Position numbers and translations under genes: made by a program. A DNA stretch of 64,000 nucleotides, taken from positions 992,001 through 1,056,000 of the forward strand of contig NZ_CP007588.1 of NCBI RefSeq assembly GCF_000732905.1. Reading direction: 5' to 3'. Below are positions 1-64,000 of the stretch, in pieces. The DNA is from Weissella tructae. GTDB lineage: Bacteria; Bacillota; Bacilli; Lactobacillales; Lactobacillaceae. The notes under the pieces were generated by a model. That model had not been told where the DNA came from. It searched no databases and saw only the letters and a program-made list of their open reading frames with translations. Numbering within the stretch: position 1 is the stretch's first letter; each line of letters begins with the position of its first letter.

Positions 1-320
1 TTTAAGGCCGGTCCTGATCCAGGCGAAACCTTAATCATGACCATATTTCCTTGCACCGTATAATGAGTCGTTGCTTCATGAAGAATGTGACGCAACTGAC
101 TACGATAATCATCGTGTGACATCGTTGCATACGTAAAGCCACCTTCTGATAAAGGCACTTTTACTAATTGCATGTCTGCAATATCACGCGAAACTGTCGC
201 TTGTGTCACCTGCCAACCAAGTTCATTTAGTTGTTGTACCAAATCTTCTTGTCGACGAATTTGTTGTTGCGTAATTAAACGAAGAATCTCTTGTTGTCGT
301 TCTTGCTTATTTTTCGCCAT
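1..320 (-). CDS. argR: Arginine repressor ArgR, C-terminal part cut by window edge
   Basis: About 106 N-terminal residues are visible; the gene runs off the left edge. The protein starts MAKNKQERQQEIL and carries a winged-helix DNA-binding domain with the ArgR/AhrC recognition-helix motif ATVSRDI at residues 41-47, followed by the hinge to the oligomerisation domain. The C-terminal arginine-binding part is outside the window. ArgR represses arginine biosynthesis and/or activates catabolism with arginine as corepressor. The start at 320 lies inside the 3' end of tlyA (14-base overlap), so the two are translationally coupled. In related Firmicutes recN follows argR; it would lie beyond the edge. 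Identity is firm; which of several possible ArgR paralogues it is cannot be decided. Confidence 0.93.
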   Translation of the reverse strand, partial: MAKNKQERQQEILRLITQQQIRRQEDLVQQLNELGWQVTQATVSRDIADMQLVKVPLSEGGFTYATMSHDDYRSQLRHILHEATTHYTVQGNMVMIKVSPGSGPAL

Positions 321-1155
321 CCTTAGACTCCTCACGACGAGCATTCAATTGCGCATGTGCGTCTTGTACAACTTGTTCGCGTTCTTGTTCTGTCAGCGTT
401 GTTGCCCCATCATCCAAGACCAAATCTGCAATAAATTCAATATTTCCAGATCCACCCTTAATTGGTGAGAAGTCCAAACCAGCTAGACTAAATTCGCTTT
501 GTTGGGCTAGATCTGCCACTTTATGAATCACAGCTAAGTGTGTTGCGGCATCTTTCACAATGCCATGCTTTCCCACTGCTTCACGACCAGCCTCAAATTG
601 TGGCTTAATCAATGTTGCAACGTGTCCACCAGGCGTCAAGATTTCAGATAGCGGTGGCAAAATCAAGCTTAGTGAAATAAATGACACGTCAATCGTAGCC
701 ATTTCTGGTTGGCCAGACGTAAAGTCATCACGCTTTGAATAACGGAAATTTGTGTTTTCCATAACAACAACACGATCATCTGAACGTAACTTCCAAGCTA
801 ATTGGTTCGTTCCAACATCCAACGCATAAACTTGCTTCGCTCCATTTTGTAAAGCAACGTCAGTAAATCCACCTGTTGATGATCCAATGTCCAAAACAGT
901 CTTGTCTGTTACATCCAAACCAAACACGTCAATCATCTTAGCTAGTTTAAAGCCTCCACGAGAAACATATGGCATTGGTGCACCCTTTAAGTGCAATTCT
1001 GTTGTCACTGGAATTTTTTCACCAGGCTTGTCTTTACGTTCTTCTTTATCACCCAAAACTTCACCGGCCATTACCGCACGTTTTGCTTGTTCTCGTGATT
1101 CAAACAATCCTTGTTGGACTGCTAGAATATCAACTCGTTCTTTCTCTACACCCAT
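307..1155 (-). CDS. tlyA: TlyA-family rRNA 2'-O-methyltransferase
   Basis: 282 residues, the usual length for TlyA. An N-terminal S4 RNA-binding domain (about residues 1-65) is followed by an FtsJ/RrmJ-like Rossmann methyltransferase domain with the SAM-binding motif LDIGSSTGGFTD near residue 90. Family members methylate ribose 2'-OH of cytidines in rRNA (well shown for mycobacterial TlyA); they were first named haemolysins, but that role is doubtful. The ATG at 1155 has a GGAG five bases upstream and overlaps the 3' end of ispA by 10 bases. Position between ispA and argR is the standard Firmicute order. The exact target nucleotide here is inferred from the family. Confidence 0.93.
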   Translation of the reverse strand: MGVEKERVDILAVQQGLFESREQAKRAVMAGEVLGDKEERKDKPGEKIPVTTELHLKGAPMPYVSRGGFKLAKMIDVFGLDVTDKTVLDIGSSTGGFTDVALQNGAKQVYALDVGTNQLAWKLRSDDRVVVMENTNFRYSKRDDFTSGQPEMATIDVSFISLSLILPPLSEILTPGGHVATLIKPQFEAGREAVGKHGIVKDAATHLAVIHKVADLAQQSEFSLAGLDFSPIKGGSGNIEFIADLVLDDGATTLTEQEREQVVQDAHAQLNARREESKDGEK

Positions 1156-2018
1156 TGTTTCTCCAATGCTGGTTTAAAATATTCTAAAAATGATTCTAGT
1201 AGCGCGACATTCGCATGGCTATTATAACGGACTACCGCTAAGGCATCACGTGCCAAACCAACTTGTTCAGCGAGCGCATCTTGTGCCCCTTGAACCCCCA
1301 ACAAAGTTGGGTATGCTTGCTTACTTTCATCATCATCTTGTGCTAAATCATCTAAGTCATCTTTAATTTGGAAAGCAAATCCAAAGGCACTTCCAAAATC
1401 ATCCAATGCATTTAATGTCACTTGGTTCGCATCGACCAAGATACCACCCGCAACTAATGCATAACGAATCAAGGCACCTGTCTTCAAACGATGTACACTT
1501 TCGGCCGCTGATAAAGTAATTTCATCTTGTCCTGTGTAAATCATATCCAAAACTTGACCACCAACCATTCCGTTAGGTCCGCTGGCTTTCGTTAATCCTA
1601 ATGTTAATTGATTTTTTTGAAAATCAGATAGAACTGAACTTTCATTAATCCATTCATATGCCAATGGTTGTAAAGCGTCTGCTGCTAAGATAGCCATTGC
1701 TTCACCATAGACAATATGGGTTGTTGGTTTACCACGACGCATATCATCATCATCCATCGCTGGTAGATCATCATGAATTAAACTGTATGCATGGATTAAT
1801 TCTAAGACATTTGCCTCTGTTAAATAACGTTCTGGATTGCGACCAAAACTATCAATCACAGCTAATGTCAAAAGTGGGCGTAATCGTTTCCCACCGTTCA
1901 TCACTGCATAATTCATGACTTCATGTAAATCTGGATTTTTAACACTCACTTTTAGGTCTTGTGTTAATTGTGCATTAATCTTGGGCACCCAGATTGACTG
2001 GAAACTCGCTAAGTTCAT
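1146..2018 (-). CDS. ispA: Farnesyl/geranyl diphosphate synthase (short-chain polyprenyl synthetase)
   Basis: 290 residues. The first aspartate-rich motif DDLPAMDDDD spans residues 83-92 and the second, DDLDD, residues 220-224; both bind Mg-diphosphate in trans-prenyl synthases. NGGKRLRP at 41-48 is the conserved IPP-binding segment. The enzyme condenses IPP with DMAPP/GPP to give farnesyl diphosphate for undecaprenyl phosphate and, in this organism, possibly the menaquinone side chain. The start codon overlaps the xseB stop in a TAATG arrangement, so expression is coupled to the exonuclease VII genes, as in many Firmicutes. FPP versus GGPP chain length is assigned from family and context, not proven. 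Confidence 0.93.
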   Translation of the reverse strand: MNLASFQSIWVPKINAQLTQDLKVSVKNPDLHEVMNYAVMNGGKRLRPLLTLAVIDSFGRNPERYLTEANVLELIHAYSLIHDDLPAMDDDDMRRGKPTTHIVYGEAMAILAADALQPLAYEWINESSVLSDFQKNQLTLGLTKASGPNGMVGGQVLDMIYTGQDEITLSAAESVHRLKTGALIRYALVAGGILVDANQVTLNALDDFGSAFGFAFQIKDDLDDLAQDDDESKQAYPTLLGVQGAQDALAEQVGLARDALAVVRYNSHANVALLESFLEYFKPALEKQWV

Positions 2019-2239
2019 TAATCTTCCACCTTGAATTCCGCAACCGTACCATCATTCTCGATGATTTTTGCTAGGCTCTTATCAGCTGTTTCCAATGTCT
2101 TTTGTAACGATTGACTCAATTGGACACCAACTTCAAATTGCTTCAACGCTTCTTCCAGAGGAACATCCCCTTTTTCTAGTTGCATCACAATTTGTTCTAA
2201 GCTTGCTAAGTTTTCTTCAAAACTTTTTTGTTCAGCCAT
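2018..2239 (-). CDS. xseB: Exodeoxyribonuclease VII small subunit
   Basis: 73 residues, typical for XseB. The sequence has the family signature FEENLASLEQIVMQLEKGD near the N terminus, then a second amphipathic helix with LEEALKQFEVGVQL. Small subunits coat the long helices of XseA and are needed for the holoenzyme that degrades single-stranded DNA in both directions. Only 2 bases separate it from xseA upstream, and its stop overlaps the ispA start, so all are in one transcript. Confidence 0.95.
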   Translation of the reverse strand: MAEQKSFEENLASLEQIVMQLEKGDVPLEEALKQFEVGVQLSQSLQKTLETADKSLAKIIENDGTVAEFKVED

Positions 2240-2241
2240 CT

Positions 2242-3495
2242 TTATTCTCCTGTTACCTTGGCACGAATGACACCATCCGTCACTCGAATGTTTAAGACAT
2301 CATTTTCTTTCACTTGTTCGACGCTTTGCACAACAACATCTTCTTGTGTCACAACACTATATCCTCGACCTAAGACAGCCAAAGGACTTACTAAATCTAA
2401 TCCCTTAAACGCTTGTTGGGCTTGGTATTGTTTACGTTGCACCAATTGTGTCATCGCTTGTGTTAAACGTGGTTCTAGCAAAGCAAAATGATGTTGATTT
2501 TCACGCAATTGTCTCTGCATATTTTGCGTTAATTGTTGATTCGCCACATCGACACGTTGTAGATATCCTTCATACAAGCGTTGTGGTTGCGTCAACACGT
2601 AACTTTGCGAAACACGTGCTAATCGATCTTGATTTTGTTTAATTTGGCGTTGCATTTGTGCAACTAATCTTTGTTGGTATTGTTGAATACCTAACCAGAC
2701 GTCAGCTAACGGAACCGCCGTTGCTAATTCAGCGGCTGCTGTCGGCGTTGCTGCACGTTGGTCAGCTACAAAATCAGCAATCGTCGTATCTGTTTCGTGT
2801 CCAACAGAACTAATAATCGGCATCTTCATTTGCAACATTTTCTGTACAAGTCGTTCATCATTAAACGCCCACAAATCTTCAATTGATCCACCACCACGCC
2901 CCATGATAACCACATCGGCGCTTGCATCTGCATTAACGGCTTCTAATTGTTGTAATAGTGACGATACAGCACCATCCCCTTGCACAACAGCGGGATATAA
3001 GACAATTTCTGCAATCGGATAACGACGTTGCACCGTTGTTATGATGTCACGGATAACTGCACCACTAGGTGACGTGATCACGGCAATCTTTTTAGGAAAG
3101 CGTGGAATCGGACGTTGTAATTGTTGAAAAACACCGTCGGCTTCTAATTTACGCTTCAATTGTTCATAGGCTTGATACAAGGCACCCACACCATCTGGTT
3201 CTAGCCGGTCAATAATCAAACTATATGAACCATTGGGTGCATATAGATCCACATGCCCAATCGCATTTACTTTCATACCTGCTTCAAGTTCAAATGGTAA
3301 TTTTTGTGAGACAAATTTAAACATTGTCGCATTAATAACTGCACCATCATCCTTTAATGAAAAGTATTGATGTCCTGGTCGCTTACGATAATTCGATACT
3401 TCCCCAGTAACATGTACTTCTTTCAGATGTGGATCGGCCGTAAATTTACGCTTCAAATATTTAGTTAGCGTACTGACCGTTAAATATTCTGCCAT
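2242..3495 (-). CDS. xseA: Exodeoxyribonuclease VII large subunit
   Basis: 417 residues. An N-terminal OB-fold (about 1-105, with the HVTGEVSNYRKRPGHQYFSLKD segment) is followed by the catalytic domain containing AVITSPSGAVIRDI and the glycine-rich MGRGGGSIEDLWAFNDE motif, then long glutamine/arginine-rich helices that bind XseB, and a small C-terminal barrel with the GRGYSVV sequence. The ATG at 3495 has a GGAGG six bases upstream that lies inside the 3' end of folD; the genes overlap by 16 bases. Role: ssDNA exonuclease in repair and recombination. Confidence 0.95.
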   Translation of the reverse strand: MAEYLTVSTLTKYLKRKFTADPHLKEVHVTGEVSNYRKRPGHQYFSLKDDGAVINATMFKFVSQKLPFELEAGMKVNAIGHVDLYAPNGSYSLIIDRLEPDGVGALYQAYEQLKRKLEADGVFQQLQRPIPRFPKKIAVITSPSGAVIRDIITTVQRRYPIAEIVLYPAVVQGDGAVSSLLQQLEAVNADASADVVIMGRGGGSIEDLWAFNDERLVQKMLQMKMPIISSVGHETDTTIADFVADQRAATPTAAAELATAVPLADVWLGIQQYQQRLVAQMQRQIKQNQDRLARVSQSYVLTQPQRLYEGYLQRVDVANQQLTQNMQRQLRENQHHFALLEPRLTQAMTQLVQRKQYQAQQAFKGLDLVSPLAVLGRGYSVVTQEDVVVQSVEQVKENDVLNIRVTDGVIRAKVTGE

Positions 3496-4370
3496 GCATC
3501 CTCCAATTCGATTGCATGATGTTGTGCTGCCAACTCAACTGTTGTTTGCATCAACGTTGCAATCGTCATTGGCCCAACACCACCAGGTACCGGTGTAATT
3601 TTACCAGCCACCGCTTCCGCTGACTCAAAATCAACATCACCAACTAATTTACCATCAGCCATACGATTAATTCCGACATCAATGACCACTGCGCCAGGCT
3701 TTAAGTCCTTTCCCGTCACAAGTCCTGGTACACCTGTCGCAACTACGACAACATCTGCCATAGCCAACAAAGCTTCACGTTCTGCCTCTGGTGTATAGCG
3801 ATGCAATAGACTTACCGTAGCATCTGCATTTTCCAACAAGGCAAACATTGGACGACCAACCAAAACAGAGCGGCCAATAACTACTGCATGCTTATGCTTT
3901 AAATCAACATTTTCAAATGCCAACATCGTCATAATTCCACGAGGGGTGTTCGCAACCGGATAATAACCTTCACGGTCCGCATATAAACGTCCGACGTTAA
4001 TCGGATGGAACCCATCGACATCTTTTTCAGGAGAAATGGCATCTTGGATACGCTTTTCATTCATGTGTGCAGGCAATGGACTTTGCACCAAAATGGCATC
4101 AATCGTTGCATCTGCATTTAATGCTGCAATTTGTTCAAGCAAAGCTTCTTCAGTCATATCACTGTCGTATTTAAACGTTTGCCCAGCGATACCTACCTTT
4201 TCTGCGACACGTCCTTTATTACGTACATAGATTTCACTAGCTGGATCATCACCAACTAAAATAACCGCCAAACCAGGTGTCACACCTTGTTCTTTCAAAC
4301 GCTCTGTTTGCGTGGCGACTGCATCACGCAAACGAGCTGCAATTGCTTTTCCATCAATTATGGTTGCCAT
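3480..4370 (-). CDS. folD: Bifunctional methylenetetrahydrofolate dehydrogenase/cyclohydrolase
   Basis: 296 residues from the ATG at 4370, which has a GAGGTGG ribosome site; an in-frame extension to 4415 exists but lacks family similarity. Catalytic Tyr48 and Lys52 sit in the segment SEIYVRNKGR, and the cofactor/substrate motifs VQSPLPAHM, GRSVLVGRP and PVPGGVGPMT are intact. The enzyme interconverts 5,10-methylene-THF and 10-formyl-THF with NADP. It is the first gene of the folD-xseA-xseB-ispA-tlyA-argR run, a standard Firmicute cluster. Confidence 0.96.
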   Translation of the reverse strand: MATIIDGKAIAARLRDAVATQTERLKEQGVTPGLAVILVGDDPASEIYVRNKGRVAEKVGIAGQTFKYDSDMTEEALLEQIAALNADATIDAILVQSPLPAHMNEKRIQDAISPEKDVDGFHPINVGRLYADREGYYPVANTPRGIMTMLAFENVDLKHKHAVVIGRSVLVGRPMFALLENADATVSLLHRYTPEAEREALLAMADVVVVATGVPGLVTGKDLKPGAVVIDVGINRMADGKLVGDVDFESAEAVAGKITPVPGGVGPMTIATLMQTTVELAAQHHAIELEDAWQNI

Positions 4371-4459
4371 TTTCCACCTCACAAAATATTCATTATTATT
4401 GCATAATTTTACCACAGATTACGAGGACATACCATCAGCCACTATGCCCTAATTCAAAC

Positions 4460-4495
4460 AAAAAACCGTCTGCCCTATCGGACACACGGTTTTTT
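4460..4495 (-). terminator. Rho-independent terminator after the ECF S-component gene
   Basis: A perfect 10-base outer arm pair (AAAAAACCGT against ACGGTTTTTT) with an inner GTCTG/CGGAC pairing closes a small loop and is followed by a T run on the minus strand. It separates the S-component gene from folD. Confidence 0.85.
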
Positions 4496-4497
4496 CA

Positions 4498-5019
4498 TTA
4501 ATTCTTTTTGAAGTAGTGATACGCATAGATGAACAGTGTACCTGTAATCCCCACAACAAGGAAATTAACCCATGCTGCTGTTAACCCTTGCGTTAGAACA
4601 TAGCCCCAACGTGACTTGTAGACCAAATAGTCCCCTAATGGTGCAATCAATCCCCATACTAGTAAATTAGCAATTCCTTGCCAGACATTAAATTGCATGA
4701 CACGTGCTAACGTAATCGGATTCTTCAATAAATTCAAGCGTTGCGTAATCAAACCCAACATCAAACCGAATACACCATCTGCAACAATCCATGTCCACCA
4801 TACCGTCGTATAGCTCAAACTATCTGATAAAAAGTGCGCCATAAAAGCCACAATCGGTGTTAATACAGCACCAAAAAATAGTGAGAATACTGTCAAAACA
4901 GCATAACCTAACGTGACTTGTGTATTCGCCACCCCAGCATCAAAGCTTAGGAATTGTCCAACGAGCACAACCGCGATGATTCCTACGATGATAGCAATAC
5001 ATTTTTTTACAAATGTCAT
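4498..5019 (-). CDS. ECF-type transporter substrate-binding (S) component, UPF0397-like
   Basis: 173 residues with about five or six hydrophobic helices. The N terminus, the segment TQVTLGYAVLTVFSLFFGA and the VWWTWIVADGVFGLMLGL segment resemble the UPF0397 class of energy-coupling-factor S components. S components bind a vitamin, metal or similar solute and work with the EcfA-EcfA'-EcfT module. No ATPase or T-subunit gene is nearby, so it would be a group II (shared module) transporter. Substrate is unknown. The start overlaps the stop of the upstream acidic protein gene (TAATG) and its ribosome site lies in that gene's last codons, so the two are coupled. Family assignment is from memory of sequence pattern. 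Confidence 0.72.
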   Translation of the reverse strand: MTFVKKCIAIIVGIIAVVLVGQFLSFDAGVANTQVTLGYAVLTVFSLFFGAVLTPIVAFMAHFLSDSLSYTTVWWTWIVADGVFGLMLGLITQRLNLLKNPITLARVMQFNVWQGIANLLVWGLIAPLGDYLVYKSRWGYVLTQGLTAAWVNFLVVGITGTLFIYAYHYFKKN

Positions 5020-5513
5020 TATGCTTCTCCTTCAGAATCCGTTGTGTCATCTTCTTCCGCTACTTCAGTCGTATTGATTAAGACAATCTTTTCATCAAAG
5101 TACGCAGCAATACGTGCAGCCACTGAATCAAAGTCATCTAGCGCAGCAGTAACAGACGCTGCATAATCGATACGTAGTCCTGATTGTGATACCGCAGGAT
5201 GTTCCACAATCATGTATAGGTTAACATCTGCTTCTTCATTGTTAATCACAATCTTTTTTACCGCATTCGCATAACGAATCGGCAAATTAATCAAGTTTGT
5301 TTCAACACTTAATTTAATTGGTTCATCACCACTGATAATCATTTCGGCTGAAACTAGTTGATCTGCTTCTAGTGTTGTTTGAATGAATGCAAAAAAATCA
5401 TCTAAATTGATTGTCGCTTCATCGGCTGCTGTAAAAGTCTTAGTTGTTACAGCTTCATTTTCTAGTGCCTCAATTAAGGCATTCCCTGTTAATTGCATGT
5501 CTGCACTCACCAT
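5019..5513 (-). CDS. Acidic protein of unknown function
   Basis: 164 residues, not recognised. No signal peptide or membrane helix. It is strongly acidic, with a C-terminal tail rich in Glu and Asp (EEDDTTDSEGEA), and has an apparent alpha/beta pattern in the middle (KLSVETNLINLPIRYANAVKKIVI). It is the first gene of a two-gene operon with the S-component gene. The start is uncertain: the ATG at 5513 has little room for a ribosome site (AAGAAGAG abuts it), and a Met at 5498 preceded by GGTGAG is an alternative. A cytosolic partner of the transporter or an unrelated protein are both possible; nothing in the sequence decides. Confidence 0.7.
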   Translation of the reverse strand: MVSADMQLTGNALIEALENEAVTTKTFTAADEATINLDDFFAFIQTTLEADQLVSAEMIISGDEPIKLSVETNLINLPIRYANAVKKIVINNEEADVNLYMIVEHPAVSQSGLRIDYAASVTAALDDFDSVAARIAAYFDEKIVLINTTEVAEEDDTTDSEGEA

Positions 5514-5574
5514 CTCTTCTTTAATGCATTTAGTTTAACACAGTTCATCTATGACCACTATGAGAAAAAATATA

Positions 5575-5626
5575 AAAAATGGATAGCCCAAATCCAAGTC
5601 CTTGACCTGGTGCGCTATCCATTTTT
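5575..5626 (-). terminator. Terminator after femX-like gene
   Basis: Arms AAAAATGGATAGC and GCTATCCATTTTT are perfectly complementary and enclose a 26-base loop; the T tract follows on the minus strand. It isolates femX from the downstream acidic-protein operon. Confidence 0.85.
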
Positions 5627-5651
5627 CTATATGATTGGTTTTCAAATCTAA

Positions 5652-6899
5652 TTAGGCACGTCCCAACAACTTCTTCATTAGCTTGTATAGACGATACTTC
5701 ATGCGATTAATTGGATATTCAAATTCTCCAACAAGTTGGTCAGCTGTTCCATTAAATTCAGTCTTAAAACGGAAGACCCCATCTGACCCATCAAATTCAC
5801 CACTGATACCATAGAAATTATGTGTCGGAATGTTCTTTGCAATGGCTTGACGCATCATTGTATCTTGAATCAAATAAGGTGCATAGTAGTCACGGTATTC
5901 ATCATACATTCCTGAGAACATGTATGCCATTTCTTGTGGTTGTTCAACAAACAATGCACCCGCAACAATAATAGGTTCAGTAGGTACATCCCCATTAAAC
6001 AATTCATCTACACGCTTCATACGCTTGATGTGCATGTTCTTTTGATCAGTAAATTCGTTGAATTGTCCGCGATTCTTCTTTGTTTCCTTAACCGCTAGAC
6101 GTTCAGCCAATGTATTGATTTTAATGTCTAATTGGTCAATCGTTGCTTGTTCTTGAGCCAAGTAGTTCGGAAAGTCAATTTCAGCTACTGTAAAGTGAGC
6201 ATCATCCCCATAAGTGTTATACAACACTTCGTAGAATGATAATTCTTTATCATCAAAACCACGACGTTCAGCGGTATCCGCTGTTAGCTTCTTAAACTTG
6301 TCTAATTCTTCAAACGGCAATTCACGGAATGTGACCCCAAATTGCGCATTTTTCTTCAAATAGTACTTAACGTCTGGTTGGTAACTTCCGACCAATGTCT
6401 CCAAGTCTAACCCACGTAGGTCCTTAGAATATTGCCATGGCATGCTACCATCAGTACTCATACCCTTTTTAAATGGCATGTGCTTAGCACCATGCTTTTC
6501 TAACACAGCAATCAAATCATCAGCCGGTTCTGTAATGGCATTACCATGGTTATCAAAACGTTGATAAACCACATTTGGAGAGAACTTGATGTACAAACCA
6601 TTGAATTGCTTTGCAAATGATGCAAGTCCCTTCAAATACATGTCCAAAACAGCTGTATCTTTATAGTTTAGCAATGGACCGTGATTCACAGATGCCACAG
6701 TTCCACCATTAATCCCATCAAAAGTTACAATAGATCCTGCAACAATCGTATCATCGATATCTTTGACACCTAGGATATGCACGTTTTTGTTACGTCCCTT
6801 TAATAACTCGTATTGTTCTACTGATTGCGTCATTGACCCTAATGGGGATTGCTTTTCAAATGCTGCATATTCTTCTTTTGTTAGTTCAATAAATTTCAT
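5652..6899 (-). CDS. FemX/FemAB-family peptidoglycan aminoacyltransferase
   Basis: 415 residues from the ATG at 6899; upstream in-frame ATGs at 6914 and 6911 are rejected because the ribosome site GGGAG lies just inside that extension. The protein has the two GNAT-like halves of the Fem family, interrupted at about residues 245-302 by a charged helical arm predicted to form the antiparallel coiled coil seen in FemA/FemB/MurM. These cytoplasmic enzymes transfer an amino acid from aminoacyl-tRNA to the lysine side chain of a peptidoglycan precursor. Weissella viridescens FemX, an alanyl transferase, is a shorter (about 336 residue) arm-less relative, so this longer protein may add a second cross-bridge residue or act on lipid II. 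The amino acid used cannot be read from sequence. Confidence 0.88.
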   Translation of the reverse strand: MKFIELTKEEYAAFEKQSPLGSMTQSVEQYELLKGRNKNVHILGVKDIDDTIVAGSIVTFDGINGGTVASVNHGPLLNYKDTAVLDMYLKGLASFAKQFNGLYIKFSPNVVYQRFDNHGNAITEPADDLIAVLEKHGAKHMPFKKGMSTDGSMPWQYSKDLRGLDLETLVGSYQPDVKYYLKKNAQFGVTFRELPFEELDKFKKLTADTAERRGFDDKELSFYEVLYNTYGDDAHFTVAEIDFPNYLAQEQATIDQLDIKINTLAERLAVKETKKNRGQFNEFTDQKNMHIKRMKRVDELFNGDVPTEPIIVAGALFVEQPQEMAYMFSGMYDEYRDYYAPYLIQDTMMRQAIAKNIPTHNFYGISGEFDGSDGVFRFKTEFNGTADQLVGEFEYPINRMKYRLYKLMKKLLGRA

Positions 6900-7021
6900 G
6901 CTATCTCCCATCATTAACCCTGTCGATCATTTTTAATTCGTAAATTCATTGGATTTACGCTTTGATTTTAAGTTGTTATATCTTGTTCACCATGGTGCCA
7001 TGCATCATAGCTATACCCGCT

Positions 7022-7027
7022 ATTATA
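7022..7027 (-). promoter_or_regulatory. Extended -10 promoter for femX-like gene
   Basis: Reading the minus strand, TATAAT is preceded by TG one base upstream (TGCTATAAT), an extended -10. No good -35 is seen at 17 bases. The implied 5' leader is about 120 bases and contains the palindrome CACCATGGTG near 6990. Confidence 0.5.
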
Positions 7028-7087
7028 GCATATCTACACCTTTCAAAACATTTTTCCAACTGCGAGTCCTATAATATCCTGATAACA

Positions 7088-7130
7088 AAAAAACAGCCTT
7101 AAGTTAGTCACCTAACTTAAAACTGTTTTA
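7088..7130 (-). terminator. Terminator after nagB
   Basis: AAACAG and the 9-base TTAAGTTAG/CTAACTTAA arms form a strong hairpin, followed by a run of T on the minus strand, 11 bases beyond the nagB stop. Confidence 0.88.
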
Positions 7131-7141
7131 GATTGAATAGC

Positions 7142-7870
7142 TTAGGCCATTACAATGTTGTCGCGGTTCTTCAACTTAGATGAAGATGCAGCGTCAACGA
7201 TAACTGTAACATCCTTGTGTGCTTGCAAAGCACTTGCTGGCATGTCTTCAGTCATTGGTCCTTCGATCATTGCGGCAACAGCATCAGCCTTAGCTTCACC
7301 GTAAGCAACCAACAAGATCTTCTTACCCTTCATGATGCTTCCGATACCCATTGAGTAAGCATCGCGTGGTACATCATTGATGTCGTCGAAGAAACGTGCG
7401 TTAGCTTCGATTGTTGATTCAGTCAAACCAACTTCGTGTGTCAATTCGTCAAATGGTGTTCCAGGTTCGTTGAAACCGATGTGTCCGTTTGCTCCCAATC
7501 CCAACAATTGTAGGTCGATTGGTTGGTTATCGATAATATCTTCGTAACGCTTAACTTCTACAGCAGCATCTTCGGCCAAACCATTTGGTACGTAGCTTTC
7601 GCGGAAAGGCTTCTTGTTAAACAAGTGTTGGTTCATGAAGAAACGGTAGCTTTGGTCGTTATCTCCTGACAATCCAACATATTCATCCAAGTTAATTGAA
7701 ACCTTGTCTGAAAAGTCCAAATCTGATGCAGTGATTGCATCGTAAATGCTAATAGGTGTTGACCCAGTTGCTAGTCCGAAAACTTGTGCGTTGTTTTCCA
7801 AAGCATCCTTGAAAATGCCGAACCCAACTTGTCCACCTTGTGCTTGGTCTTTAACTTCAATAATTTGCAT
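7142..7870 (-). CDS. nagB: Glucosamine-6-phosphate deaminase
   Basis: 242 residues from the ATG at 7870, which has GGAGG eight bases upstream; this is the usual Firmicute NagB length, shorter than the allosteric E. coli enzyme. The motifs [23 protein letters not shown] and [15 protein letters not shown], with the catalytic Asp and His regions, are intact. The enzyme converts glucosamine-6-P to fructose-6-P and ammonia, letting the cell use amino sugars. It is monocistronic here: terminators lie on both sides. A strong promoter overlapped by a GntR-type palindrome implies repression lifted by an amino-sugar phosphate. Confidence 0.96.
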
Positions 7871-7890
7871 AATATTCGCCTCCGCGTTTT

Positions 7891-7904
7891 TTGGTATATA
7901 CCAA
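7891..7904 (-). promoter_or_regulatory. Palindromic operator of GntR/NagR type in nagB promoter
   Basis: TTGGTATATACCAA is a perfect 14-base palindrome directly downstream of the nagB -10 box. Its core matches the TGGTxTAxACCA half-sites bound by NagR/YvoA, a HutC-subfamily GntR regulator of N-acetylglucosamine genes. Placement over the transcription start fits steric repression. The cognate regulator gene is not in the window. Confidence 0.75.
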
Positions 7905-7933
7905 TTATAAACGATTGGACTAGCCCATTTCAA
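7904..7933 (-). promoter_or_regulatory. nagB promoter
   Basis: On the minus strand TTGAAA (7933-7928) and TATAAT (7909-7904) are spaced by 18 bases. The transcription start would fall in the palindrome, about 30 bases before the start codon. Confidence 0.78.
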
Positions 7934-7975
7934 GACCTAAATATAAATTATTCTATCGGTAGATGAATGCATATT

Positions 7976-8014
7976 AAAAAGCAAGCAATCGTCACAACGA
8001 TTACTTGCTTTTTT
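7976..8014 (-). terminator. Terminator after thrS
   Basis: AAAAAGCAAG pairs with CTTGCTTTTTT, and ATCGT with ACGAT, giving a long hairpin with a T tract 26 bases past the thrS stop. Confidence 0.9.
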
Positions 8015-8040
8015 CATTCATGAATCGCGCTATATCAGGA

Positions 8041-10017
8041 TTATTCCCCGATCATTGCCTTTTCAATCTTTTCTAATGTTTGTGAGTGACTTGCAATGTC
8101 AGCCAACAAGTTTGCTTCAAATGTATCAACATTTTCCGCAACCATGTCCTTTGATCCGAAACGACGGATTGTCACTGAGTCATTCTTCACTTCTTCATCA
8201 CCGATAACCAATGTGTATGGAATCTTTGATGTTTGTGCATCACGAATCAAGTAACCCATCTTTTCGTTACGATCGTCATACGCGGCACGAATACCTTGCA
8301 AGACCAAACGTTCCTTCAAAGCTTCAGCGTATGCACCGTGAGCTTCACGGTTAACTGGAATAATACGTACTTGTTGTGGTGCCAACCATGTTGGGAAGGC
8401 TCCCTTGTACATTTCAGTTAGGTACGCAGTGAAACGTTCCATTGTTGAGATGATTCCACGGTGAATCATAACAGGACGGTGCTTTTCACCATCAGCTCCG
8501 ACATAGTTAACATCGAAACGTTCTGGTAACAAGAAGTCTAGTTGGATAGTTGAAAGTGTTTCTTCTCCACCCAAAGCTGTCTTAATTTGCACGTCCAACT
8601 TAGGACCGTAGAACGCAGCTTCTCCTTCGGCTTCGAAGTAATCCAATTCCATGTCATCCATGGCTGTCTTAAGCATACGTTGTGCCTTTGACCACATTTC
8701 ATCGTCATCGTAGTACTTTTCAGTATTTTCAGGGTCACGGTATGACAAACGGAAACGGTAGTCAGTGATATCGAAGTCCTTGTAGACATCAACCATCAAA
8801 GTCAAAATCTTCTTGAATTCGTCTTCAATTTGGTCAGGCATCACAAATGTGTGTCCGTCATTCAATGTCATTTCACGTACACGTGACAATCCAGTCAAAG
8901 CACCTGACTTTTCGTAACGGTGCATCATTCCAAGTTCTGCAACACGGAATGGCAATTCACGATATGAACGTGGCTTGTGCTTGTAGACTTGGATGTGTGA
9001 AGGACAGTTCATTGGACGCAATTCCAAGAATTCTCCATCTCCCATGTCCATTGGTGGGAACATGTCATCACGGTAGTGATCCCAGTGTCCTGATTGCTTG
9101 TACAAGTTCAAGTTTGAAACAACTGGTGTGTAAACGTGTTGGTATCCGTCAGCCAATTCACGATCAACGATGTAACGTTCTAGTGTACGACGAATAGCAG
9201 CCCCATTTGGCATCCAAACAGGCATTCCTGCCCCAACTTCTTGTGATGTAAAGAATAGGTCTTGATCGGCACCAATCTTACGGTGGTCACGTTCCTTAGC
9301 TTCTTCACGACGCTTCATTTCTTCATCCAAATCAGCTTGTGTCCAGAATGCAGTTCCGTAAATACGTTGCAACATTGGGTTTGAAGATTGTCCACGCCAG
9401 TAAGCACCCGCAACAGATGTCAACTTGAAGACCTTGATCCAGCTCGTTGATGGTACCAAACCACCACGGTCCAATTCAACGTGTTCTCCTTGAACAGCAA
9501 TAGAGATTGCTTCGTCTTCAGGCAAGTCTTGAATCAATTCAATCTTGTATGGATCATCCTTAAACATTTCCAATGCTTCATCACGAGTAATCACGCGTGA
9601 AACGATTGGCAAGTTTTCTGCAACAATCTTCTTCATCATCTTTTCGATTTCAGGGAATTGTTCCGCAGCGATTTGTCCATCAGCCTTATCTGTGTCGTAG
9701 TAGAAACCATTGTCGATAAATGGTCCCACTCCGAAATGTACGTCTGGGTAAAGACGGTTAATTGCTTGGGCCAACAAGTGAGAGGCTGAGTGACGCAAAA
9801 TATCTAGTGCTTCTGCATCTGACTTTGTAATCAATGAGAATTCACCATCCTCAGTAATCGCATCGTTCATTCCAACGTAACGTCCGTTCAACTTCGCTGA
9901 AACTGACTTCTTAGCCAATGACTTAGAAATACCTTCGGCGATTGTTAGAGGTGTTACGCCTGATTCAAATTCTTTGACCGCTCCATCAGGGAACGTCATT
10001 TTAACCATTTCTGCCAT
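8041..10017 (-). CDS. thrS: Threonyl-tRNA synthetase
   Basis: 658 residues, full length. An N-terminal TGS domain (about 1-65) is followed by the SAD editing domain with the zinc-site motif [11 protein letters not shown], then the class II catalytic core ([23 protein letters not shown]) and the C-terminal anticodon-binding domain (QVRIIPVN to [18 protein letters not shown]). It charges tRNA-Thr and clears mischarged Ser. The ATG at 10017 has a GGAGATTATC leader. Expression is governed by the T-box leader immediately upstream. Confidence 0.97.
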
Positions 10018-10064
10018 GATAATCTCCTTAAAATATTAATCAATTTTTGAATTAGAAAATAAAA

Positions 10065-10290
10065 AGCGCCCCGTCACAAAATGTGACGGGACGCTTACTC
10101 ACGTGGTACCACCCGAATTCATCCACTAATCGTGGACCTTAAGTGCCCTTAACGCGAGCGTACGAAACTGGTTTGCCAGTTCACTTAGAAGGAGTATCTT
10201 AATTAGCATATGGCTCATTCACAACAACTAGAGCTTTCTGGACATAGCGGCTTAATTAAAACATGTCTTCATCAACGTTTTCTAATGTCA
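10065..10290 (-). promoter_or_regulatory. T-box leader of thrS
   Basis: On the minus strand the leader holds the T-box core GGGTGGTACCACG (complement of about 10102-10114, consensus AGGGTGGNACCGCG) and ends in a terminator hairpin at 10065-10095 with arms around CGTCCCGTCACA and a T tract. Upstream, several paired segments including ACTGG-CAAA-CCAGT form the preceding stems. An extended -10, TGTTATAAT, at 10298-10293 would start the transcript near 10286. Uncharged tRNA-Thr would favour the antiterminator. I could not place the Thr specifier codon securely. Confidence 0.88.
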
Positions 10291-10318
10291 TTATTATAAC
10301 AAATGAAATCGTAAAAAG

Positions 10319-10342
10319 AAAGCGCAATGCCATTACGCTTTT
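10319..10342 (-). terminator. Terminator overlapping the end of the flavodoxin gene
   Basis: AAAGCGTAATG and CATTGCGCTTT pair on the minus strand and are followed by TCTTTTT. The hairpin includes the flavodoxin stop codon, so the gene is tightly packed against thrS. Confidence 0.75.
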
Positions 10343-10782
10343 GTCGCGATTAATGCCTGCACCATTTCTGCCAGATGCACAGCATCTGTTGCATCTGGAT
10401 TCAAATTGACTTTGACGTTCTCAGCACCACGTTGTGCCTGTGTTTGCGCTAATTGTTTGTCAAATTCGTCAACCGCAGTACAAAAATCATCGCCATAGAA
10501 ATCATCCCCTGACCCTGCAACGGCATATGTTAATCCGCTAAAGTCCAAACCGACTAGGTCTTCATAAAAATCTAAGGCTTCTTCAGGTAAAGTCCCCAAA
10601 TCAAATGTATACGGTACAACAACTAAAAAGTCAGTTTCTGCTGGATTAATGCTTAACGCATCGACCAATGAAATATCCTCTTTAATTGTTTCGATATTTG
10701 CAGCGCGTAATTGCGCCACAATAATATCAGCCACAGCTTCATTATTCCCCGTAATTGTGGCAAACATAACTCGTGCCTTCAT
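10333..10782 (-). CDS. Flavodoxin-like protein
   Basis: 149 residues, the short-chain flavodoxin length. An N-terminal beta strand leads to the FMN-phosphate loop ATITGNNEAVA (residues 8-18), a variant of the (S/T)xTGNTE motif. YTFDLGTLPEEALDFYEDL and AVAGSGDDFYGDDFC match the two FMN-isoalloxazine loops. It probably shuttles electrons at low potential; the redox partner is unknown. It lies 26 bases after mutL, which it probably shares a transcript with, though no functional link is expected. Some family members lack bound flavin, so function is inferred. Confidence 0.85.
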   Translation of the reverse strand: MKARVMFATITGNNEAVADIIVAQLRAANIETIKEDISLVDALSINPAETDFLVVVPYTFDLGTLPEEALDFYEDLVGLDFSGLTYAVAGSGDDFYGDDFCTAVDEFDKQLAQTQAQRGAENVKVNLNPDATDAVHLAEMVQALIATKA

Positions 10783-10807
10783 AGACAGCGCTCCTCTCTA
10801 ACCCCGT

Positions 10808-12784
10808 TTAGAATGGGTGCTCATCATATTCCGTCCAGCTGGTGTGGCTGTCTTGAATGCGCTTAAACATTTTCTCCATATCTGTCATAGACAATGTCAC
10901 AACAGTTGGTCGTCCGTGCGGACAATTATATGGATTTTGCGTTTCGGCTAATTGTACTAATAATCCACGTGCTTCAAAATCATTTAATGACCAGTTCGCT
11001 TTGATTGATCGCTTACATGCCATCATAATTGCTGTTTTCTCACGGAACTTTTCTAAGGTCAAATGTTCATCACGTAAATACCAATCTAGCATTTCACGAA
11101 TCGTCGCCTCTTCATGCCCCTTGGGGAACCAACCTGGATGTTCACGTAAGACAAAGGTATTAACCCCAAATTCTTCTAACGTTAACCCAAGTGAATCTAA
11201 TTCAGCCAAATGTCCTTGTAACTTTAAGGCATCCACCGCTGAAAACGATAAGACGATTGGTACCAATAATTGTTGCTTTTCCAAGCCGATTTTACCGATT
11301 TCAGTTCGGAATTGTTCATACTTAATACGTTCTTGGGCCGCATGCTGGTCAATCATATATAGACCGGCTTCACCTTGTGCAAACAAGAAAGTCCCATGCA
11401 TTTGTCCAATGTAACTTAATTCTGGGAATGCGTCTTTGTCTTCTGCCTTATCAACCGCCCACAATTCTTCTTGAGCCGCAATACCAACTACCTGAGAATC
11501 ATGACCAGCAAACGGACTAGCTTCATGCGTTGCGTAGGTATCCGCAAATGAGGCAACTTTATCTAAATCTTGTTCATCAGTAATCGTTACCGCAACAACA
11601 TCTTCATCCGGTGTCACACTTTCAGCTACCACTTCTGGCATCACATCCGCAGTCGTTTCCACTACTTCTTCAACTGTAACACTAGGCATATCGTCTGCTG
11701 TTGTCGCGCTAACCTTAGGCGTTGCTTCTCGTAAGGTTAAATCAGCACCTAGGACAGTTTGATTCATTAAATTATCCAGACCATCTGGAATCAAATTTTC
11801 ACGACTCAAACGTTCTGCAATTGCTTCTCTTACCAAATTTACAAGTTCTGTTTCTTTTGAAAGACGCACTTCATGTTTCTGTGGATGCACATTCACATCG
11901 ACCAATAGCGGATCCATTTGAATATCAATAACCGCAATTGGGAATCGACCTACCATCAATTTAGAACCATATCCTTTAATGATGGCATTGGTTAATTGGT
12001 AATTCTTCACATAACGACCGTTAATCAAGACCGCCATATATGAACGATTTGCACGTGTTAATTCTGGTAATGATGTATAACCCGTAATTTTGAAATCTAA
12101 GTCTTCTGCCTCAAAATCAACCATCTTACGCGCTTGTTGTGTGCCGTAAATAGACGCAATCACTTGCTGTAAATTGCCATTCCCAACCGTACGCATAATC
12201 TCTTTATCACCATGTCGTAAACGTAATGAGACTTCTGGATGACTTAAGGCAATGTGATGTAAGACATCGGTAATTTGCGCCAATTCTGTTGACGGACTCT
12301 TCAAATACTTTAGGCGGGCGGGCGTGTTAAAGAACAAATTCTTGACTGTAATATCTGTTCCTTGACGTCCACTAGCACTCGTATGTTCTTCTAAAATCCC
12401 ACCTTTATAACGTACTTGTGAACCGTGCTCACTATCAGCTTGCGCAGTTACTAAAGTCACTTCACTAACAGAGGCAATTGACGGCAATGCTTCTCCACGG
12501 AATCCTAAAGAATGCACACGGAAAAGATCATGACGTGTCGTAATTTTAGACGTCGCATGTCGTAAAAACGCTGTTTCAACATCATCATCTGCAATTCCTT
12601 GACCATCATCAATCACACGGATTAAATCTGTCCCGGCCGCTTCAACCAACACGTCAATGCGTGTCGCCTTTGCATCAATGGCGTTTTCAACTAATTCCTT
12701 TACAACAGATGCAGGTCGTTCAATAACTTCTCCCGCAGCAATCTGATTTGCCAAAACATCTGACAAGGTTGCAATCTTCCCCAT
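10808..12784 (-). CDS. mutL: DNA mismatch repair protein MutL
   Basis: 658 residues. The N-terminal GHKL ATPase domain (about 1-330) has the ELVENAIDA, DDGQGI and GFRGEALPSI motifs. A Val/Glu/Thr/Asp-rich linker follows, then a C-terminal endonuclease domain with DQHAAQERIKYE (metal-binding DQHAx2Ex4E motif), ACKRSIKAN and CPHGRP, so this is a nicking MutL as expected in bacteria without MutH. KQQLLVP in the C-terminal domain resembles the MutL beta-clamp contact. The start ATG at 12784 has AGGAGGG upstream. It follows mutS by 30 bases and is co-transcribed with it. Confidence 0.97.
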   Translation of the reverse strand: MGKIATLSDVLANQIAAGEVIERPASVVKELVENAIDAKATRIDVLVEAAGTDLIRVIDDGQGIADDDVETAFLRHATSKITTRHDLFRVHSLGFRGEALPSIASVSEVTLVTAQADSEHGSQVRYKGGILEEHTSASGRQGTDITVKNLFFNTPARLKYLKSPSTELAQITDVLHHIALSHPEVSLRLRHGDKEIMRTVGNGNLQQVIASIYGTQQARKMVDFEAEDLDFKITGYTSLPELTRANRSYMAVLINGRYVKNYQLTNAIIKGYGSKLMVGRFPIAVIDIQMDPLLVDVNVHPQKHEVRLSKETELVNLVREAIAERLSRENLIPDGLDNLMNQTVLGADLTLREATPKVSATTADDMPSVTVEEVVETTADVMPEVVAESVTPDEDVVAVTITDEQDLDKVASFADTYATHEASPFAGHDSQVVGIAAQEELWAVDKAEDKDAFPELSYIGQMHGTFLFAQGEAGLYMIDQHAAQERIKYEQFRTEIGKIGLEKQQLLVPIVLSFSAVDALKLQGHLAELDSLGLTLEEFGVNTFVLREHPGWFPKGHEEATIREMLDWYLRDEHLTLEKFREKTAIMMACKRSIKANWSLNDFEARGLLVQLAETQNPYNCPHGRPTVVTLSMTDMEKMFKRIQDSHTSWTEYDEHPF

Positions 12785-12814
12785 GGTATTCCCTCCTTCA
12801 TTTTCGTTCAGTCA

Positions 12815-15451
12815 TTATTTTAATTTGGCTTGCCATTCATTTAGCTTGATTAAGGCTTGTAATGGCGTTAAATCTGCCAAATTAATCGCCTTAACTTCAT
12901 CAACGACACCTTGTACCTCAGTATCTGGCATCGCAAACAAATCAAGTTGCGCATCAGTTTCAACTGGTGCCACATCCGCAGCTTGTTGCATCTCGGCAAC
13001 GTCTGTTTCAACCGCTGCAACGATTGGTAGATCAACCACACCTTCAGATAATATTGGCGTCATGACTTTTTCGTCGGCTTCTAAGGTCGCTAAAATGTCA
13101 CTTGCACGCGTAATCAATGTATCTGGTAAGCCTGCCAATTTGGCAACATTAATTCCATAACTTTGATCAGCGGGTCCAGCCAAAATTTTATGAGAGAAAA
13201 TCAATTGTCCATTTTCTTCTGTCGCCCCCACATGAATATTCTTCAGATGCGGTAATTCTGTATCCAAACTTGTTAATTCATGATAGTGGGTTGAGAACAA
13301 TGTTTTTGCCTTCGTATGCGCATGTACGTGCTCAATAATCGCTTGTGCCAGCGCCATTCCATCATACGTTGCAGTTCCACGACCCAGTTCATCAAACAAA
13401 ATCAATGATTGTGGCGTTGCATATTGTAAGGCCGTGTTTGCTTCAGCCATTTCCACCATGAAAGTTGAATTACCTGAAATCAAATCGTCGGCCGCACCAA
13501 TGCGTGTAAAGATTTGATCAAAAATGGGTAACGTTGCACTATCAGCCGGAACAAATGACCCAATTTGAGCCATCACAACTGTCAATGCCAATTGACGCAT
13601 GTACGTTGATTTACCAGACATGTTAGGTCCTGTAATCAATTGAATGGTTTCGTCTTCACGCATCGTAATGTCATTCGCAACATAACTTTGGTGTCCCAAA
13701 ACCTTTTCCACCACAGGATGACGTCCGTTTTTAATCGCAATCATTTGCTTATCAGCCAACGTTGGACGGACAAAATCATAACGTTCAGCGACATCAGCCA
13801 AAGCTTGCAAAACGTCTAATTCCGCTAACGCACCCGCCAACTTCTGTAGTCGCTTAATGTTTGTTTTGATTGTTTCACGCACTTCACTAAATAATTGATA
13901 TTCCAATTCACTAGACTTGGCTTCGGCCTCTAGAATCAATTGTTCATGTTCCTTTAGTTCAGGCGTAATAAAACGTTCTGCGTTAACCAATGTTTGCTTA
14001 CGGTTGTAACGGTCTGCTTCTAACTTGCCAACATTCGCCTTTGTCACTTCAATATAGTAACCAAAGACTTTATTGTACCCAATCTTTAATGAGTTAATCC
14101 CTGTTGCTTCACGCTCACGAGCTTCAAGATCAGCCAACCATTGCTTACCATTTTGCAAGACATCACGGTAACCGTCTAATTGTGTATTGTGGCCATCACG
14201 AATCACACCACCGTCTTTCAAACCAATGGGTGGTTCTTCCATAATGGCTTCACTAATCAAGGTTTCTAAGTCAGTAACTGGGTCTAATTGTTGCACAACA
14301 GTCCCAAAAATAGCCGTATCCATTGTGTTTAGACTGTCTAACAATAGCGGTACTTGTCGTAATGAATTACGCAGTTGCAATAAATCACGCCCATTGGCCG
14401 TTCCATATGCCACACGTCCTGCTAAACGTTCCAAGTCATAGACTTGCTTCAAACCATCTTGAATCTGGGCACGATTAAAGAAATCGGCCACAAAACCACC
14501 AATTTTATCGTAACGTAGCGTCAACGTATTTTTATCCAGCACAGGTTGTTCTAACCATTGCTTCAATAGTCGACCACCCATGGCTGTTTTCGTTTCATCC
14601 AACAACCAATATAGCGTCCCGTTACGTTGACCTGTACGTAGATTCGTCGTCAATTCTAGATTGGCACGTGAATTACGGTCTAATTTTAAATACTGCGCAA
14701 GCTCATAGCTTGTCGCAACTTTCAAATGATCTAATGCTCGCTTTTGCGTCGCAAATAAATATGCCAACAAAATTTCAGTGGCTGATTTTTCAACCTCAAC
14801 TGTTAGGCCTTGTGTTAAGTATGAAATCTCAGCGTTTGCATCAGCTTTTTCTTGATGTGATGTCAAAATACCTAAGTTAGTTAAATTCGCTTGAAAGTCA
14901 TCTGGCAATGTAATGTCGGTTACGACTTCCTTGGTTTCTAGACGACTTAATTCATTCAAGACATTCGTTACTGAAACAACTGTAGTAGCCTTCAGTTCAC
15001 CAGTAGCCAAATCTGTATACGCCAATCCATATTGGTTTTGTGCATTCATCGTCACACTGACCAAATAATTGTTGTCCTTCGCATTATCAGCGGTATCCTT
15101 CATACGCGTTCCAGGCGTGACTAATTGCACGACATCACGTTTTACCATACCTTCTGCTTCTGCTGCGTCTTCTAACTGTTCAACAATGGCTACTTTATAT
15201 CCCTTATCAACTAAGATATCAATATAGTTTGGCGCCGCATGATGCGGTACCCCTGCCATCGGAATTGGGTTATCTGATTTTTTATTACGTTGCGTCAATG
15301 TCAACTCTAGAAGTTGTGAACCCAAGACGGCATCGTCATTGAATAATTCGTAAAAATCACCTAGGCGATAAAATAAGAAAGCATCTGGGTATTGTGCCTT
15401 AATCTTATTATATTGCTCCATCATCGGTGTCGTTTTAGCTTTTGCTACCAT
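12815..15451 (-). CDS. mutS: DNA mismatch recognition protein MutS
   Basis: 878 residues from the ATG at 15451, chosen because GGAGG lies eight bases before it (an upstream ATG at 15466 itself contains that site). The mismatch-binding domain contains FYRLGDFYELF, the family's Phe-x-Glu wedge. The C-terminal ATPase has GPNMSGKSTYMRQ (Walker A), FDELGRGTATYDG (Walker B region) and STHYHELT. A variable tail contains QLDLF at residues 835-839, a good beta-clamp-binding pentapeptide. It recognises mismatches and recruits MutL, encoded just downstream. Confidence 0.97.
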   Translation of the reverse strand: MVAKAKTTPMMEQYNKIKAQYPDAFLFYRLGDFYELFNDDAVLGSQLLELTLTQRNKKSDNPIPMAGVPHHAAPNYIDILVDKGYKVAIVEQLEDAAEAEGMVKRDVVQLVTPGTRMKDTADNAKDNNYLVSVTMNAQNQYGLAYTDLATGELKATTVVSVTNVLNELSRLETKEVVTDITLPDDFQANLTNLGILTSHQEKADANAEISYLTQGLTVEVEKSATEILLAYLFATQKRALDHLKVATSYELAQYLKLDRNSRANLELTTNLRTGQRNGTLYWLLDETKTAMGGRLLKQWLEQPVLDKNTLTLRYDKIGGFVADFFNRAQIQDGLKQVYDLERLAGRVAYGTANGRDLLQLRNSLRQVPLLLDSLNTMDTAIFGTVVQQLDPVTDLETLISEAIMEEPPIGLKDGGVIRDGHNTQLDGYRDVLQNGKQWLADLEAREREATGINSLKIGYNKVFGYYIEVTKANVGKLEADRYNRKQTLVNAERFITPELKEHEQLILEAEAKSSELEYQLFSEVRETIKTNIKRLQKLAGALAELDVLQALADVAERYDFVRPTLADKQMIAIKNGRHPVVEKVLGHQSYVANDITMREDETIQLITGPNMSGKSTYMRQLALTVVMAQIGSFVPADSATLPIFDQIFTRIGAADDLISGNSTFMVEMAEANTALQYATPQSLILFDELGRGTATYDGMALAQAIIEHVHAHTKAKTLFSTHYHELTSLDTELPHLKNIHVGATEENGQLIFSHKILAGPADQSYGINVAKLAGLPDTLITRASDILATLEADEKVMTPILSEGVVDLPIVAAVETDVAEMQQAADVAPVETDAQLDLFAMPDTEVQGVVDEVKAINLADLTPLQALIKLNEWQAKLK

Positions 15452-15494
15452 CTTGCATTCCTCCATTCACGTACGCAAAATAACTGTGTGATTG

Positions 15495-15529
15495 AAAAAA
15501 CGCTCATTGGGATTATCCAATCAGCGTTT
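15495..15529 (-). terminator. Terminator after yceD
   Basis: AAACGCTGATTGG and CCAATGAGCGTTT pair on the minus strand, with a TTTTTC tail. It begins five bases after the yceD stop, leaving no room for a downstream rpmF. Confidence 0.88.
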
Positions 15530-15533
15530 AAGA

Positions 15534-16076
15534 TTACTTGTCGTCTGTTGCTGCGAACAAGTCTGCTAATCCTGCTAATGGTGTGTTACTTTCAGCATCA
15601 TCAGCTTGATTTTCGTAGTCTTTTTCAGACAATACTGCCCAGTTATTACCGGCTGGCATTTCTTGTCCTTGTGCTTCTTCTTCAGTTAGCACTTGCAAAG
15701 GAATGTTTACAACAATGTACTCAATAACCGCTTCTTGGAAATCAATTTCCTTATCAACAACCATAACTGATTGTTCTTCTTCGTAACGATCCATGTGTGT
15801 TGTATCTTGAATGTAAACTTCGTCAATATCAAATGTCAAAGGTACATCAACTAATTCCAATGAACGTGTTGATGGTGTTGTCACCGTTACGTTCACGTTG
15901 GCATGTACAATAACATCATCTCGGTCAGCTTGAATGAAACCGTTCAATTCTACAGGGGTCACATCTTTAATAACGTCACCAAAATCTGCCATCAAACGCT
16001 CTTTCACATCAAGAGTTTCAGTGAAGTTTTTTACTTCATCTGTGTAATTTTGTAAATCAGAAAAACGCCATTTCAT
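15534..16076 (-). CDS. YceD/DUF177 family protein
   Basis: 180 residues. The pattern of an N-terminal KWRFSDLQ segment, a central VNVTVTTPSTRSLELVDVPLTFDIDE block and an acidic DLVEYIVVNIPLQVL-like region fits the DUF177 family, whose plant and bacterial members are needed for 23S rRNA accumulation. In most bacteria the gene is followed by rpmF (ribosomal protein L32); here a terminator comes directly after it and mutS lies beyond. It overlaps the end of tmcAL by 4 bases, so it is the last gene of the ribosome-related operon. No zinc-binding Cys cluster is seen. Confidence 0.87.
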   Translation of the reverse strand: MKWRFSDLQNYTDEVKNFTETLDVKERLMADFGDVIKDVTPVELNGFIQADRDDVIVHANVNVTVTTPSTRSLELVDVPLTFDIDEVYIQDTTHMDRYEEEQSVMVVDKEIDFQEAVIEYIVVNIPLQVLTEEEAQGQEMPAGNNWAVLSEKDYENQADDAESNTPLAGLADLFAATDDK

Positions 16077-17248
16077 GATTCGGTCTCCTCATAAAAAATT
16101 GGTTGCCTACGTACATCTTGTGAAAATGATTGGTAGGCTATTTGTTGTGCACAATACTGATAAAGTTGGCCAGCTCGGAAGTCCAACTGTAGTAAATCTG
16201 TTAAATCATCTTTACCAACACGATTTAACGTTGGTAACGTAATCGATTCACGTTGCTGTTTCACATACTGACGCCCTTTACCATTACTACCTAAGAGTCT
16301 TAGATAGGGGCGTGCTTGTTTCATTTCTTCTGTTGTAATTTGTAATAAGGTATAAAGCAATGTTCGTTGTAAACGTGCTTGTGTGTAACGTTTACTTTTA
16401 AAGGTCGCTTGAAAATCATCCCATGTCACCATTGGATTCGTTTCAATCAAACGCTTTAAACGATATGCCAACCCATCGTTCAATTGGTAAATCAATTCCA
16501 ATTGTTCCACAGGTGTCGTCAAAACTTTATACTTCAACAAATCAAACCACTTATCTGACCAAGCGTACGTCTCGGGTCCTTCAGATAACCAGTCCGCCGC
16601 TTGTGGTGAAACATACGCTGATACATCTTCACTTGCTGATCGCAAGGCAGTTGCACTCGCAATATGCCCGCCTGGTAAGCTTGCATCATGATAACCCGCT
16701 TTTACCCGTTGAATAGGCGTCAATACCATCTCATCCGCCCAACCTAGTGCAATGGCCGCATTTGCATACGCAAAGCCTAGTAAGTCATTCGGATTTTCTA
16801 AACGAAAACCAATAATCGTTTCCAACACATCATTAAATTGCGTGGCATACGTTTGACGGTAATCTTGCTTAAAATCGGCATGATCAACCAGTTGCTTGTG
16901 GGCTACTTTTGCTAAGGCCATGAAATCTAGCTCTGCATGTTCAGCGCCAAAGACAATCTCACGAACACCTAAATCATACAAAATGGTCAATGCCCCTTCA
17001 GCAAATATATGCGCTGGTTGTACGGCAAAGGCAAATGGCAATTCATAAACTAAGTCGACACCACCAGCTAACGCAAGTTCTGTCCGACGCCATTTATTGA
17101 AAATTGCCGGTTCACCACGTTGGACGTAGTTCCCACTCATAACCGTTACCACAACATCCGCATTCGTCACCTGCCGAGCTTGTTGCGCATGATAAGCATG
17201 CCCATTATGGAAGGGATTATATTCAGTTATTAAGCCAACTGCTTTCAT
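16073..17248 (-). CDS. tmcAL: tRNA(Met) cytidine acetate ligase
   Basis: 391 residues from the ATG at 17248 (GGAGGAG seven bases upstream). The N terminus AVGLITEYNPFHNGHAYH holds the HIGH-like nucleotidyltransferase motif, followed by VMSGNYVQRGEPAIFNKW, both diagnostic of the YlbM/TmcAL family. The enzyme activates acetate with ATP and acetylates C34 of elongator tRNA-Met, aiding AUG decoding. The distal part is helical and binds tRNA. It sits between the YqeM-type methyltransferase and yceD, the same order as in lactobacilli. Confidence 0.93.
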   Translation of the reverse strand: MKAVGLITEYNPFHNGHAYHAQQARQVTNADVVVTVMSGNYVQRGEPAIFNKWRRTELALAGGVDLVYELPFAFAVQPAHIFAEGALTILYDLGVREIVFGAEHAELDFMALAKVAHKQLVDHADFKQDYRQTYATQFNDVLETIIGFRLENPNDLLGFAYANAAIALGWADEMVLTPIQRVKAGYHDASLPGGHIASATALRSASEDVSAYVSPQAADWLSEGPETYAWSDKWFDLLKYKVLTTPVEQLELIYQLNDGLAYRLKRLIETNPMVTWDDFQATFKSKRYTQARLQRTLLYTLLQITTEEMKQARPYLRLLGSNGKGRQYVKQQRESITLPTLNRVGKDDLTDLLQLDFRAGQLYQYCAQQIAYQSFSQDVRRQPIFYEETES

Positions 17249-17266
17249 AATCACTCCTCCACATGT

Positions 17267-18013
17267 TTACGCTTTTGTTGCACTAAAGAACCAGCGTGGT
17301 GCTTGATCCAAGTCTTCACTACGACCAAAGTCACTTGTAACCTTCACATCTTTAAAGCCAGCTTCTGCAAGTAGCTTTAGATATGTTTCCAGTGGGTACG
17401 TACGTTCTGTATGAATCTCTTGGATTTGTTGGTAACCATCAATTTCTTCGTTATATACAAAGAATGTCAGTTCATGTTCCACTGTATGCTCAGCGTCTTC
17501 AACCCCAAATGATGACCACATAAAGGCCGTTTCTTCATCATGCCAGTTGTACATATATCCTGGATAAATCACATCAGTTTGTTCTGGTGTGATGACATCA
17601 AAGATAAATTGCCCATCGGTATCCAAATGTTGTGCAACTTGTTGGAAAGTTGCCAATGTTTCAGCTTCATTTGCTAGATAGTTAAATGAATCAGCGAAAC
17701 ATGTGATTGTCCCAAATGTACGTTCTAAAGCAGACCATTCACGCATGTCTCCTTGTACAAGTGGCAAATCAACTTCGGCCTTGCCTGCATGTTCAGAGGC
17801 AATCGTTAGCATTTCTTCTGACAAATCAAAATTCATGATGTCAGAGAAACCTGCTTGCTTCAACATAATGGCTAATCGACCAGCTCCACCAGCTAATTCT
17901 AGCAATGGGGCTTGTGGATCTTTGATTTCTTGCTTGGCATAAGCAAACCAGTCTTCGTAAGCTGTTTCATCAAATAGTTTGTCGTATAGACGGGCAAATG
18001 TTTGATAATTCAT
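17267..18013 (-). CDS. Class I SAM-dependent methyltransferase (YqeM-like)
   Basis: 248 residues from the ATG at 18013; the longer reading to 18133 has no family similarity and would overlap rsfS heavily. The SAM motif LLELAGGAGRLAI occurs near residue 35, followed by MNFDLSEEML and VQGDMREW, matching class I methyltransferases such as B. subtilis YqeM. The substrate is unknown; small molecule or RNA are both possible. The start lies one base past the rsfS stop, and the gene is embedded in the yqeG-to-yceD operon. Confidence 0.87.
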   Translation of the reverse strand: MNYQTFARLYDKLFDETAYEDWFAYAKQEIKDPQAPLLELAGGAGRLAIMLKQAGFSDIMNFDLSEEMLTIASEHAGKAEVDLPLVQGDMREWSALERTFGTITCFADSFNYLANEAETLATFQQVAQHLDTDGQFIFDVITPEQTDVIYPGYMYNWHDEETAFMWSSFGVEDAEHTVEHELTFFVYNEEIDGYQQIQEIHTERTYPLETYLKLLAEAGFKDVKVTSDFGRSEDLDQAPRWFFSATKA

Positions 18014-18014
18014 C

Positions 18015-18383
18015 TTAGAATTCTTCCTCAACCAACCATTCAGAGATGTTGATTTCTGGTGCTTGTCCCCACAACTTTTCAAGGTTGTAGAAGCCACGAA
18101 TTTCACTCTTAAAGATGTGAACCAATAGGTCACCGAAGTCTAGCAATAGCCATTGCCCTTCTTGACGTCCTTCTTGACGTGTCAATGGCACACCAGCTTC
18201 AGCCATCTTATCGATAACTTCATCAGCAATCGCCAATACTTGACGTTCTGTTGGTGCATCTGCGATTAGGTATGTGTCAGCGATAAAGCTAATTCCACCC
18301 AAATCCAAGGCAAGGATGTCAGCTGCGCGCTTTCCATCAACAGCCTTTACGGCAACTTCTAATTGTTGTTTTGCATCAATCAT
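18015..18383 (-). CDS. rsfS: Ribosomal silencing factor RsfS
   Basis: 122 residues from ATG 18383 (TGGAG eight bases upstream). The sequence DILALDLGGISFIADTYLIADAPTERQVLAIAD and the C-terminal WLLLDFGDLLVHIF segment match RsfS (YbeB/Iojap). It binds L14 on the 50S subunit and blocks subunit joining under starvation. The start overlaps the yqeK stop by 8 bases. Confidence 0.95.
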   Translation of the reverse strand: MIDAKQQLEVAVKAVDGKRAADILALDLGGISFIADTYLIADAPTERQVLAIADEVIDKMAEAGVPLTRQEGRQEGQWLLLDFGDLLVHIFKSEIRGFYNLEKLWGQAPEINISEWLVEEEF

Positions 18384-18972
18384 GTTTAGTACTCCAGACA
18401 TTGTATGTTTGTAAAGTTCCCGGATAAACCGGCAACTTCTGTGTAATTAAATAGTTAAGCGTGTGTTGTGTTTGCCACCCCACACTAGCAGCTAAATCAG
18501 TAAACGCTAATGCGCGTACTTCTTCAACTCCCGGAAAAGTACGGCCTGATTCAATATAATCGGCCATATACAGTATTTGGCTAAGTGGTGACATATAGGC
18601 ACCACCTACAGTATGTTGTTGAATTGCAGTCAAGATACGCGCATCATGAATGTGCAATTCTTGTGCAACCAAATAGGCACCAACAACACCATGCCAAACA
18701 TTATTCCCCCAAGCCTTTACCTCGGGATCTAAATGATGCTCAGCGATCACATTTAGAAAGTCCGTATCTGGTCTTTCTTTCGCATAATCATGCGTCAGTG
18801 CGGCAATCGACGCTAATGTTTCATCGATGTCATACTGCTTTGCCAATTCTAATGCCATTGTTTCTACACGTAACACATGCGCGAAACGTTTAGCTGACAT
18901 TTGTGGTTCAACCTGCGCAATTAAATCCGCGCGGCTTCCTTCGAAGTATGGCATTAAATCATGAGTTTTCAT
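18376..18972 (-). CDS. yqeK: HD-domain hydrolase YqeK (probable Ap4A hydrolase)
   Basis: 198 residues. HD-superfamily ligands are visible: H of RFAHVLRVE, the HD pair in ALTHDYAKERP, H in NVWHGVVGAYL and H in IQQHTVGG. Firmicute YqeK proteins hydrolyse diadenosine tetraphosphate symmetrically to two ADP. The gene overlaps nadD by 14 bases, so it is made together with NadD, a frequent pairing. Confidence 0.93.
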   Translation of the reverse strand: MKTHDLMPYFEGSRADLIAQVEPQMSAKRFAHVLRVETMALELAKQYDIDETLASIAALTHDYAKERPDTDFLNVIAEHHLDPEVKAWGNNVWHGVVGAYLVAQELHIHDARILTAIQQHTVGGAYMSPLSQILYMADYIESGRTFPGVEEVRALAFTDLAASVGWQTQHTLNYLITQKLPVYPGTLQTYNVWSTKHD

Positions 18973-19582
18973 CTAGATATAATCCTTTCTTGAAGATATA
19001 CGCCGCAACCATATCCGGTACCATGTAACGAATACTGTTGTGCTTTGCCACACGTTGACGAATCTCAGTTGAACTAATTTCTAACTGAGGCACATCGACC
19101 CATTGCACAGGATAAGGTGCTTCTTTAACAACCCCAGGGCGGTTAACCCCAACGAAGTGCACCAAGTTAATCAATTCATCAATGCGGTACCAAGTTGGCA
19201 AATATGCCACCTCATCCCCACCAATGATGAAATAAAAATCCGTATCTGGATTTTGTTCACGCAAGGCAATAATACTGTCGTATGTGTAACTCTTTCCACC
19301 ACGTTGAATTTCTAACATCTCCAAGGCGAAAAGGTGATTATCATGGACAGCTGCCTGTACCATCGCTGCTCTTTCGAGAGGATCAATCGCAACTTTCGTA
19401 TCAACATGCGGTGGTAAAGCATTGGGCATGAAGCGTACTTCATCCAATTGTAATTGGTGAACAACTTGTTCCCCAATCATCAAATGACCCAAATGTGGTG
19501 GATTAAATGTCCCACCTAAAATACCTACGCGCTTCCGCGGTGCTGTTTGCACAGTCGTCTGTGTTTTTACTTGTACTGCCAT
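18959..19582 (-). CDS. nadD: Nicotinate-nucleotide adenylyltransferase
   Basis: 207 residues. The nucleotidyltransferase signature GILGGTFNPPHLGHLMIGE lies at residues 20-38 and the C-terminal ISSTEIRQR motif binds the ATP phosphates. It makes nicotinic acid adenine dinucleotide from NaMN and ATP, the penultimate step to NAD. About 15 extra residues (MAVQVKTQTTVQTAP) precede the core; a ribosome site GAGGGG upstream of 19582 supports this start. It follows yhbY by 20 bases. Confidence 0.96.
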   Translation of the reverse strand: MAVQVKTQTTVQTAPRKRVGILGGTFNPPHLGHLMIGEQVVHQLQLDEVRFMPNALPPHVDTKVAIDPLERAAMVQAAVHDNHLFALEMLEIQRGGKSYTYDSIIALREQNPDTDFYFIIGGDEVAYLPTWYRIDELINLVHFVGVNRPGVVKEAPYPVQWVDVPQLEISSTEIRQRVAKHNSIRYMVPDMVAAYIFKKGLYLDENS

Positions 19583-19602
19583 GGTGCCCCCCTCTGAATC
19601 AA

Positions 19603-19920
19603 TTAGATGGCGCGAACCTTTGTTGAGTAGTGACGACGGTCCTTGTCAGCTGATTCTCCAAATAGAACTAAAGTGTGTCCAATTGTTTGTACAACTTGTA
19701 CGTCGTAAACATTTTCTTCGATGAATGCCTTCAATTCGTCAACAGTCACGTCTGAGTTTGATTGGATGTTAACCTTGAAAAGTTCGCGCTTGTTGATTGC
19801 GTCTTCAATTTGTTCCAACCAAGCTTCAGTCAATCCTTGCTTTCCGATACTGAATAGAGGTGTCATGTCGTGTGCTGATGCACGTAGGTAGCGCTTTTGC
19901 TTTCCGCGTAGTTCAATCAT
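19603..19920 (-). CDS. yhbY: RNA-binding protein YhbY (CRM domain)
   Basis: 105 residues. LRGKQKRYLRASAHDMTPLFSIGKQGLT at the N terminus, with the GKxGLT loop, and the C-terminal IGHTLVLFGES segment match the single-CRM-domain YhbY family, which binds pre-50S particles. It lies two bases after yqeH and before nadD, as in B. subtilis and lactobacilli. Confidence 0.95.
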   Translation of the reverse strand: MIELRGKQKRYLRASAHDMTPLFSIGKQGLTEAWLEQIEDAINKRELFKVNIQSNSDVTVDELKAFIEENVYDVQVVQTIGHTLVLFGESADKDRRHYSTKVRAI

Positions 19921-19922
19921 AA

Positions 19923-21065
19923 TTAAATCATAGCCTTTCGAGTCAAAACAGATACACCCTTAGGGGCCCAACCGGCAACAACTGCATTAGCTGGTACAGT
20001 AATCCAACCAAGTCCGTCGATGACGATATCTGTCTTTTGTGTTGTTTTAAATTCATGGCGTTGCAATGGTGGCAAATCTGCCAAATGCTCAGCTGAAGGT
20101 GGTGCTAATAATTCACCAGCGTGCTTAGCGTAGAAGTCTTCTGCCTTCTCCAACTTTGTACGGTGAATCATCAAGTTGTTATCAAAGTAAGCTGTAAATC
20201 CACCCTTTGCCCCTTGCACGTAATCAAAACGTGCTAGTGCACCCATAAACAATGTTTGTTCAGGGTTCAATTGGTAAGTACGTGGCTTTAGTTCCTTTTG
20301 TGGTGTGACATACTTCAAGTCCTTTGGAGACAAGTAATGTGCCATTTGATCTTGGTGAATAATACCAGGTGTGTCGATAATCGCGCTATCGTCATCCAAA
20401 GGAATTTCGATACGGTCAAGGGTTGTTCCTGGGAAACGAGATGTTGTAATCACATCGTTTTGATCACCAGTAACGTCCTTGATGATTTGGTTAATCATTG
20501 TTGACTTACCAACATTGGTTACCCCAACCACGTATACATCACGACCTTCACGGTACTTTTCAATCAAGTCCATCAAAGCCGGCAAATCATCACCTGTACG
20601 GCCAGATGTTAGTGCAATATCAATTGGACGTAGTCCAGCGATGTTTGCTTGTTGACGCATCCAGTCCTTAATCTTGCTACGCCGCAAAGACTTTGGCAAA
20701 ACGTCAATTTTGTTTCCAACCAACAAGATTGGGTTCTTACCAACAAAACGGTGAATTCCAGGAATCAATGATCCTGAGAAGTCAAAGACGTCCATTACGT
20801 ACACGACCAATGAATTTGTGCTACCAATTTGGTCCAACAAACGACGGAAATCGTCATCTGTCAAACTAACTGGTTGAATTTCATTGTAGTGACGCAAACG
20901 GAAACAACGTTGGCACAAGATTTCTTCGTTTTCGAAACCTTTGCGCAAAGCTGACATTGGTGTGTAACCCAATTCTTCTGATTCAGTTGTTTGAATTAAT
21001 GCCCCACAGCCGATACAACGTAGTTCGTCTGCTAGGTATTCTTGTAGTTCTGCATCACTAATCAA
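19923..21065 (-). CDS. yqeH: Ribosome biogenesis GTPase YqeH
   Basis: About 380 residues from a TTG start at 21065, chosen because GGAGG lies exactly seven bases before it and the overlap with yqeG is then 8 bases. An in-frame ATG at 21101 would add 12 residues and a 44-base overlap. An N-terminal zinc finger (CIGCG and CQRCFRLRHY) precedes a circularly permuted GTPase with G4 NKIDVLPKS before G1 GVTNVGKSTM and G3 DTPG. YqeH is needed for 30S maturation. The C terminus has the TRAP-binding-like region of the family. Confidence 0.93.
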   Translation of the reverse strand: MISDAELQEYLADELRCIGCGALIQTTESEELGYTPMSALRKGFENEEILCQRCFRLRHYNEIQPVSLTDDDFRRLLDQIGSTNSLVVYVMDVFDFSGSLIPGIHRFVGKNPILLVGNKIDVLPKSLRRSKIKDWMRQQANIAGLRPIDIALTSGRTGDDLPALMDLIEKYREGRDVYVVGVTNVGKSTMINQIIKDVTGDQNDVITTSRFPGTTLDRIEIPLDDDSAIIDTPGIIHQDQMAHYLSPKDLKYVTPQKELKPRTYQLNPEQTLFMGALARFDYVQGAKGGFTAYFDNNLMIHRTKLEKAEDFYAKHAGELLAPPSAEHLADLPPLQRHEFKTTQKTDIVIDGLGWITVPANAVVAGWAPKGVSVLTRKAMI

Positions 21066-21585
21066 GTTCTTGCCTCCATATAAGCTCTGGATGTGCTGCA
21101 AGCATACGCTTCTTCACACCCTTTTCAAAAAATCGGTTAATTTTTGTATTCCATTGGTCAGTTTCCAAAATAGGCTTAACCAAAATACTACGCATACCAG
21201 CATTGTTAGATGACCAAACATCTGTTAGTAATTGGTCACCGACCATTACAACTTCATCTGCTGATAAGTTCAAATCTGTCATGGCTTCCTTTAACCCACG
21301 TGTAAGTGGCTTAAATGCACGAGAGACAAATGGTAATGATAGGGGCTCAGCCACACGTGCAACACGTGGTGCCTTGTTATTTGACACAATCACAACGGGA
21401 ATTTCCGCTTCAGCCATTTCTGCTAACCAACGGTGTAGTTCGGGCGTTCCATCAGGATTATTCCACGCAATTAATGTGTTATCTAAGTCTGTTAATACCG
21501 CCTTAATCCCTTGCGTACGCAATTGTTCAGGAGTTAAGTGATAAATCGCATCCAACATCCAAGTGGGTGTAAATTTCTCAGTCAT
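21058..21585 (-). CDS. yqeG: HAD phosphatase YqeG
   Basis: 175 residues from ATG 21585, with AGGAAA upstream; the in-frame ATG at 21618 lacks a ribosome site. HAD motif I is DLDNTLIAW, motif II VIVSNN, and motif III/IV VVMVGDQLLTDVW. YqeG belongs to the family that includes mitochondrial PGP phosphatase Gep4, but the bacterial substrate is unsettled. It is the first gene of the yqeG-yqeH-yhbY-nadD-yqeK-rsfS-methyltransferase-tmcAL-yceD operon. Confidence 0.93.
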   Translation of the reverse strand: MTEKFTPTWMLDAIYHLTPEQLRTQGIKAVLTDLDNTLIAWNNPDGTPELHRWLAEMAEAEIPVVIVSNNKAPRVARVAEPLSLPFVSRAFKPLTRGLKEAMTDLNLSADEVVMVGDQLLTDVWSSNNAGMRSILVKPILETDQWNTKINRFFEKGVKKRMLAAHPELIWRQELD

Positions 21586-21666
21586 ATTATTTCCTAACTT
21601 AACTTTAGTCTTATTCACTATTATACGCTAAAACACGCCCAACTGAAACCCGCAGAGAAAACAGAA

Positions 21667-21694
21667 AAGACGTTGCTCATTAGGGCAACGTCTT
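21667..21694 (-). terminator. Terminator after ddl
   Basis: AAGACGTTGC and GCAACGTCTT pair perfectly around an 8-base loop and are followed by TTCTGTTTT on the minus strand, 11 bases past the ddl stop. Confidence 0.82.
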
Positions 21695-21705
21695 CTTCGT
21701 GTTAA

Positions 21706-22863
21706 TTAATCAGTGGCACGTTCAGCGTTAATGTTCTTAGTTCCGACCTTTTCTTCACCAAGAGCAACGAAGTCGTATGACAACTCAGCGTTACGTTCGA
21801 ATTCAGCCAATCCGTAAGCAATGATTTCATCAATCAATGCTGAGTAGCTGATTCCTGAAACTTCCCACATTTGTGGATACAAAGAAATGTTTGTAAATCC
21901 AGGCAATGTGTTTGGTTCTCCCAAGTATGGCACACCATCTTGATCAACCATGAAGTCCATACGTGTCAAACCAACAAGACCAAGCGCCTTGTAAGTTGCA
22001 AGGGCCATTTCAGTAATTTCAGCTTCCAAGTCAGCATCCAAAGTTGCTGGCAATTCAAATGTCATTCCTGAAGCGTCCACGAACTTGTTGTTGTAGTCGT
22101 ACCAAACGTCTTCACCAGCATCAGGTAGGATAATTCCTCCGATACGTGATGCACGTGGGTTTTCATTACCCAAGATTGAGATAAACACTTCACGTGGTGA
22201 CTTCAATCCGGCTTCAACAAGTACCTTGTAGTCGTATTGTAGGGCATCGGCCAATCCTGCAGCGTATTCTTCTGCATTCTTAACACGGTGAATACCAACA
22301 GATGAACCTTGCTTAGCAGCCTTCACAAACAATGTGCTTGTTCCTAGCTTTTCAACAAGTTCTTCGTATGTGTAGTCATCCTTAGTTTGGTCTGTAAGCA
22401 ACACGTACTTTGTGTTACGAATACCAGCTTGGTTCAACACACGCTTTGTCAAATCCTTGTCAAAGGCCATGGCTGACGCCGCAGTTCCTGGACCAATGAA
22501 TGGCTTTTGCAATAGACGGAACAATGATTGCAATGTTCCATCTTCACCCAAGTTACCGTGGACAACTGGGTAGAATAGATCGATTTGATCCATTGCGCCC
22601 AAGTTGGCAATTGGTGCCAATGGGTTTGTCATATCCATCTTTTCCATTGCAGCTGCAACGATTGGATCTTCATCTTCACCTTCAAAGACACGCAAAGAGT
22701 CTTCTGGGTTCATAATGATTCCTGCCTTTGAAATCAAAAAGACAGTCACATTGTACTTGTCCTTATCCATTGCTTGATAAATATTCCAAGCTGAACGCTT
22801 TGATACGTCGTGTTCTGATGAGTTCCCACCAAAGAACAATGCAATATTCAACTTTTCTGTCAT
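21706..22863 (-). CDS. ddl: D-alanine--D-alanine/D-lactate ligase (Phe261 type)
   Basis: 385 residues, ATP-grasp fold. FFGGNSSEHDVS at the N terminus, KAAKQGSSVGIHRV and GEPNTLPGFTNISLYPQMW near the C terminus are Ddl signatures. The omega-loop reads YNNKFVDAS with Phe at residue 261, where D-Ala-D-Ala ligases carry Tyr. In Leuconostoc mesenteroides this same Phe261 gives D-Ala-D-lactate synthesis and intrinsic vancomycin resistance, so this enzyme is inferred to make the depsipeptide. ATG 22863 has GAGGGAG upstream. The gene is monocistronic with its own extended -10 promoter. Confidence 0.95.
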   Translation of the reverse strand: MTEKLNIALFFGGNSSEHDVSKRSAWNIYQAMDKDKYNVTVFLISKAGIIMNPEDSLRVFEGEDEDPIVAAAMEKMDMTNPLAPIANLGAMDQIDLFYPVVHGNLGEDGTLQSLFRLLQKPFIGPGTAASAMAFDKDLTKRVLNQAGIRNTKYVLLTDQTKDDYTYEELVEKLGTSTLFVKAAKQGSSVGIHRVKNAEEYAAGLADALQYDYKVLVEAGLKSPREVFISILGNENPRASRIGGIILPDAGEDVWYDYNNKFVDASGMTFELPATLDADLEAEITEMALATYKALGLVGLTRMDFMVDQDGVPYLGEPNTLPGFTNISLYPQMWEVSGISYSALIDEIIAYGLAEFERNAELSYDFVALGEEKVGTKNINAERATD

Positions 22864-22912
22864 GTTCGCACACTCCCTCTATAGCTGTGTAATTTGTGTT
22901 ACTGGAAACTAA

Positions 22913-22918
22913 AGTATA
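22913..22918 (-). promoter_or_regulatory. Extended -10 of ddl promoter
   Basis: On the minus strand TGGTATACT supplies an extended -10 element about 50 bases before the ddl start. It lies just past the stop of the DUF2785 gene, with no terminator between them, so some read-through is likely. Confidence 0.5.
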
Positions 22919-22931
22919 CCATAATTTCACA

Positions 22932-23915
22932 TTAAGCGAGTATGTTCTTCGCTTGATTTAGGTATTCTCGGATTTCTTCAGGCAATTTTTCACGAACTAA
23001 TAGGCCTTGTAAAAAATGTTTTTGATTACTTAAACGTGTCCAACTCACTTCGTCTTGCGCTGCTCGCTGTAATACCAGGCTCTTACGCCACTGCTTCAAT
23101 AAATTCAACGCATAGTCGACGTAAATTTGGTCTAAATTCAGTAAATTAATCCAATACGTCACGAGACGCCAATCTTCACCAGTGACCATTGCATATGGTT
23201 GACGTTTTAGCGCCTCGACCATTAGGGTCAATAAGAAAATTTTATCCGCTCGCTGGACTTGCTCATTTAAAGCTGTCGCATCTAAAAATTGACCAACTTG
23301 CAGATATGTTTGGGCCAATCCTTTATCCGCAATCATGCCACGATTATCACGCTCTAATGCCATATACAAAGCAAAACGTTCGATAATTTGCGTCTGTAGT
23401 AAGACTGGCAAATGCTTTTGATATTGGCGTGGTCCCCAAAAGAAAATAACTGCCAATAAATTGACCGCTGCAGCACGGGTAAATACTGCATCATTTGGTG
23501 CTTCATCAATGTGGGCAAATAAATAATCATCGCGACTAATTAAAAATGCCACACGTTTCACTTGGTCCCAACCGAGTACGCCACCTTGAATTAATTCGGT
23601 TAAAAGTGTCAACGCACCCGCATCGCGAATAAAAAAATCTTTCGCATGCAAGCCTTTTACCAATAATTCCAATTCATCGTCTGTGACGTCCTTTTTTTCT
23701 TCTGTGCGCAATGCAATCATCAATTCAGTCAATTCATGTTCGTCGTCCGGGCGCATCCCCACAATACGACTTGTTTGTGTGCGATCAATTGTGTGGTCAA
23801 TTTCGTCTAGCCAACGTCCCAAGACATCCCCTAATGAATTGTACAATTCACCTGTTAAGACACGTTGACGTAATCGACTAACTTCTTGCCGTAATTCACT
23901 ATAGTCTGTTGCCAT
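22932..23915 (-). CDS. DUF2785 family protein
   Basis: 327 residues from ATG 23915 (GAGGAGG five bases upstream). All-helical, no membrane segment or signal. The stretch FTRAAAVNLLAVIF followed by ALYMALERDNRGMIADKGLA fits the pattern I recall for DUF2785 (E-x-D-x-RG-x3-KG), a family without known function, probably a helical-repeat (HEAT-like) protein. The canonical KGWAHxxAH reading is altered to KGLAQTYLQ, so conserved His residues are lost, which may mean divergence. It is upstream of ddl; no functional link is shown. Confidence 0.7.
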   Translation of the reverse strand: MATDYSELRQEVSRLRQRVLTGELYNSLGDVLGRWLDEIDHTIDRTQTSRIVGMRPDDEHELTELMIALRTEEKKDVTDDELELLVKGLHAKDFFIRDAGALTLLTELIQGGVLGWDQVKRVAFLISRDDYLFAHIDEAPNDAVFTRAAAVNLLAVIFFWGPRQYQKHLPVLLQTQIIERFALYMALERDNRGMIADKGLAQTYLQVGQFLDATALNEQVQRADKIFLLTLMVEALKRQPYAMVTGEDWRLVTYWINLLNLDQIYVDYALNLLKQWRKSLVLQRAAQDEVSWTRLSNQKHFLQGLLVREKLPEEIREYLNQAKNILA

Positions 23916-23971
23916 TATGCCCTCCTCATATGTTTTCATTACATCTATTGTACACAAGGTCGAGACACGAC

Positions 23972-24003
23972 AAAAGCCCCACACAGATAGTATGAGGCTT
24001 TTT
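23972..24003 (-). terminator. Terminator after kimA-like gene
   Basis: AAAAGCC-x-CA-x-AC and GT-x-TG-x-GGCTTTT arms pair around TATCT on the minus strand. It lies about 32 bases past the transporter stop. Confidence 0.75.
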
Positions 24004-24034
24004 ATGGCATCAAAATGCCGTTATCTCTTTTAGA

Positions 24035-25867
24035 TTAGTGTTTCAAGTGGTAGTAGTAAATTGATACGGCCACATCGCGACTCGCTAATGCATTATGCAG
24101 ACGCATACTATTTTGATTGTGCAACGCATTTTGCCAACCATGACGGGGCACAAAACTTGGAATCAAAATGGTCACTGAGTGATTTCGCTCTTTGGCATTC
24201 TTAGAAATTTCGTCCACAAAACGAACTGCTGGTTCAGTGATTGAACGGTATGAAGAATGGATATCAACATAGCGAACATCTGGAAATTCCTTTTTAAATT
24301 TCACACCTAAATCGCGTTCTTTTTGTGGATTAGAATCAAAGGAGACGTGCATCGCAATGACTTGGTCCCCAATTGATTTCGCATAATCCACGGCACCCAC
24401 TGTCACCTTAGTCAAATTAGACACCAAAATAACAACTGTGCTTCCTGAATAACGATGACGTTCAACACGTTCCTTAGCCATGACACGTAATTCATCCGCC
24501 ACATTCACATAGTGGAGATGAATACGCCAAAAGATTCCCATCAATACTGGCATCACAACTAGGTAAGGCCAGATAACATCAAAGCGTAATAAGAACAATG
24601 AAATGACTAAGATTCCAGAAATTAACGCCCCAATAAAATTGACAGTCATCTTCAAGCGCCAATGTCCTTCACGCTCACGTAACCAATGACGTAACATCCC
24701 TGATTGAGACAAAGTAAAGGGAACGAAAACCCCAATGGCATATAAGGGAATTAATTGTTCCGTTGATCCTTGGAAAATCAAAACTAGCGCTATCGCACCT
24801 AAAGCAAGGGATACGATTCCATTTGAATAGCTCAGACGGTCACCCTTATCTAGGTAAATATGTGGCATGTACTTGTCTTTCGCCAAATTGTAGGCCAATT
24901 GTGGAAAGGCAGAGAAACCTGTATTTGCGGCTACTGCTAAAATCAAGGCAGTCGCTAATTGGAATAGATAGAATAAGACACCATGGCCGAAGGTAACCAT
25001 TCCAATTTGAGATAAGACTGTTACTTCTTCACGCGGTACAATTCCATACCAATATGATAAGAAGGTAATACCCGCGAAAAAGAATGCTAAGATTAGCGCC
25101 ATAATTGATAATGTGGCAGCCGCATTCTTGGCTTTAGGTTCTTTAAAATTAGGCACCGCATTAGAAATGGCTTCCACTCCGGTCAAGGAAGAAGAACCAC
25201 TTGAGAATGCACGCATAAACAAAACAATCGACGCACTTCCAAAGCTTGTTCCTACTGCGGCTGTCGCATTATAAGTTACTTGACCGGTCACAATGTTATA
25301 CAACCCCATCCCAATCATTAACACGACCATCGCGATAAAGAAGAAAACTGGAATCGTTAGGAAACCAGCCGATTCACGAACACCACGCAGGTTCAATGCC
25401 ATCAATAGCAAAATCAAGCCAATGGCAATTAACACAGAGTATGGACGCAGTCCTGGTAGCGCTGATGTAATGGCTTCGGTTCCTGATGCAACCGATACGG
25501 CCACCGTCAACGTGTAGTCAACAAGTAATGATCCTCCGGCCACTAACCCTGCTTTTTGGCCCCAATTTTTGGCCGTAACACGATACGCACCACCACCACC
25601 TGGATAAGCATGAATGATTTGTCGGTACGATAGTGTAATCGCCGCCAACAACAACAACACTAATCCGGCAATTGGTAATTGCCACCACAGTGCAACTGTT
25701 CCTGCCATCAACAAGGCAGTAATGATTTGCTCGGTTCCATATGCCACAGATGACAGTGCATCAGATGACAACAAAGCCAAAGCTTTTCCGCGACTTAATT
25801 TTTGCGATCCTTCATCGAGCGTCTTCAATGGTTTCCCAATGACAAGACGCTTAAGATAACGCCACAT
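24035..25867 (-). CDS. kimA: KimA/YdaO-type APC potassium importer
   Basis: 610 residues, the length of B. subtilis KimA (about 607). The N terminus (GKPLKTLDEGSQKLSRGKAL), SSDALSSVAYGTEQI, SYRQIIHAYPGGGGAY and SLLVDYTLTVAVSVASGTEA closely match that family rather than ordinary amino-acid permeases. Twelve membrane helices (to about residue 450) are followed by a soluble UspA-like domain, the part that binds c-di-AMP in KimA. Role: proton-coupled high-affinity K+ uptake. The 5' region before 25990 is too short for a full ydaO (c-di-AMP) riboswitch. Assignment rests on pattern similarity; an amino-acid substrate is less likely. Confidence 0.85.
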   Translation of the reverse strand: MWRYLKRLVIGKPLKTLDEGSQKLSRGKALALLSSDALSSVAYGTEQIITALLMAGTVALWWQLPIAGLVLLLLAAITLSYRQIIHAYPGGGGAYRVTAKNWGQKAGLVAGGSLLVDYTLTVAVSVASGTEAITSALPGLRPYSVLIAIGLILLLMALNLRGVRESAGFLTIPVFFFIAMVVLMIGMGLYNIVTGQVTYNATAAVGTSFGSASIVLFMRAFSSGSSSLTGVEAISNAVPNFKEPKAKNAAATLSIMALILAFFFAGITFLSYWYGIVPREEVTVLSQIGMVTFGHGVLFYLFQLATALILAVAANTGFSAFPQLAYNLAKDKYMPHIYLDKGDRLSYSNGIVSLALGAIALVLIFQGSTEQLIPLYAIGVFVPFTLSQSGMLRHWLREREGHWRLKMTVNFIGALISGILVISLFLLRFDVIWPYLVVMPVLMGIFWRIHLHYVNVADELRVMAKERVERHRYSGSTVVILVSNLTKVTVGAVDYAKSIGDQVIAMHVSFDSNPQKERDLGVKFKKEFPDVRYVDIHSSYRSITEPAVRFVDEISKNAKERNHSVTILIPSFVPRHGWQNALHNQNSMRLHNALASRDVAVSIYYYHLKH

Positions 25868-25994
25868 GGTTCTCTCCTATAATCTTCCTAAAAAATATGT
25901 GTTGCTTACTTACTAACGGTCATTTTAGAACCATTACTTCGGAAAGTCCATTGTTTTAAACATTGTTTTTTCGCTTTCTTGCAAAATAAAAGAC

Positions 25995-26030
25995 AAAAAG
26001 GCTAGCTCAATCACTTGAACTAGCCTTTTT
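25995..26030 (-). terminator. Terminator after groEL
   Basis: AAAAAGGCTAG and CTAGCCTTTTT pair, with an inner CAA/TTG, 12 bases past the groEL stop. Confidence 0.92.
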
Positions 26031-26042
26031 CGTCTATTTTTA

Positions 26043-27698
<1,656 letters not shown>

Positions 27699-27746
27699 TT
27701 ATCTTTTTAAATGATTTATATTTAAGTCGCTTAATTGCTGTTTGGC

Positions 27747-28022
27747 TTAAAGCACACCAATGATGTCCTTAGCATGCAAGACCAATAGATCTTCGCCATC
27801 AACAACAATTTGTGTCCCAGCGTATTGATCAAACAATACTTCATCACCAACCACAATTCCTTGTGGTGCAGTCAAATCACCCATTGTGTGCTCAGATACT
27901 GCCACAACAGTTCCCACGATTGACTTTTCTTGTGCATTTGAGGCTAACAAGATACCACCCACTGATTGTTCAGTTTCTTGCGCCAAACGCAAAACAACAC
28001 GATCTCCTAAAGGCTTTAACAT
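27747..28022 (-). CDS. groES: 10 kDa co-chaperonin GroES
   Basis: 91 residues from ATG 28022, which has GGAGG eight bases upstream; an in-frame ATG at 28037 carries that site inside it and is rejected. [12 protein letters not shown], the mobile loop [11 protein letters not shown] and the C-terminal DIIGVL are typical. First gene of groES-groEL. Confidence 0.97.
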
Positions 28023-28046
28023 AATGATGTCCTCCACAATTTTTTA

Positions 28047-28073
28047 TTAGCACTCTCGTTATCTAAGTGCCAA
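28047..28073 (-). promoter_or_regulatory. CIRCE element (HrcA operator) of groESL
   Basis: On the plus strand TTAGCACTC, nine spacer bases, then AAGTGCCAA; the consensus is TTAGCACTC-N9-GAGTGCTAA. One arm is perfect, the other has two changes. It lies 25 bases before the groES start, the standard site for HrcA repression of the heat-shock operon. hrcA is not in the window. Confidence 0.9.
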
Positions 28074-28108
28074 TTCAACATAACTATCATATCATATTTA
28101 GCGCAAAT

Positions 28109-28142
28109 AAAAAAGCATCCCACTCGATTAGGATGCTTTTTT
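28109..28142 (-). terminator. Terminator after the ABC-F gene
   Basis: AAAAAAGCATCC and GGATGCTTTTTT pair perfectly around a 10-base loop, 12 bases beyond the ABC-F stop and just upstream of the groES promoter region. Confidence 0.92.
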
Positions 28143-28153
28143 ATCGGAACTGC

Positions 28154-30073
28154 TTAAAACTCTTCCAAGGTCATTGAAAGCTCAGTCCAACGCTCTTCTA
28201 ATTCTTCATTTTCTGTGTTTAAACGGGCACTTTCTTCAGACAATTGCGTCAATTGATACACATCTTGCGCCAATTCAGGGGCATTCATTTCTGTATCGAT
28301 TTCAGCTAAGCGTGTCTCAATTGCGGTCATTTGCTTTTCAACGTCTGCTAATTCACGTTCCAGCTTGCGTTGTGCTTTCTGACGTTCTTTACGTTCTTGA
28401 TTACTCAAGACTGCTTCAGATGGTTCATCTACTGCCACTGCTTCTTCGGCTTGCTTATTGGCAACTCGCTTTTCTAGATAGTAGTCATAGTCCCCATCAA
28501 AGAAAGTTGTGCCATCGGCTGTCAATTCAATAATTTCAGACGCAACTGAATTAATAAAGTAACGGTCGTGCGAAACAAAGAAAATAGTTCCATTGTATTC
28601 GTTCAAAGCTGTTTCCAACACTTCACGAGAATCAATATCCAAGTGATTCGTTGGTTCGTCCAGAATCAAACAATTTGCTTTTTCTAACGACAATTTTGTC
28701 AGCAATAAACGCGCACGTTCACCACCTGATAGTGATGACACTTTTTTATCAACGGCTTCACCACTGAACATAAATGATCCTAGAATCGTACGGACGTCCT
28801 TTTCAGGCATCAATGGATGGGCATCCCAAATTGTGTTAATCACTGTCTTGTTTTCATCAAGGACTTGTTGTTCTTGATCATAGTAACCAACCGTGACACT
28901 TGAGCCAATACGCATTGTGCCACCCAACAAAGGCAAACGATCTAGCAAGGTCTTAATCAATGTTGATTTTCCAACTCCATTTGGCCCAACTAAGGCGACC
29001 GCATGTTGCTTATCAACTTCAAGGTTCACATTCTTAGCCAATATTTCCGTTGGCCCATAACCAATTTTTCCGTCAGCCATACGAATCACTTCATTACCTG
29101 AGTCTTCTTCGGCCGCAAACGTAATACGCGCAACACCCGATTCATTTTGTGGTGCTTCAATCTTTTCCATGCGCTCCAATTGCTTACGACGTGATTGCGC
29201 ACGCTTCGTCGTTGAAGCACGGACAATATTCTTTTGCACAAAGTCTTCTAACTTAGCAATCTCTTCTTGTTGCTTATCGTAAGCTTTTTGTTCACCAAGA
29301 ATCTTTTGGGCTTTCAATTCCATAAAGCGACTGTAGTTTCCAATGTAGTGATCCAATTGACCAGAATGCATGTCATAAATTTCGTTAACGACACGATCTA
29401 AGAAATAACGATCATGGGAAACCACCAACAAAGCCCCATTATAATTTTGCAAGTATTGTTCTAACCAAGCTAATGTTTCCATATCCAAATGGTTAGTTGG
29501 TTCGTCTAAAATCAACAAATCAGGCGTTTCTAACAATTGCTTTGCAATTGCCAAACGTGTACGTTGTCCTCCAGACAATGAATCAATTTTACGGTCATAA
29601 AACGACTCATCAAAACCAAATCCATGTAAGACACTACGAATCGTGGCTTCATAACCATAACCATTTTTCTCTTTAAAATCATATTGCATTTGGTCATAAT
29701 CTGTTAACAAACGTTGATAGGCTTCACCTTCATAATCTGTCACATTAGCCATAGCCGTTTCAACTTCACGCATTTTAGTTTCTAATGCAATCACGTCGGC
29801 AAAGACTTCACGCATTTCATTGTACACAGACAATGTTGAATCTAGACCTGAATTTTGTGCCAAATAAGCCACACGTAGTCCTTTTTTACGAGATATTTCA
29901 CCTTCATCCGGTGTCGTTTCACCCGTAATCATTTTCAATAGCGTTGACTTTCCAGCCCCGTTACGACCAACTAGACCGACACGCCCTTTATCTTGAATTT
30001 GCATCGAAAGGTGTTCAAAGAATGTCACACCGTTAAAGCGACGCGTTACATCACTTGCTTGTAAAATAATCAT
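28154..30073 (-). CDS. ydiF: ABC-F family ATPase, YdiF type
   Basis: 639 residues, two ABC domains and no membrane segment. Walker A motifs are [13 protein letters not shown] and [13 protein letters not shown]; both signatures read LSGG(Q/E)R and both Walker B segments [11 protein letters not shown]. The linker between domains has the [20 protein letters not shown] stretch and the C terminus ends in a coiled coil (about 565-639). Length and order next to groESL match B. subtilis YdiF, a translation factor acting at the ribosomal E site. There is no evidence for the antibiotic-resistance subclass. Confidence 0.92.
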
Positions 30074-30134
30074 TTTTTCATCCTATATTTTTATATCTTA
30101 TATGTTTCCAATTCATTAACTAACTGGTCACGCC

Positions 30135-31403
30135 TTATTTGAACTGTTGTCGTACTTCCGAAACGAAATACAAAGAGCCCGTTATCACCGTCATATCCGT
30201 TTGCGCTTGTAAGCTCTTCAATGCTGTTTGCCAGTCATCCCCCCATGTTAATCGTGGATGCGTAAATGGTAAGCCAGCAATCGCTTGTCGGCTTCCTGGC
30301 GCTGTAAACGGCACAACAACAATTTTCAGATTGGTTTCCGCTAATAAATGGCGTAGCATTTGTTCGAAATGTTTATCAGCTAATGCGCTAAAAACAATCC
30401 CAACGGTTTTATCACCGTATGAGCTACGCAGTGTTTGAACCAAGGCATCAATCCCAGCGACATTATGGGCCCCATCTACAATCACCAAAGGATGGTCTGC
30501 CACAGTTTCAAATCTAGCGGGCCAAATGACATGCCGTAAGCCTTCTTGAATCGCCGCATCTGCAATCGTAACCCCTAACATCGGCGCTACTGTTTGTACG
30601 GTTTTAATCGCCACAGCCGCATTACCAATTTGATACTGACCATTCAGGTTTAACTGCACCGGTAGCTTATGCTGATCTATCACATACGTTAATTGATGAT
30701 CTACTGTCCTCATGCCAAATGATTGACCGTAAACATATAGATCACTATCACGCTTCTGAGCAATATCTTGCACAACCGTTAACGCCTCTTGTGGTAAATC
30801 CCCCACAATCACTGGCTTACCCGGCGCAATAATATCGGCTTTTTGCTGGGTAATTTCAGTAAGCGTATCCCCTAACACATGCATATGATCATATGACACC
30901 GAAGTGATCACAGCTGCTAGTTTATCGGCGATAATCTGGGTACTATCCCACATCCCACCAATCCCAACTTCTAAAATCACCACATCTACAGGCATCTGTT
31001 CAAAGTACATAAACATCAAGACCGTTACAATTTCAAACTCAGTTAATTCAAAACCAGGATGTGCAACATCTTGCGCACGCACTAATGGTTCTAATCTTTG
31101 CACCAAGGTTAATAATTGTGCATCTGAAATTGGCCCGTTATTATCTTGAATTGTTTCATTGAATCGTTCGATAAACGGCGAGCTGAACAAACCAACTTGT
31201 AGGTTAGCAGCACGCAAGATGCTAGCCATCATTTGACTTGTTGAGCCTTTACCATTTGTTCCGGTGACATGAATATATTTTTGTTTGTGTTCAGGATGAT
31301 TCAGGGTCGCCAAAATAAACCCCAACCGATCGAAAGTTGGTGTTTTGGTCCATTTATGACGCCCATGTATAAAGGCTAAAGCTTGTTCATATGTCTCAAT
31401 CAT
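30135..31403 (-). CDS. folC: Folylpolyglutamate synthase/dihydrofolate synthase
   Basis: 422 residues from ATG 31403. Upstream ATGs at 31415 and 31442 are possible, but MIETYEQALAFIHGR is the usual family N terminus. The P-loop HVTGTNGKGSTSQ and the following SPFIERFNE, GGMWDSTQ and DGAHN motifs mark the Mur-ligase-like fold. It adds glutamates to folates. Weak ribosome sites make the start uncertain. It lies alone between the ABC-F gene and the valS terminator. Confidence 0.93.
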   Translation of the reverse strand: MIETYEQALAFIHGRHKWTKTPTFDRLGFILATLNHPEHKQKYIHVTGTNGKGSTSQMMASILRAANLQVGLFSSPFIERFNETIQDNNGPISDAQLLTLVQRLEPLVRAQDVAHPGFELTEFEIVTVLMFMYFEQMPVDVVILEVGIGGMWDSTQIIADKLAAVITSVSYDHMHVLGDTLTEITQQKADIIAPGKPVIVGDLPQEALTVVQDIAQKRDSDLYVYGQSFGMRTVDHQLTYVIDQHKLPVQLNLNGQYQIGNAAVAIKTVQTVAPMLGVTIADAAIQEGLRHVIWPARFETVADHPLVIVDGAHNVAGIDALVQTLRSSYGDKTVGIVFSALADKHFEQMLRHLLAETNLKIVVVPFTAPGSRQAIAGLPFTHPRLTWGDDWQTALKSLQAQTDMTVITGSLYFVSEVRQQFK

Positions 31404-31494
31404 TAGCTCACTCATCCCATTTTGATACTTCAATCGTATCATGAATGTTAAGAAACCTAAATGACCAATGTCAAAGCTTTATAACGGTATACAA

Positions 31495-31526
31495 AAACAC
31501 CCACTATCAAATGATAATGGGTGTTT
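31495..31526 (-). terminator. Terminator after valS
   Basis: AAACACCCATTATCA and TGATAGTGGGTGTTT pair on the minus strand with a T-rich tail, about 30 bases past the valS stop. Confidence 0.9.
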
Positions 31527-31554
31527 CCAACTTTTTAGCAGTTGATGTTATTGA

Positions 31555-34224
31555 TTAACCACGCGCTGCTTCAAGTTCTGTCAAACGTGCTTGTGTCGCT
31601 GCCAACTTAGTTTCCCAGTCAGCTAACTTTTCACGTTCAGCCGCAACAACGGCTTCTGGTGCTGAACCAACAAACTTGTCGTTGTTCAACTTACCAGTAC
31701 TACGCTTTACTTCACCAGCAAACTTCTTTGCTTCACCTTCAAGACGTGAAATTTCTTCAGCAATGTCAATCAATTCAGCCAAAGGCACGTAGATTTGCGC
31801 CCCTGAGATAACTTGTGACATAGCCAATGCAGGCGCTTCAATTTGCGCACCAATTTCTAATGTCTTAGGCTTTACAAAACGGTTGATGTAATCAGCGTTT
31901 TCTTGGAAGATACGTTGCAAACTTTCATCTTCTGTTTGAATCAAAATATCAATTTCAGTAGACATTGGTGCATTTGCTTCTGTACGGATTGTACGTACAG
32001 CCGTAATCAAATCAACCAAGCTTTGGAAATCAGCTTCTGCCTTTTCATCAGCCAATTCAGCATGGAATTCTGGGTATGCTGCCGCTGTCAATGATTCTTC
32101 AGTTGGCACTGGCATATCCAAGTAAATTGCTTCTGTTACGAATGGCATGATTGGGTGTAGCAAACGCAATGTTTGGTCTAATACGTAAGCCAAGACTTGT
32201 TGCACAGTCTTCTTAGCGGCTGCATCATCCCCATTCAATGTTTGCTTCGTCATTTCAATGTACCAGTCAGCAAAGTCATTCCAGATGAAGTTGTACAAAG
32301 TACGTCCAGCTTCACCGAATTCAAACTTCTCAAAGTTCTTTGTCACGTTTTCAACTGTTTGGTTCAAACGTGACAAAATCCAACGATCAGCCAAAGACAA
32401 TGCTGTACGGTCTTCTGGCAACTTTGCTTCTGTATCAGCATCCAAGTTCATAATAACGTAACGAGACGCATTCCAAATCTTGTTAATGAAGTTCCATGAC
32501 GCATCCATCTTTGTGTATGAGAAACGAACATCAAGTCCTGGTGTAGACCCAGTTGCCAAGAACCAACGTAATGCATCGGCTCCATACTTTTCGATAACGT
32601 CCATTGGGTCAATTCCGTTACCCAATGACTTAGACATCTTACGTCCGTCTTCATCACGAATCAAACCGTGAATCAAAACATTGTTAAATGGACGACGACC
32701 TGTGAATTCCTTTGATTGGAACATCATACGTGATACCCAGAAGAAGATAATGTCGTATCCTGTTACCAATGTGTTAGTTGGGAAGTAACGGTTAAAGTCA
32801 TCTGCTTCTTCATTTGGCCAACCCATTGTTGAAAATGGCCACAATGCTGATGAGAACCAAGTGTCCAAAACGTCATTGTCTTGTTCCCAGTTTTCGATGT
32901 CTTCTGGCGCATCCATACCAACATACATTTCCCCAGTTGTCTTGTGGTACCAAGCTGGGATTTGGTGTCCCCACCATAGTTGACGTGAAATAACCCAGTC
33001 ATGAATATCTTCCATCCAACGTGTGAATGTGTCTTCAAAACGAGCTGGGTAGAAGTCAACACGGTCTTCACCTTGTTGCATAGCCAAAGCCTGTTCAGCC
33101 AAAGGCTTCATCTTCACGAACCATTGTGTTGATAGACGTGATTCAACCGGTACACCTGTACGTTCTGAATGTCCCACTGAGTGCGTAATTGGTTCGATTT
33201 CAAGCATGAAATCACCAGCTTGCAAATCAGCTGAAATAGCTTCACGTGCTTCAAAACGGTCCATACCTTCGTACTTACCAGCACGTTCATTCATTGATGC
33301 ATCATCATTCATTGTGTTGATACGTTCAAGATCATGACGGTTACCAACAGCAAAGTCATTAGGGTCGTGGGCTGGTGTAATCTTCACCATTCCTGAACCA
33401 AATTCTGGATCAACGTATTCATCCGCAATAATTGGAATTTGACGTCCAACCAACGGTACTGTTACCAATTGACCAACCAAATTCTTGTAACGTTCGTCAC
33501 TTGGGTGAACAGCAATCGCAACGTCTCCAAACATTGTTTCAGGACGTGTTGTCGCGATTTCAATGTAGTTCTTACCATCGTAAGCAACCCCTTCTTCAAC
33601 GAATGGGTACTTCACATGGTAGAATGCGCCTTCATCATCTTCGTGGATAACTTCAATATCTGACAAAGCAGTACGGGCCTTTGGATCCCAGTTAATGATG
33701 TATTCACCACGGTAAATCAAATCCTTTTCGTACAATGTCACAAAGACCTTACGAACAGCATCTGACAAACCTTCATCCAACGTGAAACGTTCACGTTCGT
33801 AATCCAAAGAAAGCCCTAGCTTTCCCCATTGTTCGTGGATTGTTTCAGCGTATTCGTTCTTCCAATCCCAAACTTGTTCTACGAACTTTTCACGACCAAG
33901 GTCGTAACGTGAAATCCCTTCACCAGCTAGTCGTTGTTCAACCTTAGCTTGTGTTGCGATTCCGGCGTGGTCCATTCCTGGCAACCACAATGTGTCAAAT
34001 CCTTGCATACGCTTTTGACGGATCAACATGTCTTGCAATGTTGTGTCCCAGGCGTGTCCTAAGTGCAACTTTCCAGTCACATTAGGTGGTGGGATAACGA
34101 TTGAATAAGGACGAGCCTTATCGTTACTACTTGGGGCAAAGCGGTTATCAGCCAACCACTTTTCATAGCGACCCGCTTCAACGGACGTCGCGTCATATTT
34201 ACCAGGCATTTCAATTTCACGCAT
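31555..34224 (-). CDS. valS: Valyl-tRNA synthetase
   Basis: 889 residues. [14 protein letters not shown] is the HIGH motif, [11 protein letters not shown] the KMSKS motif; the CP1 editing domain and a C-terminal coiled coil (about 825-889) are present. ATG 34224 has AAGGAG seven bases upstream. The gene is controlled by its own promoter and T-box leader and ends at a strong terminator. Confidence 0.98.
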
Positions 34225-34279
34225 TGGTATTCTCCTTTATGGGTTATCAATTATCAACAATATTTAAAACAAATAAAAA

Positions 34280-34513
34280 GCCCCAATCATGTATAAAAAT
34301 ATACATAATCAGGGCGATTGAATTCGCGGTACCACCTGAAATTAGGAAATCCTATCTCATTAGAACTTAACGCGTTCTCACGTCATCAACTACAAAAACT
34401 CAGTTCATCGATGAAGCCCACTAGGTACTACCATGCTATCTTAATGATGTGCTTTCACTATCCACATTCGCTGAAACATTAATTTGATAACATCGCCTCT
34501 AGTGCATTGCTAT
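34280..34513 (-). promoter_or_regulatory. T-box leader of valS
   Basis: The T-box core AGGTGGTACCGCG (complement of 34325-34337) is followed by a terminator hairpin with arms GCCC-TGATTATGTATA and TATACATGAT-GGGGC at 34280-34315 and a T tract. From the mapped promoter the leader is about 230 bases, the usual size. GTA triplets that could be the Val specifier occur near 34430, but the specifier loop was not resolved. Confidence 0.9.
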
Positions 34514-34519
34514 CCTTTA

Positions 34520-34548
34520 ATTTTAAGGCTTTCACCCTAAAAAATCAA
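34520..34548 (-). promoter_or_regulatory. valS promoter
   Basis: On the minus strand TTGATT (34548-34543) and TAAAAT (34525-34520) are separated by exactly 17 bases. The -35 lies only two bases past the lysE stop, so the two genes abut. Confidence 0.65.
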
Positions 34549-34549
34549 G

Positions 34550-35167
34550 TTAGCCCCAAATCATTTGTGCGGCTCCTACCAACAAGTAGATTCCGTAAGC
34601 CATCACGATTAATCCAGACACCATGTTCACAATGACAAAGGCCTTCTTTGTTAGCTTGTTCTTAAACAAATTAACCACCAATGTAATCACAATAAACCAT
34701 GTTGCTGTCGCAATTAGCACACCAATAATAAATGGCCAAACATCTTCTGCTGGTAACTTTGCACGCGTTGCACCAAGCATCAAACTACCATCAACCAATG
34801 CTTGTGGGTTTGCCCAAGTCACGATAAAGGCCGTAATCAATGCTGACTTTGGTGATAGTGAGGTCCCTTGCACACCCATTTCAACATTGTTTGCTGAACG
34901 TAAAATTGTCCACCCAATGTAAAGTACTAACAAACCACCAACGATCATCACAATTAACTTCAACAATTCGTTTGAATTAATTAACGCACCCATTCCAAAA
35001 TATGCCGCTAATGAGAAGGTTGCATCCGCAAACCACACAAATCCTACATACAAAAAGGCGCGACGCAATGTATTGTTCATTGCGTTATTAAAAACATACA
35101 AATTTTGCATACCGATTGGTGCAATAAACGCAAATCCAATCGCCATACCACTTAATAGTGCCAACAT
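34550..35167 (-). CDS. LysE-family amino acid exporter
   Basis: 205 residues with six hydrophobic helices. The N-terminal GFAFIAPIGMQNLYVFNNAM and the central TWANPQALVDGSLMLGA segments match the LysE/ArgO subfamily, which exports basic amino acids. ATG 35167 is preceded by GGGGGAG. No terminator separates it from the valS promoter. Substrate is inferred only at the level of basic or other small amino acids. Confidence 0.9.
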   Translation of the reverse strand: MLALLSGMAIGFAFIAPIGMQNLYVFNNAMNNTLRRAFLYVGFVWFADATFSLAAYFGMGALINSNELLKLIVMIVGGLLVLYIGWTILRSANNVEMGVQGTSLSPKSALITAFIVTWANPQALVDGSLMLGATRAKLPAEDVWPFIIGVLIATATWFIVITLVVNLFKNKLTKKAFVIVNMVSGLIVMAYGIYLLVGAAQMIWG

Positions 35168-35271
35168 GATTAACTCCCCCTGTCCTTTTACTTTTAGTTA
35201 ACAATGTTACTAATTCTACACTAATTTGATAGCTATTAGTATGATTATGTTAAATTTCGTTACGCACAAAA

Positions 35272-35303
35272 AAACAGCTACTGATAAATATCAGTAACTG
35301 TTT
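35272..35303 (-). terminator. Terminator after the universal stress protein gene
   Basis: AAACAG-TACTGAT and ATCAGTA-CTGTTT pair with an AAAT loop and a T run on the minus strand, five bases after the stop. Confidence 0.9.
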
Positions 35304-35308
35304 CTAAA

Positions 35309-35764
35309 TTAAGCTTCTTCGGCACGAACAATCAATGTGTCAACCTTAGCAGTACGTACAACGTAATCTGCAACAGAACCAATCAACAAACGTTCGATTG
35401 TGTTCAAACCAGTTGCTCCCAACATAATCAAATCGATATCGTATTGCTTTGGTGCTTCTTCAGCAATAATTGCCTTTGGTGAACCATATTCGATTGTGTA
35501 TTCGACATTTTCCACACCAGCTTCACGTGCTTCAACTAGGTAGCGGTCCAAAGTTTCCTTTGCTGTCTCCGCTACTTGGTCAATCATCGTTGTTTGGAAA
35601 TCTGTCACACTTTGGAATGAACGAGTGTCGATAACGTGCAAAATGTGCAAGTGAGCATCTGAACCATTACGTAGTGCAACTTGTACTGACTTCTTGAATG
35701 CCGCTTCTGATTCCTTAGAACCATCAACCGGTACCAAAATGTTGTTGTATGTTAGTGCTGTCAT
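35309..35764 (-). CDS. Universal stress protein, ATP-binding UspA type
   Basis: 151 residues, one Usp domain. The N-terminal NILVPVDGS strand-loop and the C-terminal GATGLNTIERLLIGS fit the ATP-binding G-x2-G-x9-G-(S/T) motif exactly, so it is expected to bind ATP. Such proteins dimerise in the cytosol and are induced by stress or stationary phase; the biochemical role is not established. It is a single-gene transcript with a TATAAT promoter at 35803-35798 and a cre-like site overlapping the -35. Confidence 0.92.
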   Translation of the reverse strand: MTALTYNNILVPVDGSKESEAAFKKSVQVALRNGSDAHLHILHVIDTRSFQSVTDFQTTMIDQVAETAKETLDRYLVEAREAGVENVEYTIEYGSPKAIIAEEAPKQYDIDLIMLGATGLNTIERLLIGSVADYVVRTAKVDTLIVRAEEA

Positions 35765-35815
35765 AATAACTTCCCCCTACATCCTCTTGATATACATATT
35801 ATACCACACAACGAA

Positions 35816-35829
35816 TGTAAGCGTTTCAA
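35816..35829 (+). promoter_or_regulatory. cre-like CcpA site in usp promoter
   Basis: TGTAAGCGTTTCAA matches the TGWAARCGYTWNCW consensus at 13 of 14 positions; the mismatch is the C at position 13. It overlaps the predicted -35 region of the universal stress gene (-10 TATAAT at 35803-35798), so CcpA could repress it when glucose is present. Confidence 0.55.
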
Positions 35830-35840
35830 ATTATTTGAAA

Positions 35841-36119
35841 TTATTTTGCAAATAATTTTTGTACTAACACCCAACCAAAAATTGGCATCAAGATTGAGCC
35901 CAGAATCAACCCAACCACTGGCCATCCAGATTCAGGACCAAAGTCCAACAACCACCACGCTGTCAGTAACCCAACTCCCGCAAATAGTGGTACGAAGATA
36001 TTACTAAGACGTGTTGATGTTTCCACATCCAATGTTAGGATGCTTGTCTTTTGCAGCCATAGGTAAATTGAAATCCCTAACATCAATGCAATAAATACAT
36101 AATATAAAACACTAATCAT
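35841..36119 (-). CDS. Small membrane protein, unknown function
   Basis: 92 residues, not recognised. Three hydrophobic segments (about 3-20, 40-60 and 66-88) with the polar stretch QKTSILTLDVETSTRLSN after the first. No signal cleavage site is evident. It follows another small membrane gene by 15 bases, and both trail rarA, so they form one transcript; no terminator lies between. Confidence 0.7.
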   Translation of the reverse strand: MISVLYYVFIALMLGISIYLWLQKTSILTLDVETSTRLSNIFVPLFAGVGLLTAWWLLDFGPESGWPVVGLILGSILMPIFGWVLVQKLFAK

Positions 36120-36134
36120 GTGACCTTAGTCTCC

Positions 36135-36332
36135 TTATTTCACCATTTGTACAATCAAATCAATCACGTTCACAATTGCCATCAATGAGGCAAAACATCC
36201 AAAAATAACATAGACAAATGCCCCAATTTTACGGTTACGGTGATTACGTGTATATCCTAGATAGAAACTTGTCACAGCTAGACCGACAAACAACAAGATT
36301 AACAATCCAATGACCAATAGCGAACGTTCCAT
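36135..36332 (-). CDS. Small membrane protein, unknown function
   Basis: 65 residues, not recognised. Two membrane helices (about 4-27 and 38-62) flank a basic loop TRNHRNRKIG, so both ends would be outside if the positive loop faces the cytosol. It starts 22 bases after the rarA stop, inside the yueI-rarA operon. Confidence 0.7.
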   Translation of the reverse strand: MERSLLVIGLLILLFVGLAVTSFYLGYTRNHRNRKIGAFVYVIFGCFASLMAIVNVIDLIVQMVK

Positions 36333-36354
36333 ATTTAAATCCTACTCTCTTTTG

Positions 36355-37641
36355 TTATGACTTCAATTGTTCTTTTTGCGCCTTTTTCAAGCTTTGATAA
36401 CGTTGCGCATACGTTTGTTCCACTTGAGAATTCCCAGCTGGATTAAAGTATTCACGTGCCATCAAATTGGTTGGCAAATATTGTTGGGCAACCCAATCAT
36501 TTGGATAGGCATGTGGATATAGATACCCAACACCATGTCCCAAATCAGCCGCACCTTTATAATGACTGTCTTTCAAATGATCTGGTACATCATACGTCTT
36601 ACCAGATTGAACATCTGCTAATGCCATATCAATTGCTTCAATAGCAGACGCTGACTTAGGCGCTAAGGCTAATTCAATCGCCGCATTTGCAAGCGGAATC
36701 CTTGCTTCAGGGAAACCAACTTGTTCTGCTGTTTGAATTGCCATAATCGCCCGTTGCGCCACAACCGGCGCCGCTAACCCAACATCTTCATATGCAATGA
36801 CACGCATACGACGTGCGATACTTTGCAAATCACCACCAGTTACTAACCGCGCTAAGTAATGTAATGCCGCGTCGGCGTCACTACCGCGAATAGACTTTTG
36901 TAAGGCCGAAATGACATCATAATGACCATCGCCGTCCTTATCCACTGACAACGCTTTACGACGGACTGTTTCTTCCACAACCTGTAAATCAATCTGCACG
37001 ATACCATCTTGATCTGGCTGTGTAGACTTAACGGCTAATTCTAAGCCATTTAAAGCCGCCCGCAAATCACCATTCGTTGTTTCAACTAAATGCAATTTCG
37101 CTTTATCTGTAATGGATACGTTGAAATTCCCTAAGCCACGATCCTTATCAGTTAATGCACGGTCCAAAGCTTGGATCATATCATCAACAGATAATGATTC
37201 GACCTCAAAAATTTGCGTTCGAGAACGAATCGCAGGATTAATTGACAGGTATGGGTTTTCCGTCGTGGCACCAATCAAGATAATCTCACCACTCTCTAAA
37301 TGTGGCAACAAAAAATCTTGTTTGGTTTTATCTAAACGATGAATTTCATCTAATAATAAGACAACGCCACCACTCATACGAGCTTCTTCCGCGACAATCT
37401 GTAAATCCTTTTTACTATCTGTCGCAGCATTCAACATGCGAAAGGCATATTGGGTTGATCCCGCAATCGCACTGGCGATACTTGTTTTCCCAGTCCCTGG
37501 TGGTCCATACAAAATCATCGATGATAGCATTTTTGCATCTACCATGCGACGCACCACTTTCCCCGGTCCGACGAGATCTTCTTGTCCGACAATTTCATCA
37601 ATAGTCCGAGGACGCATACGATAAGCTAATGGTTTTTGCAT
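36355..37641 (-). CDS. rarA: Replication-associated recombination ATPase RarA/MgsA
   Basis: 428 residues from ATG 37641 (AAGGGG upstream); the reading to 37686 overlaps yueI and lacks similarity. PLAYRMRPRTIDEIVGQEDLVGPG, Walker A LYGPPGTGKTSIA, Walker B LLLDEIHRL and sensor GATTENPYLSIN are canonical for the AAA+ MgsA/WRNIP1 family. The C-terminal helical domain with the LADAGHGVGYLYPH-like HGVGYLYPH motif mediates tetramerisation. It acts at stalled replication forks. Confidence 0.95.
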   Translation of the reverse strand: MQKPLAYRMRPRTIDEIVGQEDLVGPGKVVRRMVDAKMLSSMILYGPPGTGKTSIASAIAGSTQYAFRMLNAATDSKKDLQIVAEEARMSGGVVLLLDEIHRLDKTKQDFLLPHLESGEIILIGATTENPYLSINPAIRSRTQIFEVESLSVDDMIQALDRALTDKDRGLGNFNVSITDKAKLHLVETTNGDLRAALNGLELAVKSTQPDQDGIVQIDLQVVEETVRRKALSVDKDGDGHYDVISALQKSIRGSDADAALHYLARLVTGGDLQSIARRMRVIAYEDVGLAAPVVAQRAIMAIQTAEQVGFPEARIPLANAAIELALAPKSASAIEAIDMALADVQSGKTYDVPDHLKDSHYKGAADLGHGVGYLYPHAYPNDWVAQQYLPTNLMAREYFNPAGNSQVEQTYAQRYQSLKKAQKEQLKS

Positions 37642-37664
37642 AAGCGTTCCCCTTTCTTTATCCC

Positions 37665-38111
37665 TTAAAAGAAACGTTGGTACCATTTCTTTTGTGGTGT
37701 CTCTGTTTCATTCGTTTTTTCCTCAATTACTTGAGGGGTTTCAATCATATCGGCTAAATTAATCTCCGTTTTGTGAACAGCGTGATCTGCGACCAAAACT
37801 GCCACAACATCACTTTTTGCCGAAGCACTGTCCGTAACCATTGAAAACTCTTCATGGTGTTTCTTAGCCAATTGAATATATGGCATTAATTCATCTGTCT
37901 CTAAATGACCATTTAACTTCCAAACTGCATCTGGGTAGCGTGTCAAAATTTCATCCCATAGCGTCATCATTTCTGGATCATCAAGTGTATCCTTCAATTG
38001 CATCGCGTAAACACGTTCACGATATGCCCCCAAATAATGATTCTGTTCGTCGGGATTAATCTTTGGTGTCCCATATAATGCATTCTGTAAGTGTGGATCC
38101 ATTTCCGGCAT
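37665..38111 (-). CDS. YueI family protein (DUF1694)
   Basis: 148 residues. LQNALYGTPKINPDEQNHYLGAYRERV near the N terminus and a PDAVWKLNGHLETDELMPYIQLAKKH segment match the YueI/DUF1694 family, found next to rarA-like genes in lactobacilli and of unknown function. The fold resembles ribosomal L7Ae-type RNA-binding proteins in outline. A polar C-terminal tail ends in KKWYQRFF. ATG 38111 has AGGAG seven bases upstream. It precedes rarA by 23 bases. Confidence 0.82.
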   Translation of the reverse strand: MPEMDPHLQNALYGTPKINPDEQNHYLGAYRERVYAMQLKDTLDDPEMMTLWDEILTRYPDAVWKLNGHLETDELMPYIQLAKKHHEEFSMVTDSASAKSDVVAVLVADHAVHKTEINLADMIETPQVIEEKTNETETPQKKWYQRFF

Positions 38112-38223
38112 GCCAATTCTCCTCTTAATTCAATAACTCTTATTTTAACATAATCGACTTAAAACATTTTACAAAACCCGTTGATAGGTCGCGACATTGA
38201 CGTCATAATCGCCAATTGAAAAG

Positions 38224-38253
38224 AAAAAGGTTGGCACTAAGTGCCAACCTTTT
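38224..38253 (-). terminator. Terminator after the prfC-linked small membrane gene
   Basis: AAAAGGTTGGCAC and GTGCCAACCTTTT form a perfect hairpin with a 4-base loop (CTAA on the plus strand). It overlaps the stop codon of the small gene at 38252-38254. Confidence 0.92.
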
Positions 38254-38461
38254 ATCCCCAAATTAAAACATAAAGTCCCATAACAAACACAATCAACATG
38301 TATAGGCCAAACAGTACATGCCACACGTTAGATGCCTTTGGATGTTGGCGCATAAGCCAATGTCCGACAAAGTAAATTAATGTTGGCAAGACCATAATGA
38401 TACCAAATAACTTTAAACCTGCTAACCAAGTTGTTGATGCGACCGAAAGGGTCAACATCAT
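38252..38461 (-). CDS. Small membrane protein overlapping prfC
   Basis: 69 residues, two membrane helices (about 12-35 and 46-68) with a basic loop [11 protein letters not shown] between them. The ATG overlaps the prfC stop in ATGA, and GGAGG lies seven bases before it inside the prfC 3' end, so translation looks real and coupled. The strong terminator begins at its stop. No family recognised. Confidence 0.75.
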
Positions 38462-40023
38462 AGCTTAGCCTCCAATTGTACATCTGGATACTTATCACCG
38501 AACCAACGTTCAGCGAAGTGGTTTTCAAACAAGAAGACAGGCTTTTCATGACGATCACGTACCAATAGGTTACGAGATGATGCCATACGTGGGTCCAATT
38601 GTTCTGGGTTAACCCAACGCGCAATCTTGTTACCGATTGGCTCTAGGACAACTTCAGTGTTGTATTCATTTTCCATACGGAATTGGAAGACTTCGAATTG
38701 CAAAGCACCCACGGCACCCAAGATGTAATCTCCTGAATCCCATGCTGTGTACATTTGAATCGTTCCTTCTTGCACAAGTTGTTCAACACCCTTGTGGAAA
38801 GACTTTTGCTTCAAAACGTTCTTCGCATTCACTCGCATGAATTGTTCTGGTGTAAAGGTAGGTAGTTCTTCGAACTCAACCTTCTTCTTACCACCAAAAA
38901 TGGTATCTCCAATTTGGAAATTACCCGTGTCATATAGACCGATAATGTCTCCTGGTACAGCATTTTCAACGTTTTCACGTGTGTCAGCCATGAATTCCGT
39001 CACATTAGACAAACGCAACTTCTTACCAGTACGTGATAATGTAACATCCATACCACGTTCAAATTCACCAGACACAATACGCACAAAGGCAATACGGTCA
39101 CGGTGATTTGGGTTCATGTTCGCTTGAATCTTGAAAATAAATCCTGAGAATTGCTTATCATCTGGATCCATTTCACCACCATCGGTTGTCTTTTTTGCTT
39201 CCGGTGCTGGTGCATATTGCATGTATGTTTCAAGGAATGTTTCCACCCCGAAGTTCGTCAACGCTGATCCGAAGAATACAGGTGTTAATTCACCCTTCAA
39301 AATCGCTTCTTCAGAGAATTCATTTCCAGCATCAACCAACATTTCAACTTCATCACGTGTTTCAGCCCAGGCTGGTGTTTGTTGAATAGGGTTTGGTTCA
39401 ACCAATTCTGAACCATCTTCATCCAATGCTAGGAAACGTTCTCCTTCAGGACGGTAAACTTCAACACGATTGTGGTACAAATCAAACAACCCTGACAAAA
39501 TCTTACCTGATCCAATTGGCCAGTTCATTGGGTATGCTTGAATCCCCAATGTGTTCTCTAGTTCATCCAACAAATCCAAAGGTGGACGACCGTCACGGTC
39601 CAACTTGTTGAAGAATGTAAAGATTGGAATATGACGTTCCTTAACGATTTCAAACAACTTCTTTGTTTGTGGTTCGATACCCTTAGCTGAGTCAACTACC
39701 ATGATAACCGAATCCACGGCCATCAATGTACGGTATGTGTCTTCAGAGAAATCTTCGTGGCCCGGCGTGTCCAAAATGTTGATACGCTTACCTTGGAAAT
39801 CAAACTGCAACACAGAAGACGTTACCGAAATTCCACGCTTTTGTTCAATTTCCATCCAGTCAGACTTGGCAAAGTTTCCTTTACGTCCCTTAACCGTTCC
39901 TGCTTCACGAACAACTCCACCAAGCAACAATAGTTGTTCAGTAATCGTTGTTTTACCCGCGTCCGGATGCGAAATAATAGCAAAGGTACGGCGATTTTTT
40001 AATTGTTCTTGAAATGCTTCCAT
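38458..40023 (-). CDS. prfC: Peptide chain release factor 3
   Basis: 521 residues. The GTPase motifs [13 protein letters not shown] (G1), DTPGHEDF (G3) and [10 protein letters not shown] (G4) start the protein, followed by RF3-type domains II and III with a [16 protein letters not shown] terminus. RF3 recycles RF1/RF2 after peptide release. It resembles but is distinct from tetracycline ribosomal-protection proteins, which are longer and have domain IV loops. It shares a transcript with the downstream 69-residue membrane protein. Confidence 0.96.
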
Positions 40024-40084
40024 GTTTAGTTCGCCCTTTTTTAATTTAACTTTTTCTTAATTATCTTAACAATTCAGTATAACG

Positions 40085-40119
40085 AAAAAAACACCCTGGT
40101 TCAAGACCAGGATGCTTTT
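40085..40119 (-). terminator. Terminator after the anchored surface protein gene
   Basis: CATCCTGG and CCAGGGTG pair around TCTTGAA on the minus strand, with a T7 run, 15 bases after the stop at 40135. Confidence 0.85.
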
Positions 40120-40134
40120 AGATTGGTGAGTAAT

Positions 40135-40881
40135 CTACCACTTCATTGAATTGGCAACGTCTGCAAGAGACTTCGTACCATTACTTGCGTTAACGGTTTG
40201 AATCAAGTTTTGTACCTCTGTGTCCGGTACATAATCAATGTTAATCCCTTGTTCAGCCAAACGCGCACGTGCTTCTGATACTGTCATCTTACCTTCAGCG
40301 ATATTAGCGGCTTTTTTATCTGCATCAACTGCATTGTTTGACTCAGTCTTATTTGATTCAGATGGTTCTGTCACTTCACCTTGAGGATTATTTGTATTGT
40401 CGTTTTGGTTACTATTTGCTTCATTTATTGCTTCTGATGATGACTTTTCTGATGTGATGTCAGATCGTGAACCATCCTTGTTTTGCTCAGCCTTCTTCTT
40501 TGCATCGTCTAATTGCTTCTGCAAATCCACTTGCATCGCCTTAATTTCTTTATCGATGACAGGAACTGTTACTTCAAGTTTCAAGGCACCCTTTAAGATA
40601 TCCAGTGCACCTTTTTGATCATGACCAGCAATCTTTTCAGCGTTCATCACCGCAACTAATTGTTCATCAGCTGCGGTTGTCATATCACTTTTCTTAATTT
40701 TAGCTGCATCTTTATAAGCTGTCTGTGCATCTTTCCATTCATGTTCTTTCACATGCTTCTCAGCCATTGTGATAGCTTCATTGTATTGCTTGTCTGTATT
40801 GTTATTCATGACTGCGTAAACGCCACCAGCACCTAGAATAAGCACTAATAGCGCGCCAATAATTGTCAGTATCTTCTTCAT
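40135..40881 (-). CDS. Membrane-anchored extracellular protein, unknown function
   Basis: 248 residues. A single N-terminal hydrophobic helix (residues 5-24) with no clear cleavage or lipobox Cys suggests an anchor with the rest outside. Residues 30-110 are helical and TPR-like (YNEAITMAEKHVKEHEWKDA, ALDILKGAL). A Ser/Asn/Glu-rich low-complexity linker spans about 135-185. The C-terminal part (GKMTVSEARARLAEQGINIDYVPDTEV) is a compact helical unit. No enzyme motif. ATG 40881 has AGGAGGG upstream. It is a single-gene transcript; a substrate-binding or envelope-stress role is possible but not shown. Confidence 0.78.
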   Translation of the reverse strand: MKKILTIIGALLVLILGAGGVYAVMNNNTDKQYNEAITMAEKHVKEHEWKDAQTAYKDAAKIKKSDMTTAADEQLVAVMNAEKIAGHDQKGALDILKGALKLEVTVPVIDKEIKAMQVDLQKQLDDAKKKAEQNKDGSRSDITSEKSSSEAINEANSNQNDNTNNPQGEVTEPSESNKTESNNAVDADKKAANIAEGKMTVSEARARLAEQGINIDYVPDTEVQNLIQTVNASNGTKSLADVANSMKW

Positions 40882-40940
40882 TTTGCAGCCCTCCTTTTTG
40901 TACTTTCAGTATATCAAACATGTGAATTATTTGTTAGATA

Positions 40941-40971
40941 AAAAAAAGACGACCTATAGGTCGTCTTTTTT
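40941..40971 (-). terminator. Terminator after DUF402 phosphatase gene
   Basis: AAAAAGACGACC and GGTCGTCTTTTT pair around TATA, 8 bases after the stop at 40979. Confidence 0.93.
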
Positions 40972-40978
40972 AACAACT

Positions 40979-41530
40979 TTATCGATTATTTCGTCGCTTA
41001 ATTTCTAAATAGCGACGATACCACAAATCAACATATGCCTGTGAAAACGGCCCACGTTCTTGCTCAATCCAATCGACTAAAATTTTGACATGTTCTTTCA
41101 AAATGAAATCAATGTCCGCTGGATATTGCCAACGCGCTTTGTGTACTTCATATTCATCTGCATCTAATAAACGACGTTCACCATCTGGAAACACTTTGAC
41201 ATCAAGGTCGTAATCAATATATTTAAGTGCTTCTTTATCTAAGACAAACGGTGAGGCCAAGTTACAGTAATATGAGACCCCATTTTCACGTAACATTGCC
41301 ACAATGTTAAACCAGTATTTTCGATGAAAGTATACAATCGCAGGTTCACGAGTAACCCAACGTCGGCCATCATCTTCAATCACCAATGTATGATCATTCA
41401 GGCCGATAATTGCATTTTCACTGGTCTTCAACACCATTGTGTCACGCCAGGTACGATGGAGGCTACCATCGTGCTTGTAGCTCTTAATCGTAATAAAGTC
41501 GCCTTCCCTTGGTAGTCGACTATCTTTCAT
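40979..41530 (-). CDS. Nucleoside tri-/diphosphatase Ntdp (DUF402, YgaC-like)
   Basis: 183 residues. [19 protein letters not shown] at the N terminus and the DUF402 core [42 protein letters not shown] with conserved Asp ligands match S. aureus SA1684/Ntdp, a metal-dependent NTP/NDP phosphatase. The gene is 88 bases after recX, a pairing common in lactobacilli. Cellular substrate is not settled. Confidence 0.9.
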
Positions 41531-41617
41531 TATCAGAGCCCGCTAAGCCTTTCTCCTATTTAAAATCTTCCTTTTTATTGTACCTGAAAGCGCCACTAAT
41601 GTATATTCTTTGCCCTG

Positions 41618-42430
41618 CTATTCGTTGTCTTTTTCACGTTCATACGTTCTTAACCAGCGATCAATCGCATCCAATTGATACCCCTTGCGGTACAAAGCTT
41701 GTTTTACACGCTTCGTAAATTCCCAACCAGTGTATTGCATGTAGCGATTCACAACCTTTTGCGCGTCACGGTCTAACTTATCATTTTCACGTTCCATGTC
41801 TAAATCATGCTCGGCAAAATAATTCGTTAACGCTTCTTTAATCAACCGCTGATCAAAGCCGTCCTGAATTAACTTTTGTTGTGTTTTTTGTTTCGCTAAA
41901 TACATAGCATAGCGATCATATTTCATCAGTAACCGTTCTACTTGTGTTTCAAGATGCATTTGTTGCGTCTCATCATCATAAGCATCCACGGCATCTAATA
42001 TTGTATTTTGATCAATGCCCCATTGCTTCAACTTAAACTGCACACCTTGGGGGCCTAATTTTCCAGACCGCATCACCCCAGCCACATAACCTTCCGCAAA
42101 AGCGGTGTCATCAAGCACTTGGGCTTTTTCTAAGCGCATTAAGACTGTCTCAATCACATGCACAGGAAAATCTGCTTCCTTTAATTTCATCGCAACTTGT
42201 TGGCGTGAACGCAGCTGCCCAGTCGCGTAAATCAAGCCTTTTTGATAAGCCAATTGTTCATATTCAGCTGCTTCAACGGCTGCTAATTGTTCATCATCCA
42301 GCGTAGTTCCCTTAAACAGATTGAACTGAATTAAGATTTTTTCATCAACGGCAAAGCCATAATCATCATCCAAGTAGATATTATAACGACCCGGTCGTTT
42401 TTGTTGCGTTACCCGTGTAATTGTTCGCAT
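41618..42430 (-). CDS. recX: RecA regulator RecX
   Basis: 270 residues, the long Firmicute RecX form. The sequence begins ITRVTQQKRPGRYNIYLDDDYGFAVDE and has repeated three-helix RecX units (LRSRQQVAMKLKEADFP; GKLGPQGVQFKLKQWGID; DGFDQRLIKEAL; KVVNRYMQYTGWE). RecX binds RecA filaments and modulates recombination. Ntdp follows it in the same direction; the gap of 88 bases has no clear terminator. Confidence 0.93.
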   Translation of the reverse strand: MRTITRVTQQKRPGRYNIYLDDDYGFAVDEKILIQFNLFKGTTLDDEQLAAVEAAEYEQLAYQKGLIYATGQLRSRQQVAMKLKEADFPVHVIETVLMRLEKAQVLDDTAFAEGYVAGVMRSGKLGPQGVQFKLKQWGIDQNTILDAVDAYDDETQQMHLETQVERLLMKYDRYAMYLAKQKTQQKLIQDGFDQRLIKEALTNYFAEHDLDMERENDKLDRDAQKVVNRYMQYTGWEFTKRVKQALYRKGYQLDAIDRWLRTYEREKDNE

Positions 42431-42458
42431 CTCAGCTTCCTCTATCTTTAACTATAAC

Positions 42459-42483
42459 AAAAAAACGCCACTTTCGTGACGTT
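42459..42483 (-). terminator. Terminator after phoU
   Basis: AACG-CAC and GTG-CGTT arms pair around GAAA on the minus strand with a T7 tract, 7 bases beyond the phoU stop. Confidence 0.82.
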
Positions 42484-42490
42484 CCGTTGC

Positions 42491-43165
42491 TTACAAGTAT
42501 GATGATGTTCCAGGGTTCAATTCAACAATCTTTCCTGTACGCTTGTAAATAATCCATTCCGCAATATCAGTAACGTAGTCTTCTGTACGCTTCAAGTATC
42601 CGCCAACCACAATGTAATCTGTTGCTGCGGCAACAAATTCTGGGTCTTCCTTCATTGCTTGAATTGACTTGTTACGAATTTCAGCCATTTCTTCACTAAC
42701 ATGACCAGCTTCAGTGGCCATTGATTCTGCACCTGCGATGTCATCGTTGACATAGAAGTCCAAAACCTTACGAACCATCATGGCAACTTCCTTACCAACT
42801 TCACCAATCAATGTTTCAATTTCAGGAATACGCTTTGTACCCTTCATGTGAATTGTTGAGATGGCAATGTTACGTGAGTTGTCACCAATACGTTCAAGAA
42901 CTGACACAGCCTTCAAAATCGTCACGATTTCACGTAGGTCAGTTGTAACGGGTTGGTACAAAGCAATCATTTCGAATGTCTTCTTTTCGATTGCGATTTC
43001 ACGGTGATTAATGGCCTTATCACGGTCAATAATCTCTTGTGCCTTTTCACGATCGTGATCAAGGAAAACTTGCACAGATTCTTCCAAAGTTTCTGAAACA
43101 AGTAGTCCCATTTCCTTAAACGATGTATCTAAATCAGCTAATTCTTCATCAAACATGCGACGCAT
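42491..43165 (-). CDS. phoU: Phosphate transport regulator PhoU
   Basis: 224 residues, two three-helix PhoU repeats with the acidic metal-binding E/D patterns (VLERIGDNSRNIA and YLKRTEDYVTDIAEW). PhoU damps Pst uptake and PhoR signalling when phosphate is plentiful. It is the last gene of pstS-C-A-B-B-phoU, 52 bases after the second pstB, and is followed by a terminator. Confidence 0.96.
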   Translation of the reverse strand: MRRMFDEELADLDTSFKEMGLLVSETLEESVQVFLDHDREKAQEIIDRDKAINHREIAIEKKTFEMIALYQPVTTDLREIVTILKAVSVLERIGDNSRNIAISTIHMKGTKRIPEIETLIGEVGKEVAMMVRKVLDFYVNDDIAGAESMATEAGHVSEEMAEIRNKSIQAMKEDPEFVAAATDYIVVGGYLKRTEDYVTDIAEWIIYKRTGKIVELNPGTSSYL

Positions 43166-43217
43166 ATTGAATCCCTCCCAAATTTCTCCTTATTGCTAAG
43201 GTGCCGTATTTTAAATA

Positions 43218-43976
43218 TTATCCAAAACGTCCTGAAATGTAATCTTGTGTTTCTTGACGAGCTGGGTTCATAAACATCTTCTTTGTTGCATCCGCTTCAA
43301 TCAAATCACCATTCATAAAGAATGCTGTACGATCTGAAATACGAGATGCTTGTGACATTGAATGTGTCACGATAATCATTGTGTAGTCATCACGCAATGA
43401 CAACAATGTGTTTTCAACCTTGTGAGATGAAACTGGGTCCAAAGCGGCCGTTGGTTCATCTAGCAACAAGATATCAGGTTCAGTTGCCAATGCACGGGCA
43501 ATTGACACACGTTGTTGTTGTCCACCAGACAATGACAAGGCTGACTTATGCAAGTCATCCTTAACTTCATCCCAGATAGCGGCTTGACGCAAAGACATTT
43601 CAACCTTTTCGTCTAAGATAGCCTTATCTGTTTGGCCAGAAATACGCATTCCAAATGACACGTTATCGTAAATTGAGAACGGGAATGGATTTGGTTGTTG
43701 GAAAACCATTCCGACACGCTTACGTAGTTCAACCACGTCCATGCTTGGTGCATAGATATCTTGTCCTTCAAGCGTAAATGTTCCATTAACAGTTACGTAG
43801 TCAGTCAAATCATGCATACGGTTAATCGTACGTAGGTAAGTTGACTTTCCTGAACCTGAAGGTCCGATTAAAGCGGTAATCCCATAACGATCGTAATCAA
43901 GGTTAATCCCATGAAGGGCTTCCTTTTCACCATAGTATAGGCGGACATTTTCTGTTTTTAAAATTTTATCGCTCAT
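43218..43976 (-). CDS. pstB: Phosphate ABC transporter ATP-binding protein PstB (second copy)
   Basis: 252 residues from ATG 43976 (AGGGG upstream); an in-frame ATG at 44015 falls inside the previous pstB. Walker [13 protein letters not shown], signature [15 protein letters not shown] and [19 protein letters not shown] are intact. Ends in YISGRFG, the usual PstB C terminus. Together with the other copy it energises Pi import by PstA/PstC. Confidence 0.96.
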
Positions 43977-43986
43977 GCTAGTCCCC

Positions 43987-44814
43987 TTATCCAAAGTTTC
44001 CGTTGACGTAATCAATTGTCAATTGCACCTTAGGGCGAGTGAAGATCTTACGTGTTTCATCATATTCAACAACCTTACCCATGTGGAAGAAAGCTGTGTA
44101 GTCTGAAATACGCGCTGCTTGTTGCATGTTGTGCGTCACGATAACAATCGTGTACTTATCCTTAAGCTCAAGCAATGTATCTTCAATCTTCGCAGATGAA
44201 ATTGGGTCCAACGCTGACGCAGGTTCATCCAATAGTAGGATGTCTGGCTTCATCGCAATTGCACGAGCAATTACCAAACGTTGGGCTTGACCACCTGACA
44301 AAGCCAAAGCTGACTTATCCAAGTCATCCTTAACTTCATCCCACAAAGCAGCTTGCTTTAGAGATGATTCAACAATTTCATCCAAGTATTCCTTATCGCG
44401 AATACCATGTTGCTTCAAGGCAAACGTAATGTTCTCACGAATTGACTTGGCAAATGGATTTGGACGTTGGAAAACCATTCCAATGTGACGACGCATTTCG
44501 TAAACGTCGACTTCCTTAGAATTGATGTCCAATCCACGGTACATAATCTTACCTTGCACGTCGGCAACATCGTCATTCATACGATTCAATGAACGCAAGA
44601 AAGTTGACTTTCCTGATCCTGAACCACCAATCAATGATGTAATCTTGAAACGTTCAAATTGTAGATCTGCATCTTGCAAAGCAAGCTTTGTTCCGTAGAA
44701 AACTTTTAGTCCATCAGTTGTAAGGGCGACTTCTTGATTATCATCCATGCGGTAGATGTTGCTAGTTGGTTGTTCCGCATTCAGATTTAAGTAATCTAAG
44801 TTATTTTCACTCAT
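43987..44814 (-). CDS. pstB: Phosphate ABC transporter ATP-binding protein PstB (first copy)
   Basis: 275 residues with a 28-residue N-terminal extension before the ABC core. Walker [17 protein letters not shown], signature [15 protein letters not shown] and [19 protein letters not shown] are intact. Ends in YVNGNFG. The two tandem copies are diverged (for example LSGGQAQR against LSGGQQQR), as in streptococci and lactobacilli, and may form a heterodimer. Confidence 0.96.
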
Positions 44815-44828
44815 GTCAAAATCCTCTT

Positions 44829-45719
44829 TTACTTGGTTGCTGTTAGACGCTTGAATAGGTAATTACTTAGGTAACGTGCTAAGAAATTAAATAGCAAGAC
44901 AGCAATGATAAGAACAGCTGAGGCACCAGCTGAAACAGCAGCAGCGTCAGGCATGATTCCTTCAGAATTAATCTTCCAGATATGCACGGCTAGTGTTTCT
45001 GCAGGACGCATAATGTTCAATGGACTTGAGATATTGAATGGGTTCCAATCTGTAAAGTCCAAAGCAGGTGCTGATTGTCCAGCTGTGTAAATCAACGCAG
45101 CGGCTTCACCGAACACACGTCCGGCTGACAAAACAAGTCCTGTCACAATTGATGGCAAGGCAGCTGGCAAAATAATGTGACCAACTGTTTCCCAACGTGA
45201 CAATCCAAGGGCAGCCCCTGCTTCACGTTGAATGTTAGGCACTGTACGTAGTGAATCTTCAACGGAACGTGTCAACAATGGCAAGTTAAAGAATGTCAAA
45301 GCAATCGCTCCAGACAAAATTGAGAAACCAAGATTGAATTGGACAACGAAGACCAAGAAACCAAACAAACCAACAACAACAGATGGCAATGATGACAAGA
45401 TTTCGATTGATGTACGAATCAAACCTGTCACACGACTCTTTGGGTTTGCGTATTCATTCAAGTAAATTCCAGCTCCCAAGGCAATTGGGAATGAAATCAA
45501 CATTGTAATGATTAGCAAGTACATTGAGTTAAATAGTTGAATTCCAATTCCACCACCGGCTGAGAAACCAGTTGAAGGTGATGTTAGGAACTTCCATGAT
45601 AGATGTGGTAATCCTTGAATCAAAATGTATCCTAGCAAAGAAGCTAGAATCACAATAACAAAACCAGAAATTCCAAACAAAACTCCAGTTGCGATTTTAT
45701 CTGCACGTTTAGCATTCAT
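44829..45719 (-). CDS. pstA: Phosphate ABC transporter permease PstA
   Basis: 296 residues, six membrane helices. The EAA-like loop GAALGLSRWETVGHIILPAALP marks contact with the ATPase. Lies 14 bases before the first pstB and 5 bases after pstC. Confidence 0.96.
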   Translation of the reverse strand: MNAKRADKIATGVLFGISGFVIVILASLLGYILIQGLPHLSWKFLTSPSTGFSAGGGIGIQLFNSMYLLIITMLISFPIALGAGIYLNEYANPKSRVTGLIRTSIEILSSLPSVVVGLFGFLVFVVQFNLGFSILSGAIALTFFNLPLLTRSVEDSLRTVPNIQREAGAALGLSRWETVGHIILPAALPSIVTGLVLSAGRVFGEAAALIYTAGQSAPALDFTDWNPFNISSPLNIMRPAETLAVHIWKINSEGIMPDAAAVSAGASAVLIIAVLLFNFLARYLSNYLFKRLTATK

Positions 45720-45724
45720 AATGA

Positions 45725-46645
45725 TTACATCGCTCCCTTCTTAGCAATTGCACGAATAACTGAGTTAAAGAATAGTGACATCAACAATAGGATTAATGCC
45801 AAACTCCACAACGCATTGTTTTGAAGTGATCCCATAACCGTGTTTCCAATTCCTTGTGTCAACACTGATGTTAGTGTTGCTGCTGGAGAAGTTAGATTAT
45901 GTGGCATCAAAGCAGCGTTACCAACCACCATTTGTACGGCCAAGGCTTCACCAAAGGCACGCGCCATTCCAAAGACCATCGCAGTCAAGATACCTGGTGT
46001 TGCACCACGCAAGATAACCTTGTAAATCATTTGCCAACGTGTTGCTCCAAGAGCTAACGCTGATTCACGATAGTGACGAGGCACAGCCTTCAATGTATCA
46101 ACAGTCATAGATGTAATCGTTGGTAGAATCATAACGAAAAGGACAATCGCCCCTGACAAGATTCCAAATCCTGAACCACCAAATGTATTACGCATAAATG
46201 GCACCAAAACTGATAACCCAATAAATCCGTAAACAACTGATGGAATTCCAACCAATAGTTCTGTAACAGGTCCCAAAATCTTAGCACCACGCTTAGGTGA
46301 GATTTCAGTCATGAACAAAGCTGTTCCGATGGCAAACGGTGTTGCGATCAATGCAGCAAGCAATGTAACCAAGAATGATCCAACGATCATTGGGGCAGCA
46401 CCAACAAAAGGTACGCCATTAGCATCTTTTTGACCTGGGGCCCACTTAGTACCCGTTAAGAAATCCCAAAGATTAATCTTATCAACGAAGAAAGTGGCCA
46501 ATCCCTTAGATGCGACGAAATAAAAGATTGAAACAACAACGGCTACAATCAACAACAAGGCTGATAGTGATACGATGCGTCCAAATTTATCACGACGGCT
46601 AGCTTTAGATTCCTTTAACAAGGACTCGCGAATTTCGTCCATCAT
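45725..46645 (-). CDS. pstC: Phosphate ABC transporter permease PstC
   Basis: 306 residues, six membrane helices after a charged cytosolic N terminus. The EAA loop ALALGATRWQMIYKVILRGA is clear. Start is ATG 46645 (overlapping the pstS stop as TAATG) or the next codon ATG at 46642, which has the better distance to the GGAG ribosome site. Confidence 0.96.
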   Translation of the reverse strand: MMDEIRESLLKESKASRRDKFGRIVSLSALLLIVAVVVSIFYFVASKGLATFFVDKINLWDFLTGTKWAPGQKDANGVPFVGAAPMIVGSFLVTLLAALIATPFAIGTALFMTEISPKRGAKILGPVTELLVGIPSVVYGFIGLSVLVPFMRNTFGGSGFGILSGAIVLFVMILPTITSMTVDTLKAVPRHYRESALALGATRWQMIYKVILRGATPGILTAMVFGMARAFGEALAVQMVVGNAALMPHNLTSPAATLTSVLTQGIGNTVMGSLQNNALWSLALILLLMSLFFNSVIRAIAKKGAM

Positions 46646-47523
46646 TATTCTCCTTTAACAGCGTGTACATTTCCATTAACATCACGTTCAACTTCCATCT
46701 CGTGAATTGAAATGTATCCTAGTTGTGGTACAAGTGTTCCTTGAATTTTTTCTGAATTTAAGTGTTCAATGAACTTTTGGACACCGGCACGTGGTTGTCC
46801 CTTCGTGTACACATGTTCATATGACCAGATTGGCCATTCACTTGTCTTAACAGTGGCTTCTTCTGGCTTAACACCATCCAAAGTTGGTACTGAAATTGAG
46901 TTATCCAAGTACGCAAACGCAGCGTATGAGATTGCACCTGGTGTTGTTGCCACGATTTGACGTGTCATACCTGATGAATCTTGTTCTTGTGCGTCCATTG
47001 ATTCGTGTTCCTTAAGTCCCCACTTCTCAAATGTTAGACGGGTTCCTGATCCAGACACACGGTTAACAACAACAACTGGCAAATCAGCACCGCCGATTTC
47101 CTTCCAGTTCTTGATCTTACCTGTAAAGATATCAATCAATTGTTGTTGTGTTAAATTGTCAATTTTATTTTCTTTATTAAGCATTGGAGCGATTCCTACG
47201 ACAGCGACCTTGTGGTCAACTAGCGCACTCGCATCGATTCCTTCTTTTTCTTCCGCAAACACGTCAGAATTTCCCAAATCGACAGCTCCTGATTGAACCT
47301 GTGCTAACCCGGTTCCAGTTCCACCACCTTGCACGTTAACAAACGTCCCTAAATGCTCATTGGCGAAGTCTTCACCAGCAGCTTCCACAAGTGGTTGTAG
47401 CGCGGTTGAACCAACCGCAGTAATGTTCTCACCACCATTTTCGTCACGTGTGACATAACCCCACGTCAACAAACCTCCAATGGTCGCAAGAATGGCAATA
47501 ATGATAAACCAACTACGTTTCAT
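46645..47523 (-). CDS. pstS: Phosphate-binding protein PstS
   Basis: 292 residues. ITAVGSTALQPLVEAAGEDF, NVQGGGTGTGLAQVQSGAVDLGNSD and NRVSGSGTR are the phosphate-binding loops. A hydrophobic N-terminal helix (residues 5-21) is present, but no Cys of a lipobox follows it, unlike most Firmicute PstS; the protein is presumably held by an uncleaved signal anchor. First gene of the pst operon. ATG 47523 has AGGAG ten bases upstream; PhoP-type TTTACA repeats lie further upstream. Confidence 0.95.
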   Translation of the reverse strand: MKRSWFIIIAILATIGGLLTWGYVTRDENGGENITAVGSTALQPLVEAAGEDFANEHLGTFVNVQGGGTGTGLAQVQSGAVDLGNSDVFAEEKEGIDASALVDHKVAVVGIAPMLNKENKIDNLTQQQLIDIFTGKIKNWKEIGGADLPVVVVNRVSGSGTRLTFEKWGLKEHESMDAQEQDSSGMTRQIVATTPGAISYAAFAYLDNSISVPTLDGVKPEEATVKTSEWPIWSYEHVYTKGQPRAGVQKFIEHLNSEKIQGTLVPQLGYISIHEMEVERDVNGNVHAVKGE

Positions 47524-47575
47524 AATTGAACGTCTCCTATCAATTTTTACTACATTATTAATTATCTAAGATATA

Positions 47576-47603
47576 TGTAAAATAGTCATCACAGTTGTGT
47601 AAA
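47576..47603 (-). promoter_or_regulatory. Candidate PhoP box upstream of pstS
   Basis: On the minus strand two TTTACA hexamers begin exactly 22 bases apart (two helical turns), the spacing class of PhoP direct repeats (11-base periods). The intermediate repeat at 11 bases does not match. The downstream copy may double as the -35 for an AATAAT -10 about 16 bases further on. Supports phosphate control of pst, but is incomplete relative to B. subtilis PhoP boxes. Confidence 0.45.
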
Positions 47604-47631
47604 GATTTCCATTACAAAGCAACAAATAACC

Positions 47632-47907
47632 TTACACGGCACCGAACGTTGTTGCCCACGCTAGCATTAAGACGGTTGCAGCGTTCAAACCTAAAATCAG
47701 GCTATATAGGATACGTTGACGCTTAGTTAAATCTTGTGTCAACAATTGCACCCCGAAGAACACAAAAATCATCAACATTGCCAAGATAATCAAACTTTGG
47801 CGACGAATCATCAGTTGTGACAACATCACCACAATCAAGGCAACGTTATACCACAATGAATTTACCACTGGCGCCAAGACATTGGCCCACTTTTTTAAAT
47901 TACTCAC
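47632..47907 (-). CDS. Small three-helix membrane protein, paralogue 3 of a tandem set
   Basis: 91 residues, GTG start at 47907 with GAGGAG six bases upstream. Three hydrophobic segments. It shares with its two upstream neighbours Pro13, Trp19 and Gln31 at the same positions, and the K-x2-R-x2-Y motif (Lys62, Arg65, Tyr68) before the last helix. No family recognised. It ends 108 bases before pstS. Confidence 0.75.
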   Translation of the reverse strand: MSNLKKWANVLAPVVNSLWYNVALIVVMLSQLMIRRQSLIILAMLMIFVFFGVQLLTQDLTKRQRILYSLILGLNAATVLMLAWATTFGAV

Positions 47908-47932
47908 ACAAAACTCCTCATTCGAATGTGTC

Positions 47933-47951
47933 CGTTATTCTATGAATAACG
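47933..47951. repeat. Short inverted repeat between two of the paralogous membrane genes
   Basis: CGTTATTC-TAT-GAATAACG, eight perfect pairs and a 3-base loop, without a T tract on either strand. It could be an RNA hairpin affecting mRNA stability or a protein-binding site. Confidence 0.5.
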
Positions 47952-47957
47952 ACTAAA

Positions 47958-48218
47958 TTAACCAAAGAGAGCTACGATATGTAACCCCACAGAAAACAAC
48001 ACTAAAACTAACAATATGTAATAAAACACACGCATGCGCTTGCTATGATTACCTGCTACTAAATTGGTGAACACCATCATCAACACCAATAGTGATGAGA
48101 TTAACACCATCGGATCCACAAATAGTTGTGCTAACACAACACCCGTCAAAAGAATTAAAAACCAGACTGAATTCACAATCGGTTCTAACGCATATGCTAA
48201 TTTATTTACCCACTTCAT
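47958..48218 (-). CDS. Small three-helix membrane protein, paralogue 2 of a tandem set
   Basis: 86 residues, ATG 48218 with GAGGAG nine bases upstream. Pro13, Trp19 and Gln31 align with the other two copies; Lys60, Arg63 and Tyr66 form the same K-x2-R-x2-Y motif, two residues earlier because the middle loop is shorter. Hydrophobic segments at about 18-34, 38-54 and 66-84. Starts 17 bases after the first paralogue. Confidence 0.76.
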   Translation of the reverse strand: MKWVNKLAYALEPIVNSVWFLILLTGVVLAQLFVDPMVLISSLLVLMMVFTNLVAGNHSKRMRVFYYILLVLVLFSVGLHIVALFG

Positions 48219-48235
48219 CTATGCCCGCTCCTCGT

Positions 48236-48502
48236 TTAAGCAAACCATGCTGCAATTTCCAAAACAATCATCAAGGCATATAGACCTAAAATCACGTAAT
48301 AGAAAGTACGTTGTTGCTTCGTTAACGTTACTGTCAATAGATTTACCATCACAAGTAGTAGTACCAATGTCATTGATAAAAAGGTTGTTAATGGCGTACG
48401 GAAAAAGAATTGTGACAAAATAACGCCACCAAAAATAATCAAAAACCAAACGGTTTGAATATATGGCTTAATCGCAAAAGCAAATTTTGTTAATAACTTC
48501 AA
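48236..48502 (-). CDS. Small three-helix membrane protein, paralogue 1 of a tandem set
   Basis: 88 residues, TTG start at 48502 with GAGGA seven bases upstream. Hydrophobic segments at about 18-34, 40-57 and 67-86. Carries Pro13, Trp19, Gln31 and Lys62/Arg65/Tyr68. It is the first gene of the trio and probably of a transcript reading towards pst; a TATACT -10 candidate lies at 48547-48542. Function unknown. Confidence 0.75.
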   Translation of the reverse strand: MKLLTKFAFAIKPYIQTVWFLIIFGGVILSQFFFRTPLTTFLSMTLVLLLVMVNLLTVTLTKQQRTFYYVILGLYALMIVLEIAAWFA

Positions 48503-48634
48503 AATGTATTCCTCGTTTTCTTAAATGACGTCAATCATACAAGTATACTATATTTTCACAAGCAAGACGTGCTTATATCGCGCTTTATACGCTTTAATTA
48601 TCCTAAATTTAAGGTTGTTTTTCGTAAAAATTGC

Positions 48635-48640
48635 TATAAT
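48635..48640 (+). promoter_or_regulatory. -10 box of the ybjQ-like gene
   Basis: TATAAT lies 46 bases before the ATG at 48687. A TTGTTT at 14-base spacing is the only -35 candidate and is not ideal. Confidence 0.5.
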
Positions 48641-48686
48641 TCAGCATTATAACAAACGATATTTATCATCCTGAAAGGACTATATT

Positions 48687-49019
48687 ATGTCAGATATTTT
48701 AGTTGTCACAACTGAACAAGTACCAAACTTCGACATCATCGAAACTTACGGTGAGGTATTCGGGCAAACAACCCGCTCTCGTAACATGTTCTCAAGTTTC
48801 GGCCAAGCCTTTAAGTCCGCAACCATTGGTGGCGAAATTAAAGGTTATACAAAACTACAAAACAGCGCCCGTGATGAAGCCATTGAACGTATGCGTATCG
48901 CAGCCGCTGAACGTGGCGCAAACGCTGTTGTCATGTTCCGCTTTGACAGCAACTCAGGTGCTATCGGAGATTCCGTTAACGCTTATGGGACGGCTGTCAA
49001 AATTGCACCACGTGCTTAA
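48687..49019 (+). CDS. YbjQ family protein (UPF0145)
   Basis: 110 residues. Sequence QVPNFDIIETYGEVFGQTTRSRN at the start and GGEIKGYTKLQNSARDEAIERM, AAERGANAVVMFRFDS later match the YbjQ/UPF0145 family, a small beta-alpha pentamer-forming protein annotated as possible heavy-metal binding, function unproven. AAGGA lies about eight bases before the ATG. This is the only plus-strand gene in the window and it converges on the nagD-like gene at a shared bidirectional terminator. Confidence 0.9.
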   Translation: MSDILVVTTEQVPNFDIIETYGEVFGQTTRSRNMFSSFGQAFKSATIGGEIKGYTKLQNSARDEAIERMRIAAAERGANAVVMFRFDSNSGAIGDSVNAYGTAVKIAPRA

Positions 49020-49040
49020 TCAATAAACCAATCGCAAAAT

Positions 49041-49073
49041 AAAAAGGAGCTATCAGCTGATAGCTCCTTTTTT
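49041..49073. terminator. Bidirectional terminator
   Basis: AAAAAGGAGCTATCAG followed by CTGATAGCTCCTTTTTT is a perfect palindrome with A and T tracts on its two sides, so it can stop transcription from ybjQ (plus) and from the nagD-like operon (minus). Confidence 0.94.
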
Positions 49074-49081
49074 GTATATCA

Positions 49082-49849
49082 TTAGAATTCCCATTCATCC
49101 AAAGCATTCACAACATGCGTTGGTTGAACTGGCTTTTCTGCTACTTGTTCAGGTGTTGATACCCCTGTGTAAACTAATAGCGTGTCCATTTCAGCGTTAA
49201 TTCCTGCCAAAATATCTGTTTGATAATTATCACCAACCATAACAACTTGGTTTGCCTTTAAACCTGTACGCTTCAAAGCTTCTTGCATGATAATTTTTTC
49301 TGGTTTTCCGACAACAACTGGTTCTTGTTGAGTTGCTGTTTTCACAGCCGCAACAATTGTCCCCGCCCCTGGTAATAGACCACGTTCATTTGGTAAATTC
49401 GTGTCCACGTTGGTTGCAACAAAGGCAGCACCATTTTGAATTGCTAGTGTGGCATGCATGAGCTTGTCATAGTTAATATCACGATCTAACCCAACCACAA
49501 CGACATCCGCAGTACCTTCAGTCACCAATGTTAGTCCTTTGTTTTCAAGCGCTGTCTTCAATCCGTGTTCACCAATCATCATGACACGTTGATAACCTTG
49601 ACCTGCAACATAGTCTGCTGTGGCCATAGCACTTGTATAGATGTCTTCAGGTGTCGTGACAATCCCATGTTGTTCTGTCAAAAATGCCGCAACTTCTTCT
49701 GGCGTCTTTGTTGAGTTATTTGTCACAAATAGATATGAACTATCTGATGCCTTAAGCTTTTCCATAAAGCGCTTGGCTGCTGGAAATGATTCAGTTCCGG
49801 CATAAATGGTACCATCTAAATCAATAAAATAAGCATCATACTTTAACAT
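49082..49849 (-). CDS. NagD-like HAD-IIA phosphatase
   Basis: 255 residues. DLDGTIYAGTESFPAA is motif I, FVTNNSTKTPEE motif II, KPEKIIMQEAL and VMVGDNYQTDILAGINA motif III/IV, with a type IIA cap. The TIGR01457-type family in Firmicutes is the paralogue of NagD/AraL; sugar phosphates or pNPP-like substrates are likely but undefined. It follows yutD by two bases in the yunD-yutD-nagD-like run seen in lactobacilli; the TIGR01906 membrane gene that often lies between is absent. Confidence 0.92.
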   Translation of the reverse strand: MLKYDAYFIDLDGTIYAGTESFPAAKRFMEKLKASDSSYLFVTNNSTKTPEEVAAFLTEQHGIVTTPEDIYTSAMATADYVAGQGYQRVMMIGEHGLKTALENKGLTLVTEGTADVVVVGLDRDINYDKLMHATLAIQNGAAFVATNVDTNLPNERGLLPGAGTIVAAVKTATQQEPVVVGKPEKIIMQEALKRTGLKANQVVMVGDNYQTDILAGINAEMDTLLVYTGVSTPEQVAEKPVQPTHVVNALDEWEF

Positions 49850-49851
49850 AA

Positions 49852-50460
49852 CTACTTTCCCTTCTTTGCTGCTGGCTTGTCAGTCTTACGGTCACGCACT
49901 TCAAAATGACGCTTTTTACGTGTCCCTTTGACTTTCACTTCTGGATTTTTACCTGCATTTGGTTTCTTGTTTTGCGCTGGACGTTGTGATTCCTTCACCG
50001 CCGCACCTTTATTCTTAGAAGAATTTGAACCACGACGTGAACGATGACGACGCTTCGGTCCTTCATTCGTATCGATATCTTCTTGTACCTCATGTGGTTC
50101 CAAGTTTTCTAAGACAAAGTAAGGCGCCCCAAAATTCACTTCTTCGTAAAGATAATCTTCCAAAGCTGTGATTTGTTGGTTACGTGGAATACCAGTAATC
50201 CCCTTATTGTAGAAACCACGCAAACGTAATTGATCCGCTGCAATGTCCCCAACAATAAAATTGTACTTTTCTAAAAACTCACTAAAACGCGCAGCTAATT
50301 TTTCATCATCATACGCATCGCGGTAATTCACCACTAATTTATAACTGCGTTCGTTAATTTGTAACTTATCAAAATCATCCGCGGCATGGATAATTTGCGT
50401 CGCAGCTTGGCGTTCAGCAAATTGTGCTTCAGCCAACTCCTTCATTCTTTCACGATTCAT
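49852..50460 (-). CDS. yutD: YutD family protein with basic tail
   Basis: 202 residues. Residues 35-135 (YKLVVNYRDAYDDEKLAARFSEFLEKYNFIVGDIA, LRLRGFY, NFGAPYFVLENLE) match the YutD/DUF1027 core. A long Lys/Arg-rich tail from about residue 135 (KRRHRSRRGSNSSKN) suggests nucleic-acid contact. Function unknown. It lies five bases after yunD. Confidence 0.87.
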   Translation of the reverse strand: MNRERMKELAEAQFAERQAATQIIHAADDFDKLQINERSYKLVVNYRDAYDDEKLAARFSEFLEKYNFIVGDIAADQLRLRGFYNKGITGIPRNQQITALEDYLYEEVNFGAPYFVLENLEPHEVQEDIDTNEGPKRRHRSRRGSNSSKNKGAAVKESQRPAQNKKPNAGKNPEVKVKGTRKKRHFEVRDRKTDKPAAKKGK

Positions 50461-50465
50461 TTCTA

Positions 50466-51839
50466 TTACTCGTTTTCTATCTTATTTTTTAGGTAGCTGC
50501 CAAATGTTTCGCGTAGAACTTGATCATACATCATTTCATTTTCACCCGCGATTTCCAATGTTGGAAAATACGGCACAAACAAGTAATGATCTAAACTACC
50601 AATTTGATACGGTCGTTCTAAGTCGATTGGTTCATCATGGACATAATAGCGATTATCATGCCATGTTAATCCATCGAATACTATTGTACCAAATTCGCCA
50701 CCGCGAAAGCCCATCCCCTTTTGACGATGCATACGCAAGAAGGCTTTATTCTTATCGACTTCTTGCGCTAAGCGAATTAAGTCACGCCCTAACAAGGTCG
50801 TACGCATAGGATGAATGGCATGTGGCAACATATCATGGAGCGTTTTTTTCGTGACCATACCGGCTGGCAGATCAGTTAAAAATAGACCCGTTGATAGCAT
50901 CGCAATCTCTGTTTGGGTCGCTTCTTTAATAGCAGCTAATCCTAAATCAATCACGCGATGTTCATCATGCACACCTGTTGTATACGTTCTTGGCATTTCT
51001 GCAACCACTTCATGTGATAACTTATCATCCCCAAGGGTTTGATAGGCCTTAATTTCTGAGCCGTCTTCAAACAAGCGAGCCATCTCACCAACTGGATGGA
51101 CAATTGCTTTGGTTTCAAGCCCTGCATCTGAAAACGTTAGTGTCACTTCACCAACGTGATCACCATGTCGGCCAGCAGCAGCCAATAATGTCGACCCAAT
51201 GCGTTCACCTTCTGGCAACACATGATGCGTATGAGCACCTAAAATCACATCGATTGCCGGAAAGGCATGGGCAATATCGCGATCCGTTGGCAAGCCCAGA
51301 TGTGACAACAAGACAATGGCATCATGCGTTTCATGTAGCTGCGGTATCCATTCGTTCAAGGTCTCCATCACACCGGCTGGTTCCCAACCTAATAATGGTA
51401 ATGTCCGAATAAAAGGAGCTGTTAGCGCTAATACAGCAATCTTTTGCCCTTGTTTCGTTGTCAGCGTCTTGGTTTGTTCCGCCCAAAGAGGTGTTTGACC
51501 TGTTCGTTCATCCGTCACATTCGTAATCAAGACTGGAAAGTTAGCCTTTTCATATAGTCGATTTAAGGCATCATGATTCATCCCTAAATCTTCATTGTTT
51601 CCAATCGTTACAGCCGTATAGCCACCCTCATTAAGTAATTGGACATTGGCGCGTCCCATTGTCGCATCCGTTAACGGATGTTCACGGTCTAGTGCGTCGC
51701 CAATATCAAATGTAAAAGAGGTGATACCAGCGCGCTTCGCTTTACTACGCGTCCCATTCAAGAAACGTCGGATTTGTGGCCAACGTTCCAGATGTGAATG
51801 CATGTCATTCGTGTGTAATAGCTGTACTTCTTCGCGCAT
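50466..51839 (-). CDS. yunD: Metallophosphatase/5'-nucleotidase family protein YunD
   Basis: 457 residues without signal peptide. Metal-binding motifs LLHTNDMHSHLE, FDIGDALDREH, IGNNEDLGM, LLSHLGLPTD and LGAHTHH are complete; the C-terminal 5'-nucleotidase-like domain follows (about 290-457). Family members hydrolyse nucleotide phosphates or related esters; the substrate of YunD-type cytosolic enzymes is not known. ATG 51839 has GGGGG about 10 bases upstream. Confidence 0.9.
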   Translation of the reverse strand: MREEVQLLHTNDMHSHLERWPQIRRFLNGTRSKAKRAGITSFTFDIGDALDREHPLTDATMGRANVQLLNEGGYTAVTIGNNEDLGMNHDALNRLYEKANFPVLITNVTDERTGQTPLWAEQTKTLTTKQGQKIAVLALTAPFIRTLPLLGWEPAGVMETLNEWIPQLHETHDAIVLLSHLGLPTDRDIAHAFPAIDVILGAHTHHVLPEGERIGSTLLAAAGRHGDHVGEVTLTFSDAGLETKAIVHPVGEMARLFEDGSEIKAYQTLGDDKLSHEVVAEMPRTYTTGVHDEHRVIDLGLAAIKEATQTEIAMLSTGLFLTDLPAGMVTKKTLHDMLPHAIHPMRTTLLGRDLIRLAQEVDKNKAFLRMHRQKGMGFRGGEFGTIVFDGLTWHDNRYYVHDEPIDLERPYQIGSLDHYLFVPYFPTLEIAGENEMMYDQVLRETFGSYLKNKIENE

Positions 51840-51870
51840 ACGATATCCCCCTTTCTTTTACCGTTATAGG

Positions 51871-52326
51871 CTAAATAAGATGTCCATGTCCCAAACTTTG
51901 TAACCAAGCTTCAAACTCAGCTAAATTATCTGGTTCTGCATTAGCCCCCATATATTGTTGCCAGGCTTGCATTTCATCATCAAAGAAACGCAATCCCCAT
52001 TCATCAGTTGGACCCATACGGAGTGATTGCATTTCCGGCACCCATGTTGCCGTTAATTCATGCAGATGACGTTCGATATTCACCCATTGCAAAGACACGT
52101 CTTGACCTAAATGTGCGTAACGGCGCAACATTGGATCCGCACGCAATGTCTCTTCATTGGCTGGCATAAAGTTAATAGCCATATCCGCAATATCAAAACG
52201 TGGTGCATTTAATTCTTTATTAATTGACACAACAAACGCTTGATTATCGTCTAACTTTTTCCCATATACGTAATCAAACCCTGTTTTTAAATTCCCATGA
52301 TAAAACTCAAAATATGCTAATCCCAT
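51871..52326 (-). CDS. Protein of unknown function
   Basis: 151 residues, not recognised. No signal or membrane helix; rich in Asp, Glu, Trp and Leu with a helical second half (WGLRFFDDEMQAWQQYMG). Position three bases after the M24 peptidase gene indicates co-transcription. There is no catalytic motif I can name. Confidence 0.7.
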   Translation of the reverse strand: MGLAYFEFYHGNLKTGFDYVYGKKLDDNQAFVVSINKELNAPRFDIADMAINFMPANEETLRADPMLRRYAHLGQDVSLQWVNIERHLHELTATWVPEMQSLRMGPTDEWGLRFFDDEMQAWQQYMGANAEPDNLAEFEAWLQSLGHGHLI

Positions 52327-52329
52327 TAT

Positions 52330-53418
52330 TTACTTCTCAATCACAATTAATTCTGTTGAAATACCAGCAGTTAGATTTTCGTATCCATCTTCTGTAACCA
52401 AAATTTCGTCCTCAATACGAACACCACCTTGATCAGTCAAGTAAATACCCGGTTCAATCGTCAACACCATGTTGGCACGAACTGTGTCAGCTGCGTCGGC
52501 ACGCGCTGATACAACTGGACCTTCGTGAACATCCAAACCGATACCATGACCAGTTGAATGACCATATGCTTCACCGTAGCCAGCAGCATTAATAATGTCA
52601 CGGTCTACAGCATCTAATTCAGCTAATCCAATCCCAGCAACCGTCGCAGCAACTGCGGCACGTTGTGCTTCTAGGACAATCCCGTAAACCTTCTTCATTT
52701 CATCAGTTGGTTCACCAAAGGCAATTGTACGTGTAATGTCGGATGTGTAACCATCTACGAAGTATCCGAAGTCAATGGTTACCATGTCACCAGTTTCAAT
52801 GACCTTGTCAGAGTAGATACCGTGTGGCAATGCACCACGGTATCCTGACGCAACAATTGTGTCAAATGATGGCTTGTCTGCGCCGTTTTCCTTCATAATG
52901 GCATCCAAACGGTTCGCCACTTGACGTTCAGTCATACCAACATGTAGTTCTGGCAACAATTGATTGAATGACTTTACCGCTACTTCAGCTGAGCGACGTA
53001 GCTTAGTTAATTCTGCTTCATCCTTAACTTCACGAATCAATTCCAACAAGCTAGGTACTGGTGCAATATCAACCCCATCAAAGTTTTCATCTAGGTAATC
53101 AAAATCACGGAAGGCAATGCTGTCTTCAAATCCCAACTTACCAATTTGGAAACGCTTAGCGGCTGCCATGGCAACACCCCAGTAATTACGCGTTACCAAC
53201 AATTCGATACCTTTTTCTGCCAAAACAGCACGGTATTCATCTTCATAACGATCATCAGTAATCAATGCAATGTTTTCAGGTCCTACCAAAACAAGACCGT
53301 CTCCAGTCCCACCTGTAAATCCTGTTAAGTAGTTCATGTTTGTTCCATCTGTAATAATCAAACCATCTACGTTTAATGGTTCAAACATTTGGCGAACATT
53401 TTCTGTACGTGTCATCAT
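52330..53418 (-). CDS. M24 family Xaa-Pro peptidase
   Basis: 362 residues, creatinase/prolidase type. Metal ligands are in TIDFGYFVDGYTSDITRT (two Asp), GHSTGHGIGLDVHEGP (His), IEPGIYL (Glu) and VRIEDEILV (Glu). N-terminal domain about 1-125. Such enzymes release proline-linked residues from short peptides; prolidase PepQ or aminopeptidase P is not decided. ATG 53418 (or 53415) follows GGAGG. Co-transcribed with the next unknown gene and possibly yunD. Confidence 0.92.
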   Translation of the reverse strand: MMTRTENVRQMFEPLNVDGLIITDGTNMNYLTGFTGGTGDGLVLVGPENIALITDDRYEDEYRAVLAEKGIELLVTRNYWGVAMAAAKRFQIGKLGFEDSIAFRDFDYLDENFDGVDIAPVPSLLELIREVKDEAELTKLRRSAEVAVKSFNQLLPELHVGMTERQVANRLDAIMKENGADKPSFDTIVASGYRGALPHGIYSDKVIETGDMVTIDFGYFVDGYTSDITRTIAFGEPTDEMKKVYGIVLEAQRAAVAATVAGIGLAELDAVDRDIINAAGYGEAYGHSTGHGIGLDVHEGPVVSARADAADTVRANMVLTIEPGIYLTDQGGVRIEDEILVTEDGYENLTAGISTELIVIEK

Positions 53419-53454
53419 AGCAAATCCTCCGGTCGTTTTTTTCTATTATATAGC

Positions 53455-53485
53455 AAAAAGCACCTTGATGTTCATCAAGGCACTT
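53455..53485 (-). terminator. Terminator after menC
   Basis: AAGTGCCTTGATG and CATCAAGGTGCTT pair around AA on the minus strand, followed by a T run, five bases after the menC stop. Confidence 0.85.
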
Positions 53486-53489
53486 ATCT

Positions 53490-54599
53490 TTATGGCTTTT
53501 GTAACAACTTTATCGTTTCCGTTGGTCCAACTTGGTGCGCTAAAATAGCAGGCCAATTTAATGTCACACCAATCCCAGGTCCTTTTGGAATCTGAACATG
53601 TCCTGCTTCAAAGGTTAGATCATCTGCTACAATATCAGTCACAAAATAACGATTGCCTTGTGAGATGTCAGCTGGATATTGTGGTGTTGGTATATAACTC
53701 GCCAAGGCAGCATCTACTGCCCGCCCCAGACCTGAAGCCAACATACCCCCAATCCAAGGAAGTTTTTCTTGTTCTAAAACTATATCAATTGCTTGTTTAG
53801 CCGCCTGAATGCCACCTAATTTTCCCTGCTTAATGGTATAAGCTGGTACCTGTGTTTCGGCCAACCACATCTGCACATCAGCGATACTATTGAGGTGTTC
53901 ATCCAAACTCAATTTTAACGGTAATAATGCTTGAGCTTCTGCGTCATAGGTGGCAAATGATCCTTGCTTGAATGGTTCTTCAATTAAATCAATTCCTAAC
54001 TTCTGCAATTGTTTTAAGTAATCTTTGGTCGTAACAGAATCATCTAAGCTCGCATTAAAATCTAAAGAAAACAATTGATCAGGATATATTGCAATAACAT
54101 CCCCAATCGCCTCGAATTGTTGGTTCGCTTGCTTAAGTTTAATGCGGCGATAACCGGCTTTTTGTGCCTGGTCGATTTCTCCCATCTCATCAAGTCCTAA
54201 GGCAATCCCTACTGGTGCGGTTTCTGTATGTTCCCCTAACATATCAGCTAACGACCGGTGCTCATATTTCCCAACTGCATCCCAAAGGGCCATTTCAATC
54301 CCAGCCCGTGCAAATTGGCCATCATTAGGTAATTGCACCAACAAATCTTCAAGTTTTTCTCCTTGAATGCCCACAAGTTGCGCAACATGCGTTTTTAGCC
54401 AGCCTAACGCGTCATTTTGACTTTGCGGTGCATATTCACGATTTGCGAATGCTTGCACTTCACCATAACCAACATAAGCATCATCAATGGTTATCGCAAT
54501 TAATATCAACGGGCGTTGATCGGTCACATCATGCGCTGTTTTAAAAGGATTTTGTAAGGTTAAAGCCAACTGACGATAGGTAATCTGCGTAATCTGCAT
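53490..54599 (-). CDS. menC: o-Succinylbenzoate synthase
   Basis: 369 residues, enolase superfamily. Lys/Asp residues of the acid-base set lie in YRRIKLKQANQ, FSLDFNASLDD, SLDEHLNS and YTIKQGKLGGIQ. It dehydrates SHCHC to o-succinylbenzoate in menaquinone precursor synthesis. The ATG at 54599 has AGGAGCG upstream. It is separated from menF-menD-menH by two tRNA genes and a terminator, so it is either read through weakly or has its own promoter, which I could not see. Confidence 0.92.
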   Translation of the reverse strand: MQITQITYRQLALTLQNPFKTAHDVTDQRPLILIAITIDDAYVGYGEVQAFANREYAPQSQNDALGWLKTHVAQLVGIQGEKLEDLLVQLPNDGQFARAGIEMALWDAVGKYEHRSLADMLGEHTETAPVGIALGLDEMGEIDQAQKAGYRRIKLKQANQQFEAIGDVIAIYPDQLFSLDFNASLDDSVTTKDYLKQLQKLGIDLIEEPFKQGSFATYDAEAQALLPLKLSLDEHLNSIADVQMWLAETQVPAYTIKQGKLGGIQAAKQAIDIVLEQEKLPWIGGMLASGLGRAVDAALASYIPTPQYPADISQGNRYFVTDIVADDLTFEAGHVQIPKGPGIGVTLNWPAILAHQVGPTETIKLLQKP

Positions 54600-54638
54600 G
54601 GGACGCTCCTTTCTGTGAGAAATAGAAAAAATCTAAAT

Positions 54639-54679
54639 AAAAAGCCATCACAAAGCCGATAAATCGGATTGTGACGGCT
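54639..54679 (-). terminator. Terminator after the tRNA pair
   Basis: AGCCGTCACAA and TTGTGATGGCT pair, with inner CCGAT/ATCGG, and a T5 tract on the minus strand; it lies just past the CAT tRNA. Confidence 0.88.
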
Positions 54680-54688
54680 ATTCGTTAG

Positions 54689-54762
54689 TGTTCCTTCAGG
54701 GACTCGAACCCTGGACCGGACGGTTATGAGCCGTCTGCTCTAACCAACTGAGCTAAAGGAAC
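54689..54762 (-). tRNA. tRNA with CAT anticodon (Met or Ile2)
   Basis: 74 nucleotides, full cloverleaf: acceptor GTTCCTT/AAGGAAC, D arm TAGCTCAGTTGGTTAGAGCA, anticodon loop CTCATAA, T arm CAGGGTTCGAGTCCCTG, discriminator A. No CCA is encoded. CAT can be elongator Met or, after lysidine modification, Ile2; the ACGGCTCATAACCGT stem resembles Firmicute Ile2/Met genes and does not decide. It is not the initiator type. Confidence 0.95.
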
Positions 54763-54793
54763 GCAATAAATACATTTTAATCAAACGATTAAA

Positions 54794-54866
54794 TGTCCCC
54801 TCAGGGGCTCGAACCCTGGACCCAAGGATTAAAAGTCCTCTGCTCTACCAACTGAGCTAAGGAGAC
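54794..54866 (-). tRNA. tRNA-Lys(TTT)
   Basis: 73 nucleotides with acceptor GTCTCCT/AGGGGAC (one GU pair), D arm TAGCTCAGTTGGTAGAGCA, anticodon loop CTTTTAA with TTT, T arm CAGGGTTCGAGCCCCTG and discriminator A. CCA is not encoded. Confidence 0.96.
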
Positions 54867-54897
54867 AAACCGTATTTATTGCAAAATAACAAACTCA

Positions 54898-54903
54898 ATT
54901 ATA
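54898..54903 (-). promoter_or_regulatory. -10 box of tRNA promoter
   Basis: TATAAT lies 32 bases before the tRNA-Lys 5' end, with TGCATT at 16 bases upstream as a weak -35. Confidence 0.5.
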
Positions 54904-54931
54904 CATGAAAGCCTAGGCAAATGCACCTTAT

Positions 54932-55729
54932 TTACCAATCAGACTCTAGGATTTCCGTATAGGTTTCAGGCGCCTCGAGATGCACATTATGCCCCACCTC
55001 AGGCACAATTATCTGACGACTCTGTCGAATGGCTTTATCTAATCGTTGCCCCAAGTCAGTAAATTTAGTGTCCAACGCTCCTGTAATAACCGTTACTGGC
55101 ATGGTTAACTGTTCTAAATCTTCCCAGTAATTTGGCATGGTTCCTGTCCCAAACGCACGTAATGAATTCGCCATATTAACTGCGACTTGGTTAAGCCGTT
55201 GTTGCCGTACCGACATCTGAATCGTTTCAGTCACCTGACTTTGCGTCGCAAACAAAGGGAGTTGCTCCCACATCGCGACAAAATCTGGTAAGCCATTTTT
55301 CTCAAGACGTTGCGCTAGCTTTTCATCTTTTTGTTGGCGTTCTACTTGTTCATCGATACTTGGCAAACCAGCTGTACCGCTTTCTAGAATCAATTGCTTG
55401 ATCATTTCTGGATACGTCATCGCAAAGCTCAATGCTAAACGGGCCCCCATCGAATAACCAACCAAATGAACTTGTTCCAGATTTAATGCATCAAACAATT
55501 GTTTTAAATCACCAATCTGTTGCGAAACAGATAAGCGTTCAACGCTTACGGTTGGTGCCGCCATACCAAAGCCAAGCAAATCAATATAGACACACGTGCC
55601 TTTCGGCTTAATGGCTGAAAACTCGTGTTGGCTCCCTAGAAAACCATGGAAAAAGACCCAAGTAGGCTGCCCATCCCCTTCAATCGTGACTTGATAAGGA
55701 TAGTCGTTAATTGTGACAACTTTATTCAT
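54932..55729 (-). CDS. menH: MenH-like 2-succinyl-6-hydroxy-cyclohexadiene carboxylate synthase
   Basis: 265 residues from ATG 55729; an in-frame GTG at 55786 would lie deep inside menD. Alpha/beta hydrolase with VHLVGYSMGARLALSF holding the nucleophile Ser, an oxyanion HG segment (VFFHGFLGS) and a C-terminal EVGHNVHLEAPE with the catalytic His. It overlaps the menD end by eight bases. It removes pyruvate from SEPHCHC in the menaquinone pathway. Confidence 0.9.
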   Translation of the reverse strand: MNKVVTINDYPYQVTIEGDGQPTWVFFHGFLGSQHEFSAIKPKGTCVYIDLLGFGMAAPTVSVERLSVSQQIGDLKQLFDALNLEQVHLVGYSMGARLALSFAMTYPEMIKQLILESGTAGLPSIDEQVERQQKDEKLAQRLEKNGLPDFVAMWEQLPLFATQSQVTETIQMSVRQQRLNQVAVNMANSLRAFGTGTMPNYWEDLEQLTMPVTVITGALDTKFTDLGQRLDKAIRQSRQIIVPEVGHNVHLEAPETYTEILESDW

Positions 55730-57395
55730 GATGTGCCTCTTGTAATGAACGAATACGCTCACTGTGCGCAAAAACATTTTCTGCACGATCAGTTTTTATT
55801 TCAATTAGACGTAACCCATGCCATTGGGTGTCAACCAAACGGGTTAAGTCAGTCAGGTCTGTGACCAAATGATATTCAGCGTCATACAAAGCCGCAATCT
55901 TAGCAATATCCAAATCTTGTCCAGTACCAAACATCTCTTCAAAGTAGTCATCAGCTTGTGATTGCGGTAAGAATGAAAAGATTCCCCCACCGTTATTGTT
56001 GGTGACAACTAAGGTTAGATCAATGTCATTTTGACGCGCTAACATTAGCCCATTCATGTCATGGAATAAAGTTAAGTCACCGATCGGCAACCAGGTAGGT
56101 TGTCCATTCAAGGCCATCCCCACAGCTGACGCAATCGTCCCATCAATCCCATTCGCGCCACGATTAGCCATGGTTGCGACGCTGGCGGATGGTTGCCAAT
56201 AGTTATCAAAATCACGAATCACCATTGAATTGGCGAGGAATAATTGTGCATCCACCGGCAATTTTGATAACGCTTGTGCCACACTCATTTCAGTCAATGT
56301 TGATGGTTCTTGAACTGCTGATAAACGCCCTTGTGTAGCTTGCCAATCAGCCAAGAACCTTTTGTCACCCACAACATCCATCGTTAATAGATCCTGCAGA
56401 ATCGTCATGTCATCACCCACGATATTCATGGTTGTATGACGTGAATGGTCATGGCCTACATGTTGCGTCCCCACTTGAATTTCCAAGACATCTGCTGTGT
56501 GCAACCATGGTAATAGACGACCAGAGACTGGTGTCCCACCAAAACGAATCACCACGTCAGGCACCATATCTGTGCTAATGGCATCAGCCGCCAACAAGGC
56601 ATCAATTCCAGCAATCATATGCGCTTGCCCACGCACACCACTCAAAACATCAGCGATCACTGGTACATGCCACTTCTCCGCCAATGCGGCAAAGCTTTCT
56701 GTCTGCCAAGCTGTTTCAGCCGGTCCAGCTAGAATCATCACCTGTTTGTTCGTTAATACCGGCATCAAAGCAGCGACATCAGTGTGGGTTGTCCCTGATA
56801 GAAATGTTTGGACTTGCACATCAGGCCATTCAGTACCCAAATCAGGCATCAATGGCTTACGTAAAGGCAAATTAATTTGAACTGGTCCTGCTGGTTGCGT
56901 TACTGCTTGGTGTACTAATTGTTGGACTTGATAATCAATATAGGCACTCACATCCGCATGGTCATCTTGCAAGGTCAATTGCATGGCGGCCTTCACGTGG
57001 TCACCATACATGCCCACTTGTTGCATCGTTTGTGGTGCACCCACATGTTGTAATTCTTGTGGACGATCTGTCGTCAGAACAATCAAAGGCACATGTGATA
57101 GACGCGCCTCAGCTAAGGCAGGCAAATAGTTCGCCGTCGCTGTTCCAGATGTCGCTAATAAGGCGACTGGTGCTTGTTGTGTCTTTGCCAAGCCCAAGGC
57201 CAAAAAGGCAGCATCACGTTCGTCTACCGCAATATGGACTTCCACCGATGAATTAACATGGCGGCTGTATTCAGCCAACAATAAAGCTAATGGCGTTGAA
57301 CGTGAGCCTGGTGACACGATAAAGTGTTGGACACCTTGTTGAACAAGACTTTGAATTAAGTGTTGCACATGTGTTGTTAGTGTTTTATTTACCAT
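55722..57395 (-). CDS. menD: SEPHCHC synthase MenD
   Basis: 557 residues, thiamine-diphosphate enzyme. FIVSPGSRSTPLALLL near the start binds isochorismate/2-oxoglutarate and the ThDP segment is IGDLTLFHDMNGLMLA to LVVTNNNGGGIFSFLP. It couples isochorismate with 2-oxoglutarate. It overlaps menF by 11 bases. Confidence 0.95.
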   Translation of the reverse strand: MVNKTLTTHVQHLIQSLVQQGVQHFIVSPGSRSTPLALLLAEYSRHVNSSVEVHIAVDERDAAFLALGLAKTQQAPVALLATSGTATANYLPALAEARLSHVPLIVLTTDRPQELQHVGAPQTMQQVGMYGDHVKAAMQLTLQDDHADVSAYIDYQVQQLVHQAVTQPAGPVQINLPLRKPLMPDLGTEWPDVQVQTFLSGTTHTDVAALMPVLTNKQVMILAGPAETAWQTESFAALAEKWHVPVIADVLSGVRGQAHMIAGIDALLAADAISTDMVPDVVIRFGGTPVSGRLLPWLHTADVLEIQVGTQHVGHDHSRHTTMNIVGDDMTILQDLLTMDVVGDKRFLADWQATQGRLSAVQEPSTLTEMSVAQALSKLPVDAQLFLANSMVIRDFDNYWQPSASVATMANRGANGIDGTIASAVGMALNGQPTWLPIGDLTLFHDMNGLMLARQNDIDLTLVVTNNNGGGIFSFLPQSQADDYFEEMFGTGQDLDIAKIAALYDAEYHLVTDLTDLTRLVDTQWHGLRLIEIKTDRAENVFAHSERIRSLQEAHHE

Positions 57396-58551
57396 TAATT
57401 TGCTCCTTCATGACTGACAACATTGGTGTCATTTTCAGATTGATTTCAGCCCATTCTTGCTGAGCATTAGAAGCAGCCAAAATACCAGCCCCGGCGAATA
57501 ACGTTGCCGTCTGATTAGCTAATACCATGGCACGAATACCAATCACAAATTCCCCATCCCCATTCGGCCAAATCATACCAATAGGTGCGGCGAATAGACC
57601 ACGGGCTTTATCTTCCACCGTCGCAATTGTCTGCATCGCCCATTGCTGTGGCACACCACCTAACGCTGGTGTTGGATGCAAGACCTTTACAACATCCAAT
57701 AAATGCTTATTAGCGTGTAAGTGACCGGTAATTGGTGTGTACAAATGTTGAATTTGTGGGGTTTGTAATAAGATTGGTTCATTTGACCAAGTCACATCAG
57801 CCATCGGCGTTACTCGTTTAACAATTTCAGAGACGACCAATTCATGTTCATGTCGATTCTTCACATCTGCTAACAAATCTTCACCCAAGGTCTCATCTAA
57901 CGCTGGTGTTTCACCACGTGGTGTAGATCCCGCTACTGCAGCAGTCGAAAATTGCCCATCTTTAACAGAGACTAGTCGTTCGGGTGTCGCAGATAAGAAC
58001 AACGTGCCATTACGCTTAAACGCGACATGGTAGCTAGTCTTTTGTTGGTGATTCAAATCAATCAGCAATTGCGCCTCGTCTAACGGACCATCAAAAGTTA
58101 GTTCTTTTTGCGCACCCAACACCGTTTTTTCTTTCGTTGCATCTTCTTTCATGATGGTAATCACATCATCAACACGATTTACCCAGTCTGTTTCAGTTTG
58201 CTCTGACACAATCTGACGTTGTGTGAGTTCTTTCAACGTAATTTGAAGTGTACGTGCAAGGTAGCGAACATCCCCATAAAAGGTTTCTGTTTGACAATCA
58301 ATCACGACTTTAGGCGCGATAAATCCTGCTAGTAGATCACGTTGATTAGCTGGTATCTGCTCATCAAAAGAAAATCCACCAAACACAGGCACATCTTGCG
58401 TAGCTTGCCAGCGCTTCAATGCATCTAAGTCTGTCGCATCACATGTGTCTGCAATCCCAAATCCCATCAGTGTCGTTTGACGGTCGGCACTTTCCCAATA
58501 TACGGCATTGTCATCTTGGGCAAACCATTCAAAGTAATCTTCTAAAATCAT
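57385..58551 (-). CDS. menF: Isochorismate synthase MenF
   Basis: 388 residues with the chorismate-binding fold: FKRNGTLFLSATPERLVSVKDG, VAGSTPRGETPALDE, HEHELVVSEIVKRV, ALGGVPQQWA and FAGAGILAASNAQQEW match the family. It makes isochorismate from chorismate, feeding MenD. ATG 58551 has GGAG upstream. It sits 15 bases after the DUF2075 gene and may be transcribed with it. Confidence 0.93.
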   Translation of the reverse strand: MILEDYFEWFAQDDNAVYWESADRQTTLMGFGIADTCDATDLDALKRWQATQDVPVFGGFSFDEQIPANQRDLLAGFIAPKVVIDCQTETFYGDVRYLARTLQITLKELTQRQIVSEQTETDWVNRVDDVITIMKEDATKEKTVLGAQKELTFDGPLDEAQLLIDLNHQQKTSYHVAFKRNGTLFLSATPERLVSVKDGQFSTAAVAGSTPRGETPALDETLGEDLLADVKNRHEHELVVSEIVKRVTPMADVTWSNEPILLQTPQIQHLYTPITGHLHANKHLLDVVKVLHPTPALGGVPQQWAMQTIATVEDKARGLFAAPIGMIWPNGDGEFVIGIRAMVLANQTATLFAGAGILAASNAQQEWAEINLKMTPMLSVMKEQINGK

Positions 58552-58566
58552 TTCGTTCTCCTAACA

Positions 58567-59757
58567 CTAAAGCTTCAGTAGTCGCTCTCTTAATTTTGGA
58601 TCAGCGGCCGTTAAATACATGCCATGAATCCCACGCGTCACTAAGACATGCAAGGCATTCATCATGTAGGCTTGTTCTAAACGTGCAATATCAGCGGGAT
58701 TCGTTACGTCATTTCGACGCTTATAAATCTCACGATGTGTCACTTTATCTGGATTAATAACAATGCTGTCTGAAACATCATCATATTCATATGCTGGACT
58801 TAATATAACCCCGACATAATTTAAATCAAACCCTTGGACTGTGTAAATAGAGCCGACTTCATGAAGGGACTCAGGTCGTTCAGCCCATGGTGTTTTTTGT
58901 GGATCATATTCATCCCAAGGCAAGTCAAAGCCATCCATATAAACATTATGCTCATCAGCATGACGTCGCACAAAACCGGTTGTGGCCACGACGCGTGACA
59001 AGCCTAGTTCAGCATCGCGTGCTTGAATCTGTTTAAATAGCTCGTCTGCGCGATTATACATGCGGACATCATAACCACCTAAGTCGTTAGGTATTGGTCG
59101 TAATTCCCCATTCCCTAACTGCGTTAACCACGTATTTAACGCCACAGAGCCTTGTACACGATGTTGGTAACCTAATTTGAATGTCTTCACGTTTGTGTCA
59201 TTTAGCTGCGCACGCAACAACTCAGGGCTCCACATCATTTTGCTTTGCATAACCTGTTTAAAATCAAACACGACGACCACAACTTTAGCACGCTTCACAA
59301 TTTCTGCTAATTGATTATCCTGCATAAATTTAATATATGGTTCAGACTTAGATAACAAAAGATGTCCTTCATCAATCACGACCACATCTGCGATTTCATT
59401 CGTCTTATCTAGTTGATTGATTAAACTAGTTGGTCGTACATAGTCTTTTTGGCGTAGTTCTGGAATACGCATACTCATCTCTTGGTAAACTTTTAATAAT
59501 TCAGGATGATTTACCGCAAAATAGTTTTTCGTATTAGTGTATGCGCCTGCGTTTGATCGTGCACTACTTTGAAGCTTACGAAACAAAGCTGTCAATAAGA
59601 CACTTTTCCCAGTTCCAGCGGCGCCTTCAACCACCGCAACATGTGTTTTCTTAGCCTTTAGACCAGTTTGAATAAAAGATTCTAGTTCCTTTAAGTCCTT
59701 CACCTGTTGGGTTGTTAACTCTGCCACATTAAATTTTTCAAAAATCGTATTTGTCAT
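58567..59757 (-). CDS. DUF2075 P-loop ATPase/helicase-like protein
   Basis: 396 residues. Walker A VEGAAGTGKSVLLTAL and Walker B VVVIDEGHLLLSK are complete, and the C-terminal helicase motifs SIYTVQGFDLNYVGVIL and VLVTRGIHGMYL resemble superfamily I helicases and Schlafen group proteins. DUF2075 proteins are widespread, function unknown, nucleic-acid-acting likely. TATACT lies seven bases before the ATG, leaving no room for a normal ribosome site. It probably heads the transcript that includes menF-menD-menH. Confidence 0.87.
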   Translation of the reverse strand: MTNTIFEKFNVAELTTQQVKDLKELESFIQTGLKAKKTHVAVVEGAAGTGKSVLLTALFRKLQSSARSNAGAYTNTKNYFAVNHPELLKVYQEMSMRIPELRQKDYVRPTSLINQLDKTNEIADVVVIDEGHLLLSKSEPYIKFMQDNQLAEIVKRAKVVVVVFDFKQVMQSKMMWSPELLRAQLNDTNVKTFKLGYQHRVQGSVALNTWLTQLGNGELRPIPNDLGGYDVRMYNRADELFKQIQARDAELGLSRVVATTGFVRRHADEHNVYMDGFDLPWDEYDPQKTPWAERPESLHEVGSIYTVQGFDLNYVGVILSPAYEYDDVSDSIVINPDKVTHREIYKRRNDVTNPADIARLEQAYMMNALHVLVTRGIHGMYLTAADPKLRERLLKL

Positions 59758-59763
59758 ATTCCA

Positions 59764-59769
59764 AGTATA
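59764..59769 (-). promoter_or_regulatory. -10 box directly before the DUF2075 gene
   Basis: TATACT is separated from the ATG by seven bases (TTGGAAT), so transcription would begin at or near the start codon. No good -35 is visible at 17 bases. Confidence 0.4.
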
Positions 59770-59799
59770 CCGTATTCTAACTCTTTTGACTGAGGAAAC

Positions 59800-59834
59800 A
59801 AAAAAGGAAGCAGTCGAATGACTACTTCCTTTTC
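59800..59834 (-). terminator. Terminator after the phosphoglycerol transferase gene
   Basis: AAAAGGAAG-AGTC and GACT-CTTCCTTTT pair with a loop of four, about 30 bases past the stop at 59863, T run following. Confidence 0.9.
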
Positions 59835-59862
59835 TTTAAAACAATTAGTCATAACTGACCGA

Positions 59863-61743
59863 TTACTTCTTCTTTGGCAAAATATGTCCGTAAGTATTGT
59901 TGAAGTTTTCCACTTGTGGAATCATCACGTGTGATTCGTGGCCTTCTTCTGAAACAAATTCAGTTTCGTAGAATGGGCTCTTACGTTCCATCTCACGGTT
60001 AAAGTAATCAACACCGTCACGTTCTAATAACGTTGGTGTCTTTGAACTCAAGTCAGTTCCTAATCCCAGACGATCACCCTTAATATCAACACCCATGTTT
60101 GACAGAATTGTTGGGAAATAATCAAATGAGGCATATTGACGATTTGTTGTCTTCATCTTTGTGTCTTCTTGCGTTCCATTCAAAATCAAATTGAAAGTTG
60201 TACGGTGGTAACTAGGATCAAAGTCCTTAAAGAACTTCTTATCCATACTCAAGTGATCACCAGTCAAAACAATCGTTGTATTTTCGTAGAATGGTTGGCT
60301 TTGAATCCAACGCACAAACTTTGTTACTTCAGCTTGTGAATGGAAAATAACGTTGGCATATTGTTGATCAAACGGTTCTGCCATCCCCTTTTCCTTGTAA
60401 CCATTTTGGAAATGTGTATCTGCATTTTCCATCACAAAACTAAATGGTTCAGGTTGTGCGGCAAGTTCCGTTAATTCTTCTTGCGCATATTGATACAACT
60501 TCTTATCTTCAAATCCCCAGAATTCTTTATAGTTTGTTGGGATTTTACCATTCGCACGTGCGTAACTGTAATCATAAATCTTATGGTCACCGTGTGTCTT
60601 GTAGTAAGTAGTTAACCCACCAAAATCAGCATCGGCCCCAAACATCACTGTTTGGTTATAACCTTGTGCGGCTAAAATATCACCCATGTTTGTGGCACCT
60701 GGTAGGAAGCTACCTTCCTTACCATAGGCGTTTTGAGTTGAAACTTTTAGAGGCAATCCAGCAGACATGTTAACCATACCAGCAACAGACCAGCTTGATC
60801 CATATGTTTGTTCTGGTCCACCAAACTTTGTTGAATCAGAGAAATGCACCCCTTCTTCAGACAACTTTTGTAGATCTGGCATCAAATTAGTATCCATATT
60901 TCCGCCATCTTTCTTGGCTAGATATGAATTTTCATATGATTCTAGATAAATATGCACCAAATTACGCTTTTGTTCTGGGAACTTCAACTTAGTCTTGTCA
61001 GGATCAACATAGTTATCCTTAACATATTCTGAACTTGTCCAAATTGAACGATACAAACTTGTTACACGCAACTCGTGAGCAGCATAGTACAAACCAGCAC
61101 CAACAATTGACACTAACAGGGCTAGAATCATTCCTTTAACCCATTTAGCGGAAACATGCCACTTAACTGCTTTAAGAGACCAGTTTCCCCACAACAAGCG
61201 AATACCTGTCATTGTAGCGATTACCAATAAGACAATCGGACCATTCCACAATGAATCTGTCACTGATGTATCTGCACCATCAGTTGTTGAATTCAATTGG
61301 AAGGCCAATTGTTCTGGTGTAATCTTTCCAAATGTTGTCAAAAACCAAACCGCACCGACTGAGATAAATAAACCAGCCGCAATAAATAGGCTAACAACCG
61401 CATAGCTGCTGATTTGCTTCTTTGACAATGCTCGTGGTTCGGCAACAAAACCAAACTTAGACTTGCGACCAATGTAACGAATCACTAAGTAGACGCACAT
61501 CAAACCAAGAGCAAATAGCACGTAGTTTATTAATTTCATCATTGAAGGGTGTCCAAAAATTTGTTGAACATACTTCGTTTTGTGTAATCCAAAACGGATT
61601 ACTAGTAGGGTCACACCATTTAGCATCACTGTGTACCACAGATATGCGATACCCAAACGCCAACCCTTTAATTGTGGTGAGAATTCACGCACAACTGCAA
61701 AGGTCATGGCTGCACCTAACAATAAACATAATAGTATAAACAT
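59863..61743 (-). CDS. LTA synthase/OpgB-like phosphoglycerol transferase
   Basis: 626 residues. About five N-terminal membrane helices (to about residue 225) precede an extracellular sulfatase-fold domain. Metal-binding Glu268 is in HIYLESYENSY and the Asp496-His497 pair in LTGDHLSM. The SSWSVAGMVNMSAGLPL block and the GDILAAQGYN and FGADADFGG segments resemble E. coli OpgB more than S. aureus LtaS. Such enzymes transfer glycerophosphate from phosphatidylglycerol to glycolipid or glycan. In OpgB the block reads GTGWTIAG; here the position is Ser319. It has an extended -10 (TGATATACT) near 61850. Substrate unresolved. Confidence 0.87.
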   Translation of the reverse strand: MFILLCLLLGAAMTFAVVREFSPQLKGWRLGIAYLWYTVMLNGVTLLVIRFGLHKTKYVQQIFGHPSMMKLINYVLFALGLMCVYLVIRYIGRKSKFGFVAEPRALSKKQISSYAVVSLFIAAGLFISVGAVWFLTTFGKITPEQLAFQLNSTTDGADTSVTDSLWNGPIVLLVIATMTGIRLLWGNWSLKAVKWHVSAKWVKGMILALLVSIVGAGLYYAAHELRVTSLYRSIWTSSEYVKDNYVDPDKTKLKFPEQKRNLVHIYLESYENSYLAKKDGGNMDTNLMPDLQKLSEEGVHFSDSTKFGGPEQTYGSSWSVAGMVNMSAGLPLKVSTQNAYGKEGSFLPGATNMGDILAAQGYNQTVMFGADADFGGLTTYYKTHGDHKIYDYSYARANGKIPTNYKEFWGFEDKKLYQYAQEELTELAAQPEPFSFVMENADTHFQNGYKEKGMAEPFDQQYANVIFHSQAEVTKFVRWIQSQPFYENTTIVLTGDHLSMDKKFFKDFDPSYHRTTFNLILNGTQEDTKMKTTNRQYASFDYFPTILSNMGVDIKGDRLGLGTDLSSKTPTLLERDGVDYFNREMERKSPFYETEFVSEEGHESHVMIPQVENFNNTYGHILPKKK

Positions 61744-61895
61744 GATTATCCTTTAGTTCCTTTATTCTTTTTACTGGTGTTATATCCAGTTATATGTATA
61801 ACAATAGCCGTCTATGCGCATATTGTTCGAATCACTTTCCTAGTATATCAAAATTATGACCATTTCTATGCCTAAATCAAAATTATTTGCAAAAT

Positions 61896-61934
61896 AAAAA
61901 ACAGCTATCTCCTGAAGAAAGGAAATAGCTGTTT
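61896..61934 (-). terminator. Terminator after the SteT-like permease gene
   Basis: AAACAGCTAT and ATAGCTGTTT with inner TCCT/AGGA form the hairpin, with a T run, 7 bases past the stop at 61941. Confidence 0.92.
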
Positions 61935-61940
61935 AAATAC

Positions 61941-63269
61941 TTAGGCACGCTTACTCATAAAGAAGTAAACTGGCAAACCAAGTAATGTTAATGATAGTCC
62001 GATCATAGCTAGTGAGAATTGTGTAATCAATGTGATAATCACAATGAACAAACCACTCGCAATCGCAATGATTGGAATCACTGGGTATAGCGGAACCTTA
62101 TATGGTCGTGGCAAATCTGGTTCAGTACGACGCAAGATGATCACGGCTACGAATACCATTGTGTAGAACATCCAGATAACGAAAATCAACATGTCTGTAA
62201 GCATGTCGAATCCACCCATGAACATCAATCCAATTGACAATGTTAGTTGGAACAAACCAGCTACAAATGGAATTTGGAAACGGTTCAACTTTGATAGTTG
62301 TGCTGAGAAAGGTAGCTTCTTAGCTTGCGCCATAACGTATGGCAAACGCATTCCAGTCAAAGTGTATCCATTCAAAGTTCCAAAGATTGAAACCAAGATA
62401 CCAACTGTGATCAACTTACCACCCATTGGGCCAAAGATAACTGATGCAACGTCCATCGCCGCATTTTCATTTCCAGCCAAAGCACCAGTAGATAGCGTAC
62501 GAACGAACACAAGGCTAACCAACATGTAGATAGCTGTAATTCCGATCAATCCACCCAAGATGGCACGTGGCAAGTCACGTGATGGGTTCTTCATTTCACC
62601 AGCGATGTTACCAACGTGGATCCATCCATCGTAGGCATACATCGTTGCTAGCAATCCAGCTCCAAGAGCTGTAATGAATCCACCAGTTCCTGCTCCCGCT
62701 TCAATTGGGAACAAGCTAACTTCAACATGACCAGGTTGCAACAATCCGAAGATAATGATTAATGCCAATGGCACTAACTTAAAGACCAATGTAATTGTTT
62801 GGAAGCTTCCAGCAACCTTTGATCCCAAGAAGTTAACCAATGTCACAAAAACTAACGCGGCAATTCCAACAGGCACAATCATGTTTGTTCCCAAGTGGAA
62901 CAAGTTCACAACTTGTGTTCCAAAGATTACCCCTTTGGCTGCAATACTAGCTGGGAAGTAAATAATTACTTGTGCCCAACCTAGTAAGAAACTCCATAGC
63001 TTCCCATATGCACGTTCGATATAAACTAGCATTCCACCAGTTTCTGGAATTGCAGCAGCTAGTTCAGCACCCGTCAAACCGGCTGCGATACTAACTAAAC
63101 CACCTAATAGCCATACCAACAATGTCATACTTGTTGACCCAGTTACTTCAGCGACGTTTGATGCTTTAAAGAAAACTCCTGCTCCGATAACAGTCCCCAT
63201 GACTGTTGAAATGGCAGGAATTAGAGTCATCGTACGGTTCAATCCTTGCGGATTAGTCGTATTACTCAT
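61941..63269 (-). CDS. APC-family amino acid permease, SteT-like
   Basis: 442 residues, twelve membrane helices. IPAISTVMGTVIGAGVFFK and the ELAAAIPETGGMLVYIERAYG segment match the LAT-type family including B. subtilis SteT, a serine/threonine exchanger, and the AYDGWIHVGNIAGEMKNPSRD block matches it closely. An amino acid exchange role is likely; substrate not settled. The ATG at 63269 has AGAGGA upstream. The 5' leader holds an imperfect inverted repeat. Confidence 0.9.
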   Translation of the reverse strand: MSNTTNPQGLNRTMTLIPAISTVMGTVIGAGVFFKASNVAEVTGSTSMTLLVWLLGGLVSIAAGLTGAELAAAIPETGGMLVYIERAYGKLWSFLLGWAQVIIYFPASIAAKGVIFGTQVVNLFHLGTNMIVPVGIAALVFVTLVNFLGSKVAGSFQTITLVFKLVPLALIIIFGLLQPGHVEVSLFPIEAGAGTGGFITALGAGLLATMYAYDGWIHVGNIAGEMKNPSRDLPRAILGGLIGITAIYMLVSLVFVRTLSTGALAGNENAAMDVASVIFGPMGGKLITVGILVSIFGTLNGYTLTGMRLPYVMAQAKKLPFSAQLSKLNRFQIPFVAGLFQLTLSIGLMFMGGFDMLTDMLIFVIWMFYTMVFVAVIILRRTEPDLPRPYKVPLYPVIPIIAIASGLFIVIITLITQFSLAMIGLSLTLLGLPVYFFMSKRA

Positions 63270-63306
63270 GTTTGTATCCTCTAATTCGTTTAAATTTATT
63301 TGTCTG

Positions 63307-63334
63307 ATTACGCTGCTTAAACATCAGTCGTAAT
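63307..63334. repeat. Inverted repeat in the leader of the SteT-like gene
   Basis: ATTACG at one end and CGTAAT at the other are complementary, with an inner CTG/CAG pair set off by a bulge. It lies between the extended -10 (TGCTATAAT, near 63352) and the start codon, and could be an operator or RNA hairpin; no T run follows. Confidence 0.4.
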
Positions 63335-63414
63335 TTTGAGTACCGCTCATTATAGCACTTAAAAAAAACATAAATAAAATTATTTGTTAATATTCCTTAC
63401 ACCTTCAGTTTGCA

Positions 63415-64000
63415 TTACGTAAACAATGCAATGTAACCCCCTGCTATAACTAGGGTTAGCGAGCCGCCTAATCGATTTCCCATCTGGGCAAATCCCATCA
63501 AATTTAATCGATTAGAGGCACTTAGGACGGCTAGATTACCTGTGCCACCCATTGAATTATTAACTAAACCTGCTACAACAGACGATTCCAACGGATATAG
63601 TCCCATTAAGTAGCCCAAGCACCCTGCCACGATGGTGATTGTCAAAACACTCACAACGACTAATAAGACTAACTTCCATGAAATAGTTGCAAAGACAACG
63701 TGTAAATCTAATTTGGTTAGTCCAACCCCTGCTAAGACAGCATGTGTTAGATTTTTGGTAATAATTTGGCTAAAGGCTACCGCCGCATCTTCATATTCTA
63801 CTGACATTCGACCAGAAAATTTAATAATCATCACAACCACAATGATAAATGCATAACGATTAATCACTGGACATACGTAATGTAAAACCGTTCCAATCAT
63901 ATAGATGGTTAAAATAACCATCAAGCCAATTCCAAAATTTTGGGCATTCGCATTATCGACCAGCGTTTTCTCATGTAATCGATTAAAGTGGCGACGCAAT
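63415..64000 (-). CDS. 2-Hydroxycarboxylate transporter (CitP/MleP type), truncated by window edge
   Basis: About 194 C-terminal residues are visible; the start is off the right edge. The segment VNNSMGGTGNLAVLSASNRLNLMGFAQMGNR resembles the second GGxG re-entrant loop of the 2HCT family (citrate CitS/CitP, malate MleP), and several hydrophobic segments fit its C-terminal half. These symporters or precursor/product exchangers carry citrate or malate and support citrate or malolactic fermentation. Which one cannot be told without the N-terminal half or neighbouring genes (citrate lyase, malolactic enzyme). Confidence 0.88.
   Translation of the reverse strand, partial: LRRHFNRLHEKTLVDNANAQNFGIGLMVILTIYMIGTVLHYVCPVINRYAFIIVVVMIIKFSGRMSVEYEDAAVAFSQIITKNLTHAVLAGVGLTKLDLHVVFATISWKLVLLVVVSVLTITIVAGCLGYLMGLYPLESSVVAGLVNNSMGGTGNLAVLSASNRLNLMGFAQMGNRLGGSLTLVIAGGYIALFT

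Follow-up and report, generated by a model that had tools for sequence, protein, structure and literature searches.

Background

Several described systems offer points of comparison for short membrane proteins encoded in tandem. Small multi-span proteins that occur as diverged paralogues, with a patchy distribution and a variable number of copies, are typical of immunity gene sets, among them those of the bacteriocin immunity proteins of lactic acid bacteria. ORFan families of small membrane proteins consist of short sequences that are found in close relatives only, have no recognised homologues and evolve under purifying selection, and DUF3397 (PF11877) comprises small, hydrophobic membrane proteins of Bacillota. 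A different kind of comparison is provided by the Pho-regulated pst operons of Gram-positive bacteria, as in the pneumococcus, in which a putative Pho box, TTTACACAATCTTTACA, lies upstream of pstS1 (PMC4913102).

The locus described here lies in a window of 64,000 nucleotides, by which we mean the whole stretch of Weissella tructae DNA that was analysed (positions 992,001 to 1,056,000 of contig NZ_CP007588.1; coordinates below are counted within it). Three short genes stand there directly upstream of a pst operon, an adjacency that would tempt annotators to call them phosphate genes, although the evidence from promoters and distribution argues otherwise. They belong with the ORFan families, from which they differ in forming three tandem, anciently diverged copies, and they probably represent a clade-restricted family of membrane proteins that is a unit of its own and no part of the phosphate system. 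The family is uncatalogued, has real selective value and occurs in a lineage with a trout pathogen among its members; Weissella ceti WS08 is an isolate from rainbow trout (PMC4153489).

A family of three paralogues

All three genes are encoded on the minus strand. Copy 1 (48236..48502) specifies a membrane protein of 88 amino acids and begins with TTG, copy 2 (47958..48218) a paralogue of 86 amino acids with an ATG start, and copy 3 (47632..47907) a paralogue of 91 amino acids with a GTG start; 17 bases separate copies 1 and 2, 50 bases copies 2 and 3, and 108 bases copy 3 and pstS. A GAGGA-type ribosome site is found a few bases 5' of each start. The MAFFT alignment of the three proteins spans their whole length, is free of gaps over its first 36 columns and has 16 invariant columns, which include K6, P13, W19, Q31, K62, R65 and Y68 (the last three being K60, R63 and Y66 in copy 2). 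An earlier note on this DNA had described just such a row of paralogues, with their separate ribosome sites, gapless N-terminal halves, shared Pro13, Trp19 and Gln31 and K-x2-R-x2-Y motif, three hydrophobic segments and co-directional position upstream of pst, and in all these points it is borne out.

Identity among the copies is 31-40%, with the highest value between copies 1 and 2, and pairwise BLASTP comparisons gave E values of 5e-15, 9e-14 and 1e-10 (each for a single comparison). When copy 1 was used to query the whole genome, only the other two copies were returned (E 6.9e-14 and 3.8e-9). Because membrane proteins may align by composition alone, the three pairwise scores were set against 2000 shuffles that retained the hydrophobic/polar pattern: the observed scores of 165, 128 and 110 compare with a shuffle mean of about 39 (sd 8) and maxima of 77-88, and not one shuffle reached the observed value. 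The three copies are one paralogous family.

A second genome of the genus (G002) carries two ORFs at the same site, which are orthologous to copies 1 and 3; the middle copy is missing. With the two orthologues added, 13 columns of the alignment are still invariant (M1, K6, A8, P13, W19, V27, L29, Q31, L55, K62, R65, Y68 and L74), among them the entire K-x2-R-x2-Y motif, and the orthologue of copy 1 keeps both the TTG start and the GAGGAA ribosome site. In a maximum-likelihood tree copy 2 branches between the copy-1 and copy-3 orthologue pairs (bootstrap 91 and 100), a position which indicates that the duplications took place before the two species parted and that the paralogues are old as well as diverged; the state of G002 is most simply explained by loss of copy 2. 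The earlier note had seen in the tandem arrangement a sign of amplification for dosage, or else of a hetero-oligomer. Old duplications, together with the absence of copy 2 from G002, are evidence against a recent dosage amplification and against an obligate complex of three parts, so that the first suggestion finds no support, the copies being no recent amplicons, and of the second the strict three-part form is unlikely, while a hetero-oligomer as such is possible.

The copy 1 proteins of the two species are 84% identical (pS 0.62, pN 0.09, dN/dS 0.072) and the copy 3 proteins 73% (pS 0.73, pN 0.20, dN/dS 0.082). Synonymous sites are near saturation, and the reading frames are conserved. The ratios resemble those of the neighbouring genes pstS (0.114), ybjQ (0.112) and nagD (0.05). 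From the many synonymous and few nonsynonymous differences we infer that the proteins are translated and have been under strong, long-term purifying selection.

Predicted topology of the proteins

AlphaFold models of copies 1 and 3, built on alignments of three sequences, have a mean pLDDT of 84 and 82 and place helices at identical positions (residues 3-15, 18-33, 37-57 and 62-87). The first of these would form a short, basic, amphipathic N-terminal helix, and the other three, within about these limits, would follow it as membrane helices. Basic residues concentrate at positions 2-12 and in the loop at 59-65 and are few elsewhere. According to the positive-inside rule basic segments lie on the cytoplasmic side, and from this distribution of charge the N-terminus and the K-x2-R-x2-Y loop are predicted to be cytoplasmic, in an N-in/C-out arrangement, in which the conserved basic loop would lead into the last helix. 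W19, Y68 and the basic residues are situated near the predicted edges of the membrane. Since tryptophan, tyrosine and basic residues are common at such edges, the shared K/R/W/Y pattern may in part reflect topology and not a specific activity.

Distribution of the family

Two of the 28 genomes of the genus possess the family, whereas pstS is present in 27. A profile search of the 26 other genomes found nothing credible, and tblastn at E 10 left no trace of the family at their pst loci. Searched with the same profile, overlapping samples of 399 genomes of the taxonomic family, 396 of the order and 398 of the phylum contained nothing credible; plasmids and phages yielded no match to the family and viral contigs no credible one. 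Seed scans of genome contigs with two alignments, which require short patterns to match exactly and may miss near records, found no relative either and agree with homologues confined to close relatives. The earlier note would have taken a set that is not conserved as evidence against its reading, and here the outcome is divided: the set is conserved at the same site, yet in these two genomes only.

A few weak matches were followed individually. Copy 3 alone as query matched two viral sequences, and the one examined is a chance match, antisense inside a capsid-like phage ORF of 397 amino acids. Among the weak matches in the taxonomic family sample (E 0.001-0.007), one is a frame of 75 amino acids opposite another ORF and others fall within long proteins; the remaining ones have in-frame stops or lie in long frames. 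A frame of 105 codons in one of 398 genomes (G892, contig L080, roughly 1383-1698 in reverse-strand coordinates; E 4.8e-4) resembles the family in its three spans and in a basic loop ahead of the last of them, yet the N-terminal part and W19 are missing from it; its likeness to the family is probably due to chance or analogy.

As the earlier note had anticipated in recognising no family, scans of the trio family against Pfam, NCBIfam, PHROG and PADLOC gave nothing above cut-off (the best PADLOC model, bearing on anti-phage defence, had E 0.19). No match was obtained with Rfam over the region of the trio, with the PDB by sequence profile, or with Foldseek at E below 2.4, for copy 1 against the PDB and viral models and for copy 3 against the PDB. 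Neither the literature searched on orphan small membrane proteins nor that on Weissella immunity proteins contained anything specific to this locus, and the main text of a comparative paper on Weissella ceti uses neither the term 'phosphate' nor 'membrane protein'. The family is new to the catalogues but ordinary in kind.

A possible role at the cell envelope

If the trio is a clade-restricted unit of its own, its history and mode of action might be pictured as follows. The common ancestor of the two species would have carried the family at the junction between ybjQ and pstS, and the copies would have duplicated and diverged before the species separated, to be kept thereafter by purifying selection. 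The genes would have a promoter of their own 5' of copy 1, and the proteins would most likely gather as homo- or hetero-oligomers within the membrane. These would serve the cell envelope, either in an accessory or stress capacity or by conferring immunity to a membrane-active compound, and would take no part in phosphate uptake. The anatomy of the proteins suggests such an accessory, stress or immunity role, which we put forward tentatively. The occurrence of three copies, two or none across genomes makes the family a comparative case for the role of a lineage-restricted small membrane protein.

A specific form of this explanation is immunity against bacteriocins or other membrane-active peptides, with the diverged paralogues differing in specificity. 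Small multi-span proteins, paralogues at the observed level of identity, a patchy distribution and a copy number that differs between species all accord with it. However, no bacteriocin precursor, exporter or two-component gene adjoins the trio in either species, no immunity family is matched in Pfam or NCBIfam, and strong purifying selection is less typical of genes engaged in an arms race, which leaves this specific form rather unlikely. Genes of stress response were likewise not found adjoining the trio.

Diverged paralogues might also assemble into hetero-oligomers that modulate a process of the envelope and could conceivably act on the adjacent Pst transporter too, by way of transcriptional read-through and physical contact, as a trait unique to a small Weissella clade; we hold this to be improbable.

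The pst operon and its promoter

The position of the trio invites another explanation, namely that its products join the Pst transporter or the phosphate-sensing kinase as accessory subunits, or regulate one of them, and that the genes are switched on along with pst by phosphate starvation. Downstream follow pstS (46645..47523, minus strand; TIGR02136, E 2.3e-77), which is the first gene of the operon and a neighbour outside the family, then pstC, pstA, two pstB-like ATPase genes and phoU; upstream stand the divergent ybjQ, a NagD-like HAD hydrolase, yutD and a 5'-nucleotidase-like phosphoesterase. The gene order around the trio is the same in G002. The trio, 108 bases before pstS, shares its strand with pst and keeps its place in both species, and the stretch from copy 3 to pstS showed no convincing terminator, so transcriptional read-through from the trio into pst is possible.

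The promoter elements point in another direction. A pair of hexamers, TTTACA-N16-TTTACA, lies between copy 3 and pstS (47576..47603, minus strand) and has the sequence TTTACACAACTGTGATGACTATTTTACA, the sole exact match within the window. TTTACA-like hexamers at the same spacing of 22 bases are found directly before pstS at 21 of the 27 pst loci of the genus, whatever lies upstream, amid sequence that shows little conservation otherwise, and are followed by a -10 element of the GATAAT/CATAAT type. Because one-mismatch matches to the TTTACA pair are no commoner across the genome than in a reversed control, the box is argued here solely from its conserved place; two other exact pairs occur in the genome, and neither stands before obvious phosphate genes. 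Its place before pstS, along with its likeness to the box of pneumococcal pstS1, in which the spacing is 11 bases instead of 22 (PMC4913102), suggests that the element is Pho-box-like and belongs to pst and not to the trio. Upstream of the trio there is no TTTACA pair, even with two mismatches allowed. The region between ybjQ and copy 1 (48503..48686, minus strand) holds instead a -10-like block, AAATATAGTATACT, which is conserved in the alignment with G002, and this region is the probable promoter of the trio.

The junction itself varies among species. One genome (G025) keeps the order nagD-ybjQ-pstS with a gap of 351 bases and no trio; another (G012, contig L058) has a CadD-type cadmium-resistance transporter gene (PF03596) and further small genes between ybjQ and pstS; two (G026 and G027) have an acetyltransferase-like gene at the junction upstream of pstS, and in several others a nagD-like gene stands directly before pstS. 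Different genes upstream of pstS in different species mean that the ybjQ/nagD-pstS junction accepts different cargo: what is inserted varies, while the promoter alongside is conserved. The link with phosphate supply that the earlier note had considered thus finds little favour: pst retains a Pho-box-like element of its own with or without the trio, no such box precedes the trio, unrelated cargo takes its place elsewhere, and an association of the family with pst operons holds in 2 genomes of 28, against 27 with pstS. A partnership in phosphate uptake or sensing is decidedly unlikely.

The PstS protein of this operon has an N-terminal signal anchor, MKRSWFIIIAILATIGGLLTWGY, without a lipobox cysteine, and a typical lipobox was seen in none of the other PstS N-termini examined from pst loci of the genus. 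The usual PstS of Gram-positive bacteria is a lipoprotein.

Established families and neutral cargo

The only weak lead in Pfam of the right size and phylum is DUF3397, of which the trio might be diverged members. Copy 3 matches PF11877 with E 0.019 and 15.6 bits, but this is below the curated cut-off of 25.9 bits, equally strong matches occur in much longer frames, and the other four members of the trio family do not match. Every genome of the genus, including the present one, has a separate DUF3397 gene above the cut-off elsewhere; the proteins of that family are longer and conserve other residues, with WW/WWR motifs in the genus that are missing from the trio family, and a profile-profile comparison with them (hhalign) gave a probability of 0.1% and no aligned core. 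Membership was rejected on both the HMM and the profile-profile comparison, and we regard a descent from DUF3397 as very improbable.

Equally remote is the idea of selfish or neutral cargo, that is, of recently born or acquired membrane ORFs with no cellular function, which would fit the restriction to two species and the low G+C of copies 1 and 2 (33% and 37%, against 41.5% in the window) but is largely refuted by the test for selection, in which dN/dS of 0.07-0.08, near-saturated synonymous sites and conserved frames indicate long-term selection.
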